From positions 101,077-165,076 of the IMG/VR virus record IMGVR_UViG_3300008120_000004: DNA of 64,000 bases; one strand, 5' to 3'. Below, piece after piece: positions 1-64,000 of this stretch (position 1 is the first letter of the stretch; every line of letters begins with the position of its first letter). A program made the translations under genes and the position numbers. This DNA comes from a virus. Below the pieces are notes generated by a model, which was given only the letters and a program-made list of their open reading frames with translations, was not told where the DNA came from and searched no databases.

Positions 1-360
1 ATTGTTTTTGATCATTTAGTAGTGCAGAGAAATGGTTCGGTATTAACATTATATGTTAACGGGGTCGAGCATTTAAGTATACCTATAGGTAATAACGCTA
101 CCAAGTACAGCCCTATTGCTCCTGCTACCGAATATAATCTAAACTTAAATTATAATAATGCTAGTATATGGGTTGGATCTGACAGTGAAAGAACGGGTAG
201 TAAGAGCTGGTTAGGTTATTTTAGTGATTTTAGAATTACTAGATTGGCTAGATATGAAACTGCATTAGTTAATGGTGTAAATACTATGGTTCATAGAGGA
301 ACTATAAGACCAGCATTACCAACAGCACCGTTTAAAGTACCAATTACAGAGATAAAATAA
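1..360 (+). CDS. LamG-like structural protein, C-terminal part (partial)
   Basis: The reading frame is open from base 1, so only the C-terminal end of a longer gene is present. The visible 119 residues contain the last half of a concanavalin A/LamG-like beta-sandwich (FDHLVVQRNG, then LTLYVNG, then GYFSDFRITRLARY). They align with the end of the next gene, including a shared tail of the type MVHRGT..PALPT.PF. The two are therefore tandem paralogues. In tailed phages such domains occur in adhesins and fibres; a surface-binding role is inferred. The stop is 6 bases before the next start. Confidence 0.75.
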   Translation: MVFDHLVVQRNGSVLTLYVNGVEHLSIPIGNNATKYSPIAPATEYNLNLNYNNASIWVGSDSERTGSKSWLGYFSDFRITRLARYETALVNGVNTMVHRGTIRPALPTAPFKVPITEIK

Positions 361-366
361 TTAGAT

Positions 367-3300
367 ATGAAGAATAGAAAAAATGGAGGTTTTATTGGGG
401 TGAATGCCCCTTTAGACACGATTAGACCTGATGGATCGAAGGGTGTATTAAGCACTGATGAGTTGCTTACTGCTAGAAGTAAAGGGTTTAATTCTCCTGA
501 ATTTATTTCTAGATATCCAGAAACCATATCTACATCTCAGATTCCAGATTCTGAGGATCCTTATTATAATTATGTATTTAGTGGATTATATTCCCCTTTG
601 GTTAATACATCTATTGTTACCGATCAAAGTAATAGATGGAATGCTTTTCTTGAACCATATTCAACTGCGAATGGTAGATTTGAAACTGCTACTATGCAAC
701 ATCAGACCAATACTTTTTGGTCGAATAGATTTACTACTAGAAACCAGCAGGTTGTTACAGTAACAGATAGAGCTGACCTAAGGTTCGGTACCGGACCATT
801 TACTATTGAATTTTGGTACAAAAGAACTCATCGTAATGCCGCTAACAGATTTTTCTTCAACAAAGGTAGCAGTACCGGGCCTACAGGGTGGCAGGTAGGT
901 ATTAACTCGTCATTTCAAATATTCTTTTCTGATGTAAATACTACAACAACCGCTGCTTATGCATTAAAACATGATCTATGGTATCATGTAGCTATTGTAA
1001 GAGAGGGCACAGGGTCTAATCAGTTAAAGATTTATATTAATGGTACTGTGATGGGTGTTGGTACCTCATCAAGTAACTTTACTCAAACAGAAAATTTAGT
1101 TATTGGTCAAGATCGGGCCGGGACAGCTGCTAACCGTCTTGCTGGTTTTATTACAGATATTAGAATGAGTAATGTAGCTGTTTATACCAGCAACACATGC
1201 TCCCCTGTTGAGGTGTTAACTAATACAAGTAATACAGTTTTTTCTAGTCTAGCTACAGACTTAAATCTTGGATTTACTGGTAATTTATGGCAAGCTCAAG
1301 GCCACACAGTTACTGCAACTACAAGTGTGGTTTTTAGATTACCTGACGTTCCGATTAAGTATACCAATTCAGCATTATACCCATCTCATTTTTTTGATAC
1401 TGTAAGTCATCACTTTGCAAACACTGCACCTAATGTGTCCAGTCGTTCCTTTACTATGGAGACTTGGGTACAGACAGATAGTTTTGGTGGTAATACTACG
1501 CCTATATTTGTAGTAGGTACTACTGGTGCTGGTAGAAATTATGGAATATTTTTAAATCATGGGGGTGCGGGGTTAAGTATTATGACCCCAAATATTACCA
1601 ACACTGGTAACGTTATTACCGGGGGTCTGGGTGATTTAGGAAATGCAAATGCTCGCGGAAATTTATGGGTCGGTACTGGTCAACTAACTACCGGAAGTTG
1701 GCATCATATTGCATTTACTCATAGTAATGTAAATGGAAACCTAACAGTATTCTTGAATGGTAATGTGGTGAGAGAAGCCAATATTGGTTTTGTCAATATG
1801 ACCCCGGTTCTTACCCAAAACGTTTACATTGGTACAAGTCCAGACACATCAATTAATAACTTAAGAGGATGGGTATCTGGTGCCGCAATTACCGAGGGTT
1901 TAAAATATACATCTAATTTTACCCCTCTTCGTGAACCCTTCCCAATTGCTGGTAATACCTTATTTAATTTAAATTTAAATAATAATGCCAGCTTCACAGC
2001 ATATATTACACCAGCTAATGTCAGCATTTCTGCTGGTAATGTAGATATTATACCTAGAGTACCAGGAAGAGCTACCGGGGGATCACCTAGATTAGATGGT
2101 TATCATTCACCATTTACTTCTACTCAGTTAAGAGCTAACGTATCTCCTAACATGTATCATACGGGTAGAGCAGAAGAAAATGGATTACTATCTTATCAAG
2201 GCCTGGCTAGTTACAATAACAGCGGTTTGGATACTGGTCGAATTTATACTACTCTTAAGCCTTCAGATACTTCTTTAGATTTAGGTACCGACCCCTTTAC
2301 AATAGAAGCATGGATATATCCAAATAGACAAAATAATGGTTATGGTCTTTGCGGTAAAGGTTCAACTACTACTGGGTTTAGTTTAGAAGTAGGTACTGTT
2401 ACTACAAACTTATTGACATTTAGACATGGAAGCTCTGCAATAACAGCAACTACAGGGGCTATAAGTGTTTATTCTTGGCAGCATATTGTAATTCAAAGAT
2501 CTAGTACAGGATCTAATGATTTTAGGATGTTTGTTAATGGTAGATTAGCTCATATTGATACTCTGTCAACAAATTTAACAGATGTAAATACCATATTCTA
2601 TTTTCTTACTAATAGAACTAATTCTGGAATGGCTGTTGATGCCAATCTTTACATTAATAATTTTAGAATTAGTAAAGTAGCAAGGTATCCTACTACTGAT
2701 ACTATTGGTGCATTAGCCTTCACTCCATCTAGATTACCGCTAACTTCAGACAATGATACATCGTTATTATTATTTAATAACTGGTGGACCGATATAACTA
2801 TGTCACCCTATCTTGACGTAGGTCATCATCATTTTTATGCCCATGATCCTGGTAATGAAAATAAAACTGTTGGAGCTAATCCGGTCTCTAATAAAAACTG
2901 GAGCGTATCATTTAACACTAATGCTGTAGGAATTAGAATTTACAACAGTACAACTAACACTGATGGTTTGAATGCAGATAGTAGTGATTTTGCATTTGGA
3001 ACCGGTGATTTTACCTGGGAAATATTTGTAGCTAAAAAATCTCGCTTTAATAATGTAACTAGTACTACAGAAACAGGCTACTTATGGAATTGTAAAAGAG
3101 TTAATACTCCAGATGATGATAGCTTGGCTATCTATGAAAATCACCAAGGAAAAATTTGTGTTGATTATGGTGATGGTACAAGATCCAGAATAATTCTAAG
3201 CTCAAGATCTAGTATAGCTGGTAGTATTGAAAAATGGTACCACATAGTTCTTCAACGTGTTAATAACAGACTTGCTTTGTATATTAATGGTATAAGAGAA

Positions 3301-5145
3301 GCAGAGGTGTTGTTCAGCACAGATATGCTATGTAGAAACACCACACCATGTATAGGCACTCAAGGTTCCACAGGTGTAGTCACTCAACAAAATTCAAATT
3401 CTTTTAGAGGTTTCATGTCTAATTTACGAGTATTAAAAGGTAAAGCCTTTTATGCTGTAAATGGTGAAAATCCTATTAGATTCGAAGTACCTTCAGATCC
3501 TCTAGCTAATGATCCTGCCTGTGTATTATTAACTTTTAATAACCCTGCATTAATTGATCAATCTTTAGGTGGTAAAAATAAAGGTCAAAAATTAATACAT
3601 GCAGGAGCATTAACTGACGCTACCGCTTTTGTTCATGGGGACTATAGTATTACTGCCTTTTCTCCTTTTAAAGAGAAACCTAAATCTTGGAGACAATCTC
3701 AAGGTATAGTAGCTGGTTATAATTTTAATGGTATTTACGGTTATAGCACGGGCGCTGCATCACACGGCTGGCATGGCCATGAGACATATTATCTAGGTAT
3801 GGGTGAAACTCCATTCACTCTTGAATTCTGGTTCTATCTAGTTAAAGTTGCAGTATCCGGTAATACAACTTACCCCTATGTTTTCCGTAGTGGGTCCGAA
3901 AGCAGTGCATGGAGAGGTATACAGTTAGCTGTCCACTCTGTTGCAGCACAAAATGCAAATAGATACGGTGCTGTAAGTCTAAGAACATTCTCTGATACTG
4001 CAGCAAATAATATATTATCTGGTAACGAATATTCTATGTCTTTATCAGGTACTTATCATCATATTGCTTTGGTTTGTGATCCAGAAGCAACTAATAATAA
4101 GTATGCAATATTCGTAGATGGTCAATTAAGGTCTTGGTCGGGGTTAGGTGCTCAATTTAGTACTGATGACTACGGTGGTACACCATTAGAGTTTAGAGAT
4201 GGGGCAAACGGTATTGTTCTTACAAGAAGAGCAAAGTACTCTACTTATCAACCAGTAATCACTGGTATATTTGATGAAAAACCAATCGAAGCATTTACAG
4301 CGTTTCAACCTATCACCACAACCATTCACCCGGTGCCGGGAGTTTCCTCTACTTCTGGAGCGTATTGTTCTGGTACCAGTGTAAAATATGTTCCTGAAAT
4401 TGGTAATTTCGGGCGAGGAAGCATAGCAATACAACAACAAAGTGTTCAAAACTCAGGGGGCTTTTGGAATACTACTACTCCCCCCTATGGGTTTCAAGGT
4501 ACAGATAGAATATATTTTGGTTGGATAGATAACGATAATATGCCGGAAGATGGTTTTTCAGGTGATACATATGGAGATTTTACAGTAGAGGGATGGTTTG
4601 CCTGGAGAGGTGCAGCTAATCCTAACGACAGATATTTGTTTGAGTTAAGTAACTCTTTTGCTGTAAGGTTTGGAGGAGGTTCTAGAGGTGGTGAATATAG
4701 CATAAGATGGAATAATAATGACGCCTACATGTATAATGTTCCTACTGCTAAAAATGCATTCACAACAAGCACAGGATCTAGTATAAATTTTGATCATATA
4801 GTGCTTCAAATGCGGGGTGGTAATTTTATGCTATTCCTAAATGGAAGATTAGTTTATACCTATTCTGTAAGCAGAGTACAAACTGCATATAACCCTATTG
4901 CACCCGCTACAAGTTATACTATGCAAGATGATTATTCTAGTACAGGTGCTTATTTGCTTCTTGGAGGTGATAACGAACAAACTGGTGCTAAGTCATTTAG
5001 AGGATATATACAAGACATCAGATTATCCAGACTTGCAAGATATGATGTAAAAGTTATTAATGGTGTAAGTGTTATGGTTCATAGAGGTACTAATACACCT
5101 GCCCTTCCAACTAAACCGTTCATACCACCTGTTTTAGTAAACTAA
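367..5145 (+). CDS. Giant multi-LamG-domain protein, probable tail fibre/adhesin
   Basis: This 1592-residue protein is built from about six repeated concanavalin A/LamG-like domains. Each opens with a motif of the type F.tGpFTiE.W and ends with a strand like GfitdiRiskvarY. Domain starts are near residues 139, 360, 639, 876, 1147 and 1402. There is no signal peptide or membrane segment. LamG-like sandwiches bind carbohydrates or proteins, so a virion surface or host-recognition role is the best inference. The position next to neck and tail genes, and the partial paralogue just upstream, support a structural assignment. No T4 fibre gene can be named. Confidence 0.75.
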   Translation: MKNRKNGGFIGVNAPLDTIRPDGSKGVLSTDELLTARSKGFNSPEFISRYPETISTSQIPDSEDPYYNYVFSGLYSPLVNTSIVTDQSNRWNAFLEPYSTANGRFETATMQHQTNTFWSNRFTTRNQQVVTVTDRADLRFGTGPFTIEFWYKRTHRNAANRFFFNKGSSTGPTGWQVGINSSFQIFFSDVNTTTTAAYALKHDLWYHVAIVREGTGSNQLKIYINGTVMGVGTSSSNFTQTENLVIGQDRAGTAANRLAGFITDIRMSNVAVYTSNTCSPVEVLTNTSNTVFSSLATDLNLGFTGNLWQAQGHTVTATTSVVFRLPDVPIKYTNSALYPSHFFDTVSHHFANTAPNVSSRSFTMETWVQTDSFGGNTTPIFVVGTTGAGRNYGIFLNHGGAGLSIMTPNITNTGNVITGGLGDLGNANARGNLWVGTGQLTTGSWHHIAFTHSNVNGNLTVFLNGNVVREANIGFVNMTPVLTQNVYIGTSPDTSINNLRGWVSGAAITEGLKYTSNFTPLREPFPIAGNTLFNLNLNNNASFTAYITPANVSISAGNVDIIPRVPGRATGGSPRLDGYHSPFTSTQLRANVSPNMYHTGRAEENGLLSYQGLASYNNSGLDTGRIYTTLKPSDTSLDLGTDPFTIEAWIYPNRQNNGYGLCGKGSTTTGFSLEVGTVTTNLLTFRHGSSAITATTGAISVYSWQHIVIQRSSTGSNDFRMFVNGRLAHIDTLSTNLTDVNTIFYFLTNRTNSGMAVDANLYINNFRISKVARYPTTDTIGALAFTPSRLPLTSDNDTSLLLFNNWWTDITMSPYLDVGHHHFYAHDPGNENKTVGANPVSNKNWSVSFNTNAVGIRIYNSTTNTDGLNADSSDFAFGTGDFTWEIFVAKKSRFNNVTSTTETGYLWNCKRVNTPDDDSLAIYENHQGKICVDYGDGTRSRIILSSRSSIAGSIEKWYHIVLQRVNNRLALYINGIREAEVLFSTDMLCRNTTPCIGTQGSTGVVTQQNSNSFRGFMSNLRVLKGKAFYAVNGENPIRFEVPSDPLANDPACVLLTFNNPALIDQSLGGKNKGQKLIHAGALTDATAFVHGDYSITAFSPFKEKPKSWRQSQGIVAGYNFNGIYGYSTGAASHGWHGHETYYLGMGETPFTLEFWFYLVKVAVSGNTTYPYVFRSGSESSAWRGIQLAVHSVAAQNANRYGAVSLRTFSDTAANNILSGNEYSMSLSGTYHHIALVCDPEATNNKYAIFVDGQLRSWSGLGAQFSTDDYGGTPLEFRDGANGIVLTRRAKYSTYQPVITGIFDEKPIEAFTAFQPITTTIHPVPGVSSTSGAYCSGTSVKYVPEIGNFGRGSIAIQQQSVQNSGGFWNTTTPPYGFQGTDRIYFGWIDNDNMPEDGFSGDTYGDFTVEGWFAWRGAANPNDRYLFELSNSFAVRFGGGSRGGEYSIRWNNNDAYMYNVPTAKNAFTTSTGSSINFDHIVLQMRGGNFMLFLNGRLVYTYSVSRVQTAYNPIAPATSYTMQDDYSSTGAYLLLGGDNEQTGAKSFRGYIQDIRLSRLARYDVKVINGVSVMVHRGTNTPALPTKPFIPPVLVN

Positions 5146-5146
5146 A

Positions 5147-5413
5147 ATGGAAGAATATTTAATAGTTAGAGATTATTTACTAGAGAGAATGCCGGAGGAC
5201 TACACTATGTTCACTCCGTATCTTGAACCACTAGAAGCATGTTATCAAAGATATATTGAAAACAGACTAACAGAAAATTTTGTTAATTTTAATTTTAACC
5301 GCATACCTTATTTTAATAATGAGTTAAGATTTATGCCAGAAGGTTTAGAGGATAAAATAGATAATATGTATGCACTTTTTTTAGAGAAGGCTAGGGAACA
5401 ATCTAATGTCTAA
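5147..5413 (+). CDS. Hypothetical protein
   Basis: This 88-residue acidic protein begins 1 base after the LamG gene stop and overlaps the gp13 start by 8 bases, so it is translationally coupled to structural genes. It is rich in Tyr, Phe and Asn (for example FVNFNFNRIPYF). No family was recognised. Its context suggests a small virion or assembly protein. Confidence 0.6.
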   Translation: MEEYLIVRDYLLERMPEDYTMFTPYLEPLEACYQRYIENRLTENFVNFNFNRIPYFNNELRFMPEGLEDKIDNMYALFLEKAREQSNV

Positions 5414-6356
5414 TCCATCATCCAGACAGGGTTTAATTGATTACTGCTTAAGAGAGCTAGGTCACCCTGTTATTGAAATTAATGTTGATGATGATCAGAT
5501 AGAAGATAGAATCGACGAAGCTTTTCAATTCTACCGAGAGTTTCATTATGATTCGGTAGAAATGGTTTATCTATCTGAAAAGGTGGTTGCTTCGAACGCT
5601 ACTGTGTCAGGTAATGCAACAGTATTTACAGGTGGTGAATTAATTACCGGTAACATATCTAATGCTACTGCTTTCGTACATCAGGCACCTAACTCCACTC
5701 TATTAAATATCTACGATATCACCGGTACATTTACTGATGGTGAATTAATTACAGGTAACAAATCAGGTACTATTGCAACTATATCCAACGTCAATAAAAA
5801 TAATTACGATAACAGATACTTCAATTTAACTGATTTAATTACCGGTGTTTCAAAGGTACTGCAGTTGTCCAATAAATCATCTGGTACTAGCATGTTTGAC
5901 GTTCAGTATCAGCTTATGTTAAATAATATTCAATCTCTAACTAATACAGACATTATATATTATACCCAGCTCAAAACCCATTTTAATCTTATTAATGATT
6001 TAATGACCGGTCAAAAACCAGTACGTTTTAATCGTCATATGAATAGATTATTTGTGGATATGAACTGGAGAAAAGACATTGCAATCGGTGACCATATCAT
6101 CGTAGAAGCATTTAGAATTCTAGATCCTAATACCTTTACAGATGTTTACAACGATTACTTTTTAAAGAAATACGCTACTGCTTTAATTAAGAAACAGTGG
6201 GGATCTAATCTTAAGAAGTTCGAAGGTGTACAAATGCCTGGAGGGGTAACACTTAATGGCCAGAAAATATACGATGAAGCTGTAGATGAAATAAAGCAAC
6301 TTCAATTAGACGCTCAATCAATCTATCAGCTACCTGTTGATTTCTTTGTCGGATAA
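5406..6356 (+). CDS. 13: Neck protein, T4 gp13-like
   Basis: In T4, gp13 joins gp14 to form the neck that closes the filled head and accepts the tail. The N-terminus carries the segment LGHPVIEINVDDDQIEDRIDEA, typical of gp13 of aquatic T4-like phages, and the gene lies directly upstream of gp14 and gp15. Between about residues 60 and 150 there is a Gly/Thr/Asn-rich insert with repeated GELITGN units (near residues 77 and 112), which I do not associate with T4 gp13. The C-terminal half (DVYNDYFLKKYATALIKKQWG) is typical of the family. The start overlaps the upstream gene. Confidence 0.8.
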   Translation: MSNPSSRQGLIDYCLRELGHPVIEINVDDDQIEDRIDEAFQFYREFHYDSVEMVYLSEKVVASNATVSGNATVFTGGELITGNISNATAFVHQAPNSTLLNIYDITGTFTDGELITGNKSGTIATISNVNKNNYDNRYFNLTDLITGVSKVLQLSNKSSGTSMFDVQYQLMLNNIQSLTNTDIIYYTQLKTHFNLINDLMTGQKPVRFNRHMNRLFVDMNWRKDIAIGDHIIVEAFRILDPNTFTDVYNDYFLKKYATALIKKQWGSNLKKFEGVQMPGGVTLNGQKIYDEAVDEIKQLQLDAQSIYQLPVDFFVG

Positions 6357-6359
6357 ATA
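6352..6359 (+). promoter_or_regulatory. T4-type late promoter octamer (GATAAATA)
   Basis: The octamer overlaps the gp13 stop codon and lies 65 bases before gp14. It matches the T4 late consensus TATAAATA at seven of eight positions. A gp55 homologue is encoded in this window. Confidence 0.55.
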
Positions 6360-6424
6360 CCTTCAAGGGACCACATATGGATTTTATGTGTTAATCAACT
6401 AAAAATCAATAGCAGTTTACCAAA

Positions 6425-7165
6425 ATGGCCACAAATCATTATTTTCAATCAGGTAGGAACATAGGAAGAGCCTCAGAACAATTTCTGATGGAAGATCTTA
6501 CTATTGAGTGTTTGAAAATATATGGTTTTGATGTCTTTTATATACCTAGAAAATCAGTAAATTTTGATAATATTTTTACAGAAGATGCTCTTAATAAGTA
6601 TGAGCATGCTTATCCTTTAGAAATGTACTTACAAAACGTTACAGGTTTTGAAGGTGAGGGTGATCTATTATCTAAGTTTGGTGTTGAGATCAGAGACACA
6701 GCTACGTTCATTGTAGCAAGACGTCGCTGGGATGAAGTAGTAGCCAGAACTGGTAACGTACAATTAGAGAAAAGACCTGCTGAAGGTGATGTAATCTATT
6801 TCCCTTTAACAAAAGGTTACTTTGAAATTCGTAGAGTAGAAACAAAAGAACCTTTCTTCCAGGTTGGCCAGTTATATGTTTATAAACTAGAGTGTGAATT
6901 AATGCAGTACTCTGGTGAGAGATTTGATACTGGTGATGGAGAAATTGATTCTATTGAAGAAATCTCATTAGATATTAAATCACATGAGCTATTGTTAGAA
7001 GACGGTGGATCATTACAACTAGAATATTTTACTCCTTCTAGTATGATATTAGAGGGTTATACTATGGTTAATATAGATCCAGAATCTCAAAACGAGGCAT
7101 TTTATAATAACATAGATATTCTTGACTTTACAGAACGCAATCCATTTGGTGAGGTAATTGCGTAA
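6425..7165 (+). CDS. 14: Neck protein, T4 gp14-like
   Basis: This 246-residue protein matches T4 gp14 in layout: an early segment GFDVFYIPRK, a middle FEGEGDLLSKFGVEIRD and a later EGDVIYFPLTKGYFEI. The family forms the neck with gp13 and is needed for head completion and tail joining. The stop overlaps the gp15 start (TAATG). The leader contains a late promoter octamer, so gp14 may begin a late sub-operon. Confidence 0.85.
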   Translation: MATNHYFQSGRNIGRASEQFLMEDLTIECLKIYGFDVFYIPRKSVNFDNIFTEDALNKYEHAYPLEMYLQNVTGFEGEGDLLSKFGVEIRDTATFIVARRRWDEVVARTGNVQLEKRPAEGDVIYFPLTKGYFEIRRVETKEPFFQVGQLYVYKLECELMQYSGERFDTGDGEIDSIEEISLDIKSHELLLEDGGSLQLEYFTPSSMILEGYTMVNIDPESQNEAFYNNIDILDFTERNPFGEVIA

Positions 7166-7920
7166 TGTTAAACCAAAAATTTTATTGGGGAACTACCCGC
7201 AAAGCAATTATTGCTTTCGGCAACATGTTTAATAACATTCATATAGATAGAAGAAATGCTGCCGGGCAAGTTATTCAAACATTAAAAGTACCTTTATCAT
7301 ATGCTCCTAAGCAAAAATTTATTGCTAGAATTACAGCGCAACCCGGAGACCCGATTCAAAGGGATCAAGTAGTAATACCTAGAATGGCTTTTGAAATTGT
7401 AGGTATTCAGTACGACCCTAATAGAAGAATAAGCCTTGTACAGCAAAACCGTGGTACAAATAATACAGCAGATACTTTAAATTCACAATACGCACCTACG
7501 CCATATAATATTAATATGGCTTTATACTCATATACAAAAAATCAAGACGATGGTTTACAAATCGTCGAACAAATACTTCCATACTTTAATCCTGATTTTA
7601 ATTTATCCCTTAATGCTATTCCTCAGCTCGGAATTAAAAATGACTTACCTATCATTCTAGATTCCGTATCTTACGAGGATGATTATGAAGGAGACTTTAG
7701 AAATAGAAGAGCTATTATTTGGACATTAAATTTTACTATGAAGCTTAACTACTTCGGTCCGATTAGTAAGCAAGGCATTATACGATCTACAAACGTCAAT
7801 ACATTTTCAAATCCTGAACTTACACAAAGACAGCAAGCATACAACGTTACAGTTACACCTAACACAGCTGTTCCAGGCGATACATTTGATTTTGTTGAAA
7901 CGTTTGAGGATTTTGAATGA
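7165..7920 (+). CDS. 15: Tail terminator / sheath completion protein, T4 gp15-like
   Basis: T4 gp15 caps the finished tail and sheath and provides the head-docking surface. This 251-residue protein is slightly shorter than T4 gp15 and shares family segments such as a VPLSYAPKQKF-type strand, QIVEQILPYFNPDFN and the late DDYEGDFRNRRAIIWTLNFT. Start and stop overlap gp14 and gp16, as in a tightly coupled operon. Confidence 0.85.
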   Translation: MLNQKFYWGTTRKAIIAFGNMFNNIHIDRRNAAGQVIQTLKVPLSYAPKQKFIARITAQPGDPIQRDQVVIPRMAFEIVGIQYDPNRRISLVQQNRGTNNTADTLNSQYAPTPYNINMALYSYTKNQDDGLQIVEQILPYFNPDFNLSLNAIPQLGIKNDLPIILDSVSYEDDYEGDFRNRRAIIWTLNFTMKLNYFGPISKQGIIRSTNVNTFSNPELTQRQQAYNVTVTPNTAVPGDTFDFVETFEDFE

Positions 7921-8321
7921 AAATGGAAAAAAAACTAAATGACCTTTTTAACATTTCCATAAAACCTGTTGATGTAGTAGATGTTAAAGAAGGTAAGTCT
8001 GAAGATAAAGACGACTTTACGGTTGCAAGAGAAACCTTGCGCGATATGATTACAAAAAATGAAGATGTGATTAATGATCTAGTATCTATTGCTAAGCAAT
8101 CAGAACACCCGAGAGCGTTTGAAGTAGTAGCAGAACTAGTCAAAGCTCAAACAGGTCTTGCAAAAGAGTTAATGACGCTTCATAAGATTAAAAAAGATGT
8201 AGATGGTGAACAGGAACCTTCAAAAATAGGTACTCAAAACAATATTGTATTTGCAGGTTCCACCGCTGACTTAATGAAAATGATCTCAGCAGAAAGAGCA
8301 AAAATAATTGACTCAAAGTAA
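7917..8321 (+). CDS. 16: Small terminase subunit, T4 gp16-like
   Basis: The gene lies exactly between gp15 and the large terminase, is 134 residues long and is charged and helical. It includes a conserved block of the type ARETLRDMITKNEDVINDLVSIAKQSEHPRAFEV found in small terminases of aquatic T4-like phages. The small subunit recognises DNA and regulates gp17. It starts in an ATGA overlap with gp15; a second ATG two codons later is possible. The 3' end overlaps gp17 by 14 bases. Confidence 0.8.
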   Translation: MKMEKKLNDLFNISIKPVDVVDVKEGKSEDKDDFTVARETLRDMITKNEDVINDLVSIAKQSEHPRAFEVVAELVKAQTGLAKELMTLHKIKKDVDGEQEPSKIGTQNNIVFAGSTADLMKMISAERAKIIDSK

Positions 8322-9969
8322 AAATTCTTATAACGGTAACAGGTCGTTAAAGCAGATTGGTTATGCAATTCCATATACTCAAGAACAAGTATATGAGCTC
8401 TTAAAATGTAAAGATGATCCAATCTACTTTATAAAGACCCATTGTAAAATCGTATCTCTAGACTCAGAGATGCTGGTTCCGTTTGAGCTATACGGTTATC
8501 AAGAAAAATTTATTAATATTATTCAAGATAACAGACGAGTAATTAGTATGCAGCCTCGTCAAATGGGTAAATCCCAAGTGGTAGCTGCTTACATTTTATG
8601 GTATACTCTATTCAACAATAATAAAACGGTTGCAATATTAGGTAACAAATCAGATGCGGCTATGGAAATTCTTGGCCGTTATCAGTTAATGTATGAAAAT
8701 GTACCTATATGGATGCAACAAGGAATTAAGACATGGAACAAAGGTGATGTGGAACTGGAAAACGGGTCTTCTGTTTTTACTGCCGCTACTTCTTCTGCTG
8801 GTATTAGAGGTAAGTCTGTTAATATACTTTATGTTGACGAAGTAGCTATTATTCCAAACAATGTAGCTGAAAGCTTCTTTACATCTGTTTACCCTGTTGT
8901 ATCTGCTGGTGAAACCACTAAGATTATTCTTACCTCTACCCCGCTAGGTTATAATCACTTCTGGAAATTCTGGAATGATGCAGAGAATAATGCTAATGGT
9001 TTTGTACCATTAAGAGTAGAATATTGGGAACATCCAAAGCGAGATGCTAAATGGGCTGAAGAACAAAAACGTATACTTGGTGAGATTAAATTTAATCAAG
9101 AAGTCTTATGTGCATTCCTTGGTTCGTCTAATACACTAATTAATGCAGATACAATTGCAAGATTATCTCCAGTTCCTTATGTATATTCTAAAGAAAATAT
9201 TGATATACTAGAAGAACCAAAACCAGAACACCTTTACTTTATTACAGTAGATACATCAAGAGGAGTTGGAGGTGATTACTCAGCCTTCACTGTAGTAGAT
9301 TGTACAGATTATCCATTTACTGTAGTAGCTAAATATCGGGATAATAAAATTAGTCCTTTATTGTATCCTAATATTATTCATAAGATTGCTAAGGACTATA
9401 ACAGTGCATATATTTTAGTAGAAATAAATGATATCGGTCAACAAGTAGCTGATATCATTCATAATGATTTAGAGTATGAAAATATGCTTTGGGTAGGTAG
9501 TGATCCAAAGTATGGTCAATTTTTATCTACATCAGGAAGAAGCGCAGTTCTTGGTGTTAGAACTACCAAACAAATTAAACGAATTGGATGCGCATCATTA
9601 AAAACGTTAGTAGAAAATAATAAATTATTAGTATTTGATAAGGATATTATATCTGAATTTTCAACCTTTATCGAGCATAACGGATCGTTTGAAGCTGATG
9701 AGGGTTATCATGATGATTTAACCATGACATTGGTTTTATTTGCGTGGGCGTCTAACGATATCTTGTTTAAAGATCTGATGAACGCTAACAATAGAAAGGC
9801 GTTGTTCAGCTCGCAAATGAAATCCATCGAAGAGGATTTAACTCCTTTTGGATTCGTAGATAACGGAATTTTACCAGAAGAAAAAGCTGAAGTTATCGAT
9901 GGAGACTTATGGTTAACAGACAAATATCATAAAGATTTAAGCGATTTTTTGCGTGATAGGTCATGGTAA
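8308..9969 (+). CDS. 17: Large terminase subunit (ATPase and nuclease), T4 gp17-like
   Basis: This is the DNA packaging motor. The ATPase part shows Walker A QPRQMGKS (about residues 82-89) and Walker B ILYVDEV (about 173-179). The RNase H-like nuclease part shows acidic residues in VDTSRG (about 314), VEIND (about 371) and YHDDL (about 467-471). Length (553 aa) is close to T4 gp17. The best start is TTG at 8308, directly after an in-frame stop and inside the end of gp16; the next in-frame ATG would remove conserved sequence. Confidence 0.95.
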   Translation: MTQSKNSYNGNRSLKQIGYAIPYTQEQVYELLKCKDDPIYFIKTHCKIVSLDSEMLVPFELYGYQEKFINIIQDNRRVISMQPRQMGKSQVVAAYILWYTLFNNNKTVAILGNKSDAAMEILGRYQLMYENVPIWMQQGIKTWNKGDVELENGSSVFTAATSSAGIRGKSVNILYVDEVAIIPNNVAESFFTSVYPVVSAGETTKIILTSTPLGYNHFWKFWNDAENNANGFVPLRVEYWEHPKRDAKWAEEQKRILGEIKFNQEVLCAFLGSSNTLINADTIARLSPVPYVYSKENIDILEEPKPEHLYFITVDTSRGVGGDYSAFTVVDCTDYPFTVVAKYRDNKISPLLYPNIIHKIAKDYNSAYILVEINDIGQQVADIIHNDLEYENMLWVGSDPKYGQFLSTSGRSAVLGVRTTKQIKRIGCASLKTLVENNKLLVFDKDIISEFSTFIEHNGSFEADEGYHDDLTMTLVLFAWASNDILFKDLMNANNRKALFSSQMKSIEEDLTPFGFVDNGILPEEKAEVIDGDLWLTDKYHKDLSDFLRDRSW

Positions 9970-9985
9970 TTAAAAATTTTAAAAG

Positions 9986-9993
9986 TATAAATA
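9986..9993 (+). promoter_or_regulatory. T4-type late promoter (TATAAATA)
   Basis: This is a perfect match to the T4 late octamer in the 75-base gap between gp17 and gp18, about 50 bases before the tail sheath start. Confidence 0.75.
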
Positions 9994-10044
9994 TCCTAGT
10001 AGACAATATTTGTTATGAAATACTAACATCATAAGGAGAATAAG

Positions 10045-11718
10045 ATGGCATTTCAGCTTTCACCAGGCGTGCTAGTTACAGAGAAGGACCTAACTTCGGT
10101 CGTTCCTTCCGTTGCTACTACAGCCGGCGGCTTTGCTGGCGCCTTCCAATGGGGACCTGCTGAGCAGGTTGTGACCGTAGATTCTGAAAATATGCTTGTA
10201 GAGAGATTTGGTGTACCTGACGATAACACGTACGAGTCATTCTTTACTGCTGCAAACTTCCTATCATACGGTAACAATCTACAAGTGGTTAGAGCAGTTC
10301 CTGCTGGCGCACGAAATGCAGTTGCTAATGCATCTGCTACAGCCGTATTAATTAAAAACGAAGATCAATATGTTGGATCATATCAAGATGGTGCAGGAAA
10401 TGTAGGAGAGTTCGCAGCTAAGTATCCTGGTACCCTAGGTAATGGAATTAAAATTTCCATGGCTGATGGAGACACATATAGCACCTGGGCATATAAAGAT
10501 TTATTCGACGCAGCACCTAATGTATCACCTTACGCATCAAGCTTTGGTGCAACTCGTGATGAGATGCATATCATTGTTATTGATGCTGATGGTAAGTGGA
10601 CAGGTCAAAAAGATACTGTTCTAGAAAAATTCCCATTTGTTTCTAAAGCTAAAGACGCAAAAAGATCAGACGGTACATCTATCTATTACAAGAACGTAAT
10701 TAACGACCAGTCTAAGTATATTTGGTGGATGGATCATCCAGCTAATATGACTAACTGGAATACCGCAGCTGATGGTGGTACAGTGTATGATGTTTTAGCT
10801 TCTAACGTTACTGTAACATTAAGTAACGGTACTACATCTACCACACCAGTAGATGCTAATATTATTTCAGCAATCAATCTATTCAGCAACAGTGAAAAGT
10901 TTGACATCTCCTTATTCCCTGTAGGCCCTGCCTCTTCAGCAGTAGCAGCTGCTGCTATTGCAATGGCAGAAACTCGTAAAGATTGTATCGTGTTCTTATC
11001 ACCTGAAAAGTCTGATGTAGTAAACAATATTGGAAGTGAAGCAACAGATTCAATTGCATTTAGAAATCTACTCTCATCTTCCTCGTATGCTTCTATAGAC
11101 TCGGGTTGGAAGTATCAATACGATAGATATAACGATGTATATCGCTGGGTACCATTAAACGGAGATACAGCCGGTCTATGTGTAAGAACTGACTTTACTG
11201 CTGATCCATGGTTCTCACCAGGTGGGTTTAACAGAGGACAAGTTAAGAATGTTGTTAAGCTAGCTTTCTCCCCAAGTGCTACTGAAAGAGATAGCTTATA
11301 CAAAGCAGGAATAAACCCAATTGTTACTTTCCCAGGTCAGGGTACTGTCTTGTTTGGTGATAAGACAATGCTATCAAGACCTTCAGCGTTTGATAGAATT
11401 AATGTACGTAGATTGTTTATCGTACTTGAAAAAGCTATCGCTGTGGCTGCTAAGTACCAACTGTTTGAATTCAACGATGCGTTCACAAGAGCACAGTTTA
11501 GAAATCTTGTTGAGCCATTCTTGAGAGATGTTCAGGGTCGTCGTGGTATTGTTGAGTTTAAGGTAGTATGCGATGACACAAATAACACTTCGGCAGTAAT
11601 TGATAGAAATGAGTTTGTTGCTGACATCTTTGTCAAACCAGCTCGTTCAATCAACTTTATCCAGTTGAATTTTATTGCAACTAGATCAGGTATTTCGTTC
11701 GAAGAAGTTGGAGCCTAA
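10045..11718 (+). CDS. 18: Tail sheath protein, T4 gp18-like
   Basis: This 557-residue contractile sheath subunit has the family N-terminus (SPGVLVTEKDLT, then GGFAGAFQWGPA) and a C-terminal block with FNDAFTRAQFRNLVEPFLRDVQGRRG and PARSINFIQLNFIATRSG. The sheath surrounds the tube and contracts to drive injection. A strong ribosome site (aaggag) and a perfect late promoter precede it. It is shorter than T4 gp18 (659 aa), consistent with loss of outer sheath domains as in many aquatic relatives. Confidence 0.93.
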   Translation: MAFQLSPGVLVTEKDLTSVVPSVATTAGGFAGAFQWGPAEQVVTVDSENMLVERFGVPDDNTYESFFTAANFLSYGNNLQVVRAVPAGARNAVANASATAVLIKNEDQYVGSYQDGAGNVGEFAAKYPGTLGNGIKISMADGDTYSTWAYKDLFDAAPNVSPYASSFGATRDEMHIIVIDADGKWTGQKDTVLEKFPFVSKAKDAKRSDGTSIYYKNVINDQSKYIWWMDHPANMTNWNTAADGGTVYDVLASNVTVTLSNGTTSTTPVDANIISAINLFSNSEKFDISLFPVGPASSAVAAAAIAMAETRKDCIVFLSPEKSDVVNNIGSEATDSIAFRNLLSSSSYASIDSGWKYQYDRYNDVYRWVPLNGDTAGLCVRTDFTADPWFSPGGFNRGQVKNVVKLAFSPSATERDSLYKAGINPIVTFPGQGTVLFGDKTMLSRPSAFDRINVRRLFIVLEKAIAVAAKYQLFEFNDAFTRAQFRNLVEPFLRDVQGRRGIVEFKVVCDDTNNTSAVIDRNEFVADIFVKPARSINFIQLNFIATRSGISFEEVGA

Positions 11719-11732
11719 TAGGGAGAGAATAA

Positions 11733-12305
11733 ATGACAACATTTAATATAGAGCGTTTTAAATCTGCTCTTACCAATGGTGGCGCTCGCCCTAATCAGTT
11801 TGCAGTTCAGTTATCATACCCTACGTATGTAACTAACCAAAGCTTAGCTGTAGCGCGTTCACCGTTCTTAGTTAGTGTAGCAGAATTACCAGGTCAGACT
11901 GTTAATCCTGCGGTAGTGCAGTATAGAGGTCGTGAAGTTAAGTTTGTAGGTGATCGTATCTACGCACCATGGACCATTACAGTTCTAAACGATTCTGAAA
12001 TGTCCATTAGAACAGCCATCGAGCAGTGGATGGGAGGTATGGAAGACTATGCGTCTAAGATTGGTCGTATGGAACCTTCTACATACATGCGTGACTTCGA
12101 TGTATTCCAACTAGATAGAAATGGAAACATTTTAAAGTCATACAAGCTTGTAAATGCATTCCCAATTGAATTATCTCCTGTTGGTCTAGACTTCGGTGCT
12201 AATGATCAGATCTCGTCCTTTACAGTGACTTGGACTTATCAGCACTTTACCACATCGAGCAATCCATTGGGTAGCATTATTGATTTTGGTAGAATTTTTA
12301 GATAA
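11733..12305 (+). CDS. 19: Tail tube protein, T4 gp19-like
   Basis: The gene is 14 bases after the sheath gene with a gggaga ribosome site. The 190-residue protein shows tube features: a strand region ELPGQTVNPAVVQYRGREVKF followed by DRIYAPWTITVLNDSEMSIRTAIEQWM, and an aromatic C-terminal part (SSFTVTWTYQHFTTS). It polymerises into the inner tube through which DNA passes. Confidence 0.9.
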   Translation: MTTFNIERFKSALTNGGARPNQFAVQLSYPTYVTNQSLAVARSPFLVSVAELPGQTVNPAVVQYRGREVKFVGDRIYAPWTITVLNDSEMSIRTAIEQWMGGMEDYASKIGRMEPSTYMRDFDVFQLDRNGNILKSYKLVNAFPIELSPVGLDFGANDQISSFTVTWTYQHFTTSSNPLGSIIDFGRIFR

Positions 12306-12323
12306 TATTTTTTATATAATTTA

Positions 12324-13868
12324 ATGGCTATTACACTATTTGGCTTTACTATTGGTCGTGACAATAGGCAGCAGGAGTTAAAGAATCAATCTTATATAAC
12401 TCCTGTTGCTGAAGATGGTGCTTCTACTGTATCTGCAGGGGGCTATTATGGCACGTATGTAGATATCGACGCATCTGCGAGATCCGAGTCTGAATTAATA
12501 ACACGTTATAGAGATATAGCTAACTACCCTGATGTAGATACGGCGGTAGAAGAAATTGTTGCAGAGGCTATCGCCGCTGTTGACGACGAGCCGCCAGTAT
12601 CTATTAATATAGATAATTTAGATTTAGATGAAAGTATTAAAGATACTATTAAAGAAGAGTTTGATGAAATACTAAGCTTACTTGACTTCAATGATAAAGG
12701 TCATGATATTTTTAGAAGATGGTATATTGATGGAAGAGTATATTATCAAAAAGTAATCAATACAGCTCAACCTAAAAAAGGTATTCAAGAGTTAAGATAT
12801 ATTGACCCGCGTAAGATTAGAAAAGTACGTGAGGTACAAAAAGAAAAAACAAAAGACGGGGTAGAGTTAGTTAAGAAGATCGATGAGTTCTTCGTCTACA
12901 ACGAAAAAGGAATTAGTGTAACACCTGGTTATGCTCCATCTAACAACCAAGGTGCGGGTATTAGAATTTCTGTAGATGCTATTGCATTCTGTCCTTCAGG
13001 TCTTTTAGATCTAGATAGGAATGTAGTCTTAGGTTATTTGAACAAAGCAATTAAACCTGTGAATCAGCTAAAGATGATGGCTGATTCTCTTGTCATTTAT
13101 AGACTAGCAAGAGCTCCGGAAAGAAGAATATTTTATATCGATATCGGTAACCTTCCAAAGCAGAAGGCCGAGCAGTACATGAAAGATATCATGAATCGAT
13201 ATAGAAACAAAATCGTCTATGATTCTACTACAGGTGAGATTAAAGACGATCGTAAGTTTATGACCATGTTAGAAGATTTTTGGCTTCCCCGAAGAGAGGG
13301 TGGTCGAGGTACCGAGATCACCACTTTACCGGGTGGTGAAAATCTCGGTCAGATACAAGACATTGAGTTCTTCCAAAATAAAGTTTATCAAGCATTGAAT
13401 GTACCTGCTTCAAGATTTAAAGAAGGTAATGGTTTTAATTTCGGTCGTCAGGCTGAAATTAGTAGAGACGAATTAAAGTTCTCTAAATTTGTAAATCGTC
13501 TACGCAAAAAGTTTAATGAGTTGTTTGACGACTTACTTAAGACCCAATTACTTCTTAAAGGTGTTATTGTAGAAGAAGATTGGCAGACGATAAAAGAAAA
13601 AATTCAATATCGTTATGCACAAGATCAGTATTATCAAGAAATGAAAGATGCTGAAAATCTTCGCAATAGAATGGACGTATTAAATCAAATGACACCTTAT
13701 GTTGGTACATATTATAGTATGCAGTATGTACGTAAAAAAGTTTTACGTTTAACTGATGAAGAGATTGATAATATTAAACAACAAAATATGGAAGAACCTC
13801 CATCAGTTATGCCTGGTGCACCAGGTTCAGAACAAGCCGCCGCATTAAGCGGCGAAGTAAATCAGTAA
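12324..13868 (+). CDS. 20: Portal vertex protein, T4 gp20-like
   Basis: This 514-residue portal forms the dodecameric ring for packaging and tail attachment. Typical segments include YRDIANYPDVDTAVEEIVAEA, RYIDPRKIRKVREV and an RRIFYIDIGNLPKQKAEQYM stretch, followed by EDFWLPRREGGRGTEI and the LPGGENLGQI motif. There is no strong ribosome site before the ATG. Near its end the coding DNA contains a 6-bp GC hairpin (13838-13854, loop ATTAA). Confidence 0.95.
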   Translation: MAITLFGFTIGRDNRQQELKNQSYITPVAEDGASTVSAGGYYGTYVDIDASARSESELITRYRDIANYPDVDTAVEEIVAEAIAAVDDEPPVSINIDNLDLDESIKDTIKEEFDEILSLLDFNDKGHDIFRRWYIDGRVYYQKVINTAQPKKGIQELRYIDPRKIRKVREVQKEKTKDGVELVKKIDEFFVYNEKGISVTPGYAPSNNQGAGIRISVDAIAFCPSGLLDLDRNVVLGYLNKAIKPVNQLKMMADSLVIYRLARAPERRIFYIDIGNLPKQKAEQYMKDIMNRYRNKIVYDSTTGEIKDDRKFMTMLEDFWLPRREGGRGTEITTLPGGENLGQIQDIEFFQNKVYQALNVPASRFKEGNGFNFGRQAEISRDELKFSKFVNRLRKKFNELFDDLLKTQLLLKGVIVEEDWQTIKEKIQYRYAQDQYYQEMKDAENLRNRMDVLNQMTPYVGTYYSMQYVRKKVLRLTDEEIDNIKQQNMEEPPSVMPGAPGSEQAAALSGEVNQ

Positions 13869-13876
13869 TATAAATA
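13869..13876 (+). promoter_or_regulatory. T4-type late promoter (TATAAATA)
   Basis: A perfect late octamer begins one base after the portal stop codon and lies 25 bases before the GTG start of the gp67-like gene. Confidence 0.7.
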
Positions 13877-13901
13877 TTATATAATTTTTCAAGGAGTTAT
13901 T

Positions 13902-14135
13902 GTGGAAAACGCAGACATTATTAACAAAATGATTGATGACATCCTTAACGGTGATAACGTTGAAGCAGAGCAAGGTGTTAATGCCGTTCTTGCTAGTAAG
14001 ATTTCAAGTGCATTAGATGACCGTAAGGTAGAAATTGCACAATCAATTTACGGAAAAAAAGACGATGAAGTTTCGCAGGAAGACTTACCTGAAGAAGAAA
14101 TTGATGTTGAAGAAGATACGACAGAGGTCGAGTAA
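13902..14135 (+). CDS. 67: Prohead core protein, T4 gp67-like
   Basis: This 77-residue protein has the size, position (after portal, before protease) and architecture of T4 gp67: an N-terminal helix, a DDRKVEIAQSIYG segment and a highly acidic tail. gp67 is part of the scaffold core and is removed by the gp21 protease. The start is GTG, chosen because of the aaggag site 6 bases upstream. Confidence 0.7.
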   Translation: MENADIINKMIDDILNGDNVEAEQGVNAVLASKISSALDDRKVEIAQSIYGKKDDEVSQEDLPEEEIDVEEDTTEVE

Positions 14136-14143
14136 AGGCTAAC

Positions 14144-15829
14144 ATGGCAATTAATTTTCTAAACCTTAGAGCATCGCTGGAAGAAAAAACATTAACACCA
14201 GCAGAAAAGAAAAAGCGCGAAGAAGTAGCTAAGGCTATTGAGCGTGAAAATCCAAACATGCCTATGGGTATGAAAATGGCTATTGCTACAAAGACAGCCA
14301 AGCGTGTTGCAGAAGAGACAAAATATTATTCTTTAGTACATAAAGCTACTAATAAGGTTTTAAGTACCCATAAAGATCTAGAATCCGCTAAAGACGAACA
14401 CCGAGGTATGGATCAAGGTGAGCGAGCTCACTATCGTATTGCCACGTCAACTAAAGAACCAAAGACATGGAATATGAAAGAAGAGTTAGATGAATTAAAT
14501 CAAATGACTCTCCAGCGTTATGCATCTAAAGCTTATAGAGTTGGTATGCAAGGTGGTCCTAAATCAGCTAAGCATTTAGCTGGTGCACAAAGAGCAAAAG
14601 AAAAATTAAAGTATGGTGATTATAGCGAAGAAGTTGAACAAGTTGACGAGTTAAAACAGTCTACTGTTAAAAGTTATATGAACAAATCTATTTCAGACTT
14701 TGGTCATCAAAACTTTATGAGCCGTGTTGGTAAAGGCTCCGATAAAGAAACTGCTACCAGAAAAGCCAAGAATAGATCCCTAGGTATCGAACGAGCAAAT
14801 AAAAAAGTTGTCGGCGAAGATTTAGAACAAGTCGATGAAGTCTCTAAGAAGACAGCCTTAAGTTATATTCAAAAGAAAGTATCTCAGATTGCAAAACGGC
14901 CTGGTGAAGCTATGTTATATACCACCAAGATGACCGGTAAAGATTATTCGAATTTAAAAAAAGCATATAAGCGTGCTGGAGTTAAAGAAGAATTTGAAAT
15001 TTCTGAAGCTTATACTGAAGACGATATTGCCAATGGTGGTACAGTCATATACAAGCACCAAGGCAAACATTATATGAGCAAAGTTTCTCATAAAACAGGT
15101 GGTGGTGCCGGCACCAAAATTCATACTACATCATCCTTAGGTCATGTAGTACCTTTACATAACGTAGTTTCCACAGACGCTTCAGATTGGAACACTTATA
15201 AAAACAGACCTGTTAAAGAAGAATTTGAACTTGACGAAGCCAGTCAGTTTCCATCTAAAGAGCATGCTATTAAATATGCTAAAGAAAAAGTAAAGACACA
15301 TAAGGACTCCGACGATGGCATTGAAGTATATTCTATGCCTAGTGGTGGAGCTAGAGTAGTACATACTATGAATAGTCAAGGCCGTCAACAGGTATTAAAA
15401 GGTGGCGGTAAAAAAGTAACTACAGTTACACGCGAACAAGTTGAGTTAGATGAAGCTGGACCTTTTTCTTATGGTATGAAGCCTCCTAGAAAAGGTACCA
15501 TAGCTTATAATGCTATGATGAAGCGTAAAGAGCAAGAAAAAGGTAAACAACCTATTGAACCAAAAGATCAAATGGTTGGTATAGCTAAAAAATTAACTAA
15601 AGAAGAAGACACTCACTATTGTGCCAAGCATGTATACTCAGAGCTGTTTGGTGAAGGTCAAGTTGTTGAAGGTGATCATGCTGAGCCAAATGAAGACGGT
15701 CACGTAGAGTGGTACAACGTACAATTCGAACATGGTATTGAAAAAGTATTTACTGAAGATATCGAAATTATGATGGCAGAATATCATGCTAATCATAAAC
15801 GCAAAAAGAGAATGACAAATGGCAGATAA
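14144..15829 (+). CDS. Putative internal head/core protein with repeated gp21-type cleavage sites
   Basis: This 561-residue, Lys/Glu-rich protein lies between the prohead core and protease genes. It has degenerate repeats of two types: EQVDEL/EQVDEV followed by helical Lys-rich stretches, and EEFE(I/L).EA junctions. Three junctions fit the T4 prohead protease rule (I/L-X-E before A/G): ISE|A at residue 288, LDE|A at 365 and LDE|A at 437. I infer that it is packaged in the prohead and cut into several peptides, comparable to T4 internal proteins or gp68. No named family was recognised. Confidence 0.6.
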   Translation: MAINFLNLRASLEEKTLTPAEKKKREEVAKAIERENPNMPMGMKMAIATKTAKRVAEETKYYSLVHKATNKVLSTHKDLESAKDEHRGMDQGERAHYRIATSTKEPKTWNMKEELDELNQMTLQRYASKAYRVGMQGGPKSAKHLAGAQRAKEKLKYGDYSEEVEQVDELKQSTVKSYMNKSISDFGHQNFMSRVGKGSDKETATRKAKNRSLGIERANKKVVGEDLEQVDEVSKKTALSYIQKKVSQIAKRPGEAMLYTTKMTGKDYSNLKKAYKRAGVKEEFEISEAYTEDDIANGGTVIYKHQGKHYMSKVSHKTGGGAGTKIHTTSSLGHVVPLHNVVSTDASDWNTYKNRPVKEEFELDEASQFPSKEHAIKYAKEKVKTHKDSDDGIEVYSMPSGGARVVHTMNSQGRQQVLKGGGKKVTTVTREQVELDEAGPFSYGMKPPRKGTIAYNAMMKRKEQEKGKQPIEPKDQMVGIAKKLTKEEDTHYCAKHVYSELFGEGQVVEGDHAEPNEDGHVEWYNVQFEHGIEKVFTEDIEIMMAEYHANHKRKKRMTNGR

Positions 15830-16211
15830 ACATATTTTAAAAAATACTCGCAGACAAGCTGCGGTAAAAGTATCTGGCACCGGTAGTGCAACTATCAGTG
15901 TCCAAGAACTAGCGTATGGTGATCAAACTATCACTACAGCTAATCTTCAGTTAATGCTAACCGATGCGTCTTTTATGACATTAGCTAACGGTAATGTTAC
16001 ACGCAACGGTAACTTAATTTTAGTTATGCCAGCCGGTTCTGCTGATACTCTCACATTTACAAATGACCTAGGGGTTCATCTTAACGAACAAGCAAATGCT
16101 AACGTTGTAGTTAACCTAGGTGCGTCTGAAGGTGTCGTTATTCTTCAATTCTCTAAGGGTGATGGATACAACGATCCTAACAGACAAAATCAAGGACCAG
16201 GCTCACTATGA
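15819..16211 (+). CDS. Hypothetical beta-rich head-region protein
   Basis: This 130-residue protein overlaps the previous gene by 11 bases and the protease by 4, placing it within head assembly. It is rich in Thr, Asn, Gly and Val with alternating strands (ATISVQEL, NLILVMP, NVVVNLG), which suggests a small beta-sandwich. A head-decoration or minor capsid role is possible, but no family was recognised. Confidence 0.6.
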   Translation: MADKHILKNTRRQAAVKVSGTGSATISVQELAYGDQTITTANLQLMLTDASFMTLANGNVTRNGNLILVMPAGSADTLTFTNDLGVHLNEQANANVVVNLGASEGVVILQFSKGDGYNDPNRQNQGPGSL

Positions 16212-16855
16212 AACTAATTACTGAAACAGTTCAGGACGTTAAGTTCCTTACCGAAGCTAGAGAAGACGGTAGAAAGAATTTTTACATCGAAGGTATCTTC
16301 GGTCAGTCCGATAAAGAAAATAAAAACGGTAGAATCTATGGCTCTAACTTAATGGAGCGTGAGGTCGGTAAGTATCAAGACCTTATTAACGAAAGACGTT
16401 CATTAGGTGAATTAGGTCATCCTCCTAATCCTTCCGTTAATTTAGATAAAGTATCACATTTAATTACCAAGTTAGAAATGAATGGTAAAGATGTGTATGG
16501 TAAGGCAAAAATTTTAGAAACTCCTATGGGTAATATTGCTCGTAATCTAATTGAGAACGAGGTTCGTTTAGGAGTATCTACGCGTGGTCTGGGTTCATTA
16601 AAAGCTAATAAACAAGGCGTTAATGAAGTACAAGACGATTTTCATTTAGTTACAGTGGATATCGTTGCTGATCCTTCTGCACCAGATGCTTTTGTACAAG
16701 GCATTATGGAGTCTGCAGAGTGGATTTTAGAAAACGGAGTTTGGAAAGCTGTACAAGTTGAACAAGCTCAGAAGGCGATTAAAAAGGCTTCAAAAACCGA
16801 ATTAGCAGATACAAAATTGCGTGTTTTTGAATCATTTTTAAGAACTATCAAGTAA
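16208..16855 (+). CDS. 21: Prohead core scaffold protease, T4 gp21-like
   Basis: This is the assembly serine protease that processes the prohead. It shows T4 gp21 landmarks: YIEGIFGQSDKENKNGRIY, SLGELGHPPNP with the catalytic His, and LGVSTRGLGSL with the catalytic Ser, followed by VDIVADPSAPDAFV. Near its own N-terminus LTE|A (residues 16/17) fits the protease's cleavage rule and may be a self-processing site. Its length (215 aa) matches T4. Confidence 0.93.
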   Translation: MKLITETVQDVKFLTEAREDGRKNFYIEGIFGQSDKENKNGRIYGSNLMEREVGKYQDLINERRSLGELGHPPNPSVNLDKVSHLITKLEMNGKDVYGKAKILETPMGNIARNLIENEVRLGVSTRGLGSLKANKQGVNEVQDDFHLVTVDIVADPSAPDAFVQGIMESAEWILENGVWKAVQVEQAQKAIKKASKTELADTKLRVFESFLRTIK

Positions 16856-16863
16856 CTAATCTT

Positions 16864-16871
16864 TATAAATA
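16864..16871 (+). promoter_or_regulatory. T4-type late promoter (TATAAATA)
   Basis: A perfect late octamer in the gp21-gp22 gap, 33 bases upstream of the scaffold start, which has an aggag ribosome site. Confidence 0.72.
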
Positions 16872-16904
16872 TTAATTGTTAAAACAAACTCTTAGGAGAT
16901 CAGG

Positions 16905-18008
16905 ATGTCAGTCGAAGCTAAAATTAAAGAATTGCTATCTCGTGCAAACGAGCAGAAGCAATTGACTGAAGAGTCTGCAGAAAACCTAAATGCAGCTGGC
17001 TATGGTGATGCCGGCAGCAAAGCAGCTAGTAGCGCGAAGAAAGACACTTCTAAAGCTGGTCAGGCTGCCATTGCTGGTGATACCACTCAACCTAAGCAAG
17101 GTTCATCTGAAGATCCTTCCATGGAAAAACTAGACGATTTAGAGCCAGGTAAAACTGCTTCTTCTAAAATGTCTAAAGAGCCAAACACTCTTAACACAAA
17201 GGGTGATGCTAAGTCTGTAAAGACTCAAGCAATGGAAGAAGAAGAACATGACGAAGAAGTTATCGTTGAAGAAGAGGAAGAAGCACTAGATGTTAGTGCT
17301 GAACTAAACTCTATCTTCGGTGAAGAACTATCAGAAGAATTTAAATCAAAAGCTACTTCTATTTTCGAAGCAGCAGTTATTGCAAGAGTTAATTCCGAAA
17401 TGGATAAAGTAGTTGCAAAGCTAGAAGAGCAAGCAGCTGCTGAATTAGCAACATTTAAAGAGACAATCGTTGAGAAGGTTGACGGTTATCTTAATTATGT
17501 TGTTGAGCAATGGATGGAAGAAAACCAAGTTGCTATTGACTCTGGTTTAAGAACAGAGATTGCTGAAGACTTTATTTCTGGTCTTAAGAACTTATTTGTT
17601 GAACATTACATCGAAGTACCTGAAGAGAAGTATGATGTGATGGATGAACTTCAGACTAAGACTGAAGAACTAGAAAGCAAGTTAAATGAATCTATTGATG
17701 CAAATATTGAGCTCGCAAAAGAATTAGAAGAACTAAAAGCTTCTAAGATTTTTGAAGAGCAAACCAAAGGTTTAGCCGACACTGAAGTTGCAAAACTTAA
17801 GAAGTTAGTGGAAGGTATTGACTTTGGTTCAGAAGATCTCTACCGTGAGAAAATTTCAGTTATTAAAGAAAATTATTTCCCTAAAGCTGCAAAGAATTCT
17901 CCAGAGAAAATGCTCGTTGAAGAAAGTGGTACAACACCTACTTTCAACAGTAACGATCCAATGGCTAAGTACGTTCAGAGCTTATCAAGAACCGTCAAGT
18001 CACGTTAA
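16905..18008 (+). CDS. 22: Prohead scaffold core protein, T4 gp22-like
   Basis: This 367-residue, very acidic, helical protein lies between the protease and major capsid genes. The first 120 residues are low-complexity (Ala, Lys, Glu, Ser). Long coiled-coil stretches follow, with a family block VEQWMEENQVAIDSGLRTEI and FVEHYIEVPEEKYD. gp22 is the main internal scaffold and is degraded by gp21; IFE|A at residues 155/156 fits the cleavage rule. It ends with SLSRTVKSR-type basic residues. Confidence 0.88.
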   Translation: MSVEAKIKELLSRANEQKQLTEESAENLNAAGYGDAGSKAASSAKKDTSKAGQAAIAGDTTQPKQGSSEDPSMEKLDDLEPGKTASSKMSKEPNTLNTKGDAKSVKTQAMEEEEHDEEVIVEEEEEALDVSAELNSIFGEELSEEFKSKATSIFEAAVIARVNSEMDKVVAKLEEQAAAELATFKETIVEKVDGYLNYVVEQWMEENQVAIDSGLRTEIAEDFISGLKNLFVEHYIEVPEEKYDVMDELQTKTEELESKLNESIDANIELAKELEELKASKIFEEQTKGLADTEVAKLKKLVEGIDFGSEDLYREKISVIKENYFPKAAKNSPEKMLVEESGTTPTFNSNDPMAKYVQSLSRTVKSR

Positions 18009-18010
18009 TT

Positions 18011-18018
18011 TATAAATA
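18011..18018 (+). promoter_or_regulatory. T4-type late promoter (TATAAATA)
   Basis: A perfect late octamer 29 bases before the major capsid start, followed by an aaaaggag ribosome site. This should give strong late expression. Confidence 0.78.
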
Positions 18019-18047
18019 ATAAAACATTTCCATAAAAGGAGAAGGTA

Positions 18048-19379
18048 ATGTACCTATCAGAACAACTTCAGGAAAAGTGGGGCAAGATCCTAAACCACGA
18101 AGATCTTCCTGAAATTAAAGATCAATATAAGAAGTCGGTTACCGCCGTTCTTCTTGAAAACCAAGAGAAAGCTCTTCGTGAAGAGCGTGCAATGTTGCAA
18201 GAAGCAGCACCTGCAAACAACATTTCTGACACAGCTGGTATCGACAAGTATGACCCAATTCTTATTGGTCTAGTTCGTCGTGCAATGCCTAACTTAATGG
18301 CATATGACATTTGCGGTGTTCAGCCAATGACTGGTCCTACAGGTCTAATTTTTGCAATGCGTTCCGTATACGGTAACGTTCGTACAGATTCAGGTCTAAC
18401 TGAAGCTCTATACAACGAAGCTGATACCGACTTCTCGTCTTCAGGTTACGATACAGCATACGCTGGTACAGCTAAGAACGGTTCACACACTGGTTCAAAC
18501 CCAGTTGATGGTTCTTACACAACTGGTGGTGGTATGACCACAGCTGAAGCAGAAGCTTTAGGTGATGCTTCTACTAACAACTTCGGTTCAATGGCATTTG
18601 CTATTGACAAGACAACTGTTACAGCTCGTTCACGTGCTCTAAAAGCTGAGTACACTCTAGAATTAGCACAAGACTTAAAAGCAGTTCATGGTCTTGACGC
18701 TGAGTCAGAGTTATCAAACATTCTTTCACAAGAAATTATGTTTGAAATCAACCGTGAAGTAGTTCGTACAATCTACAAAGTTGCTAAGCCAGGTTCACCT
18801 GCTACAGCAACAGCTGGTACCTTTAACCTAGATGTTGACTCAAATGGCCGTTGGTCTGTTGAGCGCTTCAAGGGTCTCTTATTCAACATCGAGCGTGATG
18901 CTAATCACATCGGTCAAGACACCCGTAGAGGGAAAGGTAACTTCATCGTATGTTCAGCTGACGTAGCTTCTGCATTGTCAATGGCTGGCGTACTTGACTA
19001 CGCACCTGCTCTATCAACTAACTTAAACGTTGATGACACAGGTAACACTTTTGCTGGTATCCTAAACGGTCGTTATCGTGTCTACATCGACCCATATTCA
19101 GCTAACCTAGGTGCTGCATCGCAGTTCTACGTTGTTGGTTATAAGGGTACTTCACCATATGACGCAGGTATGTTCTACTGCCCATATGTTCCTCTACAGA
19201 TGGTTCGTGCAGTTGATCCTAGCAGCTTCCAGCCAAAGATTGGCTTCAAGACTCGTTACGGTATGATTGCTAACCCATATGTAACAACTAACGCTAATAG
19301 TGCAGTTGCAGATACAGATACATTTACTGCAAACCGTAACCAGTACTATCGTCGTACTAAGGTTGTAAACTTAATGTAA
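18048..19379 (+). CDS. 23: Major capsid protein, T4 gp23-like
   Basis: This 443-residue HK97-fold capsid subunit shows family segments such as LIGLVRRAMPNLMAYDICGVQPMTGPTGLIFAMR, RALKAEYTLELAQDLKAVHGLDAE and a FQPKIGFKTRYG stretch before the C-terminus. An N-terminal propeptide is expected: LQE|A at residues 52/53 fits the gp21 rule and the position of the T4 cleavage. It is slightly shorter than T4 gp23. A perfect late promoter precedes it and a strong terminator follows it. Confidence 0.96.
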   Translation: MYLSEQLQEKWGKILNHEDLPEIKDQYKKSVTAVLLENQEKALREERAMLQEAAPANNISDTAGIDKYDPILIGLVRRAMPNLMAYDICGVQPMTGPTGLIFAMRSVYGNVRTDSGLTEALYNEADTDFSSSGYDTAYAGTAKNGSHTGSNPVDGSYTTGGGMTTAEAEALGDASTNNFGSMAFAIDKTTVTARSRALKAEYTLELAQDLKAVHGLDAESELSNILSQEIMFEINREVVRTIYKVAKPGSPATATAGTFNLDVDSNGRWSVERFKGLLFNIERDANHIGQDTRRGKGNFIVCSADVASALSMAGVLDYAPALSTNLNVDDTGNTFAGILNGRYRVYIDPYSANLGAASQFYVVGYKGTSPYDAGMFYCPYVPLQMVRAVDPSSFQPKIGFKTRYGMIANPYVTTNANSAVADTDTFTANRNQYYRRTKVVNLM

Positions 19380-19423
19380 TCTAGCTCTGCGGGGCTAGAA
19401 AGTAACCGACATAGATCGGGTTT

Positions 19424-19450
19424 AAGAGGGCCTTCGGGCCCTCTTTTTTT
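19424..19450 (+). terminator. Rho-independent terminator after major capsid gene
   Basis: A perfect 8-bp stem (AGAGGGCC with GGCCCTCT) is closed by a TTCG tetraloop and followed by a run of T. Two weaker hairpins lie just upstream (19381-19423). Confidence 0.92.
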
Positions 19451-19453
19451 ATG

Positions 19454-19461
19454 GATAAATA
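19454..19461 (+). promoter_or_regulatory. T4-type late promoter octamer (GATAAATA)
   Basis: The octamer lies immediately after the gp23 terminator and 32 bases before the next start, so it would restart late transcription. Confidence 0.6.
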
Positions 19462-19493
19462 TATAAAAGTACTAAAAAGGATGGATTTTTTTC

Positions 19494-20081
19494 ATGTTTA
19501 CTACTAATATAGCAGAGTTAAAAGAGTCTATTAGTTCCGGTCCTCCGGTAGTATATAATTACTTACGTCCTAATGCGTTTAGATTCGTAATTAAGGATTT
19601 ACCCAGAGTGGCTTACACTTGTCAATCGGCTAATTTACCGCAACTGGCATTAGGTTCAGCAATTCAACCTACACCTTTTGTAGACGTTCCTGTTTTTGGT
19701 GATAAGTTAGGTTACGGTGATTTTGCTATTAGGTTCCTAATTGCAGAAGATATGTCAAATTATCTGGAATTATTGGAATGGATGATTGCACTTGGCTTCC
19801 CTAACAACTATAATGATTATAGTGCATTTGTAGGTGAAAGGCTAAACCGTTTTCCATTTGTTTCAGCAGATGGTACTAGATCAACTGGAGGTATAGCTTA
19901 TTCTGATGCAACGTTAACTATCTTAGATAGTAATAATATACCAAAAACAGAAATATTATTTAAGGACACATTCCCAGTTTCAGTTGAAGCATTAGATTTT
20001 GATATAACGTCGAGTAGTGTAGAATATTTTGTAGGAATCGCTTCATTTAAATATACGACATTTGAAGTGAAAACACTTTAA
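19494..20081 (+). CDS. Tail-tube-family protein, possible tail completion protein (gp3-like)
   Basis: This 195-residue protein has the tube-fold signature FRFVIKDLPRVAYTCQSANLPQLALG, then FVDVPVFGDKLGYGDFAIRFLIAEDMSNYLELLEWM. It belongs to the gp19-like fold group, which includes tube, tube-initiator and tube-terminator proteins. Its place after gp23 corresponds, as I recall it, to where several aquatic T4-like phages carry gene 3 (tail completion and sheath stabilisation), so that is the leading assignment. A second tube subunit or gp54-like initiator is an alternative. Confidence 0.7.
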   Translation: MFTTNIAELKESISSGPPVVYNYLRPNAFRFVIKDLPRVAYTCQSANLPQLALGSAIQPTPFVDVPVFGDKLGYGDFAIRFLIAEDMSNYLELLEWMIALGFPNNYNDYSAFVGERLNRFPFVSADGTRSTGGIAYSDATLTILDSNNIPKTEILFKDTFPVSVEALDFDITSSSVEYFVGIASFKYTTFEVKTL

Positions 20082-20099
20082 TTTTTTATTGGAGTTATT

Positions 20100-21011
20100 A
20101 TGGAAGTAGAAAATATGAGTAAGAATCAAAGACAAATTCAGATCAACGTTGAAGAATTGCGTAAGAATAAATTCTTCATCGCCACTCCTTGTTATGGTGG
20201 TCAGTTAAACGAACCGTACTTCCGTTCTGTCATCAAGATGATGACATTCTTTAATCAGCATCAAGTACCTCTAGCATTTGGTACTATTGCTAACGAATCG
20301 CTAGTAACACGCGCACGTAATGTGCTAGTAGCTTACTTCCTTAACTCCGATTATACACATCTACTCTTCATCGATGCTGATATTGAGTTTCAAGTAGAAG
20401 ATGTTCTTAAACTATACTACCATGATAGAGATGTAGTGGTTGGTGCTTATCCTAAAAAGGGTGTTGCATGGCAGCGTATTAAAGAAACCATGCAGGATAG
20501 TAATTTTAAAGACAAGCAATTGTCTGATAAAGAGATTGCTGCCTTTGGTTCTGACTATGCTATTAACTTCAAGTTTGTAGATAAAGAGGCAAAGTCTGTT
20601 GCTGTAGATCGTGGAGTAATTAAACTACATGATGCAGGGACCGGCTTTATGATGATTAAGAGAGACGCAATTCTTAAAATGATCAAAGCCTATCCTGAGC
20701 TAAGATACAACAACGATGTTGCTCTAGGTAATACTGATCTAGGTGATAATTTCTATGCCTTATTCGATACTATGATCGATCCTATTGATCGTCGTTATCT
20801 ATCAGAAGATTATACCTTCTGTCGTCGTTGGCAAGAACTAGGTGGTGATATCTGGCTTGACCCTTCTATCTCGCTTAACCACTATGGTCACTTCTGCTTC
20901 CAGGGTAATCCTCAGGCTATCATTCAATTCGGGCCTCCTATTGAGACAACACAACCTGTTCGTCAAGATATTAAGACCATTGACCTCCCTGACGAGCTAG
21001 AGCGCGCTTAA
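20100..21011 (+). CDS. Glycosyltransferase (GT-A fold)
   Basis: The 303-residue protein begins its catalytic domain at FFIATPCYGGQL and carries a DxD metal motif in THLLFIDADIEF (about residue 95). Later segments include VVVGAYPKKG, DAGTGFMMIKRDA and DYTFCRRWQELGGDIWLDP, as in nucleotide-sugar transferases found in T4-like and other phages. The acceptor may be modified DNA, a virion protein or a host envelope sugar; the sequence does not decide. The first ATG was chosen for its ggag site 6 bases upstream. Confidence 0.8.
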   Translation: MEVENMSKNQRQIQINVEELRKNKFFIATPCYGGQLNEPYFRSVIKMMTFFNQHQVPLAFGTIANESLVTRARNVLVAYFLNSDYTHLLFIDADIEFQVEDVLKLYYHDRDVVVGAYPKKGVAWQRIKETMQDSNFKDKQLSDKEIAAFGSDYAINFKFVDKEAKSVAVDRGVIKLHDAGTGFMMIKRDAILKMIKAYPELRYNNDVALGNTDLGDNFYALFDTMIDPIDRRYLSEDYTFCRRWQELGGDIWLDPSISLNHYGHFCFQGNPQAIIQFGPPIETTQPVRQDIKTIDLPDELERA

Positions 21012-21025
21012 TAACACCTTATATT

Positions 21026-21466
21026 ATGAAATTAAGTGAATTACAAGAAGAGTGGAAAAGGGACTCTGTTATAGATGAACTTAATCTAGGTAGAGAATCT
21101 ACTAAGGTTCCCACTCTTCACTCCAAATATATTACCTTTCTATCTAATGCGAAATTAAAACTTCGCAAAGCTGAGTCAGAGTATTATAATACCCGAAGAA
21201 TGAAGTATCGTTATTATCGAGGTGAGCTATCGCAGGAAGAACTCATCCAGTATGGTTGGGAACAGTGGCAAGGTAATAAACCACTTAAAAACGAGATGGA
21301 CGAGTTTCTTAACTGTGATAAAGATCTTATAGAATTTGAAGATAAAATAGAATACTTTAGAACTATAGTGTATACGTTAGAACAAATTATTCGTTCACTT
21401 AACTCTAGAACTTGGGATATAAAATCGGCTATAGAATGGCATAAGTTTTCTAATGGTATGATTTAA
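21026..21466 (+). CDS. uvsY: Recombination mediator UvsY
   Basis: This 146-residue protein matches T4 UvsY in length and layout: MKLSELQEEWKRDSVID at the start, a SKYITFLSNAKL segment in the place of T4's SKWLNKHSS, a basic RRMKYRYYRGEL region, and a C-terminal RSLNSRTWDIKSAIEWHKF helix. UvsY loads the UvsX recombinase onto gp32-coated ssDNA. It overlaps uvsW by one base, so the two are co-expressed. Confidence 0.88.
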   Translation: MKLSELQEEWKRDSVIDELNLGRESTKVPTLHSKYITFLSNAKLKLRKAESEYYNTRRMKYRYYRGELSQEELIQYGWEQWQGNKPLKNEMDEFLNCDKDLIEFEDKIEYFRTIVYTLEQIIRSLNSRTWDIKSAIEWHKFSNGMI

Positions 21467-22953
21467 TGTCGGTAATCAAATTAATAAAGAAAAATGATGT
21501 ATACTTAAGTGTGCATACAGATCCTTCTACATCACAGGAGATATCTGATCATTTTACTTTTGAAGTACCTGGCGCTAAATTCAGTCCATTATACAGAAAC
21601 AAGATGTGGGATGGAAAGATAAGATTATTTTCTATGCTAACTCGAGAGTTATATGTTGGGTTAAAATCTTATCTAGAGCATTTCGCGCAAGTAAACGGTT
21701 ATACTGTAGATAACTCTGAATATGTAGAGACAAGCGATAGTGTTACATACGAGATAGTTGAAAAGTTTTGTAAAGAGTTAGATTTATCTTTACCTGGCAA
21801 TGAGACTATTCGAGACTATCAAATCGACGCAGTATTCAGAGCTATACAAGACGGAAGACGTTTACTCCTATCACCTACCGGGTCAGGTAAATCTCTAATC
21901 ATATATTGTCTTCTTAGATGGAATGAGTTGTTTAAAAGAAAGCAGCTCATTTTAGTTCCTACTACATCTCTAGTTGAACAGATGTATTCAGACTTTCAAT
22001 CCTATTCAAAGAATAACGAATGGAAAGTATCTAGACATTGTGCAAAGATATATTCAGGGTTTGAGAAGTCTAATGAATCAGAGATAGTTATATCTACTTG
22101 GCAGTCAGTATATGAACTTCCTAAGCAATTCTTTGCCCCATTTCAAGTAGTCTATGGTGACGAAGCACATACATTCAAGGCTAAGTCGTTAACTAGTATT
22201 ATGCATAAGATGGTTAACTCCCCTTATAGAGTTGGAACTACAGGTACACTAGACGGCACAAAGACACACAAGTTAGTTCTAGAAGGCTTGTTTGGACCGG
22301 TATATAAGGTCACAACAACTAAAGAGCTCATGGATCGTGAGCAATTGGCAGAACTAAAAATCAAAGGTATTGTTTTACAGTATGAAGATAGTATAAGAAA
22401 ACAATGCAAAGAATATACTTATGCAGAGGAAATGGAGTTTTTATGCACGTTTCCCCCTAGAAATAAGTTTATTCGCAACCTAGCTTTAGCACAGACAGGA
22501 AACACACTAGTACTATATCAATTCGTAGAAAAACACGGTAAAATACTGAATGATTTAATTCAAGCAAAAGCTCAAGATAGAAAAGTATTTTTTGTCCATG
22601 GTGGTGTAGAGACTCAAATTAGAGAAGATATTAGGAAGATTACAGAAGAGGAAACAGATGCTATTATTGTAGCTTCTTACGGTACATTTTCCACAGGGAT
22701 AAATATAAGAAACCTACACAATGTTATATTTGCATCACCTACCAAGTCAAGAATTCGAAATCTTCAATCTATAGGTAGAGGATTAAGAAAAAGTGATACT
22801 AAGAATACCTGTACACTCTTCGACATTGGTGATGATTTAACCTGGAAGACAAGGAAGAATTATACTCTACTACATATGATTGAAAGAGTCAAGATTTACA
22901 ATGATGAGCATTTTGAGTATAAACTTATAAAGGTAGATATTAATGCAATGTAA
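21466..22953 (+). CDS. uvsW: UvsW-type SF2 helicase
   Basis: This 495-residue DNA/RNA helicase has an N-terminal accessory domain, motif I SPTGSGKS (about 136-143), a DEAH box in YGDEAHTF (about 231-234), motif III-like VGTTGTLDGTKTHKLVLEGL, and motif VI SIGRGLRK. UvsW unwinds recombination intermediates and R-loops and drives the switch from origin-dependent to recombination-dependent replication. Length matches T4 UvsW closely. It overlaps the following gene by 11 bases. Confidence 0.95.
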   Translation: MSVIKLIKKNDVYLSVHTDPSTSQEISDHFTFEVPGAKFSPLYRNKMWDGKIRLFSMLTRELYVGLKSYLEHFAQVNGYTVDNSEYVETSDSVTYEIVEKFCKELDLSLPGNETIRDYQIDAVFRAIQDGRRLLLSPTGSGKSLIIYCLLRWNELFKRKQLILVPTTSLVEQMYSDFQSYSKNNEWKVSRHCAKIYSGFEKSNESEIVISTWQSVYELPKQFFAPFQVVYGDEAHTFKAKSLTSIMHKMVNSPYRVGTTGTLDGTKTHKLVLEGLFGPVYKVTTTKELMDREQLAELKIKGIVLQYEDSIRKQCKEYTYAEEMEFLCTFPPRNKFIRNLALAQTGNTLVLYQFVEKHGKILNDLIQAKAQDRKVFFVHGGVETQIREDIRKITEEETDAIIVASYGTFSTGINIRNLHNVIFASPTKSRIRNLQSIGRGLRKSDTKNTCTLFDIGDDLTWKTRKNYTLLHMIERVKIYNDEHFEYKLIKVDINAM

Positions 22954-23383
22954 ATTTTTAAAGCTAACTAATGGTGAGGATGTTATAGCTATGGTGAGTG
23001 ATGATTATTTACCCGGTGCTACTATCTCCTTTATACAAATACAAGACCCTGTACTGATTAGATCCGCAAGATTTCCTCGGGGTAATATGGTAATTGAAAC
23101 TTATATTATGCAACCATGGATTAAGATATCTAAATCTAACATCATGGTTATACCTACTTCTTCTATACTAACTGCTGTAGATATTACGGATAGTGCTGTA
23201 GAGCAGTATAATGAGTTTTTACAAATGAAACACGATCAAGAATTTCAAGAGAGTCAAGAAGCATCACCTGAAGCTTTATCAGAAAGTGACATCTTGCAAC
23301 AATTAATGGAAGCAGTATCAGCTCGTGATGAGTTGTATGATGAAGAGGAAGAAGATGATGGAGCAACAAGAACATACCACTGA
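22943..23383 (+). CDS. Conserved hypothetical protein downstream of uvsW
   Basis: This 146-residue protein has a compact N-terminal beta region (CKFLKLTNGEDVIAMVSDD, then IETYIMQPWIKIS, then NIMVIPTSSILTAVDIT), reminiscent of an Sm/LSm-like barrel. An acidic disordered tail follows. Similar small proteins sit between uvsW and gene 55 in aquatic T4-like phages, to my knowledge. The barrel assignment is an inference from strand pattern only. Confidence 0.65.
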   Translation: MQCKFLKLTNGEDVIAMVSDDYLPGATISFIQIQDPVLIRSARFPRGNMVIETYIMQPWIKISKSNIMVIPTSSILTAVDITDSAVEQYNEFLQMKHDQEFQESQEASPEALSESDILQQLMEAVSARDELYDEEEEDDGATRTYH

Positions 23384-23933
23384 ACAAAAAAAGGTTCCTG
23401 CTCATTACGTAGATAACAAAAAATTTTTTGAAGCGCTAGTTGAGTATAAGAAGCAGGTGGATCACGCAGTAGCTAATGGTTTAGAAAAGCCTAGAGTTAG
23501 TAATTACTTAGGAGAATGTTTTTTAAAAATTGCAACTCACTTATCCTATAAAGCTAATTTTATAAACTATTCCTACAAAGACGATATGATATCGGACGGT
23601 ATCGAAAATTGTCTTACTGCTGTAGAAAAATTTGACCCTACTCGATCTACAAACCCATTTGCATATTATACACAGATTATTTACTTTGCGTTTGTAAGGC
23701 GTATTCAGAAAGAAAAGAAACAACAAGCAACAAAATATAAGTTACTAGAAAATATTGACTTTGAACAGTTACTTGAACATTCTTCGGATAACGAAGAATA
23801 TACAAATCACATTATAGAACTTATGCGTAAACAAGTAGATACTATAGAGCCTGAGCGAAGAGAAGTAACTACTAAAAAGAAAAAGAAAGAAAAAGAAGAA
23901 AATATACCAAACTTTCTTGATGATTTAGAATAA
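23358..23933 (+). CDS. 55: Late-transcription sigma factor, T4 gp55-like
   Basis: T4 gp55 directs host RNA polymerase to TATAAATA late promoters. This protein shows gp55 segments YVDNKKFFEALVEYKKQ, KDDMISDGIENCLTAVEKFDPTRSTNPFAYYTQIIYFAFVRRIQKEKK and a C-terminal FLDDLE-type motif expected to bind the sliding clamp. I chose ATG 23358 (agga upstream), giving 191 aa; an earlier ATG at 23325 would extend the overlap with the previous gene to 59 bases. Confidence 0.9.
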   Translation: MEQQEHTTEQKKVPAHYVDNKKFFEALVEYKKQVDHAVANGLEKPRVSNYLGECFLKIATHLSYKANFINYSYKDDMISDGIENCLTAVEKFDPTRSTNPFAYYTQIIYFAFVRRIQKEKKQQATKYKLLENIDFEQLLEHSSDNEEYTNHIIELMRKQVDTIEPERREVTTKKKKKEKEENIPNFLDDLE

Positions 23934-23957
23934 ATAATATATTATATCATGTACGTG

Positions 23958-23982
23958 TGATCGGGTGCCCTTCCACCCGTCA
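23958..23982 (+). promoter_or_regulatory. Hairpin in queE leader
   Basis: In the gap before queE a CGGGTG/CACCCG stem (23962-23967 with 23974-23979) has a CCCTTC loop and can extend by TGA/TCA across a bulged T. No T-run follows, so it is more likely a leader structure than a terminator. An AATAAATA octamer lies just upstream at 23929-23936. Confidence 0.45.
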
Positions 23983-23999
23983 TCTAACTAGGAGCATTA

Positions 24000-24833
24000 A
24001 TGTCAAAGATTAAAGTCGCGGAGTTATTTTACTCCATTCAAGGTGAAGGTCGCTATATGGGCGTACCTTCTGTCTTCCTAAGAACCTTCGGATGTAACTT
24101 CAAATGTGAAGGTTTCGGTATGCCTAAAGGTGAAAGGACCGATGAGTATCTTAAAGTTAACCCTGATAGTTACAAATCTTACCAGGATCTTCCTCTTGTA
24201 TCTACTGGCTGTGATTCTTACGCTTCTTGGGATCCTCGCTTTAAGCACTTATCCCCTGTTCTGGATAGTGAAGCAATTGCACAAGCCATTATCGAAATGC
24301 TTCCGCATAAAAGATGGAAAGATGAACATCTAGTTATTACTGGTGGTGAGCCTCTATTAGGATGGCAAAAAGCTTATCCTGATTTACTAAGCCATAGACT
24401 TATGTTAGGTCTTAAAGAAGTTACTTTTGAGACTAACGGTACTCAAGAGCTGTCTAGCGAGTTTAGAAAATATCTAACTAACTCTTTTAATTACGACGAA
24501 ATAACTTTTTCAGTTTCACCTAAACTATCTGTATCAGGTGAGAAGTGGGAAGAGGCTATCAAGCCAGAAGTTGTTCGTGAATATGAAAAGGTTGGTTACA
24601 CCTATCTTAAGTTTGTCGTTGCTACAGAAGAAGACGCGGAAGAAGCGCAAAAGGCTGTCTTCCAATATCAAAGTGCAGGTTTTAGTGGCCCGGTTTATTT
24701 AATGCCTGTAGGTGGTGTAGAATCTGTATACCACATGAATAATAGAAAAGTAGCTGAATTAGCTATGAATAAGGGTTTTAGGTACTCAGATAGATTACAG
24801 GTACCTCTTTTTAAAAATGAATGGGGTACATAA
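24000..24833 (+). CDS. queE: 7-carboxy-7-deazaguanine synthase QueE (radical SAM)
   Basis: QueE converts 6-carboxy-tetrahydropterin to 7-carboxy-7-deazaguanine. The N-terminus ELFYSIQGEGRYMGVPSVFLRTFGCNFKC is diagnostic, and VITGGEPLLGWQ is the SAM-binding GGE motif. The cluster cysteines are unusual in spacing: C32 and C36 are followed by a 34-residue insertion before C71 (TGCDSYASWD), instead of the usual short CX3CX2C loop. The start has a taggag site. The stop overlaps the next start by one base. Confidence 0.93.
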   Translation: MSKIKVAELFYSIQGEGRYMGVPSVFLRTFGCNFKCEGFGMPKGERTDEYLKVNPDSYKSYQDLPLVSTGCDSYASWDPRFKHLSPVLDSEAIAQAIIEMLPHKRWKDEHLVITGGEPLLGWQKAYPDLLSHRLMLGLKEVTFETNGTQELSSEFRKYLTNSFNYDEITFSVSPKLSVSGEKWEEAIKPEVVREYEKVGYTYLKFVVATEEDAEEAQKAVFQYQSAGFSGPVYLMPVGGVESVYHMNNRKVAELAMNKGFRYSDRLQVPLFKNEWGT

Positions 24834-25018
24834 TGTCAGAGACACATAGAAGGACTATAGTAAGAGCTATTACATGGCGAATTGTTGCTACTTTGGTAAC
24901 AGCTGTATGGACAGGTTTGTCGGGAGCTATCATAATTAATATCTTCATGACAATAGCTCATTACATACATGAAAGAGCTTGGTTAAAAATTAAATGGGAT
25001 ACGGAAACGGAGAACTAA
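24833..25018 (+). CDS. DUF2061-type small membrane protein
   Basis: The 61-residue protein has the DUF2061 pattern: RAITWRIVATLVTAVWTG near the start, one or two membrane segments, and HERAWLKIKWD at the end. The family's function is unknown; it is often encoded near sulfur or nucleotide metabolism genes. The start overlaps the queE stop (TAATG), and the gene is one base from folE, so it is co-expressed with the 7-deazaguanine pathway. Confidence 0.8.
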   Translation: MSETHRRTIVRAITWRIVATLVTAVWTGLSGAIIINIFMTIAHYIHERAWLKIKWDTETEN

Positions 25019-25696
25019 ATGTCATTACAAGTCGGTAAAACAGATCCAGAGCTAGGTTATAAGATTGAGGAATATCTTCGTGAGAAGGGTGTACATACAC
25101 CTACTATCATCGATAAGCTTAATGTAAAAGAAAAGTCGAAGATTAACAAGATCGAAAAGCACTTTGCTGCTATTATGGATATTCTTGGTCTTGATCGTGA
25201 AGATGACTCATTGACTGATACTCCTCTGCGAGTAGCTAAGATGTATGTAAATGAAATCTTCTGGGGTTTGAAACCAGAGAACTTTCCTAAATGTACTGTC
25301 ATCGAGAACAAGATGGGGTACGATGAAATGGTTATCGAGAAGGACATTACACTAATGTCTAACTGTGAACACCATTTTGTTACTATTGATGGTAAGGCCC
25401 ATGTGGCTTATATTCCTAAAGGTAAAGTATTAGGTTTATCTAAACTTAATCGTATCGTTGAATATTTTGCACGTAGACCTCAAGTACAGGAACGTATTGC
25501 AGAACAAATCTATCATGCACTAGCGTTTATTCTGGGTACAGATGATATTGCTGTTGTAATTGAAGGTACACACTACTGTGTAAAGAGCAGAGGTGTAGAA
25601 GATCATTCGTCTTATACCTACACAGCTAAGCTTGGTGGTTGTTTTAGAAGTGAACCAGAAGCACGTGCTGAGTTTATGACCTTGATTAAAAAATAA
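25019..25696 (+). CDS. folE: GTP cyclohydrolase I FolE
   Basis: FolE converts GTP to dihydroneopterin triphosphate, the first step of 7-deazaguanine and folate synthesis. The 225-residue protein shows [21 protein letters not shown] (zinc Cys and His), [22 protein letters not shown], and the second zinc Cys in [13 protein letters not shown]. Placement between queE and dpdA supports a role in phage base synthesis. Confidence 0.96.
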
Positions 25697-25698
25697 TT

Positions 25699-26067
25699 AT
25701 GAATCGATATATGAGGGGTGCTAAGATATACTTAGCAGAATTCACCGATAAGGTAAATGGTGATACATTTTTAAAATTTGGTTACACAGGTTATAAAGAT
25801 GCTGCTGATAGATTTCGTTTTGAGCCAGAGCAATACTCAAAGTGGGATATACGTATTCTTTGCACCGCTTATCATCCAGACAAAAGTGTTATTGAGCAAA
25901 CAGAAGAGAGATTGAAGAAAAAATATCCTAAGAATTTTTGGTTAGAAGAAAAAATTGTAGGGGTAACTGAAATAGTTAAGATGAGCAAATCTACTAGATA
26001 CGCAGCTATTCAGGAAGTTCGTAATCTTAATGAGCAATGGAAAAAAATATATGTTAATCAGCCATGA
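25699..26067 (+). CDS. GIY-YIG-like small protein
   Basis: The 122-residue protein has a compact alpha/beta layout starting KIYLAEFTDKVNG...FLKFGYTG, followed by AADRFRF and VIEQTEERLKKKYPKNFW. This resembles the T5orf172/GIY-YIG-like nuclease fold, in which YLxxF and KxGyT strands and a basic helix surround the active site. Function in the locus is unknown. No strong ribosome site precedes it, so coupling to folE is likely. The family call is by pattern only. Confidence 0.55.
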   Translation: MNRYMRGAKIYLAEFTDKVNGDTFLKFGYTGYKDAADRFRFEPEQYSKWDIRILCTAYHPDKSVIEQTEERLKKKYPKNFWLEEKIVGVTEIVKMSKSTRYAAIQEVRNLNEQWKKIYVNQP

Positions 26068-26845
26068 AGTACCACTATCTTTACTAGGAAAATCTATAGC
26101 ATTTAATGATTATGACTATGCTCTAGTTCATCTGTTTGAAACAGAGCCACTATACTATAAGTTTTTTGAGGAGTCACTAGCTCAAGGAAGAAAAGTTATC
26201 TTAGATAACTCGGTGTTTGAATTAGGTGAAGCTTTTAACATGAATACGTTTGCAAAATATGTTAACCAGCTTAAACCTACAGAGTATATTATACCAGATG
26301 TTCTAGAGAATATGGAAAGAACAATTGGTAATGCTATGATGTTTAAAGAGCTATTCCCTGATCTACCAGGAAAATCTATTGGTGTCGTTCAAGGCAAAAA
26401 TTATAGGGATCTAGTTACATGTTATGAGGAACTAGATATACTAGGTGTAGATAAAATTGCTTTTTCATTTGACTATAGTTATTATGAAGATTTATATAAG
26501 CACCCTAACAAATGGATGTCCTTTACACTAGGTAGAGTACAAACACTAACGAGAATGTTAAATGAAGGAATTATTAACAAGGATAAACCACATCACCTAC
26601 TGGGTTGTTCACTACCTATCGAATTCTTGTTTTATAGACAAGGGTTCGAATGGATTGAGACCATGGATACTTCCAGCCCTGTGGTTCATGGGCTTCTTAA
26701 TACTCTTTACGAGCCTGGTGGTTTGGTTGATAAGCAGTCCATTAAACTGGTCGACTTATTATATTCCGTACCCGATCATGAGCAGATGAGTTTTATTCAA
26801 GCAAACATTAATTACTTTAGATCGTATGTAAAAGGTACAGAGTAA
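26051..26845 (+). CDS. dpdA: Predicted DNA 7-deazaguanine transglycosylase (DpdA-like)
   Basis: The protein looks like a TIM-barrel relative of tRNA-guanine transglycosylase. It shows KVILDNSVFELGE, EYIIPDVLEN, KSIGVVQGKNYRDLV, DKIAFSFDYS, HLLGCSLPIEFLFYRQ and an ETMDTSSPVVHG segment with a candidate catalytic Asp. Phage DpdA enzymes exchange guanine in DNA for preQ0/preQ1-type bases. The complete precursor pathway around this gene strongly supports that role over tRNA modification. I prefer ATG 26051; ATG 26030 would lengthen the overlap with the upstream gene. Confidence 0.75.
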   Translation: MLISHEVPLSLLGKSIAFNDYDYALVHLFETEPLYYKFFEESLAQGRKVILDNSVFELGEAFNMNTFAKYVNQLKPTEYIIPDVLENMERTIGNAMMFKELFPDLPGKSIGVVQGKNYRDLVTCYEELDILGVDKIAFSFDYSYYEDLYKHPNKWMSFTLGRVQTLTRMLNEGIINKDKPHHLLGCSLPIEFLFYRQGFEWIETMDTSSPVVHGLLNTLYEPGGLVDKQSIKLVDLLYSVPDHEQMSFIQANINYFRSYVKGTE

Positions 26846-27408
26846 TGTACTGGATTGCTTTTTTTAGTCAAACAGGATCAGAGATAGTTCATCTATCTAA
26901 AGAACTAGGTCGCTCACCTGATTTAATTCTTACTAATAACAAAGATGTTTCAACATATCACCCTGATATGGTACTTCTAAGTATACCAATGTACGTAGCA
27001 GGGCATGATGGTCTAATGCAATTTCTTCGTGATAATTATAATAACCCTAAAGAAGTACTGATTACTCTACACGGGTATTTAAGAATTATACCACCAGACG
27101 TTTGTGAACGATTTGAAATCTATAACGGCCATCCCGGCTACATTACAGCATACCCTGAACTTAAAGGTAAAGACCCACAAGTAAAAGCTTGGGAAGCCAG
27201 GCATCGTTGGGTAGGTTGCGTTATACACAAAGTAACAGCAGGTGTAGATGAAGGTCCTATTGTCGACCAGACAGGCGTACCGAATACAGCTAATTCATTA
27301 GACGAATTGTATAGCCTATTAAAGAGAAAATCGCTATACTTATGGGAAAAGTTTATGTGGGGAAAGTTAAATGAAAATAGCGATAAGCGGCGCTCAATCA
27401 GTAGGTAA
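26845..27408 (+). CDS. Formyltransferase-fold enzyme, candidate base-tailoring enzyme
   Basis: The 187-residue protein resembles PurN/Fmt-type formyltransferases. It has LHGYLRIIPPDVCERF, then YNGHPGYI with the catalytic Asn and His (N-x-H), a gap, and VGCVIHKVTAGVDEGPIVDQ with the expected Asp. Such enzymes move a formyl group from 10-formyl-THF to an amine. Its start overlaps the dpdA stop by one base, so it may formylate preQ1 or its DNA form (formylamino-preQ1 is known in phage DNA). A glycinamide ribonucleotide role is the alternative. Confidence 0.72.
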   Translation: MYWIAFFSQTGSEIVHLSKELGRSPDLILTNNKDVSTYHPDMVLLSIPMYVAGHDGLMQFLRDNYNNPKEVLITLHGYLRIIPPDVCERFEIYNGHPGYITAYPELKGKDPQVKAWEARHRWVGCVIHKVTAGVDEGPIVDQTGVPNTANSLDELYSLLKRKSLYLWEKFMWGKLNENSDKRRSISR

Positions 27409-27928
27409 GACTACATTAATTAATGCTTTACGTTCTGAAGAAGCATTAAAGCAGTATACCTTTTGTACCGAAGTGACTAGACGTGTTAAGGGTTATGGGT
27501 TAAACATAAATGAAGAAGGTGATGACATTACGCAGAGATTGATAATGCAAGAACATATTGTTAATGTCTTTATGAACGACAATATGATATCAGATAGATG
27601 TGCATTAGACGGTATTGTTTACTCTCACTACTTAGCAGAAAATAAAAAAATAACTCAGAAGACATATGATTTTGCTGATAACATATTCAACAAACTCATG
27701 CCAAAGTATGACCTAGTCTTTTATATTCCACCAGAATTTGAAATAGAAGATGACGGAACAAGAAGTATTAATAGGCATTTTAGAGATAGAATTGTAACAT
27801 TATTTGATAGTTATATTAAAGAAAAACAATTAACTACCGTCTACCTAGTAGGTTCAGTTAGAGAAAGAGTAGATACGGTACTTAAATATATAAAGGATGT
27901 TGAGCATGAGCAATCAAGAAGAACTTAA
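27371..27928 (+). CDS. P-loop kinase/ATPase (NadR/thymidylate-kinase-like)
   Basis: The 185-residue protein begins with Walker A GAQSVGKTT and continues with CTEVTRRVK, MISDRCALDGIVY and an Arg-rich lid (RSINRHFRDRIV). This is typical of AAA_28/nucleotide or nucleoside kinases found in phages. The substrate cannot be read from sequence. It overlaps the formyltransferase by 38 bases and queF by 23, so it is part of the same operon. A precursor-phosphorylating role is possible but unproven. Confidence 0.7.
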   Translation: MKIAISGAQSVGKTTLINALRSEEALKQYTFCTEVTRRVKGYGLNINEEGDDITQRLIMQEHIVNVFMNDNMISDRCALDGIVYSHYLAENKKITQKTYDFADNIFNKLMPKYDLVFYIPPEFEIEDDGTRSINRHFRDRIVTLFDSYIKEKQLTTVYLVGSVRERVDTVLKYIKDVEHEQSRRT

Positions 27929-28829
27929 TAAGCTAGTATCAGTTCACTTAGGTAAGGCAGGTGACGGTACGGTTGTAAAACCTTATGTTACACCTGACGA
28001 TGTAGATCCTACTCTACTAGTAGCTGTACCAAGACATTTAAACAGGACGCAATATGATATTCAAGAAGATGACTTACCGTTTGTGGGAGTCGATGCGTGG
28101 AACGCTTATGAGTTCTCAACTCTTTTGGATAATGGTTTTCCCGTCTCTGGTTGGCTTAAGTTTGTCTATGATTCTGATTCCCCTAATATTGTGGAGTCTA
28201 AATCAGTAAAGCTATACCTTAACTCTTATAACATGGCGCGTCTCATTACATCTACATCTGACTTCTGGATGGTAGAAGATAGGATTGCCAGAGACTTGAG
28301 TGATGCTACCGGTGGTGAAGTAGAAGTATATGCGTTCTTTGGAGATGTAGATACTACAAGACCTATTAGTAGTGATTTTGTATCTCTCGAATCTTACTGT
28401 AATGTAGAAAAAATGCAGTTTACAGACTATAATGAGTCTGCCAGTATTTTAGAAGTTGTTCCTTCTATTGGTCGTTATGAAAGATGGCGTTCACATTCTC
28501 TACGTTCAAATTGTCGAGTAACTAATCAACCGGATTGGGGTGATGTGTATGTACATATTAAAGGTGATAAGGCAGTTACTCCAGAATCTCTATTGCAATA
28601 TATTGTTAGCATGCGCAAAGAGAACCACTTCCACGAAGAAATTTGTGAATGTATTTACAAACGTTTGTGGGATCTATTACAACCCGAGGAACTATTCGTG
28701 GCATGCCTCTATACTCGGAGAGGTGGTATTGATATTAACCCTGTACGAGCTTCAAGCCATGATGTGCTCTACACGTACGGTAACATAGCCAGTTCAATTA
28801 CAGCATGTACTAAAACAGCTAGACAGTGA
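27906..28829 (+). CDS. queF: NADPH-dependent preQ0 reductase QueF
   Basis: QueF reduces the nitrile of preQ0 to the aminomethyl group of preQ1. The long (E. coli-type) form is present: ESKSVKLYLNSYNMAR in the N-terminal half, and SNCRVTNQPDWGDVYVHIKG with catalytic Cys203 and the nearby Asp, then ENHFHEEICECIYKRLWDLLQPEELFVACLYTRRGGIDINPVR. ATG 27906 was chosen for its aaagg site. Its presence means the phage can make preQ1, not just preQ0. Confidence 0.93.
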   Translation: MSNQEELNKLVSVHLGKAGDGTVVKPYVTPDDVDPTLLVAVPRHLNRTQYDIQEDDLPFVGVDAWNAYEFSTLLDNGFPVSGWLKFVYDSDSPNIVESKSVKLYLNSYNMARLITSTSDFWMVEDRIARDLSDATGGEVEVYAFFGDVDTTRPISSDFVSLESYCNVEKMQFTDYNESASILEVVPSIGRYERWRSHSLRSNCRVTNQPDWGDVYVHIKGDKAVTPESLLQYIVSMRKENHFHEEICECIYKRLWDLLQPEELFVACLYTRRGGIDINPVRASSHDVLYTYGNIASSITACTKTARQ

Positions 28830-28836
28830 GGATATT

Positions 28837-29307
28837 ATGGGATTAGTTGCCTATGCAGAAAATGAATTAGATCGTATCGGTATGACCGATGACGGAGATA
28901 TGAATGGTATTATGCGTAAACATCTCCTTCATATGGTACATGAGTTCGCTGAAGAAGGTCACTCTGGGTTTTCAGCCAGTTATGCCTTACAATGTCTTAA
29001 AAAACTTCTTAACTTTAAACCACTATCACCATTGACAGGTGAAGATGATGAATGGTCAGAAGTTACACAAAGGAGTGGATACCCACATTTCCAAAATAAA
29101 CGTTGTGGTTCTGTATTCAAAGATGGTAAGAATGGTGAAGCATATGACATCGATGGTAAGGTATTTTGGGAATGGTATATTGATAAAGAAACTGGTGAAA
29201 AACAAAAATCATACTATACCTGTTTTGAATCTAGAGTACCTGTAACTTTTCCTTATGTAGTGCCCGACGAGCCAATTTATGAATATAGAGAAAGTGGTGC
29301 AGAATGA
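28837..29307 (+). CDS. Conserved hypothetical protein
   Basis: The 156-residue protein is acidic, with an N-terminal helical part (HLLHMVHEFAEEGHSGFSASYALQCLKKLL) and an aromatic C-terminal part (GKVFWEWYIDKETGEKQKSYYTCFESRVPVTFPYVVP). Similar proteins occur in many tailed phages without assigned function. It has a gagga ribosome site and a 4-base ATGA overlap with the next gene. Confidence 0.65.
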   Translation: MGLVAYAENELDRIGMTDDGDMNGIMRKHLLHMVHEFAEEGHSGFSASYALQCLKKLLNFKPLSPLTGEDDEWSEVTQRSGYPHFQNKRCGSVFKDGKNGEAYDIDGKVFWEWYIDKETGEKQKSYYTCFESRVPVTFPYVVPDEPIYEYRESGAE

Positions 29308-29516
29308 AGTCACCAGATAATAATGTAAATGAAATATGTGAACAGTTTGTAACTCGTTCGCAACATGGGTTTAATAAGTACGGGGTAACTACTGAACGTA
29401 CTGACTTAGACTTTGATCAATGGATACAGCATCTGAAAGAAGAACTTATGGATGCTGTAGTTTATATTCATCGTATACAAAAAGAAAGAACTAAGTACAG
29501 AGATGACATTAAATGA
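29304..29516 (+). CDS. MazG-like small protein
   Basis: The 70-residue protein has the pattern HGFNKYGVTTERTDLDFDQWIQHLKEELMDAVVYIHRI, in which the EELMDA helix resembles the metal-binding helix of MazG-like pyrophosphohydrolases. It is shorter than classical MazG. It overlaps queC by 14 bases. Nucleotide clean-up is a plausible role, by family resemblance only. Confidence 0.6.
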   Translation: MKSPDNNVNEICEQFVTRSQHGFNKYGVTTERTDLDFDQWIQHLKEELMDAVVYIHRIQKERTKYRDDIK

Positions 29517-30264
29517 CGCCCTAGACCTTTTACCAGATACTTCCGGATGTGTAGTTATTTTATCCGGTGGTATGGATTCTACTATTGCTATGAGATTGGC
29601 TGTAGAAAAATATGGTAGTAAAAACGTATCTGCCTTAACTTTTGATTATGGTCAAAAGCAATCAAAAGAGATTACTATGGCAGGTATTTCAACTGCTATA
29701 CTTCGTGTTACTCATAAAGTAATAGATGCTTCGTTCTTAGGTGATATATCTAAAGGCTTTTCAGCCAATGTAGATAAAGATATCGCCATGCCAACGATTA
29801 AAGAAGTGTTAGGTGATCCTAGACCAAAGACATATGTACCTAATCGTAATATGATCTTAATGTCTATTGCAGCAGCCTATGCTGAAACGAGAAACGTAGA
29901 TACTATTCTTTGTGGCTTACAGGTACATGACGAGTATGGTTATCATGATACTACTCAAAGGTGGGTTAATAAAGTAAACGATCTACTATCAGAAAATAGA
30001 ATTATAAAAATTAAACTGGTAGCACCGTTTAGTAAACTATCCAAGTATGATGAGTTACAGCTACTTCGGGAAATGGAAGGCAATCTACAATTGACTGCTT
30101 TCACATTAACATGCTATAATCCCAATGAAGATGGAGACTCATGCGGTAAATGTCCTAGTTGCTCTGAAAGAATCGCTAACTTTGCTAAGATAGGTGAAAG
30201 AGATCCTAAGACTTACTCTATGAGTATACCTTGGGATGACTTGATTAGTAAAATGAAAGTATAA
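29503..30264 (+). CDS. queC: 7-cyano-7-deazaguanine synthase QueC
   Basis: QueC converts 7-carboxy-7-deazaguanine to preQ0 using ATP and ammonia. Visible are the PP-loop SGGMDS (residues 21-26), ALTFDYGQKQ, YVPNRNMILMSIAAAYAE and the zinc site CYNPNEDGDSCGKCPSC. Length (253 aa) is slightly above the usual size. It is followed after one base by a class II amidotransferase, echoing the Gat-QueC fusions known in archaea and phages. Confidence 0.95.
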   Translation: MTLNDALDLLPDTSGCVVILSGGMDSTIAMRLAVEKYGSKNVSALTFDYGQKQSKEITMAGISTAILRVTHKVIDASFLGDISKGFSANVDKDIAMPTIKEVLGDPRPKTYVPNRNMILMSIAAAYAETRNVDTILCGLQVHDEYGYHDTTQRWVNKVNDLLSENRIIKIKLVAPFSKLSKYDELQLLREMEGNLQLTAFTLTCYNPNEDGDSCGKCPSCSERIANFAKIGERDPKTYSMSIPWDDLISKMKV

Positions 30265-30265
30265 T

Positions 30266-30880
30266 ATGTGCGCTATATTCTGTTCTTTTGATGTAAACAC
30301 ACTCAATAAACTTTATAAGCTAAATGCATATCGAGGTGAGCTTGGTTACTCATTAGGCATCTTTAAAGCAGAAGCAGTTGCTGTTATACAAAATCTTTTC
30401 CAAGAAAGAGAACCTTATCCTGAAGATTTTATTTCTAAAATAGGTGCACCAGGTTATTACTATGTAGGGCATAGTCAAGCACCAACTACAGATAACGATA
30501 ATCAGCACCCCAGTGTAGTTAACGGTACGTACCTATGGCATAATGGTATTATTAAACAATCTAATATACCTGAAGGGTACTGGGATACACTCTGGTTACA
30601 TGAAAAACTGGTTTATAAAGGTTATCATGCGTTATCCGAAGTAGATGGTACTTTTGCCTGTGTATACTATAATAACTATGAGTTGATGGTTTTCCGAAAT
30701 GAAATTTCTCCTCTTTATTATGACGAGAATCTAAACATATCTTCTACTGAGTTCGAAGGTAGTACATTATTACCACCTAATAAAATATTCAGAATCAACT
30801 TACATAACTATAAAGAACTACCTATGTCTGAAATACATAGTTTTGATACAAAAGAGAATCCTTATTTTATACCGGAGTGA
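30266..30880 (+). CDS. Class II glutamine amidotransferase-like protein adjacent to QueC
   Basis: The N-terminus is Met-Cys, so removal of Met would expose a catalytic Cys as in class II (Ntn) amidotransferases. Later elements fit: YVGHSQAPT, LWHNGIIKQ (HNG oxyanion motif), EVDGTFACVYY and FRNEISPLYYD, resembling asparagine synthase/GFAT-type domains. It is separate but adjacent to QueC, whereas related systems have a Gat-QueC fusion. It could supply ammonia to QueC or act on preQ0 to give an amidine (G+-type) base. Which applies is undecided. Confidence 0.72.
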   Translation: MCAIFCSFDVNTLNKLYKLNAYRGELGYSLGIFKAEAVAVIQNLFQEREPYPEDFISKIGAPGYYYVGHSQAPTTDNDNQHPSVVNGTYLWHNGIIKQSNIPEGYWDTLWLHEKLVYKGYHALSEVDGTFACVYYNNYELMVFRNEISPLYYDENLNISSTEFEGSTLLPPNKIFRINLHNYKELPMSEIHSFDTKENPYFIPE

Positions 30881-30882
30881 TT

Positions 30883-31380
30883 ATGAAGCATGTAGCTGGA
30901 TCCAACAGCAAAACAACTCTCACTAATGTACAAGAAGGTGACGTACAGCCTAATGCAATAGACCTGAGACTAGATAAAGTATATTCCATTAACGAACAAA
31001 TATTTGAGATTAGTAATGATCATAAAAAACATCGTGGGTCTACGGAAATCTTTCCTGACGAGGATGGATATTTTACGCTTTCACCGGGGTCTTATGAGAT
31101 CGTTATGGAGAACATCATCCATGTGGGAGAGGGTGAAGCTGGTTGGGTCATTACTAGGAGCACTCTTAACAGAAACGGCTGCTTCATTACTTCAGGTTTG
31201 TATGATTCTGGTTATCATGGTGTTATGGCCGGGGTACTACATATTCAGGTTGGTACGGCGAGGATTAAAAAGGGTACAAGGGTAGGTCAGTATCTATCGT
31301 TTGATGCCGAAGCACTACATAACTATGATGGTGATTACGGTATAAACAAAGAGCACGATAAAAAATATAGCCAAGTATAA
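30883..31380 (+). CDS. dcd: dCTP deaminase / dUTPase-family protein
   Basis: The 165-residue protein shows the Dcd/dUTPase trimer motifs QPNAIDLRLDKVY, WVITRSTLNRNG and GLYDSGYHGVMAGVLHI. These enzymes make or hydrolyse dUTP in thymidylate synthesis. Whether deaminase or diphosphatase activity dominates cannot be decided. ATG 30883 was chosen for its ggag site; a GTG two codons earlier overlaps the previous stop. Confidence 0.82.
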   Translation: MKHVAGSNSKTTLTNVQEGDVQPNAIDLRLDKVYSINEQIFEISNDHKKHRGSTEIFPDEDGYFTLSPGSYEIVMENIIHVGEGEAGWVITRSTLNRNGCFITSGLYDSGYHGVMAGVLHIQVGTARIKKGTRVGQYLSFDAEALHNYDGDYGINKEHDKKYSQV

Positions 31381-31384
31381 CATT

Positions 31385-32338
31385 ATGGCAAAGAATATTC
31401 TCGTTACAGGCGCTACCGGTTTTATTGGTGGCGCTATCTGCATTGAGTTAAATAGGTTAAAACATAATGTAATCGGTGTTGATAAAGTATACCGAGAAAG
31501 AATTAACCCCTACATAGATAAGTTCTATAAGGGGGACATATTAGATGTTATTACTCCAGAATTTTTACAGCAATATAAGTTTGATGCTGTAATACACTGT
31601 GCGGGTACAAACCTAGTTGGTCCAAGTATACATTGGCCAGACAACTATTATGTAAATAACGTATCTAAGACTATACATCTAATAAGCTTACTTAGTAGAT
31701 ATCAAAAACACACACACTTCATGTTTAGTAGTAGTGCATCTGTCTATAGAACTAATAACAATCTATTAGACGAAGAAGCTGTAAAAGAACCACAATCACC
31801 TTATGCCAGAACAAAGTTAATGGTTGAGGAGGTTCTTGAAGACTATAGAAAAGCTCATGACTTTAAATATACAGCCTTCAGGTATTTCAATGCATGTGGA
31901 TCCGTAGGTAGTATACATGGTCAAGAACCTCACTCGACACATATCTTTCCTCAGTTATTCGAATCTAAATCATTTGTATTAAATGGTACGGATTATAAAA
32001 CTGAAGACGGTACTTGTGTAAGAGATTATATTCATATTAACGATATTGCTACAGCACATGTTAGAGCTATGGAAAGACATGCCATAGGAGTATATAATCT
32101 AGGTAGTGGTGTAGGCATGTCCAACCAGCAAATTATTAACAAAGTGTTTGAGAAGATTGGTGAACAACCAATACGCATAGGTCCTAGAAGACCTGGAGAT
32201 TGTGATAAGCTAGTAGCAGATATATCTAAAGCTAAAATGATATTACAATGGACACCAGTTTGTACATTATCAGATATAGTTAATGATCTAGATGAATGGT
32301 ATAAATCTTCTAACTATAGAAAAATAAAGTTTTATTAA
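31385..32338 (+). CDS. NAD-dependent sugar epimerase/dehydratase (GalE-like)
   Basis: The 317-residue SDR enzyme has the Rossmann motif VTGATGFIGGAI at the start, the catalytic FSSSASVYR and YARTKLMVEE (YxxxK), then ACGSVGSIHGQEPHSTHIFP and NLGSGVGMSNQQII. This is the arrangement of UDP-glucose/galactose epimerases. It probably makes a nucleotide sugar for the phage glycosyltransferase at 20100 or for envelope remodelling; that link is inferred. Confidence 0.85.
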   Translation: MAKNILVTGATGFIGGAICIELNRLKHNVIGVDKVYRERINPYIDKFYKGDILDVITPEFLQQYKFDAVIHCAGTNLVGPSIHWPDNYYVNNVSKTIHLISLLSRYQKHTHFMFSSSASVYRTNNNLLDEEAVKEPQSPYARTKLMVEEVLEDYRKAHDFKYTAFRYFNACGSVGSIHGQEPHSTHIFPQLFESKSFVLNGTDYKTEDGTCVRDYIHINDIATAHVRAMERHAIGVYNLGSGVGMSNQQIINKVFEKIGEQPIRIGPRRPGDCDKLVADISKAKMILQWTPVCTLSDIVNDLDEWYKSSNYRKIKFY

Positions 32339-32347
32339 GAGGTAAAA

Positions 32348-32860
32348 ATGTCCGATCAACGCATTTCAAGAACTTACAAATATGTAAGTACAAAAGAGTA
32401 TCACGATTCGTTTCCTTGTGCATATCGCCAATGGCGTGCCGACTCACATTGTAACCTAATTCATGGTTACAGTTTTAACATGAAGTTTTATTTCGGTACA
32501 GATCATCTAGATGTACGTAATTGGGTAGCTGATTATGGTGGTTTAAAAGAGCTGAAGAACGTCCTAGAGGATCAATTTGATCATACTTTACTTGTAGCTC
32601 AGGATGATCCAGAAATTGATATGTTTTATAAACTACAGGAGAAAAAATTAGCTAAGCTTACTATACTACCTAGGTTAGGATGTGAGGGTCTAGCTGATAT
32701 GCTTTATAAGTATGTAAACGGGGTATATATCCCCGACATGTGGGGTCCCGGTGAAGCCGATCGCTTATGGTGTTATAGAGTAGAAGTAAGAGAAACACAG
32801 AGCAACATGGCATGGCGTGAAGGTCATAGGGAGTGGAACGAAGATCTTTTCGAAGGATAG
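32348..32860 (+). CDS. queD: 6-carboxytetrahydropterin synthase-like protein (QueD)
   Basis: QueD makes 6-carboxy-tetrahydropterin from dihydroneopterin triphosphate. The protein keeps the family layout: FPCAYRQWRADSHCNLIHGYSF, YGGLKELKNVLEDQFDHTLL with the catalytic Asp-His, and GCEGLADMLYKYV with the catalytic Glu. However, the usual AAH and HGH zinc-ligand motifs read CAY and HGY, so two of the three classical His ligands appear replaced, unless the neighbouring SHC His substitutes. It completes the FolE-QueD-QueE-QueC-QueF set. Confidence 0.82.
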   Translation: MSDQRISRTYKYVSTKEYHDSFPCAYRQWRADSHCNLIHGYSFNMKFYFGTDHLDVRNWVADYGGLKELKNVLEDQFDHTLLVAQDDPEIDMFYKLQEKKLAKLTILPRLGCEGLADMLYKYVNGVYIPDMWGPGEADRLWCYRVEVRETQSNMAWREGHREWNEDLFEG

Positions 32861-32863
32861 CAT

Positions 32864-33037
32864 ATGAAAAAAGTAGATTATCTTGAAGCGCTTCAAAAAC
32901 AACACGACGATTTAGATAAAATTATTGATGAGGAGTATAGGCATTTCAAAGATGATAATCTTGTAAAACATATGAAAAAGAAGAAACTACAACTTAAAGA
33001 TGAAATCGAAGTATTGAGCAAACAATTAAATGGCTAA
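32864..33037 (+). CDS. DUF465-like small coiled-coil protein
   Basis: This 57-residue protein has the DUF465/YdcH pattern: ALQKQHDDLDKIIDEEY followed by VKHMKKKKLQLKDEIEVL. It is predicted to be a two-helix coiled coil of unknown function. The ORF overlaps the ATG (33030) of the damaged gp47 gene. Confidence 0.7.
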   Translation: MKKVDYLEALQKQHDDLDKIIDEEYRHFKDDNLVKHMKKKKLQLKDEIEVLSKQLNG

Positions 33038-33996
33038 AGTTCTGGCCTGAAATAGACAGAAATGAAATTAGAACTATTTTTCATCTCGGTGATTGCTTTG
33101 ATCGCCGCAAGTATATTAATTTCAATACTCTAAAATCATGTAGAGAATATTTCTTCGATCAAGCAAAGAAAAGAGATATTCAGCTAGTAATGATTGTAGG
33201 TAATCATGACACGTTTTTTAAAAATACTAACGGTGTTAATGCACATAGTCTACTACTAAAAGAATATGATAACATCCTTGCTTATAGTGGTCCTACTGAT
33301 TATAGTATTAGCGGAAGAACTATTCTATTGATGCCATGGATATGTACTGAAAATTATGAAGAATCGATGGATGCGCTTAAAACAACAGACTCAAAAGTTT
33401 GTTTTGGACATTTTGAAATTGCTGGTTTCCAAATGTATAAAGGGCATGAAAACGATGATGGATTTGATCCTAACATTTTTAGTAGATTCGATATCGTATG
33501 TTCTGGCCACTATCATCATCGTTCCAATAATGGTAATATTCATTATCTTGGGAACCCTTATGAGCTTACTTGGGCTGATTATGATGACCCCCGTGGCTTT
33601 CATATATTCGATACGAAAGATCTTTCCTTAGAGTTCATACAAAACCCTTTCAATATCTTCTCAAAAATCTACTACGACGATACAAAAGATATCAGTTATA
33701 GTAAAGAAGATTTCGAAGGCAAGCATCTAAAACTTATTGTTGTTAATAAGACTGATCACTATAAATTTGACAAATTTCTCGAAAAGATATATCAATCTAA
33801 TCCATTAGAGCTTAAAATTATAGAAGACCTATCTGAGTTTGAGTCAGATGCTTTAGATGATGAGAATCTAGACCTAGAAGATACTATGTCACTACTATCA
33901 CAGTATGTTGATAGTCTTGAGACTGAAGCTAACAAAGACAGAATTAAGACTATTATGAAAACATTGTATGTGGAAGCACAAAACATTGAAGAATGA
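33030..33996 (+). pseudogene. 47: gp47-like recombination nuclease subunit, 5' end disrupted
   Basis: T4 gp47 is the Mre11-type nuclease partner of gp46. From about 33037 the frame reads a clear gp47 (WPEIDRNEIRTIFHLGDCFDRRKYINF, IVGNHDTFF, LLMPWICTENYEE, FGHFEIAGFQMYKG, CSGHYHHRSNNGNIHYLGNPYELTW). The natural ATG at 33030 is in another frame and stops after MAKVL plus one residue. The N-terminal ~30 residues, including the first metal-binding D-x-H motif, are missing. The pattern fits an out-of-frame deletion in this sequence, real or an assembly error. The longest intact ATG frame is 33190-33996. Confidence 0.8.
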
Positions 33997-35656
33997 TTAT
34001 ATTTAAATCGATCAAGTATCGTAATTTTCTATCGACCGGTAGCCAGTTTACAGAAATATACTTTAACAAATCACCTATGACGTTGATTGTAGGTGAGAAT
34101 GGTGCGGGAAAGTCTACCGTGCTTGATGCGTTATGTTTTGTATTGTTTGGTAAACCGTTTAGAAATATTAACAAGCCTCAACTGATTAATAGTATCAACA
34201 ACAAGCAGCTAGAAGTTGAGGTTGAGTTCAGCATTGGTACAAAAGAGTATAAGATAAGACGAGGTGCAAAGCCAAATATCTTTGAAATATACTTGAACGA
34301 CCAATTGCTGAATCAAGATGCAGCTGCTAGAGACTACCAAAAGTACTTAGAAGAGCATGTTCTTAAACTTAACTTCAAGTCTTTTACGCAGATCGTTATT
34401 CTTGGTTCAGCATCCTTTACACCTTTTATGCAACTACCCACAGGGCATACGATGTATTAAAGCAAAAGTATAACGATATAAAAGATAAGGTCAGTGCTCT
34501 TGAAAGTGAAATTAGTGTAGGTAAGACAAAAGTCAAGCTACAGCAAGACTATGTTAAGACCTTAGAAGATGATAAGCAAAAGAAGGTAGAAGATGTACAA
34601 AAACGCATATCTGAATCGTCTGCAGAGATTACAAAACTCAATGCTAGCGTTACAGTCGAGAAAGAAAAAGAAACTGGCCTTCAATCCAGTATACTCGACG
34701 CGAAGGAGAAGCGTGGCAAGAGATCTGAAATGGAAGCTCTCCTTAGAAAACTTGCCGAAAAAATTAAGACTCAAGAAAAGCATATTGGGTTTTACGAGCA
34801 ACATGATGTATGCCCGACATGTAATCAAGGGCTTGATGAGTCACACAAGCATGAAGCGATCACCACGCATACGCATAAGATCGGAGAAGTACAAACTGCC
34901 ATCGAATCTCTCTCCTCACAGCTTGAAGTTATTGAAACTAGACTTGATGAGATTGCTGCTATCGAGGAAGAAATTTCTCAATGTAAAGAAAATATTATCG
35001 AGCTCAATACAAAAATTATCGCCGAACAAAACTACATTAAAAAGCTCCAGGATGAGCTTCAGGCTCAAGCGACTGACAACGCTAATGTCGAGGACGAGAA
35101 GAAGAAAATCAAAGACTTGGCGAAACAAGTGGTTGAACTCGCCAATAAAAAAAGTGAATTATCGGAGGAAAGGTTCTACCTGGAAGTGGCAGGTATCCTT
35201 CTCAAAGACACCGGAATTAAAACTAAAGTCATAAAGCAATATTTACCAGTCATTAATAAGCTCGTTAATAAGTATTTACAGGCTATGGACTTTTTTGTCC
35301 ATTTCGAATTAGACGAGACATTTAATGAAACAATCAAATCAAGACATAGAGACGAGTTCTCATATGCGTCGTTTAGCGAGGGTGAGAAGCAGCGTATTGA
35401 TCTTGCTCTTCTTTTTGCTTGGCGTACTATTGCAAAGATGAAGAACTCAATAAGTACAAACTTATTGATGTTAGACGAAGTATTCGACTCCTCACTAGAT
35501 ATAAATGGTACCGACTTTGTAATGACATTACTACACACTCTGGGTGATGAGACTAATGTGTTTATTATTAGTCATAAGGATGCTTTATTCGATAAGTTCA
35601 GAAGTGTAATTAAGTTTGAAAAGAAGAATGGTTATAGTCAGATTGCGAGAAACTAA
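33993..35656 (+). pseudogene. 46: gp46-like SMC/Rad50 ATPase, interrupted in the middle
   Basis: T4 gp46 is the Rad50-like ATPase of the gp46/47 exonuclease. The first part (33993-34460) has Walker A GENGAGKS and GKPFRNINKPQLINSINNKQLEVEV, up to LGSASFTPFMQLPTGH, then a stop. The coding sense resumes in another frame from about 34442 to 35656 with coiled coils, the zinc-hook CPTC (about 34813), and the signature FSEGEKQRIDLALLFAWR plus Walker B MLDEVFDSS. Family residues expected after PFMQLPT (an RR..VEDLL-type helix, roughly 25-30 residues) are absent. An out-of-frame deletion or assembly error is the simplest reading. Confidence 0.82.
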
Positions 35657-36249
35657 TGGAACATCAATTATATGATTGGCCTCTAGATGTTATAGAAGGT
35701 CCGCTTTATATTACCTTTGAAGACTTTCTAACCCCTGAAGAGGTAGATAAGGTACACCAACTAGGCAATGCTCAAGTGATGAGAAGAGCGTCTACCTATA
35801 CAGATGGAAGTGAAGATCCTGAAGTAAGAAAGTCTACCATAAGCTGGATTCCTTCTAATAATACTAATGCTCATTGGTTATTTAAGAAGCTTCAGAATAA
35901 AATATTTGAAGTTAATAACGATAAGTACAAATATGATTTGTTCTCAATAGATCATCTTCAATATGCTATTTACGGTAAGTATGAGCATTTTACTGACCAC
36001 ATAGACATTAGTAGTGCAGGGAGAATGGGAATACGAAAGCTAAGTTTTTCTATTCAACTAACTGATGGTGACACATATAAGGGTGGAGACTTATCGTTGA
36101 AACACATAGAAGTTAAACCGGTAGTTCTATCTCGTAAAAAAGGATCGATTTCTTTCTTTCCAGCATACATTGTACATGGAGTCTCTCCTGTACTGCAAGG
36201 AGAAAGAAGAGCCCTAGTTGGTTGGGTTCAGGGTCCTAGATGGAGATAA
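35656..36249 (+). CDS. 2-oxoglutarate/Fe(II)-dependent oxygenase
   Basis: This 197-residue protein has the double-stranded beta-helix motifs HFTDHIDIS (metal HxD), YKGGDLSL, and SFFPAYIVHGVSPVLQGERRALVGWVQGP with the distal His and the 2OG-binding Arg. It resembles PiuC/P4H-type hydroxylases. Such enzymes are common in aquatic T4-like phages with unknown substrates. It starts on the last base of the gp46 frame. Confidence 0.85.
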   Translation: MEHQLYDWPLDVIEGPLYITFEDFLTPEEVDKVHQLGNAQVMRRASTYTDGSEDPEVRKSTISWIPSNNTNAHWLFKKLQNKIFEVNNDKYKYDLFSIDHLQYAIYGKYEHFTDHIDISSAGRMGIRKLSFSIQLTDGDTYKGGDLSLKHIEVKPVVLSRKKGSISFFPAYIVHGVSPVLQGERRALVGWVQGPRWR

Positions 36250-36264
36250 TGAAAGAGAGAAAAA

Positions 36265-36537
36265 ATGTCAAACATACCTCCAGAGTATCTAGATGATAGC
36301 TTTGACTTTGGCTTTACAGCTGTAGACGAAGAATACATTACCTCACCAGTATTAACAGAAACCTACACTACAGTAGAAGGTGAGTATAAAGCTAAATTAA
36401 AAGCTGTAGAGCAACTTATTATTCCTTTGCTAGTTAACCTGATGAAGAATCCTGATAAGGATTATATTAAGTGGCCTAATAGAGCTCCACAGATACAAAA
36501 GCAAATTGATAAAATTTTAGGGATTACAAGAAGCTAA
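36265..36537 (+). CDS. Conserved hypothetical protein
   Basis: The 90-residue acidic protein begins SNIPPEYLDDSFDFGFTAVDE and ends in a helical part with a WPNRAPQIQKQIDKIL segment. A gagagaaaa site precedes the start and the stop overlaps the next start (TAATG). No family was recognised; it may be a small structural or assembly protein. Confidence 0.6.
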   Translation: MSNIPPEYLDDSFDFGFTAVDEEYITSPVLTETYTTVEGEYKAKLKAVEQLIIPLLVNLMKNPDKDYIKWPNRAPQIQKQIDKILGITRS

Positions 36538-36980
36538 TGTTTAGTAAAAGAGATAAAGACCTATATTTAGACAACTCGTCTATAAGAAACTATACACTAG
36601 AGATTATCAAGCAAATGAATCAGGATAATTGGACTCCTGATGTAGTGTTAGGTTTTGCAAGAGGGGGTTTAATTCCTGCTATCTTTATTAGTCACTGGTA
36701 TGATATACCTATGATAGCTATTAATAAAGATAAAGAGTTTGATAACAGGTTAGACTATGACAACGTTCTTGTTATTGACGATATAAACGATACAGGTAAT
36801 ACGCTTGCTTATTTCGATGAGAAGGTTAGACCTAGGTTTAGAAACGTAAAATATGCTGCTGTAATTAACAACGAAGCATCTAAGTTTGACATTAATTACT
36901 TTGGGTATTCTTACAACAAAACAGAAGAGCCTAACTGGATCGTCTTCCCTTGGGAAACCTGGTGGCACGACCGGCTATAA
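36537..36980 (+). CDS. Phosphoribosyltransferase-fold protein
   Basis: The 147-residue protein has the PRTase layout: an N-terminal VVLGFARGGLIPAIFISHWYDIPM loop and the PRPP-binding motif VLVIDDINDTGNTL. It is similar to hypoxanthine/xanthine-type PRTases found in cyanophages and relatives. The base substrate is not evident. Its last 50 bases overlap a leftward ORF on the other strand. Confidence 0.82.
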   Translation: MFSKRDKDLYLDNSSIRNYTLEIIKQMNQDNWTPDVVLGFARGGLIPAIFISHWYDIPMIAINKDKEFDNRLDYDNVLVIDDINDTGNTLAYFDEKVRPRFRNVKYAAVINNEASKFDINYFGYSYNKTEEPNWIVFPWETWWHDRL

Positions 36981-37482
36981 TTAGAGATTCAATTGAATCA
37001 TAGTCTTTACCTAGAATAAAACCTTTAGGTAAAAAGTGTCTGGACTTTGATCTTATTTCTTTTGATGTATCAGGGTTATATGCCCAGTAAGTTCCTCTTA
37101 CGTTTTTATTACCTACTTGGGCGTTACCAATTAGTAGTTTAGATTGCCTACTATGCTGCTTTCCTTGAAAGTTTGATTTACCTTTCATGGTCATAGATAT
37201 TTTACGTTTAGTTTCTTCACTTTGCTTTCCACCCATTTTAGCGTCTCTCATCTTCTTACGAGCTTCTTCCGTAACGATAGGCTTAGGTGGTTTAAACCAT
37301 TCTTCTATGTTATAATTAGAATGTTGACGTAACAACTTATCTTTGTAAAGTTCGTAACTGCTTTTTTCTTTAAACGAATTCAATATCTCATAGCCGTAAC
37401 CATAGCGTTTCTTCACGGAAGCCGTGGGGAAATCCGATATTATAATTTTTTTAACAGTATAATTGCAGTAAATATGTAACAT
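36931..37482 (-). CDS. NUMOD3-containing protein, probable homing-endonuclease remnant
   Basis: The leftward ORF carries NUMOD3-like repeats (EEARKKMRDAKMGGKQSEETKRKISMTMKGKSNFQGKQHS), DNA-binding motifs of GIY-YIG and HNH homing endonucleases. No catalytic domain is visible. A YGYGYEIL segment near residue 27 may be the last trace of a lost N-terminal part. No ribosome site precedes the ATG at 37482, and the orientation opposes its neighbours. It is probably a degraded free-standing homing gene. Confidence 0.55.
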   Translation of the reverse strand: MLHIYCNYTVKKIIISDFPTASVKKRYGYGYEILNSFKEKSSYELYKDKLLRQHSNYNIEEWFKPPKPIVTEEARKKMRDAKMGGKQSEETKRKISMTMKGKSNFQGKQHSRQSKLLIGNAQVGNKNVRGTYWAYNPDTSKEIRSKSRHFLPKGFILGKDYDSIESLIIAGRATRFPKGRRSS

Positions 37483-37483
37483 G

Positions 37484-37512
37484 TTGCACGGAATAAGTTT
37501 TGCTCATATAAT
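37484..37512 (+). promoter_or_regulatory. Sigma70-like promoter
   Basis: TTGCAC at 37484-37489 and a perfect TATAAT at 37507-37512 are separated by 17 bases, 29 bases before the next ATG. The -35 lies within the first codons of the leftward ORF, again suggesting that ORF is degenerate. Confidence 0.8.
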
Positions 37513-37541
37513 ATGTATGTTACTTGATAAGGAGATATATT

Positions 37542-37961
37542 ATGATGCCAGCTGGACGTTACTATGTAGGTGACTTGTGCTATGTTATGACTGATAAAGA
37601 GTGGGATGAATTCTGCGCTCTTACTATCGTTGACAATGATTGTGTACATGGTGAGTTTACTTTTGCAGACGGTCGTCGTTTTGCAACGTATGGTACTAAA
37701 TGGGGTGATGGTATCTATCGCTCTAACATTAACACAAAGCATTCCGTAGATGCTGGTTTGATTGGATGTATTCGTATTGATGATATTAACCCAGAAAAAC
37801 TAGATGAAGAAAATATGGAAGAACTGGGTGCCGTTATTCATTTTGATTATAGCTTTAGTACAGGTTCAAGAGATGGAGTTATCACCTTCGGTGATGTTAT
37901 AATACATACAGATTCCGATGAGGAATACTATGACGAAGAAGAGGACTACGAATATGAGTAA
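37542..37961 (+). CDS. Conserved hypothetical protein (GDLCYVM motif)
   Basis: The 139-residue protein begins MMPAGRYYVGDLCYVMTDKEWDEFC, a pattern (YyvGDlcYv...W) shared by many phage proteins of unknown function. It continues with GEFTFADGRRFATYGTKWGDG and ends in an Asp/Glu/Tyr tail. ATG 37542 was chosen for aaggag 7 bases upstream. It is driven by the promoter at 37484. Confidence 0.75.
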   Translation: MMPAGRYYVGDLCYVMTDKEWDEFCALTIVDNDCVHGEFTFADGRRFATYGTKWGDGIYRSNINTKHSVDAGLIGCIRIDDINPEKLDEENMEELGAVIHFDYSFSTGSRDGVITFGDVIIHTDSDEEYYDEEEDYEYE

Positions 37962-38238
37962 GGTGCAGTTACAAAACAGACCTATTGTAGCATTTGATCC
38001 TACTAAAAAACTTCATCGTAAGATTTTTTACGATATGATGAAGTATCGTACCTGGGGTCGATCGCCTATTAGGTTCTGGTTAGAAGAAGATAATTATAAT
38101 CTTATCGACCAACTACAACGTAAAATGGCTAGGTATTACATGGAGAAAGAATTTGGCTCTCTAGAAAATCTAGAAGAGAAGCCATTGTCAGAAGGTGAAG
38201 TACGTACTAGACCTAACCCTTATTGGATTGAATCTTAA
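37954..38238 (+). CDS. Conserved hypothetical protein
   Basis: This 94-residue basic protein begins MSKVQLQNRPIVAFDPTKKLHRK and contains KYRTWGRSPIRFWLEEDNYNLIDQLQRKMARYYMEKEFG. It overlaps the previous gene by 8 bases. I have seen similar short proteins in T4-like phages, without known function. Confidence 0.65.
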   Translation: MSKVQLQNRPIVAFDPTKKLHRKIFYDMMKYRTWGRSPIRFWLEEDNYNLIDQLQRKMARYYMEKEFGSLENLEEKPLSEGEVRTRPNPYWIES

Positions 38239-38402
38239 TGCTATTGGAACAATTTATTAAAGCTATACGGGCATTCAGAAATAAACCTGCAATGCTCCGT
38301 CAAGCTATTCGTGATGCTGAATTATATCATAAAGAAGGTGAGCTTAGTTCAGCTGAGCTTACTATGTTAAAAAGACTCGCCATGGGAGGTGTAGATGGCT
38401 AA
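38238..38402 (+). CDS. Small hypothetical protein
   Basis: This 54-residue ORF starts on the last base of the previous stop (TAATG) and overlaps the next gene. It is a helical, mildly basic peptide (EQFIKAIRAFRNKPAMLRQA, then KEGELSSAELTMLKRLAM). Overlapping coupling on both sides supports expression. Confidence 0.55.
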   Translation: MLLEQFIKAIRAFRNKPAMLRQAIRDAELYHKEGELSSAELTMLKRLAMGGVDG

Positions 38403-38535
38403 ACAAGTATCAACAGGCGTAGCTAAACATGAATCTCTAGTAAAGAGAACTAATCAGGGTGGTAAAATTAAAACATCCACTCTAAGTAAACATAAGAAAA
38501 GATGTTTTAAAAGATATAGAGGACAAGGAAGATGA
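38395..38535 (+). CDS. Small basic hypothetical protein
   Basis: This 46-residue, strongly basic protein ends in GGKIKTSTLSKHKKRCFKRYRGQGR. It overlaps neighbours on both sides (8 and 4 bases). Similar tails occur in small conserved proteins of aquatic T4-like phages; nucleic-acid binding is plausible from charge alone. Confidence 0.6.
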   Translation: MAKQVSTGVAKHESLVKRTNQGGKIKTSTLSKHKKRCFKRYRGQGR

Positions 38536-39356
38536 AAATCGCAGTAGCATCAGATCTCCATTTAGAGTTCGGACCGATCACTCTTAAGAATAAAGAGAAT
38601 GCTGACGTATTGATTCTCTCAGGAGATATCTGTGTTGCTGCAGACATTAAACCTAAAGATGACCCATACTATAAGCAGCTAGATAGATTTGGTCGTAGTG
38701 AACAGGTGTATGAGTTCTTCGCCAATTGCTGTAAGGAGTTTAAGAACGTTCTTTACGTTATGGGTAATCATGAATACTATCATGGTGACTATGCATTTGT
38801 TGTTGATTATTTACTTGAGCATTTAAACTACGATAATCTTCATATCCTAAACAATGATGTGTTTAAGATTGACGATCTTACTTTTATCGGTGGTTCATTA
38901 TGGACTGATATGAACAAGGAAGATCCTATTACAATTAATCAAGCTTTGGGCTACATGAATGACTATCGTCAGATTAGAAATTCAAAGCATAATGTTAATG
39001 GTAGATTCCTTCCTCAGGATACAGTAGAAGAGCATAAAGAAATGCTTAAGCTAATTAAGGATACTTTGGCTGCTTCGAATCCAGAAGATAAGTTTGTAGT
39101 TGTTGGTCATCATGCTCCAACCAAGATGAGTACTCATCCAAGATACAAAGACGACCACTACATTAATGGCTGTTATAGTTCTGATCTAAGTGAGTTTATT
39201 TTAGACAATCCTCAGATCAAACTTTGGACTCACGGTCATACTCATCATGTGTTTGACTATATGGTTGGTTCAACACGTATCGTTTGTAACCCTAGAGGTT
39301 ATGATGGCTACGAGGATAGAGCAGATCAATTTGTTCTAAAATATGTGGAGGTCTAA
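38532..39356 (+). CDS. Calcineurin-like metallophosphoesterase
   Basis: The 274-residue enzyme has the full metal-binding set: ASDLHLEFG, ILSGDICVA, VMGNHEYYHGDY, VVVGHHAPT and WTHGHTHH. The substrate is unknown; relatives act on nucleotides, phosphodiesters or phosphoproteins. It starts in an ATGA overlap with the small basic gene. Confidence 0.9.
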   Translation: MKIAVASDLHLEFGPITLKNKENADVLILSGDICVAADIKPKDDPYYKQLDRFGRSEQVYEFFANCCKEFKNVLYVMGNHEYYHGDYAFVVDYLLEHLNYDNLHILNNDVFKIDDLTFIGGSLWTDMNKEDPITINQALGYMNDYRQIRNSKHNVNGRFLPQDTVEEHKEMLKLIKDTLAASNPEDKFVVVGHHAPTKMSTHPRYKDDHYINGCYSSDLSEFILDNPQIKLWTHGHTHHVFDYMVGSTRIVCNPRGYDGYEDRADQFVLKYVEV

Positions 39357-39569
39357 ATGGGCTGGGCTAGTGGATCAGATGTAGCATATCAAATGATTAA
39401 GTCTTTAAAGAAAAATGTTAAAGACGATAAGACTAGAGAAAAAGTTTATTCGGACTTAATTACAGTTTTAGAAGATCATGATTGTGATACGTTATGTGAG
39501 TGTATGGAGGAAGATCCAGTGTTTGATAAGGTTCTTCTCTCCATACACCCAGACTGGGATGAAGATTAA
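39357..39569 (+). CDS. Conserved hypothetical protein
   Basis: The 70-residue acidic protein (MGWASGSDVAYQMIKSLKK, then TREKVYSDLITVLEDHDCDTLCECMEEDPVFDKVL..HPDW) belongs to a small family widespread in phages, function unknown. It directly abuts the phosphoesterase. Its end overlaps the leftward gene by 4 bases. Confidence 0.7.
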   Translation: MGWASGSDVAYQMIKSLKKNVKDDKTREKVYSDLITVLEDHDCDTLCECMEEDPVFDKVLLSIHPDWDED

Positions 39570-40036
39570 TCTAGCTTAGGTGTGATTAATCTTTTTCCTT
39601 CTAAAGAACTACCCATGGTCGGCGTACTACCCATAGTAGGTGCCGGTGATGGACTAGAATCCATAGACATAGGAGGAGCATCTAAAGTAGGCTCGCTTCT
39701 GGTAAAGCTGGGAGTTGAAGGAGGTGCTGGGGGAGGAGTGTATGGCTTGTTAGCTGCATCAATAGCTTTAGCTCTTAACTCTTTATCATCTCCAGCAAGC
39801 ATAATACCTGATAGAGTACCAGTCAGGAATGTCGCTACAGGAATTATAAGCTCAAAGAATTTATTATCAACCGGTGACATTCCATTCATTGGCTGAGTAA
39901 CAAAAATAAGGCTATACAGAACTACAAATACAATTCCGAATAGTGTTAGACCAAGAATAATACCAATAAAGAACTTCAGTCTTGCATTCAATTCTTCGGT
40001 AGTATATTTTTCTTCTGACCATAGCTGTTTAATCAT
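39566..40036 (-). CDS. Two-transmembrane protein with Pro-rich tail (leftward cassette)
   Basis: The 156-residue protein has two hydrophobic segments (about 22-47 and 65-83), then a disordered tail rich in Pro, Ser, Thr and Met. It overlaps the lipoprotein gene by 4 bases on the same strand, forming a three-gene leftward cassette with a late promoter. Holin, antiholin or Rz-like roles are possible; nothing decides among them. Confidence 0.6.
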   Translation of the reverse strand: MIKQLWSEEKYTTEELNARLKFFIGIILGLTLFGIVFVVLYSLIFVTQPMNGMSPVDNKFFELIIPVATFLTGTLSGIMLAGDDKELRAKAIDAANKPYTPPPAPPSTPSFTRSEPTLDAPPMSMDSSPSPAPTMGSTPTMGSSLEGKRLITPKLD

Positions 40037-40287
40037 TTACATTCTCCTTTTTTTACTGCTCCACATTGTGAAGGTTGCATGCTTGGTGTTGTGTGATTGG
40101 ATGAACTAACAACCTTTTCTTTTTCATAAGGTGTTAAATCTTCTGGACATGTTCCATTAGCACTGCAAATAGGTTTCTTGCAGTAGGATTCTTTCCAATT
40201 ATTAGGGTCTTGACAAGGGTAACGATATCTTTCTTCACACCCAGATAAGAGTAGGAAAATAGGAACTAGTAACAATAGTTTCTTCAT
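40033..40287 (-). CDS. Small lipoprotein (leftward cassette)
   Basis: The N-terminus MKKLLLLVPIFLLLSGC is a clear lipoprotein signal with Cys17 as the acylation site. The mature 68 residues are Cys-rich and Pro-containing. Size and context beside two membrane proteins are reminiscent of Rz1-type spanins, but a partner Rz cannot be identified with confidence. Confidence 0.65.
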   Translation of the reverse strand: MKKLLLLVPIFLLLSGCEERYRYPCQDPNNWKESYCKKPICSANGTCPEDLTPYEKEKVVSSSNHTTPSMQPSQCGAVKKGECK

Positions 40288-40515
40288 TTACTCTCCATTC
40301 TGTTTTTTGGTAAATTTTTCTGATGCTGTGAATCCTAATCCGCCAATAACTATATACATCATGGCTTCATAGGTTTGAGGGCTTACTTTTAAATTAAAGA
40401 ACAATTCAGTAACAAATCCTATAGCAACTAAAAGAAAAGCAAGAAACGTAATAGTCCTCTTACTACTAGGGTAATTTTCACCTTCTGCAGTTAAAACTCG
40501 TAACAAAATACCCAT
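40288..40515 (-). CDS. Small two-transmembrane, holin-like protein (leftward cassette)
   Basis: The 75-residue protein has two hydrophobic helices (about 23-43 and 49-64) and a short charged C-terminus (SEKFTKKQNGE), a layout typical of small phage holins. It is first in the leftward cassette, with an aaaaggag site and a GATAAATA octamer on its strand. Holin function is inferred, not shown. Confidence 0.55.
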   Translation of the reverse strand: MGILLRVLTAEGENYPSSKRTITFLAFLLVAIGFVTELFFNLKVSPQTYEAMMYIVIGGLGFTASEKFTKKQNGE

Positions 40516-40543
40516 TTTTATCTCCTTTTCTTATGTTTTCGTA

Positions 40544-40551
40544 TATTTATC
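40544..40551 (-). promoter_or_regulatory. T4-type late promoter octamer, minus strand (GATAAATA)
   Basis: The reverse strand reads GATAAATA 28 bases before the first gene of the leftward membrane/lipoprotein cassette. This is consistent with late, lysis-time expression. Confidence 0.55.
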
Positions 40552-40563
40552 GTAACGAAACAG

Positions 40564-40592
40564 TTGATTTACGATATAATACTATATACAAT
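40564..40592 (+). promoter_or_regulatory. Sigma70-like promoter
   Basis: TTGATT (40564-40569) and TACAAT (40587-40592) with a 17-base spacer, preceded by AACAG as at other promoters here. It faces rightward toward the SWIM gene, divergent from the leftward cassette. Confidence 0.65.
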
Positions 40593-40614
40593 AAGAGAAC
40601 ATTAAGGAGTCAAT

Positions 40615-40950
40615 ATGATACTAGTTCGCGAAACTACTGAATGGAGTGATAATACTCCTAATCATTACTATCTCTTATCTAACGATAAAATGAAGATGTT
40701 TGCTTATATGTCCGATTGCGGTATAAGTAAAGAGTTCAAGAATCCTATAGACTTCTTTCCAAAAGGTAGAAAGTTTGATGTGGTAGAAAAATATGCTGAT
40801 CAGGATAAAGGTATAGCTGTAACTGGTTCTAAAGGTGACGTTTATTATGTAACGTCAGTAAATGGAGAGTACAAATGTACCTGTGTTGGTTTTAAGTATC
40901 ACGGTACATGTAAGCATATAGAAAAAGTAGTAAATGATTTGGTAAATTAA
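40615..40950 (+). CDS. SWIM-type zinc finger protein
   Basis: The C-terminus reads YKCTCVGFKYHGTCKHIEKV, a CxC-x8-CxH SWIM zinc-binding motif used for DNA or protein contact. The N-terminal 85 residues match no family known to me. It has a strong taaggag site and its own promoter, so early expression is likely. Confidence 0.75.
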   Translation: MILVRETTEWSDNTPNHYYLLSNDKMKMFAYMSDCGISKEFKNPIDFFPKGRKFDVVEKYADQDKGIAVTGSKGDVYYVTSVNGEYKCTCVGFKYHGTCKHIEKVVNDLVN

Positions 40951-41009
40951 TATTGTTTTTTGGATCCTGTGTATCTATAATATCGGGGTTCTTTTTATTA
41001 GGAGTTGAC

Positions 41010-41279
41010 ATGAAATCGATTAAGAAAATTACTGTATTTTATACTGATGGTACGTTTGAAGATATTGAAAAAACTCAAACGTTTGATATAAGTAAAATTA
41101 ATACAGCCCCCGTTGTAAATACAAACCCTTGGTGGAATAATAATCCTACCAGCTATACATACACAGCATCATCTCCAGCTGCCGGGCTTAATATTGCCCC
41201 TGTAGCATCTCTTACTACAGCTCAAATCAGTACTATTTCAGGAGGGTCATTGTATGACGGTTGGAAACCCCAAGCCTAG
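41010..41279 (+). CDS. Hypothetical protein
   Basis: The 89-residue protein starts with a beta-hairpin-like part (IKKITVFYTDGTFEDIEKTQTFDI) followed by an Asn/Thr/Ser-rich segment with NPWWNNNP. ATG 41010 has aggag upstream; the open frame extends further 5' but without a site. No family recognised. Confidence 0.55.
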   Translation: MKSIKKITVFYTDGTFEDIEKTQTFDISKINTAPVVNTNPWWNNNPTSYTYTASSPAAGLNIAPVASLTTAQISTISGGSLYDGWKPQA

Positions 41280-41328
41280 TCTATGGCGTAAGCGTAAAAT
41301 TCAAGAACAGGTTAAAAAAAGCAAATAA
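41254..41328 (+). CDS. Very small basic protein
   Basis: A 24-codon ORF (GNPKPSLWRKRKIQEQVKK) with a ggaggg site 7 bases upstream, overlapping the previous gene's end. Expression is supported only by the ribosome site and tight packing. Confidence 0.4.
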   Translation: MTVGNPKPSLWRKRKIQEQVKKSK

Positions 41329-41330
41329 AT

Positions 41331-41486
41331 ATGGAAAAAGATACATACTTTATTATCGGGGTTGTTGTTATTATTTTAGCTTTTTTGATAACTCTCGGTT
41401 ATGCTGAGAATGCAAAGCTAGAATGTAGACAATATGCTATTCAACAAGGTCTTTCAGCATCGGATGTTCAAGCTATCTGCAAATGA
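41331..41486 (+). CDS. Small membrane protein
   Basis: A 51-residue ORF with one N-terminal membrane segment (YFIIGVVVIILAFLITLGYA) and a short soluble tail with two Cys. It overlaps the next ORF by 4 bases (ATGA). No family recognised. Confidence 0.5.
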   Translation: MEKDTYFIIGVVVIILAFLITLGYAENAKLECRQYAIQQGLSASDVQAICK

Positions 41487-41647
41487 AACATTGTTGTAAC
41501 GACGAATGTATTAATTCGAGAGATTGTGAAGAGCGAGCAAAGAGGAGATGGTCTAAACAACCATCTCTCTTTGTCATGTTTATTACTAACCCATTAGTTA
41601 TTTTTGGTATAGGTTTCTTGCTTGGGTTTGTTTTTGGAGTAATATAA
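41483..41647 (+). CDS. Small membrane protein with Cys-rich N-terminus
   Basis: A 54-residue ORF: MKHCCNDECINSRDCEERAKRR, then a C-terminal membrane helix (LVIFGIGFLLGFVFGVI). The CC..C..C arrangement could bind metal. The stop overlaps the next start (TAATG). Confidence 0.5.
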   Translation: MKHCCNDECINSRDCEERAKRRWSKQPSLFVMFITNPLVIFGIGFLLGFVFGVI

Positions 41648-41820
41648 TGGTTGCAGAAATACCATACATGATAGTTTGGGGATTTTTCTCTGCTATGGGA
41701 TGGATGACAGCTAACTGGACTGTAGAAAAAATTGCTCCAGATAAACCTCCTATTGAGAAAAAAGTAGAAGATAACAAAATAGAAGAGAAGAAAGTGATAG
41801 AACAAAAAAATGACCCGTAA
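41647..41820 (+). CDS. Small membrane-anchored protein
   Basis: A 57-residue ORF with an N-terminal hydrophobic helix (IPYMIVWGFFSAMGWMTANW) and a charged Lys/Glu/Pro tail. It overlaps the next gene by 11 bases. Coupled position is the main support. Confidence 0.5.
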   Translation: MVAEIPYMIVWGFFSAMGWMTANWTVEKIAPDKPPIEKKVEDNKIEEKKVIEQKNDP

Positions 41821-42451
41821 GACTATTGCTATATTTGTACAACACCCAAAGTGCTCTGTACAATCTTGCAATGGTTTAATAAAAGCGCTAACTCCTCATT
41901 ATGACTTTAAAATATTTTCTAAGCATGAAATTGAAGATGATTTTTTTGATGGTGTTGATGTAGTAGCTTTTCCGGGAGGAGTAGGTGACTCCGACAACTT
42001 TGATCATTTATTTAAGTTTCATTCTAATCCTGTACGTAATTTTCTTAATGCAGGGGGCAAATACCTGGGCATATGCATGGGCGCATATTGGGCTGGCCAT
42101 CATTATCTCAATATCCTTGACGGTGTTACTTGCGAGCAGTACATTAAGCGGCCTAACTCAGGAATTCGTAGATACTATTCTAAAGCCATTCCTGTAACAT
42201 GGAACGGGGCTCATCATCATGCTTTCTTCTATGACGGACCAGCATTCGTTGGAGACGAGAGTAAATTTAAAACTATAGCTCGTTATAGTAATGGTGATCC
42301 AATGGCAATCATTCAAGGTAACATAGGTTTGATTGGTTGTCATCTGGAAAGTGAACGATATTGGTACGATAAAAAGTATCTAGAACCATATTATCATCAA
42401 GGCGTACACCATAAACTATTAAGAAACTTTGTTGATTGGTTAGTTGCCTAG
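41810..42451 (+). CDS. Class I glutamine amidotransferase-like protein (biotin-ligase N-terminal type)
   Basis: The 213-residue protein has a flavodoxin-like fold pattern ending strands at VVAFPGGVGDSDNF and a nucleophile elbow GKYLGICMGAYWAG with a Cys. An IGCHLESERYWYD segment near the C-terminus supplies a His/Glu pair. This matches the BPL_N/GATase1-like family, whose substrates are mostly unknown. Confidence 0.72.
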   Translation: MTRKTIAIFVQHPKCSVQSCNGLIKALTPHYDFKIFSKHEIEDDFFDGVDVVAFPGGVGDSDNFDHLFKFHSNPVRNFLNAGGKYLGICMGAYWAGHHYLNILDGVTCEQYIKRPNSGIRRYYSKAIPVTWNGAHHHAFFYDGPAFVGDESKFKTIARYSNGDPMAIIQGNIGLIGCHLESERYWYDKKYLEPYYHQGVHHKLLRNFVDWLVA

Positions 42452-42475
42452 CAAATATTTAAAATCGATGAATAG

Positions 42476-42508
42476 CTAGATAATATAGCCAATGTTGGCT
42501 TTATCTAG
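42476..42508 (+). promoter_or_regulatory. Inverted repeat overlapping the pstS ribosome site
   Basis: CTAGATAA, a 3-base bulge, then AGCCAA-TG-TTGGCT and TTATCTAG form a 14-bp interrupted stem. The last two bases fall inside the AGGAG ribosome site (42507-42511) for pstS, so folding could limit initiation. Confidence 0.6.
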
Positions 42509-42516
42509 GAGTTATT

Positions 42517-43542
42517 ATGAAAAAAATTATTTTAGCATTGTTGTTTCTTTTAGCTGGTCCTGCTTTTGCTGCGGAATTTACTGGAGCAGGAGCTACATTT
42601 CCATATCCAATCTACGCTAAATGGGCAGAGGCTTATAAAGCCCAGACTGGTATCGGTCTCAATTATCAATCTATAGGTTCAGGCGGCGGTATTCGTCAAA
42701 TCAAAGCTAAGACAGTAGACTTTGGTGCTAGTGATATGCCGTTAAAGCCAGAGGAATTAGAAAAAGAGGGTCTAGTACAATTTCCTGCTATTATCGGAGG
42801 TGTAGTACCTGTTTATAATCTAGAAGGAATAGAAGCAGGTAAACTAAAATTAACCCCAGAATTAATTGCTAACATTCATTTAGGTAAAATTACCAAATGG
42901 AATGATAAAGCTATTTCAGATTTAAATCCAGGTTTAACTCTTCCTGCTCTTAACATTACAGTCATACATCGCGCGGATGGTTCAGGTACTACTTTTATTT
43001 GGACAAATTTCTTAGGCAAAGCTAATGCTGAGTTTGCTAAAGTGGTAGGTGAAGGTACAGCTGTTAAATGGCCTACAGGGGTCGGTGGTAAAGGTAATGA
43101 AGGTGTAGCCGCTCAAGTACAAAGACTAAAAGGTGCTTTTGGTTACGTAGAATACGCATATGCTAAGCGTAATAAGATTCCTTTTGCAGCTGTAAAGAAC
43201 CGCGATGGTAACTTTGTATTACCAGACGACACTACATTTAAAGCTGCAGCAGCTAATGCTGATTGGAAAAACGCTCCTGGTATGTATCTACTCTTAACCT
43301 GGCAAACAGGTAAAGATGCATGGCCAGCTACAGGTGCTAGTTTTATTTTAATGCATAAACAACAAGCTGATGCATTGACAGGTCGTGCTGTATTAAAGTT
43401 CTTTGACTGGAGCTATAAAAACGGAAGCAAGATGTCTGAAGAGTTGGAGTACGTACACATGCCTGCTGATGTAATTAAGTTAGTACAAGAAAATTGGAAG
43501 CGTGACTTTAAAGGTCCCGACAGTAATCCTATTTGGAAATAA
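42517..43542 (+). CDS. pstS: Periplasmic phosphate-binding protein PstS
   Basis: PstS delivers phosphate to the PstCAB transporter. A Sec signal peptide ends near AGPAFA-AEF. The mature part shows FTGAGATFPYPIY, YQSIGSGGGIRQI, DFGASDMPL, and HRADGSGTTFIWTNFL with VGGKGNEGVAAQV, all phosphate-site segments. Length (341 aa) is normal. pstS is a known auxiliary metabolic gene of aquatic phages. The porin gene follows after 9 bases, making a two-gene phosphate-acquisition unit. Confidence 0.96.
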   Translation: MKKIILALLFLLAGPAFAAEFTGAGATFPYPIYAKWAEAYKAQTGIGLNYQSIGSGGGIRQIKAKTVDFGASDMPLKPEELEKEGLVQFPAIIGGVVPVYNLEGIEAGKLKLTPELIANIHLGKITKWNDKAISDLNPGLTLPALNITVIHRADGSGTTFIWTNFLGKANAEFAKVVGEGTAVKWPTGVGGKGNEGVAAQVQRLKGAFGYVEYAYAKRNKIPFAAVKNRDGNFVLPDDTTFKAAAANADWKNAPGMYLLLTWQTGKDAWPATGASFILMHKQQADALTGRAVLKFFDWSYKNGSKMSEELEYVHMPADVIKLVQENWKRDFKGPDSNPIWK

Positions 43543-43551
43543 GGGTAAATC

Positions 43552-44958
43552 ATGACTCTGTTCAAAAAAATTATTTTAATTACAGCTTTAGCAGCTGCAT
43601 GTCCTTCATATGCTGATGAGTATAAAAATACTCTTCTTATTCTTAAAGAAAAATTCATAATATCTCAACAGGAGTATGAAGATAAACTTAAAGCGTACGA
43701 AGAAAGAGAAGAAAATAAAAAGTTCGCTGAGCAAAGAATCGACAAAGATGTTAGCGATAACAACAAGTGGAGACAAGCCAGAGTTAATGACGGATCAGTC
43801 ACCGAAAATGGAATCGGGCTCAAGAGTAAAGATGGAAACAATACCATCCAACTTACAGGTCGAATTCATAATGACTATAGACACTATTCACCCTCTTACG
43901 GTCTCAATCAAGCCACGGATACGTATCAAAACGTAATTGAAATGCGTCGTGCACGATTAGGTGTAAGAGGCCAATTTGCAAAAGACTTTAAGTACGAAGT
44001 TGTAGGTAACTTTGGTAATGATGTCGGAGCATCTAGTACTTCTACTACTATGGACGTAGCCTGGGTTAATTATGCTGCTAGCCCAGAAGCTCAGTTTCAG
44101 TTTGGTTTGTTCAAGATGCCATTTAGCTTGGAGCAACTAACTAGCTCTAACAATATTGACTTTATGGAGCGTAGTTTAATTGGTCAAGTAGAAGGTGAGT
44201 TCATCCCTGGTAAAGAAACTGGCTTCATGCTGCACGGGGTACCTAAGCCTGGTCTTACCTATGCTGTTGCTTTAAGCCGAGGCAGAACTAACAAAGACGC
44301 TGTGTCAGATGGTTTAGATTATATCGGTAGAGTAACAACTAACATCGCTGACTTAACAGGAAGTAAAGCTTTTACAGCTCATTTAGGTGCTGCGTATAGC
44401 CAAGGTGAAGTAAGAGGTGGTGTTACTCCTTCTAGCGGAAGAACTGAATCACGTTCACAAAATGCATTCTTCACAGGCCCTGCATTGGGTGGAGTTACCA
44501 CAAGAACACGTCAAGGTATAGAAGCAGCTTTTGCATATAATGCATTCAAAGTTCAAGCAGAGCAATTTAACTTTAAATACGATCCTACAACAGGTAGTGA
44601 TCAAGAGATTAAAGGTTACTATGTTCAAGCTGTCTATAACCTAACTGGTGAGAGCTTTAATTACAAAGACGGTGTATTCAGCTCAATTAAACCTGCTTCA
44701 CCTATAGACAAAGGTGGCAAAGGGGCATGGCAGGTTGGTGTTCGTATGAGTGAGTTTGATGCAAGCCCTATTGCTGTGGCTGCAGGTAAAACTAATCGTG
44801 CTGTAGCAACAACTTATGGTATTACCTGGTTTGCTACAGAAAATTTACGTTTTATGGTAAACTATGTAGACACTAAATACGACCATTTAGTTGGCTCTTC
44901 CGGCGGAAGAGTAAACGGAGATAGAGCAATTATGTTTAGAAGCCAGTTAAATTTCTAA
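43552..44958 (+). CDS. Phosphate-selective porin (OprP/OprO family)
   Basis: The protein has a signal peptide (ending near PSYA-DEY), a 50-residue charged coiled-coil region, and then a beta-barrel rich in alternating aromatic/polar strands. Family segments include LTGRIHNDYRHYSP, EMRRARLGVRGQFAKDFKYEVVGNFG and FQFGLFKMPFSLEQLTSSNNIDFMER. It ends in Phe, the outer-membrane assembly signal. It would sit in the host outer membrane and pass phosphate to PstS. A terminator follows. Confidence 0.9.
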   Translation: MTLFKKIILITALAAACPSYADEYKNTLLILKEKFIISQQEYEDKLKAYEEREENKKFAEQRIDKDVSDNNKWRQARVNDGSVTENGIGLKSKDGNNTIQLTGRIHNDYRHYSPSYGLNQATDTYQNVIEMRRARLGVRGQFAKDFKYEVVGNFGNDVGASSTSTTMDVAWVNYAASPEAQFQFGLFKMPFSLEQLTSSNNIDFMERSLIGQVEGEFIPGKETGFMLHGVPKPGLTYAVALSRGRTNKDAVSDGLDYIGRVTTNIADLTGSKAFTAHLGAAYSQGEVRGGVTPSSGRTESRSQNAFFTGPALGGVTTRTRQGIEAAFAYNAFKVQAEQFNFKYDPTTGSDQEIKGYYVQAVYNLTGESFNYKDGVFSSIKPASPIDKGGKGAWQVGVRMSEFDASPIAVAAGKTNRAVATTYGITWFATENLRFMVNYVDTKYDHLVGSSGGRVNGDRAIMFRSQLNF

Positions 44959-44979
44959 TTAGTTGATTTACTTCTTCTG

Positions 44980-45010
44980 ACCCCCTATAATCTTCTTATA
45001 GGGGGTTTTA
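44980..45010 (+). terminator. Rho-independent terminator after porin gene
   Basis: A 10-bp stem (CCCCCTATAA with TTATAGGGGG, loop TCTTC) is followed by TTTTATT. The 3' arm GGGGG also serves as the only candidate ribosome site for the gene starting at 45013. Confidence 0.88.
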
Positions 45011-45012
45011 TT

Positions 45013-45441
45013 ATGGATAGAGAACTAGACGAAAAACTTTGTAGTAAGTATCCGCTCATCTTTGCTGACAGGCATAGGTCTATGATGGAAACGGCTATGT
45101 GCTGGGGCTTTGAGTGTGGTAACGGATGGTACGATCTTATCGATACGCTATGTGAAAGGATCCAACTACATATAGAAAGTACAAACAGACATCGTGAGAT
45201 TATGTTAGCCAAGCCGACAGGCTATATTCCTGAAGAGGTTCCTCAGGTGGTAGCTGTTCAAGTTAAAGAGAAGTTCGGTATGCTTCGTTTCTACTATGAT
45301 GGTGGAGATGAACATGTACGCGGTCTAGTAAATATGGCAGAGGCTATGTCTATTAAAATTTGTATGACTTGTGGTAAACCTGGAGTATTGTATACTAGTG
45401 GCTGGTGGAATGTAGCTTGTGAGGAGCATAAAATTGATTGA
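45013..45441 (+). CDS. Conserved hypothetical protein with C-terminal zinc-ribbon-like motif
   Basis: The 142-residue protein belongs to a phage family with the pattern CSKYPLIFADR, TAMCWGFECGNGW, VAVQVKEKFGMLRFYYDGGD, and a C-terminal CMTCGKPG...ACEEH motif likely to bind zinc. Function is unknown. The start is 3 bases after the terminator's T-run, so translation depends on read-through of, or a start within, that hairpin region. Confidence 0.75.
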   Translation: MDRELDEKLCSKYPLIFADRHRSMMETAMCWGFECGNGWYDLIDTLCERIQLHIESTNRHREIMLAKPTGYIPEEVPQVVAVQVKEKFGMLRFYYDGGDEHVRGLVNMAEAMSIKICMTCGKPGVLYTSGWWNVACEEHKID

Positions 45442-45577
45442 CGCAATTGTTCTTATTTGGTATGAGTTTCTAAGTCGCATTCTTACAACTCTACTAGGCA
45501 TTCTCTTCATCTTTATAGGTGTATTATCTCCTGATGCTGCCTATAATGCGATGAAGAAAGCTTTAAAGGATTACTAA
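45434..45577 (+). CDS. Small membrane protein (TTG start)
   Basis: A 47-residue ORF begins at TTG 45434, 7 bases after a gaggag site inside the previous gene. It has one or two hydrophobic segments (AIVLIWYEFLSRILTTLLGILFIFIGVL). Its stop overlaps the next start (TAATG), which supports its reality. Confidence 0.5.
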   Translation: MIDAIVLIWYEFLSRILTTLLGILFIFIGVLSPDAAYNAMKKALKDY

Positions 45578-45774
45578 TGGCCATTCTTGACCTTGTAGCT
45601 TATCGAAACCATAGAGACATTCTTAGACAGGAAGACAGTGCTATTCCTATTTTAGAACTTATCGAGAATTTAGACAAATTAGACCAGTGTCTTACAGAAG
45701 ATATATACTTTGGTATTCTAAAAGGTAATGTGTCTTTAGATGACTTTAGGTACTGGTGTAAAGTAAAGAGGTAA
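45577..45774 (+). CDS. Hypothetical protein
   Basis: A 65-residue acidic/helical protein (ILDLVAYRNHRDILRQED, then LIENLDKLDQCLTEDIYFGIL). Ribosome site aaagga is 9 bases upstream. No family recognised. Confidence 0.55.
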   Translation: MAILDLVAYRNHRDILRQEDSAIPILELIENLDKLDQCLTEDIYFGILKGNVSLDDFRYWCKVKR

Positions 45775-45777
45775 GCT

Positions 45778-45942
45778 ATGACTGTCCGATACTCTGAGCG
45801 ATATGACGCATTGTATGATGATGAAGACATGTTATGGATAGATGGTAAGTGTAGTGACCCAGAATGCGACTACTGTGCTGATAGGCCAGAGTTTCCTGAA
45901 TTAGATTCTAACGATAGAGTGGTAAATAATGCTAAGTTTTGA
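45778..45942 (+). CDS. Small hypothetical protein with Cys cluster
   Basis: A 54-residue acidic ORF with IDGKCSDPECDYCADRP, a possible metal-binding Cys trio. It starts 3 bases after the previous stop and overlaps the next ORF by 14 bases. Confidence 0.5.
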   Translation: MTVRYSERYDALYDDEDMLWIDGKCSDPECDYCADRPEFPELDSNDRVVNNAKF

Positions 45943-46174
45943 TTGGAAGATTATAGATGATAGATTTTATTACTATGAAACCAATTCAGGTAAGATTGTT
46001 GGGTTTGTTCATAAACATGCCCTTACCTCTATTTGGAATTCAGTAATTTACGTAGGTAATGAAAGGCACATTGCAGGTAATGAAATCGGTCTTGGTCAGT
46101 ATATAGATATGGACTTTGCAAGAAGAGCTGTTATTAATTACTGGGAAATAGAATCTAGGACGCTGCTAGAATGA
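45929..46174 (+). CDS. Hypothetical protein
   Basis: The 81-residue protein (FDWKIIDDRFYYYETNSGKIVGFVHKHALTSIWNSVIYV, then IGLGQYIDMDFARRAVINYW) looks like a small alpha/beta domain. Similar phage proteins exist, function unknown. It overlaps both neighbours by 14 and 4 bases. Confidence 0.6.
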   Translation: MLSFDWKIIDDRFYYYETNSGKIVGFVHKHALTSIWNSVIYVGNERHIAGNEIGLGQYIDMDFARRAVINYWEIESRTLLE

Positions 46175-46395
46175 TTAATGGATTAACTAAGAAACAAAAA
46201 ACATTTGCAAAGATCTTACAAGAGTTTGATTATGTAGATCAGATCAATCAGTTTATAGAATCCCTTCCCGATATAGATAAAAAGGACGCTATCACGGTGT
46301 ATGAGTTAATGATAGCACACTACATCGATCAATACGATGAGACTGAGATTGCTGATGCACTATGGGAAGATTTAACTAATAAGTGGAAAGAATGA
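46171..46395 (+). CDS. Hypothetical helical protein
   Basis: A 74-residue helical protein (LTKKQKTFAKILQEFDYVDQI, YELMIAHYIDQYDETEIADALW). It overlaps the previous gene by 4 bases and the Rieske gene by 4 bases. No family recognised. Confidence 0.55.
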   Translation: MINGLTKKQKTFAKILQEFDYVDQINQFIESLPDIDKKDAITVYELMIAHYIDQYDETEIADALWEDLTNKWKE

Positions 46396-47456
46396 AGCCC
46401 TCACATTTTTATTTTAGCGATACCATTTTTCAGAAAGAGCAAGGTCTATTTAATCAAGCAGGTTACCTAGGTCATGAGATTCATCTTCAAACTAACAATT
46501 ATTATTGTCCTCCTCACGATCCTGGTAAAGTCCTGGTTAATAATAAAAATGGTATAGAATGTCTCAGTAATGTATGTAGACATCGCCAGGCCACTATCAT
46601 GAATAGATCTGGTAACTGTGCCAATCTAGTATGTCCTTTGCATGGCTGGACATATGACATGGAAGGTAAATTAATCGGTGCTCCTCATTTCGATCAGCAA
46701 GATAGGCATCTAGATAAGTTTAACACACAAACATGGAATGGTCTTATCTTTGAGAAGAAAGGTAAAGACATCGTTAGTGACTTAAGCCGTATGCAGCTGG
46801 GTAAGTATTTCGACTTCACCGGTTATGCATTTCATTCTAAAGTCGAGCATATCTGTAACTATAACTGGAAGACGTTTATTGAGGTCTACCTCGATGACTA
46901 TCATGTAGATCCATTTCATCCAGGTTTAGGTAATTTTGTGGATTGTAATAGTTTGTTATGGGAGCATGGACCTAGCTATTCTGTTCAAGCTGTAGGAATC
47001 AAGAACAAGCTTCAGACACCAGGTACGGCTACCTATAAGAAATGGCATAAAGCTTTACTGGACTATACTAAAGGTAAAGTTCCGGAGCATGGAGCGATCT
47101 GGCTAACTATCTATCCTAATATTATGGTAGAATGGTATCCTGAGGTTCTGGTCATCTCTACATTATGGCCTGAGTCACCTGAGAAAACCAGGAACATAGT
47201 TGAGTTCTATTATCCAGAAGAGATCGTTCATTTTGAATCTGAGTTTGTAGAGTGTCATCAGGCCGCTTACATGGAGACATGCGATGAGGATGATGAGATT
47301 GCCGAGCGTATGGATTTAGGTAGAAAGCAATTACATAAGAGACAAGCTAGTGACTATGGACCAGTTCACAATCCAATGGAGATAGGTCTTAATTACTTCT
47401 ACGACTATTACAACAGTTATCAAAATATTAACTTTATTAACTATAAACCCGAATAG
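46392..47456 (+). CDS. Rieske-type non-haem iron oxygenase
   Basis: The 354-residue protein resembles the large subunit of ring-hydroxylating or quaternary-amine Rieske oxygenases. The [2Fe-2S] site is C62-x-H64 (CRHR) and C81-x2-H84 (CPLHGW). The mononuclear iron site includes H171 and H176 in DDYHVDPFH, with a likely third acidic ligand in METCDEDDE near the C-terminus. No reductase partner is nearby, so host electron carriers would be needed. ATG 46392 (ATGA overlap) is preferred to GTG 46383. The substrate is not predictable. Confidence 0.88.
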   Translation: MKPSHFYFSDTIFQKEQGLFNQAGYLGHEIHLQTNNYYCPPHDPGKVLVNNKNGIECLSNVCRHRQATIMNRSGNCANLVCPLHGWTYDMEGKLIGAPHFDQQDRHLDKFNTQTWNGLIFEKKGKDIVSDLSRMQLGKYFDFTGYAFHSKVEHICNYNWKTFIEVYLDDYHVDPFHPGLGNFVDCNSLLWEHGPSYSVQAVGIKNKLQTPGTATYKKWHKALLDYTKGKVPEHGAIWLTIYPNIMVEWYPEVLVISTLWPESPEKTRNIVEFYYPEEIVHFESEFVECHQAAYMETCDEDDEIAERMDLGRKQLHKRQASDYGPVHNPMEIGLNYFYDYYNSYQNINFINYKPE

Positions 47457-47485
47457 TTACTAAAATGTTAACTAAATAATTTCCG

Positions 47486-47511
47486 AACCCACGATTTCCG
47501 TGGGTTTTTTT
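47486..47511 (+). terminator. Rho-independent terminator after Rieske gene
   Basis: An 8-bp stem (AACCCACG with CGTGGGTT, loop ATTTC) is followed by a 7-base T-run (47505-47511, the first two paired). It separates the Rieske operon from the early-type cluster. Confidence 0.9.
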
Positions 47512-47523
47512 GTTACGTAACGC

Positions 47524-47552
47524 TTGCACCAAAACCCGTTTGCCTGCATAAT
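47524..47552 (+). promoter_or_regulatory. Early-type promoter with CCCGTTTG spacer
   Basis: TTGCAC (47524-47529), 17-base spacer containing CCCGTTTG, and CATAAT (47547-47552). It starts the small-gene operon at 47583. Confidence 0.8.
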
Positions 47553-47582
47553 GACAATATGAAAACGAGAAAGGAAAACGAC

Positions 47583-47939
47583 ATGAAGATCTCTTACGAC
47601 GAGAACATTATCAGCGATTTGCACAAAGATGCATATGGCTTTCGTCCAGACGGTTCGTTCTGGGGAACATGGGCAGCTTTCAATCCTATTCAAAAGCAGG
47701 CGTTGTGGGATAGTATGCTAGCTGATCTTACTCGTGCTATTGAGGATGAAGAAGAGGGTTACAAGATGGCTGTAGAAGAATTTGAAGCTCGTATTGACAA
47801 CTTAATGCATGATTGTTCAAATCGTAAGGCTATTGTAGGTTGGTTCTTGCGAGCAGAAAATCATGAAAATGAAATCGAGAGTTTCGAATTCATTAACGGT
47901 CTCCCGTTTGGTTATCTCAAGAAAATGGAGTATGTATGA
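47583..47939 (+). CDS. Conserved hypothetical phage protein
   Basis: The 118-residue protein contains DLHKDAYGFRPDGSFWGTWAAFNPIQKQALWDSM and an EDEEEGYKMAVEEFEARI helix, a pattern found in early regions of many phages, function unknown. ATG 47583 (aaagg 9 bases upstream) is preferred to ATG 47559, which would lie at the expected transcription start. It is the first gene of the operon. Confidence 0.75.
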   Translation: MKISYDENIISDLHKDAYGFRPDGSFWGTWAAFNPIQKQALWDSMLADLTRAIEDEEEGYKMAVEEFEARIDNLMHDCSNRKAIVGWFLRAENHENEIESFEFINGLPFGYLKKMEYV

Positions 47940-48145
47940 CGAACGATATTTTACAATTAGCAGAAGACTTTTGTCTGGATAATATTCGGTATACAGAGTT
48001 TAATTTCCTGTATGAGATGTATCGTGAGAATGTAGGTATTGAGCGCTCGGTGATGCTTGCGCTAAACGAATTAGGTTTATTGAGTAAGTTTATTGACAAG
48101 AATTGGAGTAAATTATCATGTATATCGCCCATAACTACGGACTAG
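47936..48145 (+). CDS. Hypothetical protein
   Basis: A 69-residue acidic helical protein (DILQLAEDFCLDNIRYTEFNFLYEMYRENVG), coupled by an ATGA overlap to the previous gene and overlapping the next by 28 bases. No family recognised. Confidence 0.55.
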   Translation: MTNDILQLAEDFCLDNIRYTEFNFLYEMYRENVGIERSVMLALNELGLLSKFIDKNWSKLSCISPITTD

Positions 48146-48342
48146 TCAGAATCGTTCATGACGGTAGTCCGTTCAACACCGCTTATGACATTAAGGTAGA
48201 ATGGCGTGAGACAGAAGACAGTGAATGGACTATGTATTCTGGCTACAATTCATTAAGTAATGATTATGCATATTCAGAAGCTAATCAAGCGGCAACTCGT
48301 GCTATGGCAGAATTAGCTAGGAGGAAAGCAAACAATGAATAG
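48118..48342 (+). CDS. Hypothetical protein
   Basis: A 74-residue protein with an N-terminal strand pair (GLVRIVHDGSPF, AYDIKVEWRETEDSEWTMYSGY) and a C-terminal Ala-rich helix. It overlaps neighbours on both sides. No family recognised. Confidence 0.55.
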   Translation: MYIAHNYGLVRIVHDGSPFNTAYDIKVEWRETEDSEWTMYSGYNSLSNDYAYSEANQAATRAMAELARRKANNE

Positions 48343-48607
48343 AGAAGAGTTAGCCGAACAATGTCGCCTGGAGAGGTTAGATTGTCAGGATGCTTACAAC
48401 AAGATCAAAGCCGGGCAGATGACCTTTGAAGACTTTTACTATGGATGGTTGGATAATATTCGTTCTATAGATTTCGATCATGGATATGAATATGCCATGG
48501 ACAATGTAGAAGATTTTATTCAAGACGCCGAGGGTGATATAGATTACGTCAGATTCCTAATTGAAAAAGACCGTAATGCTAGAAATGGCGAGCTGGATAT
48601 CATATAA
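48335..48607 (+). CDS. Hypothetical protein
   Basis: A 90-residue acidic protein (EELAEQCRLERLDCQDAYNKIKAGQMTFEDFYYGWLDNI). A strong taggagg site lies inside the previous gene. No family recognised. Confidence 0.6.
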   Translation: MNREELAEQCRLERLDCQDAYNKIKAGQMTFEDFYYGWLDNIRSIDFDHGYEYAMDNVEDFIQDAEGDIDYVRFLIEKDRNARNGELDII

Positions 48608-48633
48608 TAGAGGTTCAATGATAGGGGGTCATG

Positions 48634-48840
48634 ATGAGAAAAACCAAATATTTCGATGTAAATTATATTATGGGTGAACCTGCACTCTTTAACGACAAGA
48701 TTTCCACAGGTCGTTCGTTGAAGTGGTTTACAGGATACTTTACAGAATCGCTCTTTAAGAATAGAGGACCTCGTCTGTTGCAGATTCCGTATGTGAAGAA
48801 TGTCAAGCAGGGCCGCGGTTGGATTAGAGTTTACGTATGA
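48634..48840 (+). CDS. Hypothetical protein
   Basis: A 68-residue basic protein (KTKYFDVNYIMGEPALFN, SLKWFTGYFTESLFKNRGPRLLQIPYVKNVKQGRGWIRVYV). ATG 48634 is 5 bases from an aggggg site; ATG 48631 is also possible. No family recognised. Confidence 0.55.
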   Translation: MRKTKYFDVNYIMGEPALFNDKISTGRSLKWFTGYFTESLFKNRGPRLLQIPYVKNVKQGRGWIRVYV

Positions 48841-49076
48841 GGTATTGGACTATAGTTTATCCAGATGTAACGTCTACAGGTGCAGAGTACGATCATTGGG
48901 AGACGTTATCAGAGAAAGAGATTTTAGATCAATACTGGGTATACTGGTTTACAAAGATGATTAATAACCAGCAATCGTTAGAGGATTTAACTTCTGAGAG
49001 GTGCATTGAAGACTGGTGTATCGTCCATTGGGCATCTCGTAACTATTGGCGTGAAATGAAGGAGTGTATACAATGA
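48837..49076 (+). CDS. Conserved hypothetical phage protein
   Basis: A 79-residue, Trp-rich protein (RYWTIVYPDVTSTGAEYDHWETLSEKEILDQYWVYW, IEDWCIVHWASRNYW). This pattern is widespread among tailed-phage early proteins, function unknown. Overlaps neighbours by 4 bases each. Confidence 0.7.
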   Translation: MRYWTIVYPDVTSTGAEYDHWETLSEKEILDQYWVYWFTKMINNQQSLEDLTSERCIEDWCIVHWASRNYWREMKECIQ

Positions 49077-49249
49077 TGGATAAGATTAAGAATTTTCTAT
49101 ATCAGCATCGAGTCAAGATTAGTTATTTTATCGGTGGGGCTAACATTCTATCGGGGCTATTAAACATTCTTATAGGTAATGTGGTCTTAGGTCTATTTTG
49201 GCTCAGCATGGGTGCTTTTATTATTTTCGATGTACGTACTTACTCATGA
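49073..49249 (+). CDS. Small membrane protein
   Basis: A 58-residue protein with two hydrophobic segments (VKISYFIGGANILSGLLNILI and VVLGLFWLSMGAFIIF). ATG 49073 forms an ATGA overlap with the previous stop. No family recognised. Confidence 0.6.
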   Translation: MMDKIKNFLYQHRVKISYFIGGANILSGLLNILIGNVVLGLFWLSMGAFIIFDVRTYS

Positions 49250-49416
49250 ATGAGAATGACATTGTTTATCGTTTAAGAAAGCGTGCTGAGATTCGTCGGC
49301 AGATTCCAACGCGTAAGTCCGTACAAGAGGGTCAGGCCGATCGATTAGCTGATTTATTAGAAGAGGCCGCTATAGAGATTGAGCGTTTGAGGAAGCAAGA
49401 TGAAACCATTGTTTAA
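49246..49416 (+). CDS. Small coiled-coil phage protein
   Basis: A 56-residue charged helical protein (NDIVYRLRKRAEIRRQIP...ADRLADLLEEAAIEIERLRKQ), a pattern common in phage early regions. ATG 49246 overlaps the previous stop (ATGA). Confidence 0.6.
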   Translation: MNENDIVYRLRKRAEIRRQIPTRKSVQEGQADRLADLLEEAAIEIERLRKQDETIV

Positions 49417-49633
49417 GACCGTCAAGGTAATCTATAATGCTATAGATGAGTCTTATGAGATTTGGTATCGCAACTGGTTTGTATGGAACTTCGATAGCAG
49501 CTACAAATTCGATAAGCCAGATAACAAATACCCTATTCATTATAGGACTAAAGAGCAGGCCGAGCAAATGGCCATTAATCGCGCGGCAGCCATGCTTAAG
49601 TCGGTAGAAGTATTTCGAGGAACTGCGACATGA
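49400..49633 (+). CDS. Hypothetical protein
   Basis: A 77-residue protein (VIYNAIDESYEIWYRNWFVWNFDSSYKFD...TKEQAEQMAINRAAAML), probably a small beta-hairpin plus helix domain. Ribosome site gaggaag is inside the previous gene. No family recognised. Confidence 0.6.
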   Translation: MKPLFKTVKVIYNAIDESYEIWYRNWFVWNFDSSYKFDKPDNKYPIHYRTKEQAEQMAINRAAAMLKSVEVFRGTAT

Positions 49634-49881
49634 AGAAGTTAGCTATTGTTTTCGTTCTGTTTCTAGCAGCATGTGAGAGAACGGAGATTATAAAAGAGCC
49701 TATAGTTTCAGATCAATGTTTGCGTCGTGAGTTATTCAACGAGTGTATGAAATCATTGCCAGCCGGGCCTGTTGCTACTCAATACAATGATTGGGATGAT
49801 GTAGTATCCGAATGTCGATCTTACGCATGGTCTGTATCGACGCGTTTGGAATCCATGATTAAGAAAGAATGCCGAGGGTAA
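49630..49881 (+). CDS. Small lipoprotein
   Basis: The N-terminus MKKLAIVFVLFLAAC is a lipoprotein signal (Cys15). The mature 69 residues contain four further Cys residues. Location in an early operon argues against a lysis spanin; superinfection exclusion is one possible role of phage lipoproteins, but this is speculative. Confidence 0.65.
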   Translation: MKKLAIVFVLFLAACERTEIIKEPIVSDQCLRRELFNECMKSLPAGPVATQYNDWDDVVSECRSYAWSVSTRLESMIKKECRG

Positions 49882-50205
49882 ATGAATTATCATGCTCATA
49901 TCTACTGGAAGCATATAGGTGAACGCGTCCAGGCCTTATCACTTCGTCCGCTACTAGAATCATTAGGATGTGGTTTAGGTGCTATTCATGATAAGCCAAT
50001 AGGTCCTCATCCATTGCCGATGTATCAAGCCATGTATGATAGCTCCAATAAAACCGAGGTAGAATCGTTACTAAAAGCTCAATCCATGTCTATTCTACTG
50101 CATGAAGATATTGGTCTAGATCATGTAAGAGATCATACCGAAGGTGCTCGTTGGATTAATGAGTCGTTAGAATTAGACCTGAAGTTTTTAGAGGATTTTG
50201 AATGA
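49882..50205 (+). CDS. DOPA 4,5-dioxygenase-like protein
   Basis: The 107-residue protein matches the layout of the DOPA 4,5-dioxygenase family. It has HAHIYWKHIGERVQALSLRPLL, then PIGPHPLPMYQAMYD, SILLHEDIGLDHVRDHTEGARWIN and a final LDL. Conserved His residues (H4 and H6, PHP, LLHED, DHT) would form the metal site. Family members cleave catechol rings; in bacteria their roles are poorly known. Confidence 0.7.
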   Translation: MNYHAHIYWKHIGERVQALSLRPLLESLGCGLGAIHDKPIGPHPLPMYQAMYDSSNKTEVESLLKAQSMSILLHEDIGLDHVRDHTEGARWINESLELDLKFLEDFE

Positions 50206-50348
50206 ATCAGCCTTGGTATGTGAGATTGTTATGGTGGGTATGTGAGAGAATGAATCATCCGATGATTAACAAAGGATGGATATATGATGGACAATATCAC
50301 CGTGACTGCCGCCTATGCAAGAGAATAATCTCTGAGGATATAAAATGA
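50202..50348 (+). CDS. Small Trp/Cys-rich protein
   Basis: A 48-residue ORF (NQPWYVRLLWWVCERMNHPMINKGW, HRDCRLCKRI) with a CRLC motif. It overlaps both neighbours by 4 bases (ATGA at each end), which supports expression. Confidence 0.5.
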   Translation: MNQPWYVRLLWWVCERMNHPMINKGWIYDGQYHRDCRLCKRIISEDIK

Positions 50349-50578
50349 ACGAATCAATCAAAGAATTAGCCGAGAGAGCTGGATTTTCTCTATGGGAAGA
50401 TGAGCCCTGGAAACCCAATGGAGCTATCATCGATTGGTGCTGCAATTATGATCGTGAGTTAGAATTATTTGCAGAATTAATTATTCAAAGATGTATAGAA
50501 ATATGCGAAGAAGGATCGACATCTCAGATGACTAGTACGGGTGCAGCTAATCTTATTAGAATGACGTTAGCAAAGTAA
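50345..50578 (+). CDS. MNExIxELAxxAG-family protein, copy 1
   Basis: The 77-residue protein begins MNESIKELAERAGFSLWEDEPW and contains FAELIIQRCIEICEE. It is one of four paralogues here (also 50810, 54103, 54315) sharing an N-terminal MN.xi.eLAe.a helix and an FAE(L/M)I..EC helix. Such proteins are common in phages, function unknown. Confidence 0.65.
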   Translation: MNESIKELAERAGFSLWEDEPWKPNGAIIDWCCNYDRELELFAELIIQRCIEICEEGSTSQMTSTGAANLIRMTLAK

Positions 50579-50582
50579 GAAA

Positions 50583-50813
50583 ATGAGCCTTCTACCCTGC
50601 CCGCAATGTAATTCTGAAGCCGAAATCTTCTCCACGGGTACGTCAGAATGTTATGGTTGGGCATGGCAAACGTATGGTGTGAGATGTAAAGATGACCATA
50701 AGAAGCATTGCGATATGGAAATAAGTATGACTGCTGATTTCTTCTATGTAGATATCCATGATGAATATTGGGAAAAGATTTGGAATAATTTACCAGTAAG
50801 GGCAAAGATATGA
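50583..50813 (+). CDS. Lar-like zinc-ribbon protein
   Basis: The 76-residue protein starts SLLPCPQCNSEAEI and continues YGVRCKDDHKKHCDMEISM and IWNNLP, the Lar/restriction-alleviation pattern (LxPCPxCgg.a, C...C, WN). Rac-prophage Lar modulates type I restriction. Here the zinc site is C6/C9 and the C-terminal Cys pair. Functional transfer from Lar is tentative. Confidence 0.65.
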   Translation: MSLLPCPQCNSEAEIFSTGTSECYGWAWQTYGVRCKDDHKKHCDMEISMTADFFYVDIHDEYWEKIWNNLPVRAKI

Positions 50814-51004
50814 ACGATCGAATTCATGAATTAGCCAAAGAATGCTACGTATATACAGGTTCGGTACATACTAATCATTTTGCCTATTGGAAGTTCGCTG
50901 AGTTGATTATCGCTGAATGTATCGAAGCCGCTAGAACAGTTGGTGGTGATGCAGGTATTGAAATGGAAACAACTATTAGAAATATATTTGGAGTTGAAGA
51001 ATGA
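50810..51004 (+). CDS. MNExIxELAxxAG-family protein, copy 2
   Basis: The 64-residue paralogue (NDRIHELAKECYVYTG, FAELIIAECIEAAR) ends METTIRNIFGVEE, matching the ends of other copies (ILKHFGLYE). ATGA overlaps join it to its neighbours. Confidence 0.62.
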   Translation: MNDRIHELAKECYVYTGSVHTNHFAYWKFAELIIAECIEAARTVGGDAGIEMETTIRNIFGVEE

Positions 51005-51162
51005 ACGAACGATTGGAGATGTTGAGTGATAAGGTTCGTCGAGGCGAACCGATTGACTTCAGCGAGGCTATTGAGGTTATTGAATATCAGGAACAATTGA
51101 AACAAGAACGAAAAACAAATTCTTTTGTTAGCCGTGTGCGAAAATTTTTTGGAATAGAATGA
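51001..51162 (+). CDS. Small hypothetical protein
   Basis: A 53-residue charged ORF (NERLEMLSDKVRRGEPIDFSEAIEVIEYQEQLKQE) ending RKFFGIE. It overlaps both neighbours by 4 bases. Confidence 0.5.
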   Translation: MNERLEMLSDKVRRGEPIDFSEAIEVIEYQEQLKQERKTNSFVSRVRKFFGIE

Positions 51163-51212
51163 TGTTTTGGTTGATGATATGCCTGGTCATCTTGGTCTGG
51201 ATTCTACGATGA
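51159..51212 (+). CDS. Possible 17-residue membrane peptide
   Basis: An ORF of 17 codons (MMFWLMICLVILVWILR) links the flanking genes through ATGA overlaps at both ends. It could be a membrane micropeptide or simply a coupling ORF. Evidence is limited to this arrangement. Confidence 0.3.
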   Translation: MMFWLMICLVILVWILR

Positions 51213-51391
51213 AATATCTCTTCTATCGATTTCTCTATAGACCTCTCATGAAGTTGATGCACCGTTATAATTGGCATCATATGTCGCGTAACCCGTATAT
51301 AGAACCAGGTGTGACTCATCTATGGTGTCATTGGTGTGGTGTACGATCGAAGATAAGAAACCACGAGGATAGTCGTGTTAACTTAAACTAG
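51209..51391 (+). CDS. Small basic protein with Cys/His motif
   Basis: A 60-residue ORF (KYLFYRFLYRPLMKLMHRYNWHHM, then HLWCHWCGVRSKIRNHED). The WCHWC motif with nearby His may bind metal. ATG 51209 forms an ATGA overlap. Its end lies within a terminator hairpin. Confidence 0.5.
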   Translation: MKYLFYRFLYRPLMKLMHRYNWHHMSRNPYIEPGVTHLWCHWCGVRSKIRNHEDSRVNLN

Positions 51392-51409
51392 TCTTCGTGG
51401 GTATTTTTT
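51361..51409 (+). terminator. Probable terminator at end of 47.6-51.4 kb operon
   Basis: CCACGAGGA and TCTTCGTGG form a 9-bp stem (one G-T pair) around a 20-base loop, followed by G-T-A and six T. The loop is long, so strength is uncertain. Confidence 0.6.
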
Positions 51410-51532
51410 ATAATGTAAAACGCGCTACGAATGTTTTATAATGCAAAATATTTTACGATGCAAAACGCTGTTAATAATTTTATAATGTAAAACCTGTTAT
51501 TAGAATATAAACTATGGTTTTACGATGCAAAA
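51406..51532 (+). repeat. Five-copy 15-bp iteron-like array (TTTTAYRATGYAAAA)
   Basis: Copies lie at 51406-51420, 51434-51448, 51451-51465, 51478-51492 and 51518-51532. They read TTTTATAATGTAAAA or TTTTACGATGCAAAA, with one mixed copy, all in the same orientation; each is a near-palindrome. The array fills the gene-free stretch between two terminators. Such arrays serve as replication-initiator or repressor binding sites. Confidence 0.8.
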
Positions 51533-51543
51533 CACCCTGAGAG

Positions 51544-51569
51544 ACCCCACGGATTCTGTGGGGTTTTTT
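51544..51569 (+). terminator. Rho-independent terminator before 51.6 kb operon
   Basis: A 7-bp stem (ACCCCAC with GTGGGGT), extendable by G-T and G-C pairs over an ATT loop, is followed by TTTTTT. The stem resembles the one at 47486. Confidence 0.88.
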
Positions 51570-51583
51570 GTTACGAAAAAAGC

Positions 51584-51612
51584 TTGATTTTGGTCCCGTT
51601 TGCTTCCATAAT
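51584..51612 (+). promoter_or_regulatory. Early-type promoter with CCCGTTTG spacer
   Basis: TTGATT (51584-51589), 17-base spacer containing CCCGTTTG, CATAAT (51607-51612). It drives the operon at 51644 (aaggag site). Confidence 0.82.
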
Positions 51613-51643
51613 AGAGGTACGTTAAGAGATAAGGAGAAACGAG

Positions 51644-51898
51644 ATGAATGAAGCAGAAAAGCGTATGTACGGTATGTCGCAGGAAGACATTCAAGAGCAG
51701 TATATGGATAGCCTGACGGCAAAATTTTGCGGTCTTGAGATGGTGGTAGCCGGTTTGTTGTCCGATACCCAGGAGCTAATGGCCATGGGTGGTAATGAGA
51801 GGAACCCGTTGTTGGATCAAGCTAGGAAGAATCTGAACATCGCGAAGTTCGTGCTGTTCGAGATGATGGATGCTAGACGTGAGAAGGAGGCTGCATAA
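51644..51898 (+). CDS. Conserved hypothetical phage protein
   Basis: The 84-residue helical protein begins NEAEKRMYGMSQEDIQEQYMDSLTA and continues EMVVAGLLSDTQELMA, RKNLNIAKFVLFEMM. It resembles small proteins of many phage early regions, function unknown. G+C content is visibly higher than in the structural genes. Its stop overlaps the next start. Confidence 0.65.
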   Translation: MNEAEKRMYGMSQEDIQEQYMDSLTAKFCGLEMVVAGLLSDTQELMAMGGNERNPLLDQARKNLNIAKFVLFEMMDARREKEAA

Positions 51899-52176
51899 TG
51901 AGAATCGAAATCGGCTCAATAGTGACATGGAGTTCAGGCGCCGGCCAATTGCTCGGCGAGGTAGTCAACATGAAGCTGGATATGAATGCTGCTGATACCA
52001 TTGTTCCATGGATCGTGATCAGCAGACTCGATACCGGTACTAAGGTGACTCTATGTGGTACTGATCAATATATCAAGATGATGAAGCTGAAAGTCATCGA
52101 GATGGAATTCGAAGAAGAATATGAGCTGGTATCATCTGATGGTACTGTGATTGATTCTTATACGGTGAGGCTCTAA
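51898..52176 (+). CDS. Hypothetical protein
   Basis: A 92-residue beta-rich protein (IEIGSIVTWSSGAGQLLGEVVNMKL, WIVISRLDTGTKVTLCG), possibly a small SH3-like barrel. It overlaps neighbours by 1 base each. No family recognised. Confidence 0.6.
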   Translation: MRIEIGSIVTWSSGAGQLLGEVVNMKLDMNAADTIVPWIVISRLDTGTKVTLCGTDQYIKMMKLKVIEMEFEEEYELVSSDGTVIDSYTVRL

Positions 52177-52334
52177 TGAGCGGCCCGTTGATAGCTGAAT
52201 GTATTCGTGTAATCGCGTACAATGATGTATCACCATCGATTACCGTGTTCGAATCCTATGAGATCAAAGCGGCCTTGAATCTGATCAATACGTATGTGAA
52301 AGATAATATACCCTTTACTGTGGAGTACAAATGA
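52176..52334 (+). CDS. Small hypothetical protein
   Basis: A 52-residue ORF (GPLIAECIRVIAYNDVSPSITVFESYEIKAALNLINTYV). Starts on the last base of the previous stop and overlaps the next gene by 4 bases. Confidence 0.55.
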   Translation: MSGPLIAECIRVIAYNDVSPSITVFESYEIKAALNLINTYVKDNIPFTVEYK

Positions 52335-52603
52335 AATCGAAAAAAGCCCTATTTGAAGTGTTGGATATGTATTTTGCTACTAATCGCTTCACTACTGATA
52401 AATTGAACGCCAAAGGCATCTCCAACGAGACCTATGGTAGGAAGTCCTGCATCTACATCAATTGTGGATTCACCGATTCGCGTAGGGAATTAGAAAACTT
52501 CCTAACCGCACATGGCTTTAAGGTGAACCGCGATTACGATCGAGGCGGTGTACGGACCGAAGTCACCGTATCGTACTTCAGAGGTGAGCGCTGGTATGTC
52601 TAA
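52331..52603 (+). CDS. Hypothetical protein
   Basis: A 90-residue basic alpha/beta protein (KKALFEVLDMYFATNRFTTDKLNAKGI, KSCIYINCGFTDSRRELENFL, EVTVSYFRGERWYV). Coupled by overlaps on both sides. No family recognised. Confidence 0.6.
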   Translation: MKSKKALFEVLDMYFATNRFTTDKLNAKGISNETYGRKSCIYINCGFTDSRRELENFLTAHGFKVNRDYDRGGVRTEVTVSYFRGERWYV

Positions 52604-52748
52604 TATGTACGGATGCTACTTCTATAACTTCGATATCACTCACTGGTTCGATACCCTTGAACAGGCTAAAGAATATGGTGAGAAAGCCGGATTCCAGTAT
52701 AGTGTTATCAAAAAGATAACGGAAAACACCACAGAAACCGTGGTGTAA
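52596..52748 (+). CDS. Small hypothetical protein
   Basis: A 50-residue ORF (MYGCYFYNFDITHWFDTLEQAKEYGEKAGFQYSVIKK) resembling a one-hairpin/one-helix domain. ATG 52596 has gaggtgag upstream. Its last codons lie in an ACACCAC/GTGGTGT hairpin without a T-run. Confidence 0.55.
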   Translation: MSNMYGCYFYNFDITHWFDTLEQAKEYGEKAGFQYSVIKKITENTTETVV

Positions 52749-52755
52749 ATAACAG

Positions 52756-52784
52756 TTGATTTTGGTCCCGTTTGCCTCCATAAT
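52756..52784 (+). promoter_or_regulatory. Early-type promoter with CCCGTTTG spacer
   Basis: TTGATT (52756-52761), 17-base spacer containing CCCGTTTG, CATAAT (52779-52784). From -35 through -10 it differs from the 51584 promoter at only one position. Confidence 0.82.
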
Positions 52785-52817
52785 CACCATATAGACATTG
52801 ATTAGGAGGTTAATAAA

Positions 52818-52997
52818 ATGTTAATAAACAAATATTACGAATCTATTAAGATCTACCTGTCGATGCCCAAAGATATGGGTTTCGAGTATATGGAAGTGAT
52901 CCTCGACGAGATGGTAGATGAGGGTCGGACGTTTGGTGAGGCTTACGCGTTGTTTGGTGAGATGGTCGATTTTGTGATTGATATGGAGCGTGTATGA
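52818..52997 (+). CDS. Small acidic hypothetical protein
   Basis: A 59-residue acidic helical ORF (NKYYESIKIYLSMPKDMGFEYMEVILDEMVDEGRTFGEAY), with a perfect taggagg site. First gene after the 52756 promoter. Confidence 0.6.
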   Translation: MLINKYYESIKIYLSMPKDMGFEYMEVILDEMVDEGRTFGEAYALFGEMVDFVIDMERV

Positions 52998-53170
52998 TGA
53001 CTCTAGATGAAATTAACATGGAGCTGAAGGCTCTGGCGGCGTATAACCTGGAGATGGAAACCAAAGCCATCTACGATGAGATGGTCAACGAGATGTGTGC
53101 TGAATTCGAGATGTTGGAATATGCAGCACGCTCGTATGATGCAGATTGTTTAAGTTACGGGATGAAGTAA
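52994..53170 (+). CDS. Small acidic hypothetical protein
   Basis: A 58-residue acidic helical ORF (TLDEINMELKALAAYNLEMETKAIYDEMVNEM). ATGA overlap with the previous gene. Similar in size, charge and an IYDEMV/ILDEMV motif to its neighbour, so the two may be related. Confidence 0.55.
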   Translation: MMTLDEINMELKALAAYNLEMETKAIYDEMVNEMCAEFEMLEYAARSYDADCLSYGMK

Positions 53171-53173
53171 CAG

Positions 53174-53202
53174 TTGACTCAAAACCCGTTTGTGACGATA
53201 AT
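53174..53202 (+). promoter_or_regulatory. Early-type promoter with CCCGTTTG spacer
   Basis: TTGACT (53174-53179), 17-base spacer containing CCCGTTTG, GATAAT (53197-53202), upstream of the gene at 53244. Confidence 0.8.
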
Positions 53203-53243
53203 CATAGTGTAGTAAATTTTTCAACTTTTTGAGGAGTATCTAA

Positions 53244-53618
53244 ATGACTAAAGTAACTAATCTTTCCAAAGCCACCGAGATGGTAAAAGTAGCCGTTGAG
53301 GCTCGCACCCCTAAAGCCGATATTATAGCTCAATTGGTGGCCGAACTCAATATCTCGAAGGCTAACGCGTTCGTGTACTTCACCAAAGCCTCGAAAGCTT
53401 TAGGGTTCACGATCACTAAAGATAAGGGTGCGACGAAAGTAGCCGCACCTGCTGAAGGTGTCACCGTAGTCAAGGATGGCAAGCGTGTGACTAAAGCAAA
53501 AGTCAAGGAGCTGGCTGATGAACAGAAGGTAGCCGCCTTCTTCGAGAATGCTCAAAAGCGTATAGCAGAGAAGGCTAAAGCTCAACCAGCATCGGTCTTC
53601 GCAGCATTGGGCGTATAA
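53244..53618 (+). CDS. Basic Ala/Lys-rich protein, possible DNA-binding
   Basis: The 124-residue protein has an N-terminal helical domain with a helix-turn-helix-like segment (AQLVAELNISKANAFVYFTKASKAL) and a Lys/Ala-rich remainder. It is expressed from its own promoter, has aggag, and lies in the G+C-richer block. A nucleoid- or DNA-binding role is suggested by composition; similar phage proteins are uncharacterised. Confidence 0.6.
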   Translation: MTKVTNLSKATEMVKVAVEARTPKADIIAQLVAELNISKANAFVYFTKASKALGFTITKDKGATKVAAPAEGVTVVKDGKRVTKAKVKELADEQKVAAFFENAQKRIAEKAKAQPASVFAALGV

Positions 53619-53642
53619 TTATCGCGTGTGAGGCTGGAGGCA

Positions 53643-53837
53643 ATGTCAATAAGTCCTCCACCTAATCCAGAGACTAATATGAGCGAATTGCATATTGAAA
53701 TTATGGAGCTTCTAGAGAATAGCAAGCTCACCTATCAGCAGATAGCCGATAAACTACAAATACCTCTAGTATGGGTGGAGGCTGTAGAAGAGAACATTCT
53801 GAAGAACTATAATTTAGATAAGGCTGAAAGAATATGA
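53643..53837 (+). CDS. Small HTH-like protein
   Basis: The frame encodes LHIEIMELLENSKLTYQQIADKLQIPLVWVEAVEENIL, a helix-turn-helix-like pattern. The start is uncertain: ATG 53643 (gagg 9 bases upstream) is chosen; GTG 53628 and ATG 53679 are alternatives. It could be a small regulator. Confidence 0.5.
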   Translation: MSISPPPNPETNMSELHIEIMELLENSKLTYQQIADKLQIPLVWVEAVEENILKNYNLDKAERI

Positions 53838-53932
53838 AATCATTCCTAATTGAGCTGTTAGCTTTTATAGCCTCTATAGTAGCTATCGGCGGACCGTTTT
53901 TCTACTACATGTTATTTGTGATGAAGCCGTAA
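53834..53932 (+). CDS. Small membrane protein
   Basis: A 32-residue single-helix membrane peptide (SFLIELLAFIASIVAIGGPFFYYMLFVM), ATGA overlap with the previous gene. Confidence 0.45.
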   Translation: MKSFLIELLAFIASIVAIGGPFFYYMLFVMKP

Positions 53933-54016
53933 ATTAGAGATATGTAGTACAACTTTTCAAAAAAAGTATTGTTACTCTATACAACCAGGTTACAGGCATT
54001 AACGGTCCTTTAAACA

Positions 54017-54096
54017 CAAAATTTTCCCGCGCGCTATAGTTCACTTCTATAGATCCCGCTATAATACTAATATCTCAAAATTTTTCCGCTCGCGCT
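54017..54096 (+). repeat. Direct repeats around a promoter -10 element
   Basis: CAAAATTTTCCCGCGCGCT (54017-54035) recurs with small changes at 54076-54096. Between them are two CTATAG hexamers (54034-54039, 54046-54051) and CCCGCTATAAT with a -10 at 54060-54065. The -35 is weak, so an activator or repressor may act here. The region 53933-54102 otherwise holds no gene. Confidence 0.55.
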
Positions 54097-54102
54097 CACA
54101 CC

Positions 54103-54318
54103 ATGAATGAACGAATTCGACTACTTGCTGAACAGGCTGGATACAAACATCCAGATGCCGTAGGTATGTGTGAAGATTATTCTTATTTTAACCATGAAAA
54201 GTTCGCCGAGTTGATTGTTCGGGAATGTGCCGATCAATTTAGACTGGTATATACAGATGAACAATATCAACGTAGGATTGACAAAACTATTCTTAAACAT
54301 TTTGGACTTTACGAATGA
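54103..54318 (+). CDS. MNExIxELAxxAG-family protein, copy 3
   Basis: The 71-residue paralogue begins NERIRLLAEQAGYKHPDA, contains HEKFAELIVRECADQF and ends KTILKHFGLYE. It directly follows the repeat/promoter region and overlaps copy 4 by 4 bases. Confidence 0.65.
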   Translation: MNERIRLLAEQAGYKHPDAVGMCEDYSYFNHEKFAELIVRECADQFRLVYTDEQYQRRIDKTILKHFGLYE

Positions 54319-54572
54319 ACGATCCATTCAAAGAGATAGCTGATAGAGCACATTTCAATATATACCATAGTGACTTATGGAGTGGGACCGGTAGACGTTT
54401 TGCTGAGATGATTGCTAAGGAATGTGCTGCCTGTTGTGGATCACAGGCCGATAAACGTAACATATTAAAGCGATTTGGAATGCCAGTAGAGTCTAACGTT
54501 CAGTATCCAGGACCTGATCCTCATGGTTCTATTACTTCACAGTATACCAGGGAGTACAATATCCCTAAATGA
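54315..54572 (+). CDS. MNExIxELAxxAG-family protein, copy 4
   Basis: The 85-residue paralogue (NDPFKEIADRAHFNIYHSD, RRFAEMIAKECAAC, NILKRFGMP) has an extra 30-residue Pro/Ser/Tyr-rich tail. It overlaps the radical SAM gene by 4 bases. Confidence 0.63.
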   Translation: MNDPFKEIADRAHFNIYHSDLWSGTGRRFAEMIAKECAACCGSQADKRNILKRFGMPVESNVQYPGPDPHGSITSQYTREYNIPK

Positions 54573-56029
54573 AGGCTATTATTTTTAGTATGGAAGCACC
54601 CATTCCATACCGTAGTTTAGGTGCACATAGAATATCCAGTTTCCTTCGCCAGCATGGTTGGGATATGGAGGTGGTGAACTATGCTAGTTACTTTACCACC
54701 GAAGAGCTAATTCAATTATTTAAATCCAGGTATACTCAGGATTTGAAGTTTATTGGTGTCAGCTGTAACTTTGGTGTGTATGATCAAACGTTTGATGCGT
54801 TTGTCTTTTGGGTCAAGCAATATTATCCTTATGTAAAGATATTGATCGGGGGGCAGTATTTGCCCGAGCATATGACCGAGGCCGCCGATTACTTTATAAC
54901 GGGCTTTGGTGAGAATGCTATGTTAGCCCTCACCAGGTATCTCTTTAGTAACGGGGAATCGGTTAAGTTTAAAATCGGTCGAGGTAAGAAAGTCATCGAC
55001 GGTACTGGATTCTATCCTAGTGCGCCGATGAAGGCGTTGTATGTGGAATATGAGAAACGAGACTTTTTGGACCCAGACGAATGGGTGGGGATTGAGTTTG
55101 GAAGAGGCTGTAAATTCGAATGCCCATACTGTAACTTTCCCATCCTGGGTATTAAAGGTGACTTTACCAGAGATACCGATGACTATCTAAAACAAGTTAG
55201 ACATGCCTACGATAACTACGGTATTAGTAAATATCTGGTGGCCGATGAAACGTTTAATGATACGACCGAAAAGATTATTAAGTTTGCCGATGCTACCGAA
55301 CAACTAAACTTCCAACCCTATTATTCCGGATTTGCAAGAGCCGATCTTCTGGTGATTAGAAAAGAAGATCGTGAACATATGGCACGGATGGGGTTCTTGG
55401 GACACTTCTATGGTGTCGAAAGTATGAACCAGGAAACATCTAAAGTGATCGGTAAAGGAATTAAAACCGAACGTCTACAAGATGGCTTACTGGAGGTGGA
55501 TAAGTACTTTAGAGATCTAAATCTACCCTATAGAGGCACCCTGGCCCTGGTCGTAGGCCTACCAAAAGAAACCGTGGAGTCTCAGAAGGCTACCTTTAAA
55601 TGGGTAACAGAAAATTGGCTACCTAATCATCATACTCTGTGCTGGGGTCTGGATATACCATCACCAGAAAGTATCGCTCTTAAACCTAGTAAGATAAGTT
55701 TGGATCTACCTAAATACGGATATAAGATTAATCCGGCCATACGGGAAGAAAAACCATACCTGGACTTCCATCTATTCTATAACGATAGCGTACCCTGGGA
55801 AAGCGAACACTTTAATCATACTACGGCAAAATTAATGGCTGAGGAATTCATGAACAGTATAGACGATCGTAACATGATAGGTAACTTCGATCTACCTAAC
55901 TATAGACTACACCCAAGAGATTCTATTGGTAAACGCTTTATTAAAAAGAATGAAGGAATGTCTTCCTTTATAAATTATAACCTCGCCTTTGTGGATAGAT
56001 ACAAGAGCCGTAAATTAAACTACCAATGA
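54569..56029 (+). CDS. B12-binding-domain-type radical SAM enzyme
   Basis: The 486-residue protein has an N-terminal alpha/beta domain (RSLGAHRISSFLRQHGWDMEVVNYA, KFIGVSCNFGVYDQ, VKILIGGQYLPE) like cobalamin-binding domains, though the classical DxHxxG motif is not visible. The radical SAM core has GRGCKFECPYCNFPILG (CX3CX2C), then LVADETFNDT, YSGFARADLL and GVESMNQETSKVIGKG. The reaction is unknown. G+C content appears higher than in the structural genes. Confidence 0.82.
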   Translation: MKAIIFSMEAPIPYRSLGAHRISSFLRQHGWDMEVVNYASYFTTEELIQLFKSRYTQDLKFIGVSCNFGVYDQTFDAFVFWVKQYYPYVKILIGGQYLPEHMTEAADYFITGFGENAMLALTRYLFSNGESVKFKIGRGKKVIDGTGFYPSAPMKALYVEYEKRDFLDPDEWVGIEFGRGCKFECPYCNFPILGIKGDFTRDTDDYLKQVRHAYDNYGISKYLVADETFNDTTEKIIKFADATEQLNFQPYYSGFARADLLVIRKEDREHMARMGFLGHFYGVESMNQETSKVIGKGIKTERLQDGLLEVDKYFRDLNLPYRGTLALVVGLPKETVESQKATFKWVTENWLPNHHTLCWGLDIPSPESIALKPSKISLDLPKYGYKINPAIREEKPYLDFHLFYNDSVPWESEHFNHTTAKLMAEEFMNSIDDRNMIGNFDLPNYRLHPRDSIGKRFIKKNEGMSSFINYNLAFVDRYKSRKLNYQ

Positions 56030-56166
56030 GACAACTGGCCATCTTCCTTTACTTTCTTTCCTTTCTAACGCTGGCGTTACATAATGGAGATTGGGTAGGG
56101 GTTCTGGTATTACTGTCTCTGTTTCTTCCTTTCTTTTCTTACGCCGAAGAATATGATCATCCCTAG
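56026..56166 (+). CDS. Small membrane protein
   Basis: A 46-residue ORF with two hydrophobic stretches (LAIFLYFLSFLTLALH and VGVLVLLSLFLPFFSYA). ATGA overlap with the radical SAM gene. No family recognised. Confidence 0.5.
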   Translation: MRQLAIFLYFLSFLTLALHNGDWVGVLVLLSLFLPFFSYAEEYDHP

Positions 56167-56437
56167 AGTATCGTCTACGTTACTTAAAGCCGTATCTATG
56201 GACCAGCTACGTAGTTACTGGGTCAAGGAACGTATCGATGAAATGAATCGTGAAAAGCTGGCTGAAGAGCAGTTAAAGTTGATTGGCAACCAAGAAGCTA
56301 TTAGAATAATGAGAAATGTTAATTACCAGAAAGATACAGAAGAGTTACGACAGTACGCCTACTACGAAGGTGTAAAAGAGCAACAACTTCTGGCTCGGTC
56401 TACGGTAAGAGGTATCTTTATTGATCGTTATGTGTGA
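56153..56437 (+). CDS. Hypothetical helical protein
   Basis: A 94-residue charged helical protein (DQLRSYWVKERIDEMNREKLAEEQLKLIGNQEAI). It overlaps the previous ORF by 14 bases. No family recognised. Confidence 0.55.
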   Translation: MIIPRVSSTLLKAVSMDQLRSYWVKERIDEMNREKLAEEQLKLIGNQEAIRIMRNVNYQKDTEELRQYAYYEGVKEQQLLARSTVRGIFIDRYV

Positions 56438-56443
56438 GGTGTT

Positions 56444-56776
56444 ATGCTAGTCTATACGAAAAATACTTTTAAGAAACCTAAAGGTTACTCTTCTGCAGCA
56501 AGTAAGAAGGCTTTGTTTGAATATGAGCAATGGCTGGCAAAACATAAAACTAATGTTAAGGTAGAGAAGAAAGAATATGTTCCCCCGAAATCTATTACTC
56601 GTCCTACTGTTTTTGTTCCTTCTTTGGATTCTGGTATAGGCAATGCAACGAAACCTATCGAAGGTAAACGCTATACCGGAACTAGTATGATCGGTATTGC
56701 AACGATGCATAAGAGTAATCTGGTACCAGTCTTTCAAGAAGAAAATTGTAAAGAGCTGGCTAAGATGCGCCGATGA
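56444..56776 (+). CDS. Hypothetical basic protein
   Basis: A 110-residue basic protein (TKNTFKKPKGYSSAASKKALFEYEQWLAKH, YVPPKSITRPTVFVPSLDSGIGNATKPIEGKRYTGTSMIGIATMHKSNLVPVF). The latter segment is similar to short proteins found in other phages. Function unknown. Confidence 0.62.
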   Translation: MLVYTKNTFKKPKGYSSAASKKALFEYEQWLAKHKTNVKVEKKEYVPPKSITRPTVFVPSLDSGIGNATKPIEGKRYTGTSMIGIATMHKSNLVPVFQEENCKELAKMRR

Positions 56777-56940
56777 AGTATATAATAGCTATACTGTTTG
56801 TAAGCGATACCATTCAGGTAAATTTACAACCTGATCTGTCGTTTAAGACTTATAATGAGTGTTTAATGTTTCAACGCTATATGAATATGAGTACACCAGT
56901 GAACTCTAATACGGTGTTCTGGTGCGTGAAGAAAAAGTGA
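56773..56940 (+). CDS. Small hypothetical protein
   Basis: A 55-residue ORF (KYIIAILFVSDTIQVNLQPDLSFKTYNECLMFQRYM) with two Cys (C30, C51), resembling the 63204 ORF in its YxxC..aR pattern. ATGA overlap with the previous gene. Confidence 0.5.
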   Translation: MKYIIAILFVSDTIQVNLQPDLSFKTYNECLMFQRYMNMSTPVNSNTVFWCVKKK

Positions 56941-56946
56941 GATATT

Positions 56947-57069
56947 ATGAACATTGGTTCTATTGTTATGACAGTCTTGTTTCTCTGGTTTATCTTTAAG
57001 GGTGAACCAGATATCTTCGATAACGTTCAACGTGCTGCATTTAAAGCTACTGCATCAGTTGCAAAGTAA
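56947..57069 (+). CDS. Small membrane protein
   Basis: A 40-residue ORF with one N-terminal helix (SIVMTVLFLWFIFKG) and a basic amphipathic tail. No strong ribosome site beyond gagat. Confidence 0.45.
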   Translation: MNIGSIVMTVLFLWFIFKGEPDIFDNVQRAAFKATASVAK

Positions 57070-57075
57070 TAAATA
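57068..57075 (+). promoter_or_regulatory. T4-type late promoter-like octamer (AATAAATA)
   Basis: The octamer differs from TATAAATA at the first base and lies 25 bases before the D,D-peptidase gene, which could make that gene late-expressed. Confidence 0.45.
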
Positions 57076-57100
57076 ATAATTTACACACACAATTTAAAAA

Positions 57101-57901
57101 ATGAAAAACTTCTTTTTGGCACTGATGGTGCTTTTTTCTTTTTCTGTTCAAGCCAAATCTAAACACCCTCCCACGCCCAGCTACGATACACTCTACGTGG
57201 CTAATGAATCGAAAAAAGAAACTCTGGTAGACATTAACTCCGATCTAGTCAGACCTATTGCCTCTATTACTAAGCTTATGTCTGCTATCGTCGTATTGGA
57301 TAAATGCCAACCTCTGAACGAAAAGCTAGCATTTAAAGGTTCACGCTCATTACCCAGAGGTAAGTATACACGTGAAGAGTTACTATCGGCTATGTTAGTA
57401 AAATCAGATAACGTGGCTGCAGAAACTTTGGCTAAAAACTACCCCGGGGGTAATCAAGAATTCTACCTACAGATGAATAGAACGGCCGAAAAGTTAGGTA
57501 TGAAAGAATCTACCTTTGTAGATGCATCCGGTCTTGGTGGTGGTAATCGTTCTACAGCTAAAGAGCTAACCATACTACTTAAAGAAGCTTATCGTTACGA
57601 TACTATTAAACATATGGCTAGTTCCCCTGTAACACATCTTACAGCAGAGGTACAGCAGAAAAAGAAAAAGAAACTGATTGAAAAAGTTCGTGAAGTAAAA
57701 CTGTCTAATACTAGTCACGAGTTGCTAAAAGAATTTAATGAGATTATAATATCTAAAACTGGCACAACCAGTCAAGCAGGTAAATGCCTAGTCTTACTTG
57801 TACGTAAAAATGATGAGTTTTACTCTATAGTAATCCTAGGGGATCAGAGACGTAAACATGTCACTGATACTGCAAAACGTTTATTAACACAAAGTATCTA
57901 A
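57101..57901 (+). CDS. Serine D,D-peptidase (peptidase S11, PBP7/DacA-like)
   Basis: The 266-residue protein has a Sec signal peptide and the full penicillin-binding active site: SITK (55-58), SDN (102-104) and KTG (219-221). S11 enzymes cut D-Ala-D-Ala or cross-links in peptidoglycan in the periplasm. It might act as an exported lysis enzyme or modify the wall early; the late-type octamer upstream favours lysis. It is near the usual minimum length, lacking the C-terminal anchor. Confidence 0.88.
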   Translation: MKNFFLALMVLFSFSVQAKSKHPPTPSYDTLYVANESKKETLVDINSDLVRPIASITKLMSAIVVLDKCQPLNEKLAFKGSRSLPRGKYTREELLSAMLVKSDNVAAETLAKNYPGGNQEFYLQMNRTAEKLGMKESTFVDASGLGGGNRSTAKELTILLKEAYRYDTIKHMASSPVTHLTAEVQQKKKKKLIEKVREVKLSNTSHELLKEFNEIIISKTGTTSQAGKCLVLLVRKNDEFYSIVILGDQRRKHVTDTAKRLLTQSI

Positions 57902-57902
57902 A

Positions 57903-58127
57903 ATGAATGAAAATGTTTTATCAAGTATTATTTACGCCGCACAGTTTTCAGTAGCTGCAACAATTATTTGTATCGGTGTTATGGTTCTCGCTGTAACAGC
58001 TATTGCACTTAATCAAATGTTTCATAGGTACTGGATACCTGTTAATCTGTTTAAATGGATCAATGAGTCCTTAAGACAGGACGATCCTTCTAAAAAGAAG
58101 GGAACACAAGATAATGGAAAAACTTAA
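57903..58127 (+). CDS. Small membrane protein
   Basis: A 74-residue protein with one strong membrane helix (VAATIICIGVMVLAVTAIAL) and a charged tail. It follows the D,D-peptidase by 1 base, so it may act with it (for example in export or lysis). Confidence 0.6.
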   Translation: MNENVLSSIIYAAQFSVAATIICIGVMVLAVTAIALNQMFHRYWIPVNLFKWINESLRQDDPSKKKGTQDNGKT

Positions 58128-58353
58128 CATCAAAGAGTATCTCGACTCTGTAAAGAATATGGAGTTCTTTACGGTTAAGAAACAATTGTTGGAGCCGTTA
58201 CCTTTTAACGGCCCGATCCCTTTCGACATTAAAATCAACAAAGCCGGTGTTGCAGCTTTTAAAGTACTGGCTACCTCTAAAGATGATGCGTTACGTAAAG
58301 TAGATGATTGGATCAGCGGATTGTATAACGATCCTAGTGAAGACTACTTATAA
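58114..58353 (+). CDS. Hypothetical protein
   Basis: A 79-residue alpha/beta protein (IKEYLDSVKNMEFFTVKKQLLEPLPFNGPIPFDIKI, AAFKVLATSKDDALRKVDDWI). Overlaps the previous gene by 14 bases. No family recognised. Confidence 0.6.
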   Translation: MEKLNIKEYLDSVKNMEFFTVKKQLLEPLPFNGPIPFDIKINKAGVAAFKVLATSKDDALRKVDDWISGLYNDPSEDYL

Positions 58354-58374
58354 AAGTATTAACAAACGTAACAG

Positions 58375-58403
58375 TTGATCGTAACACCGTTTCCCGCTAT
58401 AAT
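58375..58403 (+). promoter_or_regulatory. Early-type promoter
   Basis: TTGATC (58375-58380), 17-base spacer with CACCGTTTCCCGC, TATAAT (58398-58403). The spacer keeps the CCGTTT core. Confidence 0.8.
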
Positions 58404-58425
58404 ATAGGTATAGTGAGGAGATTCT

Positions 58426-58965
58426 ATGTGCTTTAATAAAACCGACCGTAAAGTATCTAGTAACATCTGGATGGCTCAGTCCGTGTTAAATAACGACAAG
58501 GCTATTCTTATTGCTAAGCTTATAAAGGCAACACTTCCAGAGTACCGTAAGTTACTTAAGTTTCCTAAAGATATAAAGTTTCGAGTCGGACCTATTAAGA
58601 AGCGTACTGCTACAGGTAGGTATTGGAGTAGATCTAAGACGGTAGAGATATGTACTAGTCAAACACCCGAGCAGGCCCTAATATCTCTTGCTCATGAACT
58701 GGTTCATGCCGAACAGTACCATCAAGGGCGCTTACAAAATAAATGGAAAGATAGAATTGGTTGGGTATGTTACTGGAATGGTAAAGTAAATAAGTCAAGA
58801 GGTGCTACTTTTAATAGTTACATGAAGCAGCCTTGGGAAGTGGAAGCATACTCTCGACAAGAGTCACTAGCGCTAGCCGTTCACAACTCAATGATTAAAA
58901 AGATAGAGAAACAAAATGAGAAAAAGCAATCCCGTACACAAAGACCTAAGAACACCCAAGTATAA
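58426..58965 (+). CDS. SprT-like zinc metallopeptidase-type protein
   Basis: The 179-residue protein contains LAHELVHAEQYHQG, a clear HExxH zinc motif, and WEVEAYSRQ, which supplies the third Glu ligand as in SprT-like proteins. Basic regions flank it. SprT/Spartan proteins process DNA-protein adducts; that role in the phage is inferred. Confidence 0.75.
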   Translation: MCFNKTDRKVSSNIWMAQSVLNNDKAILIAKLIKATLPEYRKLLKFPKDIKFRVGPIKKRTATGRYWSRSKTVEICTSQTPEQALISLAHELVHAEQYHQGRLQNKWKDRIGWVCYWNGKVNKSRGATFNSYMKQPWEVEAYSRQESLALAVHNSMIKKIEKQNEKKQSRTQRPKNTQV

Positions 58966-59032
58966 GATGCGGGTTGTTAAGTCTAAGAAAGTGTATAAAC
59001 GAAAAGTTAAACATAGAGGCTACGATGAGTAA
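58916..59032 (+). CDS. Small very basic protein
   Basis: A 38-residue ORF (HKDLRTPKYKMRVVKSKKVYKRKVKHRG) overlaps the end of the metallopeptidase gene by 50 bases and the next start by 8. Real expression is plausible but unproven. Confidence 0.4.
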   Translation: MRKSNPVHKDLRTPKYKMRVVKSKKVYKRKVKHRGYDE

Positions 59033-59633
59033 CTTTATTGTAGAACGCTACATAAATTCCGGTTTATGTGATGATATTGTAAAGAATTTTAACGAGAGTA
59101 ACCCTTCATGGACTAATTCTACCCGTGGCTACTGGTTAGTATCTAGTAATCACATGGATCAAGACCTTATGATGAGGTACAAACGTGAAATTTTTAAACA
59201 TCTACAGTTCTATAAGGAAGTTTTTCCAGCCGCCTTTGAGGGTTTTGCGGCTTTACAGCTAACTGAACCGTTTAACGTGCAAAGATACGAACCAAATCAG
59301 TTTTATTCACGGTGGCACTGTGAAAATAACGGTCATCAGGCGTTTCAAACCCGGGTTCTTGCGTTCATGACGTATTTGAACACAGTAGATGATGGGGGTG
59401 AGACGGAATTTATGTTCCAAGACATGAAAACCCGGGCAAAAAAGGGTAAAACATTGATTTGGCCTGCATATTTTACACATACACACCGTGGTATCCCTTC
59501 TCCAACACAAAATAAGTACATAATTACTGGTTGGGTAGAGGTTGCCCCATGGGAAGACATTGACTTAGATGAAAGTGATGAGGATTTTTACAAAAAATTG
59601 GATACTATTGACACTGTTTCGAGGTTTCTATAA
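59025..59633 (+). CDS. 2-oxoglutarate/Fe(II)-dependent oxygenase (P4H-like)
   Basis: The 202-residue protein has VQRYEPNQFYSRWHCENNG, a HxE in place of the common HxD metal motif, then AFMTYLNTVDDGGETEFM, and PAYFTHTHRGIPSPTQNKYIITGW with the distal His and Lys for 2OG. P4H-like proteins are common in aquatic T4-like phages. ATG 59025 is chosen over upstream starts because it aligns with the family N-terminus. Confidence 0.85.
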   Translation: MSNFIVERYINSGLCDDIVKNFNESNPSWTNSTRGYWLVSSNHMDQDLMMRYKREIFKHLQFYKEVFPAAFEGFAALQLTEPFNVQRYEPNQFYSRWHCENNGHQAFQTRVLAFMTYLNTVDDGGETEFMFQDMKTRAKKGKTLIWPAYFTHTHRGIPSPTQNKYIITGWVEVAPWEDIDLDESDEDFYKKLDTIDTVSRFL

Positions 59634-59899
59634 TGATTGAGATGAATAAACAGCATGATGAAGTGTTACTCATACTTCAAGAAGAGTGTGCAGAGCTTAT
59701 TCAAGCCATCTGTAAAGTAAAACGTTTCGGGTTACAAGAAAACAAGGAGAATCTGTTACAAGAGATTGCTGATGTACTTTGTATGATTAATTTAGTATAC
59801 GATAAAGGTGTTTTAGAAAAAGACGAAGATATGTTACGTGAACGTATTACGGTTAAAGCAGAACGTTTAAAAATTTATTCCGATATCTTTAAGACGTAA
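59633..59899 (+). CDS. MazG-like nucleoside triphosphate pyrophosphohydrolase
   Basis: The 88-residue protein shows the MazG pattern: LLILQEECAELIQAICKVKRFG, then NLLQEIADVLCMINLV, giving EExxE and ExxD metal sites. Phage MazG proteins clean dNTP pools or affect host alarmones. Starts on the last base of the oxygenase stop. Confidence 0.82.
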   Translation: MIEMNKQHDEVLLILQEECAELIQAICKVKRFGLQENKENLLQEIADVLCMINLVYDKGVLEKDEDMLRERITVKAERLKIYSDIFKT

Positions 59900-59902
59900 C
59901 CA

Positions 59903-59931
59903 TTGATTTTGTCAGGCGACCGCTATATAAT
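59903..59931 (+). promoter_or_regulatory. Early-type promoter
   Basis: TTGATT (59903-59908), 17-base spacer, TATAAT (59926-59931). The spacer does not contain CCCGTTTG. It precedes the DUF932 gene. Confidence 0.75.
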
Positions 59932-59962
59932 GTACATGTAGTTAATTGATAAAGGATATATT

Positions 59963-60940
59963 ATGTCACATGAAATTGAGATCGTCGACGGTGTTGCTAA
60001 TATGGCTTATGCAGGTGAAGTGCCTTGGCATGGTCTTGGTAAGCGAGTACCACATGATGTAACACCTGAGCAGATGTTGAAGGCTGCTAATCTGGATTGG
60101 ACGGTAGAGAAACGTAGCATGTTCTTCACTGACCGTAACGGTTCTCCTGTTCTTACTAAAGCACAAGCACTGATCCGTTCAACCGATGAAAAAGTTCTTA
60201 CGGTTGTAACTGAGAAATGGAATCCAGTTCAGAATCAAGAAGCGTTCGAGTTTTTCAACGACTTCGTAAGTGCTGGTGATATGGAGATGCATACGGCTGG
60301 TTCCTTGAAGGGTGGTACTATTGTATGGGGAATGGCTCAAATCAAAGACAGCTTCGAGCTGTTCGGTGGAGATAAGGTTGAAGGATTCCTTCTATTTTCA
60401 AATCCTCATATTTTCGGTCGTTCTATCGACATTAGATTTACACCCGTACGTGTGGTTTGTAATAACACTCTTACCATGGCTCTTAATTCTACCTCTGATA
60501 CAAGGGTTACCGTCAACCACAGAAACGTATTTAACGGAGACCGAGTTAAGGAAACCTTGGGTATTGCGAAGGAGAAACTGGCCTTCTACAAAGAGCAGGC
60601 ATCGTTCCTGGGTAAGAAAAAGTACAATGGGGAGACGATCATCGAGTATTTTAATCGTGTGTTCCCGTCAATGAGTAAGGATCAAGTTACTAGTGACGAC
60701 ATGCGTAAAGCACCTATCTCGCGTCAAGCAGAAGATGCTATGGATTACTTGCATACTCAACCGGGTGCTAACTTTGCCGAAGGCTCCTGGTGGCAGGCAT
60801 TTAATACAGTAACGTATATGACTGACCACGTTCTAGGTCGCTCGGCTGATACACGTCTTACTTCAGCCTGGTATGGTCAGAATAGAATCAAGAAAGAAAA
60901 AGCTCTAAACCTGGCAGTAGAATATGCTGAGGTAGCATAA
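59963..60940 (+). CDS. DUF932 phage/plasmid-like protein
   Basis: The 325-residue protein has family hallmarks: MAYAGEVPWHGLGKRV, VVTEKWNPVQNQEAFEFFNDF, and FTPVRVVCNNTLTMAL with VNHRN. DUF932 proteins are widespread in phages and plasmids without a proven biochemical function; some are near recombination genes. It has its own promoter and an aaagg site. Confidence 0.9.
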   Translation: MSHEIEIVDGVANMAYAGEVPWHGLGKRVPHDVTPEQMLKAANLDWTVEKRSMFFTDRNGSPVLTKAQALIRSTDEKVLTVVTEKWNPVQNQEAFEFFNDFVSAGDMEMHTAGSLKGGTIVWGMAQIKDSFELFGGDKVEGFLLFSNPHIFGRSIDIRFTPVRVVCNNTLTMALNSTSDTRVTVNHRNVFNGDRVKETLGIAKEKLAFYKEQASFLGKKKYNGETIIEYFNRVFPSMSKDQVTSDDMRKAPISRQAEDAMDYLHTQPGANFAEGSWWQAFNTVTYMTDHVLGRSADTRLTSAWYGQNRIKKEKALNLAVEYAEVA

Positions 60941-60950
60941 ATAAAATGTA

Positions 60951-60974
60951 GTTACGGGGCCTAGGCCCCGTAAC
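60951..60974. repeat. Perfect 24-bp palindrome
   Basis: GTTACGGGGCCT followed by AGGCCCCGTAAC. It ends three bases before a -35 element. No T-run follows. It could be a transcript-end hairpin for DUF932 or an operator for the leader promoter. Confidence 0.7.
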
Positions 60975-60976
60975 AG

Positions 60977-61005
60977 TTGCAAGTAACTCACTTATGGTAT
61001 ACAAT
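60977..61005 (+). promoter_or_regulatory. Sigma70-like promoter before tRNA leader
   Basis: TTGCAA (60977-60982), 17-base spacer, TACAAT (61000-61005), with AACAG upstream of the -35 as at other promoters. It would transcribe the structured leader at about 61012. Confidence 0.6.
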
Positions 61006-61011
61006 ATAGTT

Positions 61012-61187
61012 CTATGTTAAGCAAATCATCAACACTACAGCATTTTATTAGAGTAAATAATAGTTTACTCGGGTATTGCTTTGGTTCGATCGATCGCAAT
61101 ACATGGGAGCCAGAGGAGTCGAGGGACGTGTAACTAGTACTACAAATACACCAAACCCTCGGCTCCAAAAGACCCGAGGGTTTTTTT
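61012..61187 (+). ncRNA. Structured leader or small RNA upstream of the tRNA cluster
   Basis: The gene-free stretch 60941-61256 contains a promoter, about 175 transcribed bases and a terminator. Internal hairpins include GAGTAAA/TTTACTC and GTATTGC/GCAATAC around CGATCGATCG. Bases 61106-61110 plus 61120-61125 (GGAGC and CGAGGG) can pair with 61156-61166, which would open the terminator. No ORF of note is present. It may be an attenuating leader or a stand-alone RNA. Confidence 0.5.
61154..61187 (+). terminator. Rho-independent terminator before tRNA cluster
   Basis: AACCCTCGG and CCGAGGGTT form a 9-bp stem (11-base loop) with a 7-base T-run. Confidence 0.88.
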
Positions 61188-61256
61188 ATGTAACACACAA
61201 CGCTGTTGCATTTACTTGAGTAGTATAATATAATCTTTAAAAATTTGCGTACCTTA

Positions 61257-61332
61257 CCTTCCTTAGCTCAATTGGGAGAGCGTTCGCTTGATAAGCGAAA
61301 GGTACCTGGATCGAAACCAGGAGGAAGGACCA
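61257..61332 (+). tRNA. tRNA-Ile (GAT)
   Basis: Cloverleaf with acceptor CCTTCCT/AGGAAGG, anticodon loop TTGATAA, T arm CCTGG/CCAGG and encoded CCA. Confidence 0.93.
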
Positions 61333-61334
61333 GT

Positions 61335-61409
61335 GCACCGTTCGTCTATCGGTTAGGACATTGCCCTTTCACGGCAGTAAGAGGAGTTCGATTCTCCTAC
61401 GGTGTGCCA
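61335..61409 (+). tRNA. tRNA-Glu (TTC)
   Basis: Acceptor GCACCGT/ACGGTGT (first pair G-T), anticodon loop CTTTCAC, encoded CCA. Confidence 0.92.
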
Positions 61410-61528
61410 TTCAATATGCTAGTTGTAAGCCATGGGTTCGATCAAACCTGAGTAACTATGTACACAAACGGTAAAGCCGGCCGGACACTCCGTTGAGCAT
61501 AGCAAATAGTGCAGCTGGCATATTTAAT
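61410..61528. other. Non-coding gap in the tRNA cluster
   Basis: No complete tRNA or ORF is visible. A GGTT-CGATCA-AACC hairpin (within GGGTTCGATCAAACC) resembles a T arm, and AACGG/CCGTT encloses a CCGGCCGG palindrome. It may be a degraded tRNA or a spacer. Confidence 0.4.
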
Positions 61529-61606
61529 GGTATGGTGCTAGAGTGGTCCAATAGAACGGTCTGCAAAACCGTAAAGTCGTCGGTTCAAATCCGACCCATA
61601 CCTCCA
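61529..61606 (+). tRNA. tRNA-Cys (GCA)
   Basis: Acceptor GGTATGG/CCATACC, anticodon loop CTGCAAA, T arm with GGTTCAAATCC, encoded CCA. Confidence 0.93.
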
Positions 61607-61607
61607 A

Positions 61608-61684
61608 GGGCCGGAAGCTTAATTGGTATAAGCGTCCGACTCATAATCGGGGGACAGTGAGTTCGAGTCTCACCCGGCCCACCA
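61608..61684 (+). tRNA. tRNA with CAT anticodon (elongator Met or Ile2)
   Basis: Acceptor GGGCCGG/CCGGCCC, anticodon loop CTCATAA, encoded CCA. The G1-C72 pair argues against initiator Met. If the host lysidine synthetase modifies it, it would read ATA as Ile. Confidence 0.85.
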
Positions 61685-61688
61685 ATAC

Positions 61689-61765
61689 GGCTCGTTAGCT
61701 CAGTTGGTTAGAGCGCATGCCTGTCACGCATGAGGTCACCGGTTCGAGCCCGGTACGAGTCGCCA
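61689..61765 (+). tRNA. tRNA-Asp (GTC)
   Basis: Acceptor GGCTCGT/ACGAGTC, anticodon stem CATGC/GCATG with loop CTGTCAC, encoded CCA. Confidence 0.93.
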
Positions 61766-61775
61766 AAGGATTTTT

Positions 61776-62024
61776 ATGGACTATGTTGTAACTTTTTTTG
61801 CTATATTTTTTCTTGATATTGTTAATGCTTGGTATATTAAAGCTATTAGTGATGAAAGACCTTTTATGGCTAGTGTATGGGCTGTAGTAGTAACCTTAGC
61901 TTCAAGTGTTGCTATTATTAGCTATACAAGAGATAATACTATGGTTATACCTGCTCTTGCAGGAGCATTTGTTGGAACCTATGTTGGTATAGTAATAAGA
62001 AAACGTAAGATTATTGCCGAGTAG
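61776..62024 (+). CDS. Small membrane protein inside the tRNA cluster
   Basis: An 82-residue protein with three likely membrane helices (VVTFFAIFFLDIVNAWYIKAI, ASVWAVVVTLASSVAIISY, IPALAGAFVGTYVGIVI) and a basic end. An aagga site precedes the ATG. Its stop codon lies inside the tRNA-Asn gene (10-base overlap). Function unknown. Confidence 0.65.
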   Translation: MDYVVTFFAIFFLDIVNAWYIKAISDERPFMASVWAVVVTLASSVAIISYTRDNTMVIPALAGAFVGTYVGIVIRKRKIIAE

Positions 62025-62090
62025 CTCAGTGGTAGTAGCAGTTGACTGTTAATCAATTGGTCGTAGGTTCGATCCCTACCTCGGCAGCCA
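62015..62090 (+). tRNA. tRNA-Asn (GTT)
   Basis: Acceptor TGCCGAG/CTCGGCA, anticodon loop CTGTTAA, T arm GTAGG/CCTAC, encoded CCA. Overlaps the 3' end of the membrane-protein gene. Confidence 0.92.
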
Positions 62091-62097
62091 GTTGTAA

Positions 62098-62182
62098 GGG
62101 TGGCGAGCAGCATTGGTGACTGCAGCGGACTGTAAATCCGTCGCCTACGGCACACGGGGTTCGATTCCCTGGCCACCCACCA
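62098..62182 (+). tRNA. tRNA-Tyr (GTA)
   Basis: Acceptor GGGTGGC/GCCACCC, anticodon stem GCGGA/TCCGT with loop CTGTAAA, long variable arm, encoded CCA. Confidence 0.93.
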
Positions 62183-62189
62183 GTAGTAA

Positions 62190-62264
62190 GCGTCGTTAGT
62201 TCAGAGGTAGAACGCTGTCTTTACACGGCAGTTGTCGGTGGTTCGATTCCATCACGACGCACCA
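62190..62264 (+). tRNA. tRNA-Val (TAC)
   Basis: Acceptor GCGTCGT/ACGACGC, anticodon loop TTTACAC, encoded CCA. Confidence 0.93.
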
Positions 62265-62265
62265 A

Positions 62266-62341
62266 GGGGGTATAGCTCAGCTGGGAGAGCAGTAGCTTTG
62301 CAAGCTAAAGGTCATCGGTTCAATCCCGTTTACCTCCACCA
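62266..62341 (+). tRNA. tRNA-Ala (TGC)
   Basis: Acceptor GGGGGTA/TACCTCC (one G-T), anticodon loop TTTGCAA, encoded CCA. The outer anticodon-stem pair is G-A. Confidence 0.9.
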
Positions 62342-62344
62342 TAT

Positions 62345-62421
62345 CCGAGTTTAGCGCAGCCCGGTAGCGCATCTGCTTTGGGAGCAGAGGGTCGGGAGTT
62401 CAAATCTCTCAACTCGGACCA
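62345..62421 (+). tRNA. tRNA-Pro (TGG)
   Basis: Acceptor CCGAGTT/AACTCGG, anticodon stem TCTGC/GCAGA with loop TTTGGGA, encoded CCA. Confidence 0.92.
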
Positions 62422-62423
62422 AT

Positions 62424-62497
62424 TGGGGTATGGTGAAATGGTATCACACAGGATTTTGATTCCCGTGTCCTAGGTTCGATTCCTAGTACCCCTGCCA
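62424..62497 (+). tRNA. tRNA-Gln (TTG)
   Basis: Acceptor TGGGGTA/TACCCCT with a T1-T72 mismatch (a weak first pair is usual for tRNA-Gln), anticodon loop TTTTGAT, encoded CCA. Confidence 0.9.
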
Positions 62498-62593
62498 CCT
62501 ATAAGGAGAATAACAAATGGGGCAATGCTGGTTTGTATCTTTGTAGTAATATTTTTAATTTTTGTGCATAAGAATTTTTAAGGAGATCCTGTT

Positions 62594-62632
62594 ATGGATA
62601 GTGACAAGAGTGGTAAGGTGAAGGGAGTATAG
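62594..62632 (+). CDS. Possible 12-residue peptide ORF before tRNA-Lys
   Basis: MDSDKSGKVKGV follows a strong aaggag site 8 bases upstream, and its stop lies inside tRNA-Lys. A second micro-ORF (MLVCIFVVIFLIFVHKNF, 62525-62581) lies just upstream, also after an aaggag. Expression is unproven. Confidence 0.25.
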   Translation: MDSDKSGKVKGV

Positions 62633-62698
62633 TCAAACGGTTAAGACAGCGGACTTTTAATCCGTCAGGTCAGGGTTCGAGTCCCTGTGCTCCCACCA
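62623..62698 (+). tRNA. tRNA-Lys (TTT)
   Basis: Acceptor GGGAGTA/TGCTCCC (one T-G), anticodon stem GCGGA/TCCGT with loop CTTTTAA, encoded CCA. Confidence 0.92.
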
Positions 62699-62772
62699 TA
62701 TAAAAACACATTAGTTCTAAGGGTTGTTCCGAAGGTAATTATCTTCTATGAAGTCCTAGTGTGTTTCTATAT
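62698..62772 (+). other. Long hairpin between tRNA-Lys and tRNA-His
   Basis: Bases 62698-62714 pair with 62756-62772 at 16 of 17 positions (one G-T among them) around a 41-base loop containing GAAG/CTTC. It exactly fills the gap between two tRNAs. It may be a processing signal or a structured RNA. Confidence 0.6.
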
Positions 62773-62846
62773 GTTGTTCCTAGTGTAGTGGTCGCACACC
62801 TGTCTGTGAAACAGGTAGAGAGGGTTCGATTCCCCGGTTCAACCCA
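62773..62846 (+). tRNA. tRNA-His (GTG), atypical
   Basis: D arm, anticodon stem CCTGT/ACAGG and loop CTGTGAA are good, and the G-1/C73 pair is present. The acceptor GTTGTTCC/GGTTCAAC has two adjacent T-T mismatches and the T arm is one base short. It may be degenerate or may need editing or tolerant processing. Confidence 0.7.
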
Positions 62847-62848
62847 AT

Positions 62849-62924
62849 GCTACTTTAGCTGATGTGGTCATAGCGGCGGTCTGAAGAACCGTTGAACCAG
62901 GTTCGATTCCTGGAGGTAGCACCA
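62849..62924 (+). tRNA. tRNA-Phe (GAA)
   Basis: Acceptor GCTACTT/AGGTAGC, anticodon loop CTGAAGA, T arm CCAGG/CCTGG, encoded CCA. Confidence 0.92.
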
Positions 62925-62933
62925 TAAGTAAAT

Positions 62934-63021
62934 GGAAGTGTGGTCGAGTGGTCTATGGCGCTAGTCTTGAAAACTAGAGGCTCGAAAGGGTCCGTGGGTT
63001 CGAATCCTACCACTTCCGCCA
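62934..63021 (+). tRNA. tRNA-Ser (TGA)
   Basis: Acceptor GGAAGTG/CACTTCC, anticodon stem CTAGT/ACTAG with loop CTTGAAA, long variable arm, encoded CCA. Confidence 0.93.
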
Positions 63022-63027
63022 TTACAA

Positions 63028-63118
63028 GGAGATATGGCTGAGAGGCTTAAGGCAGCGGTTTGCTAAACCGTCGATCATTTAAAATGATCCGTTGGTTCGA
63101 ATCCAACTATCTCCGCCA
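63028..63118 (+). tRNA. tRNA-Ser (GCT)
   Basis: Acceptor GGAGATA/TATCTCC, anticodon loop TTGCTAA, long variable arm with GATCATTT/AAATGATC, encoded CCA. Confidence 0.93.
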
Positions 63119-63119
63119 A

Positions 63120-63194
63120 GGTGATATGGCGTAGACGGATGCGCACAAGTTTCATAAGCTTAGGAGATTGGATCGTTACCAATTATCACCACCA
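63120..63194 (+). tRNA. tRNA with CAT anticodon (Met or Ile2), second copy
   Basis: Acceptor GGTGATA/TATCACC, anticodon loop TTCATAA, T arm ATTGG/CCAAT, encoded CCA. It differs throughout from the CAT tRNA at 61608, so the two probably have different amino acid identities. Confidence 0.85.
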
Positions 63195-63203
63195 GGAGAT
63201 ACA

Positions 63204-63392
63204 ATGGATACTTTAATCGATGCTTTACCTTGGTTACTAGTCATACATTTATGGACTGACCCACCACCTAAGATGCAATTTGTTTATAAGAAAGAATATC
63301 CATCCTATCAACAATGTATGCAAGCAAGAGAAGAATGGATTAAGGTAAATAACCCACCACCTGATTTTAAGGTGTTATGTTTACTAAAATAG
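63204..63392 (+). CDS. Small hypothetical protein inside the tRNA cluster
   Basis: A 62-residue ORF with an N-terminal hydrophobic stretch (LIDALPWLLVIHLW) and a later YPSYQQCMQAREEWIKVNNPPPDFKVLCL, giving two Cys. ATG 63204 has aggag 5 bases upstream. Its stop overlaps the first base of tRNA-Leu. Confidence 0.6.
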   Translation: MDTLIDALPWLLVIHLWTDPPPKMQFVYKKEYPSYQQCMQAREEWIKVNNPPPDFKVLCLLK

Positions 63393-63475
63393 CGGATATG
63401 GTGTAATGGTAGCCACGCTGGTCTTAGAAGCCAGTGCCGTAAGGCGTGGGGGTTCAAGTCCCTCTATCCGCACCA
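63392..63475 (+). tRNA. tRNA-Leu (TAG)
   Basis: Acceptor GCGGATA/TATCCGC, anticodon loop CTTAGAA, long variable arm, encoded CCA. Confidence 0.92.
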
Positions 63476-63484
63476 AGGATAATT

Positions 63485-63661
63485 ATGGAAGATATAGTTT
63501 TAACTAAACAACAAATTTTTAATCTATTAAAAATATACGATCACTTTCGTAACTATGATGACTTTACGGTAACCTTAGGTCAAGAAGGTAAAGTGAGCGT
63601 TAGTTTTGATTCTAGAAAACTAGATCAAAAGATTGATAGAACATTTGTTCCAACCCTTTAA
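63485..63661 (+). CDS. Small hypothetical protein inside the tRNA cluster
   Basis: A 58-residue ORF (LTKQQIFNLLKIYDHFRNYDDFTVTLGQEGKVSVSFDSRKLDQ) with aagga upstream of ATG 63485. It ends one base before tRNA-Arg(TCT). No family recognised. Confidence 0.6.
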   Translation: MEDIVLTKQQIFNLLKIYDHFRNYDDFTVTLGQEGKVSVSFDSRKLDQKIDRTFVPTL

Positions 63662-63662
63662 C

Positions 63663-63737
63663 CTGGCGTTAGTATAATGGACAATACAGGAGACTTCTAA
63701 TCTCTAGATGGGGGTTCGATTCCCTCACGCCGGACCA
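63663..63737 (+). tRNA. tRNA-Arg (TCT)
   Basis: Acceptor CTGGCGT/ACGCCGG, anticodon stem GGAGA/TCTCT with loop CTTCTAA, encoded CCA. Confidence 0.92.
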
Positions 63738-63742
63738 ATTTT

Positions 63743-63819
63743 CCGCCCTTAGCTCAATGGACAAGAGCACTTGGCTACGGACCAAGAGGTTAGGAGTTCG
63801 ACTCTTCTAGGGCGGTCCA
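63743..63819 (+). tRNA. tRNA-Arg (ACG)
   Basis: Acceptor CCGCCCT/AGGGCGG, anticodon stem CTTGG/CCAAG with loop CTACGGA, encoded CCA. Confidence 0.92.
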
Positions 63820-63824
63820 AGACT

Positions 63825-64000
63825 ATGGAAAAAAATTTATCTTATTACATACGTAAGTATAAAGCCTTTGATGATAACAAGTGTGATGAAATAGTTTATG
63901 AGTTATCTAATGTAGAGTGGTTACAACATAAATTCTATAACAGTGCTAGTAATACCTATGCAAGTTATGATAAAGAGCTTTCTATTTCTCATGATAGTAT
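63825..64000 (+). CDS. Partial gene, possible 2OG-Fe(II) oxygenase N-terminus
   Basis: The frame from ATG 63825 is open to the window end (58 residues). It reads LSYYIRKYKAFDDNKCDEIVYELSNVEWLQHKFYNS and ends near DKELSISHD, similar in pattern to the N-terminal part of P4H-like phage oxygenases. The catalytic part lies outside the window. Confidence 0.5.
   Translation, partial: MEKNLSYYIRKYKAFDDNKCDEIVYELSNVEWLQHKFYNSASNTYASYDKELSISHDS

Follow-up and report, generated by a model that had tools for sequence, protein, structure and literature searches.

T-box leaders bind tRNA directly, sense its charging, and control the choice between a terminator and an antiterminator. Translation-coupled attenuation is classical for the trp, his, leu, thr, ilv, and pheA operons, whose regulatory codons specify the one or few amino acids that the operon makes (PMC1183508). 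For phages, the reason for carrying tRNAs is described as unclear for over 50 years (PMC10264068); phage tRNAs are reported to counter tRNA-cutting defenses (PMC10264068, PMC11555353), newer evidence has them replacing tRNAs that host defenses destroy (PMC11555353), and, for T5-like phages, a strong promoter is emphasized (PMC11555353). These papers treat the tRNAs as supplied, and the text consulted describes no tRNA-sensing switch (PMC10264068, PMC11555353). Neither an all-amino-acid leader nor attenuation of a tRNA operon was found in searches of an open-access library.

Here we describe a leader ahead of a phage tRNA cluster that is likely a ribosome-mediated transcription attenuator for the tRNA operon. 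It shares with the amino acid operon attenuators (PMC1183508) a leader ORF, a terminator, an antiterminator that cannot coexist with it, and a stop codon located such that the outcome depends on where the ribosome is; unlike them, it draws on 19–20 amino acids and almost the full set of codon boxes, it controls tRNAs, and it is carried by a phage. Its peptide, which has almost all of the 20 amino acids, points to translation-coupled attenuation. Like T-box leaders, the phage leader would tie the sensing of tRNA charging to the choice between terminator and antiterminator but, unlike them, would sense through the translating ribosome. An Rfam search found no T-box riboswitch, whether at the gathering score or with E values as high as 10, and tRNAs were the sole matches in the analyzed DNA. 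The best sub-threshold match to the leader, His_leader (23.4 bits against a gathering score of 49), was given no weight because its score rests on the terminator.

The DNA analyzed, hereafter the window, is 64,000 bases long and closes a virus record of 165,076 bases, which finishes at window position 64000. Reading of its ORFs alone gives what we take to be a T4-like myovirus. Two neighboring ORFs at 42517–44958 presumably belong to the phosphate-binding protein (PstS) and phosphate-selective porin families, and they are perhaps carried for host phosphate uptake. An 82-amino-acid, membrane-like ORF (61776–62024) lies within the tRNA cluster and ends inside tRNA-Asn. The promoter, structured leader, and strong terminator that an earlier note had placed ahead of the tRNAs are all present, as is the perfect palindrome it reported before the promoter (Table 1). 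None of 200 shuffles folds as well as the leader (z −4.2). The earlier note had missed the leader ORF, the last codons of which form the 5′ arm of the antiterminator.

Table 1. Features of the leader and tRNA cluster in the window
Feature	Position	Strand	Details
Perfect inverted repeat	60951–60974	.	GTTACGGGGCCTAGGCCCCGTAAC; 24 bp; just 5′ of P1
Promoter P1	60977–61005	+	TTGCAA-17-TACAAT; sigma-70-type
Leader	61012–61187	+	P1 upstream, tRNA cluster downstream
Leader ORF	61014–61133	+	39 codons, MLSKSSTLQHFIRVNNSLLGYCFGSIDRNTWEPEESRDV, then stop; ATG 8 nt past the −10 hexamer
Hairpin within ORF	61051–61070	+	GAGTAAA / TTTACTC
Antiterminator 5′ arm	61115–61125	+	GGAGTCGAGGG; in last ORF codons
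Antiterminator inner stem, 5′ side	61128–61132	+	GTGTA; overlaps stop codon; partner 61147–61151
Antiterminator inner stem, 3′ side	61147–61151	+	TACAC
Intrinsic terminator	61153–61187	+	5′ arm 61153–61162, 3′ arm from 61174; −16.9 kcal/mol
Antiterminator 3′ arm	61156–61166	+	CCCTCGGCTCC; first seven bases also core of terminator 5′ arm
Terminator T run	61181–61187	+	T7
Candidate second promoter P2	61206–61234	+	TTGCAT-17-TATAAT; read from sequence; under scanner threshold
boxA-like element	61232–61242	+	AATCTTTAAAA; 9/11 against GYTCTTTAANA; followed by conserved ATTTGCGTACC
tRNA cluster	61257–63819	+	20 genes; first is tRNA-Ile(GAT)

The leader was compared with viral contigs that have the neighboring gene, and an open leader frame was also found in the relatives (L004, MLNLIQKPSHLSRVAASQLPGYCFGFRSGNTWEIDPGARDV; L008, MLSLITKPSHSRVAQLPGYRFGFCSGNTWEIDPGAREL; L007, MLTQMHQLTKRSTGSQMPGYRFGICVASEWDNPPGYV). 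A scan for boxA-like sequences before tRNAs returned 45 stretches, among them members of a second family, whose clusters have tRNA-Gln as their first gene, and a pattern built from the antiterminator of this family alone returned further members. In total, 51 distinct viral leaders share this layout, six with tRNA-Ile first and 45 with tRNA-Gln first, each having a short ORF between the promoter and the controlled genes. The order in the tRNA-Gln family is promoter, near-leaderless ORF of ~40 codons, antiterminator, terminator, sometimes a second promoter, boxA, and tRNAs. The clusters behind the leaders hold 18–31 tRNAs, and many of these clusters cover 19–20 amino acids. A promoter-based scan was too unspecific and added one new leader (L240), and the aligned peptides varied too much to support a profile scan. 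Among 50,697 known-phage records, none held a convincing relative of the leader at the DNA or peptide level, and the tRNA clusters of six known phages (Erwinia SNUABM_43, Salmonella SP3, Caulobacter Ccr10, Pseudomonas PE09, Enterobacter EnC15, and Stenotrophomonas Moby) showed no amino-acid-rich ORF with a terminator; the ORFs there with all 20 amino acids cross tRNA genes or are without a terminator. Three matches to the antiterminator pattern in cellular genomes were attributed to chance, and none had an ATG-started ORF.

Matches of the P1 type are by themselves no more common in the window than chance (9 found, 8.2 expected), and AGTTGC-N17-TATAAT is conserved at the P1 site in five relatives (L004, L007, L008, L074, and L240). 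In the window and its relatives, the ATG lies 5–8 nt 3′ of the −10 hexamer, so an mRNA nearly without a 5′ untranslated part is expected. In most leaders of the tRNA-Gln family, inverted repeats of the type AACCCTAC...GTAAGGTT, with some variation, lie at a similar distance 5′ of P1, and the palindrome of the window is similarly placed; a role for either is putative.

The leader peptides have few motifs in common. All 20 amino acids occur in 39 of the 51 peptides (36–45 residues long) and 19 in the other 12, counts that are not independent because the leaders are related by descent. Codon boxes were counted as one per amino acid, except that Leu, Ser, Arg, and Ile were divided by tRNA family, which makes 24 in total; 29 leaders have all 24, 19 have 23, and three have 22. 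A census selected by the antiterminator hairpin only yielded 44 distinct viral peptides; every one had at least 19 amino acids, 33 had 20, and the codon boxes numbered 24 in 26 peptides, 23 in 17, and 22 in one. As background, 0.6% of 40-residue windows in the proteins of the window hold 20 amino acids, and 26,705 windows of 40 codons taken from surrounding genes average 17.5 boxes without a single one reaching 24. Of 2,258 similarly long ATG ORFs in the collected loci, 31 have 20 amino acids, and 27 of these are leaders or shorter leader starts.

Individual residues shift without loss of completeness; the positions of Cys, Gln, Tyr, and Val, for example, differ among leaders. When alignment columns were shuffled 5,000 times, 5.0 ± 1.9 peptides were complete (maximum 13) compared with 34 of 45 observed, and when the set was reduced to members below 70% identity 14 of 17 were complete compared with 2.4 ± 1.3; within a control that ignores tree structure, completeness is therefore more than a product of column composition. 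The regulatory codons match the controlled product in a generalized form, with 19–20 amino acids in the leader and at most 20 isotypes in the tRNAs. We consider it probable that the leader is a universal sensor of tRNA shortage, selected to cover essentially every amino acid and codon box, in which the loss of almost any tRNA would turn on the whole replacement tRNA set. The window itself is not the best member: its peptide has 19 of 20 amino acids (no Ala) and 22 of 24 codon boxes, and there is a possible P2.

The antiterminator pairing described in the earlier note exists, although its best version differs slightly, being an unbulged run of 11 pairs, one of them G-U; one of 500 shuffles of the 5′ side was equal to it. 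In every leader that was folded, the RNA up to the terminator 5′ arm makes an antiterminator that uses this arm, and an intrinsic terminator lies between the ORF and the genes. The arms are wholly different between the families (GGAGTCGAGGG/CCCTCGGCTCC in the window and GGGGGTTTTGG/CCAAAACCCTC in the tRNA-Gln family; GGGGTACGTGT/ACACGTACCCC in L007), and in both families the 5′ and 3′ arms overlap the ORF end and the terminator, respectively. In the tRNA-Gln family, the stop codon is inside the 5′ arm. The duplex is weak in L008, where 109 of 500 shuffles did as well. The terminator of the tRNA-Gln family shows clear compensatory changes (32 double-change cells compared with 11.0 ± 2.2), and covariation of the antiterminator within this family speaks neither for nor against it because the arms hardly vary. 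One mismatch in that stem (alignment columns 22 and 55) varies in a coordinated way, as A/C in 23 cases, C/A in 17, and A/T in four, with A/A or C/C never seen.

Some peptide motifs recur, LPGYxFG in the tRNA-Ile family and LPL..GW and GGFGK in the tRNA-Gln family, as might be expected if the nascent peptide stalled the ribosome in response to a ligand, in the manner of the TnaC or ErmBL leaders, and completeness were incidental. We consider such arrest highly improbable: the LPL..GW codons also form an RNA hairpin with compensatory changes, corresponding to the hairpin within the ORF of the window, GGFGK is the antiterminator arm, and the two families have no arrest-like C terminus in common.

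The attenuator over the tRNA cluster that the earlier note had suggested gains further support from loci where read-through appears to be the only route to the tRNAs. In L004 and L008, boxA and then tRNA-Ile follow immediately 3′ of the T run, with no P2-like site between terminator and tRNAs. In 17 of 44 loci of the tRNA-Gln family, the T run is 20–26 nt from boxA without a promoter match, and L260 and L262 have the same promoterless layout by eye, for a total of 19 of 44. An alternative promoter is thus visibly absent, as far as can be read from the DNA, in part of the family, and because none is visible between terminator and tRNAs in at least 21 relatives, their tRNAs need read-through. 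Together with the recurrence of the same order in two families with entirely different arms, this argues for attenuation.

Other members have a second promoter, perhaps including the window; P2-like sites are present in L007, L074, and L240. The earlier note had held that tRNA transcripts starting 3′ of position 61187 would speak against attenuation, and for the window only, candidate P2 supplies this in part. A transcript from P2 would miss most of boxA because the P2 −10 hexamer overlaps the boxA-like sequence. These P2-like sites, along with a promoter and terminator that bound a transcript of ~176 nt, are what would be expected of a gene for a small protein or small RNA with its own terminator, next to an independently transcribed tRNA cluster by chance or gene order. 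This is very unlikely, given that many relatives have no P2, that the peptides keep a fixed amino acid set with little fixed sequence, and that the antiterminator recurs in all relatives. The self-contained RNA of ~175 bases that the earlier note offered as an alternative corresponds to the terminated product of the attenuator; as a non-coding small RNA, it would leave unexplained the conserved ORF, the recurring antiterminator, and the read-through needed in relatives without P2.

GYTCTTTAANA is the boxA consensus (PMC5725501), and relatives such as L004 match it at 11 of 11 positions (GTTCTTTAAAA), whereas the copy in the window matches at 9 of 11. As with the boxA/Nus sites of rRNA operons (PMC5725501), the element precedes an untranslated RNA operon; unlike those, it stands before a phage tRNA cluster and past an attenuator. 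The boxA-like element would presumably act through NusB/S10. In tRNA-Gln family members without a second promoter (L077, L079, L088, L099, L093, and others), a small hairpin that resembles a boxB element lies just 5′ of boxA, with a near-constant hexaloop, CAUCGU, and stems that vary (GGC/GCC, AGC/GCU, GGG/CCC, and UUGU/ACAA). In L111, a frame resembling an HNH endonuclease has seemingly been inserted between the leader terminator (~4410) and boxA (4886).

Ribosome position was modeled by equilibrium folding, which leaves out folding kinetics, with the ribosome masking RNA up to 13 nt ahead of the start of the A-site codon. For the window, the predicted probability of the terminator is 0.99–0.96 with A-site codons 0 to −8, 0.36 at −9, and 0.00 from −10 upstream. 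Consistent with the stop codon in or beside the 5′ arm, a ribosome that finishes the ORF blocks the antiterminator in this equilibrium model. Because a finished ORF would hide the 5′ arm and an earlier stall would free it, the predicted direction is termination after completion and read-through after a stall. The tRNA-Ile family mostly behaves like the window, L008 less cleanly. In the tRNA-Gln family, the switch is weak, with probabilities of ~0.5 rather than 0 and near balance at equilibrium, and stalls more than ~20 codons upstream drift back toward termination. A protector (1:2) hairpin, which would cause termination in the absence of translation, is not predicted in the window and is suggested in part of the tRNA-Gln family.

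Stalls in the last ~9 codons still terminate in the model, so residues confined to that region would not be sensed. These are Glu, Pro, and Trp in the window and, in the tRNA-Gln family, Asp, found only at the ORF end (~seven codons before the stop) in all leaders, and often Glu and Tyr. Completeness by codon box has a median P of 0.00005 for the whole ORF and 0.0025 for the part sensed in the model; since the whole ORF is the rarer, either the model is too simple or the end codons matter in another way.

The model also predicts the antiterminator for the window when no ribosome is present (terminator probability 0.00). With the near-leaderless ORF, this would fit a switch that responds to general translation capacity rather than to single tRNAs, where failed initiation or completion of the leader ORF, through ribosome shortage, a drug, or host shut-off, frees the antiterminator and turns on the tRNAs, and the 20-amino-acid content is secondary. 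We find this unlikely. It does not predict near-complete coverage of amino acids and codon boxes kept despite sequence turnover, and in several tRNA-Gln family members the absence of a ribosome favors the terminator. A near-complete leader ahead of a near-complete tRNA set is best read as a sensor of almost any tRNA shortage.

For such a sensor, we propose that transcription would start at P1, at the ATG or a few bases away, and that a ribosome would read the ~40-codon ORF, in which nearly all amino acids and each half of the split codon families are sampled. Comparison of the sequences establishes the ORF and its amino acid completeness, the overlapping hairpins, and the position of the stop codon; the ORF would presumably be translated. 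With all tRNAs available, the ribosome at the stop codon would cover the antiterminator 5′ arm, the terminator would form, and the tRNAs would be off. Were one of most tRNAs missing or uncharged, the ribosome would stall upstream, and the antiterminator would form first and capture the terminator 5′ arm; stalling would thereby raise read-through, and the polymerase would pass the boxA-like element into the tRNA cluster. The signal would presumably be tRNA shortage during infection. The phage clusters for which an anti-defense role is reported are likewise large sets that replace depleted host tRNAs (PMC10264068, PMC11555353). If the proposal is true, a switch that senses tRNA shortage would support the replacement view of phage tRNAs and give it a direct test, attenuation would no longer be confined to sensing one amino acid or a few but would reach almost the entire tRNA pool, and the leader would be a natural reporter of tRNA depletion.

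Two minor observations concern the related contigs. At position 12080 of L115, the place that tRNA-Tyr takes in L080 is filled by a tRNA whose anticodon corresponds to a stop codon and which may be a suppressor. A structured RNA of ~140 nt lies 3′ of the same DUF932-like gene in four contigs (L004:6035–6184, L011:6029–6178, L023:6879–6952, and L240:3409–3442). It has no Rfam match for L004 or L011, and in its long closing stem the sequences of these two differ while pairing is kept (GTAAGTGTAAC/GTTACACTTAC compared with GTTAGTGCTACA/TGTAGCACTAAC).
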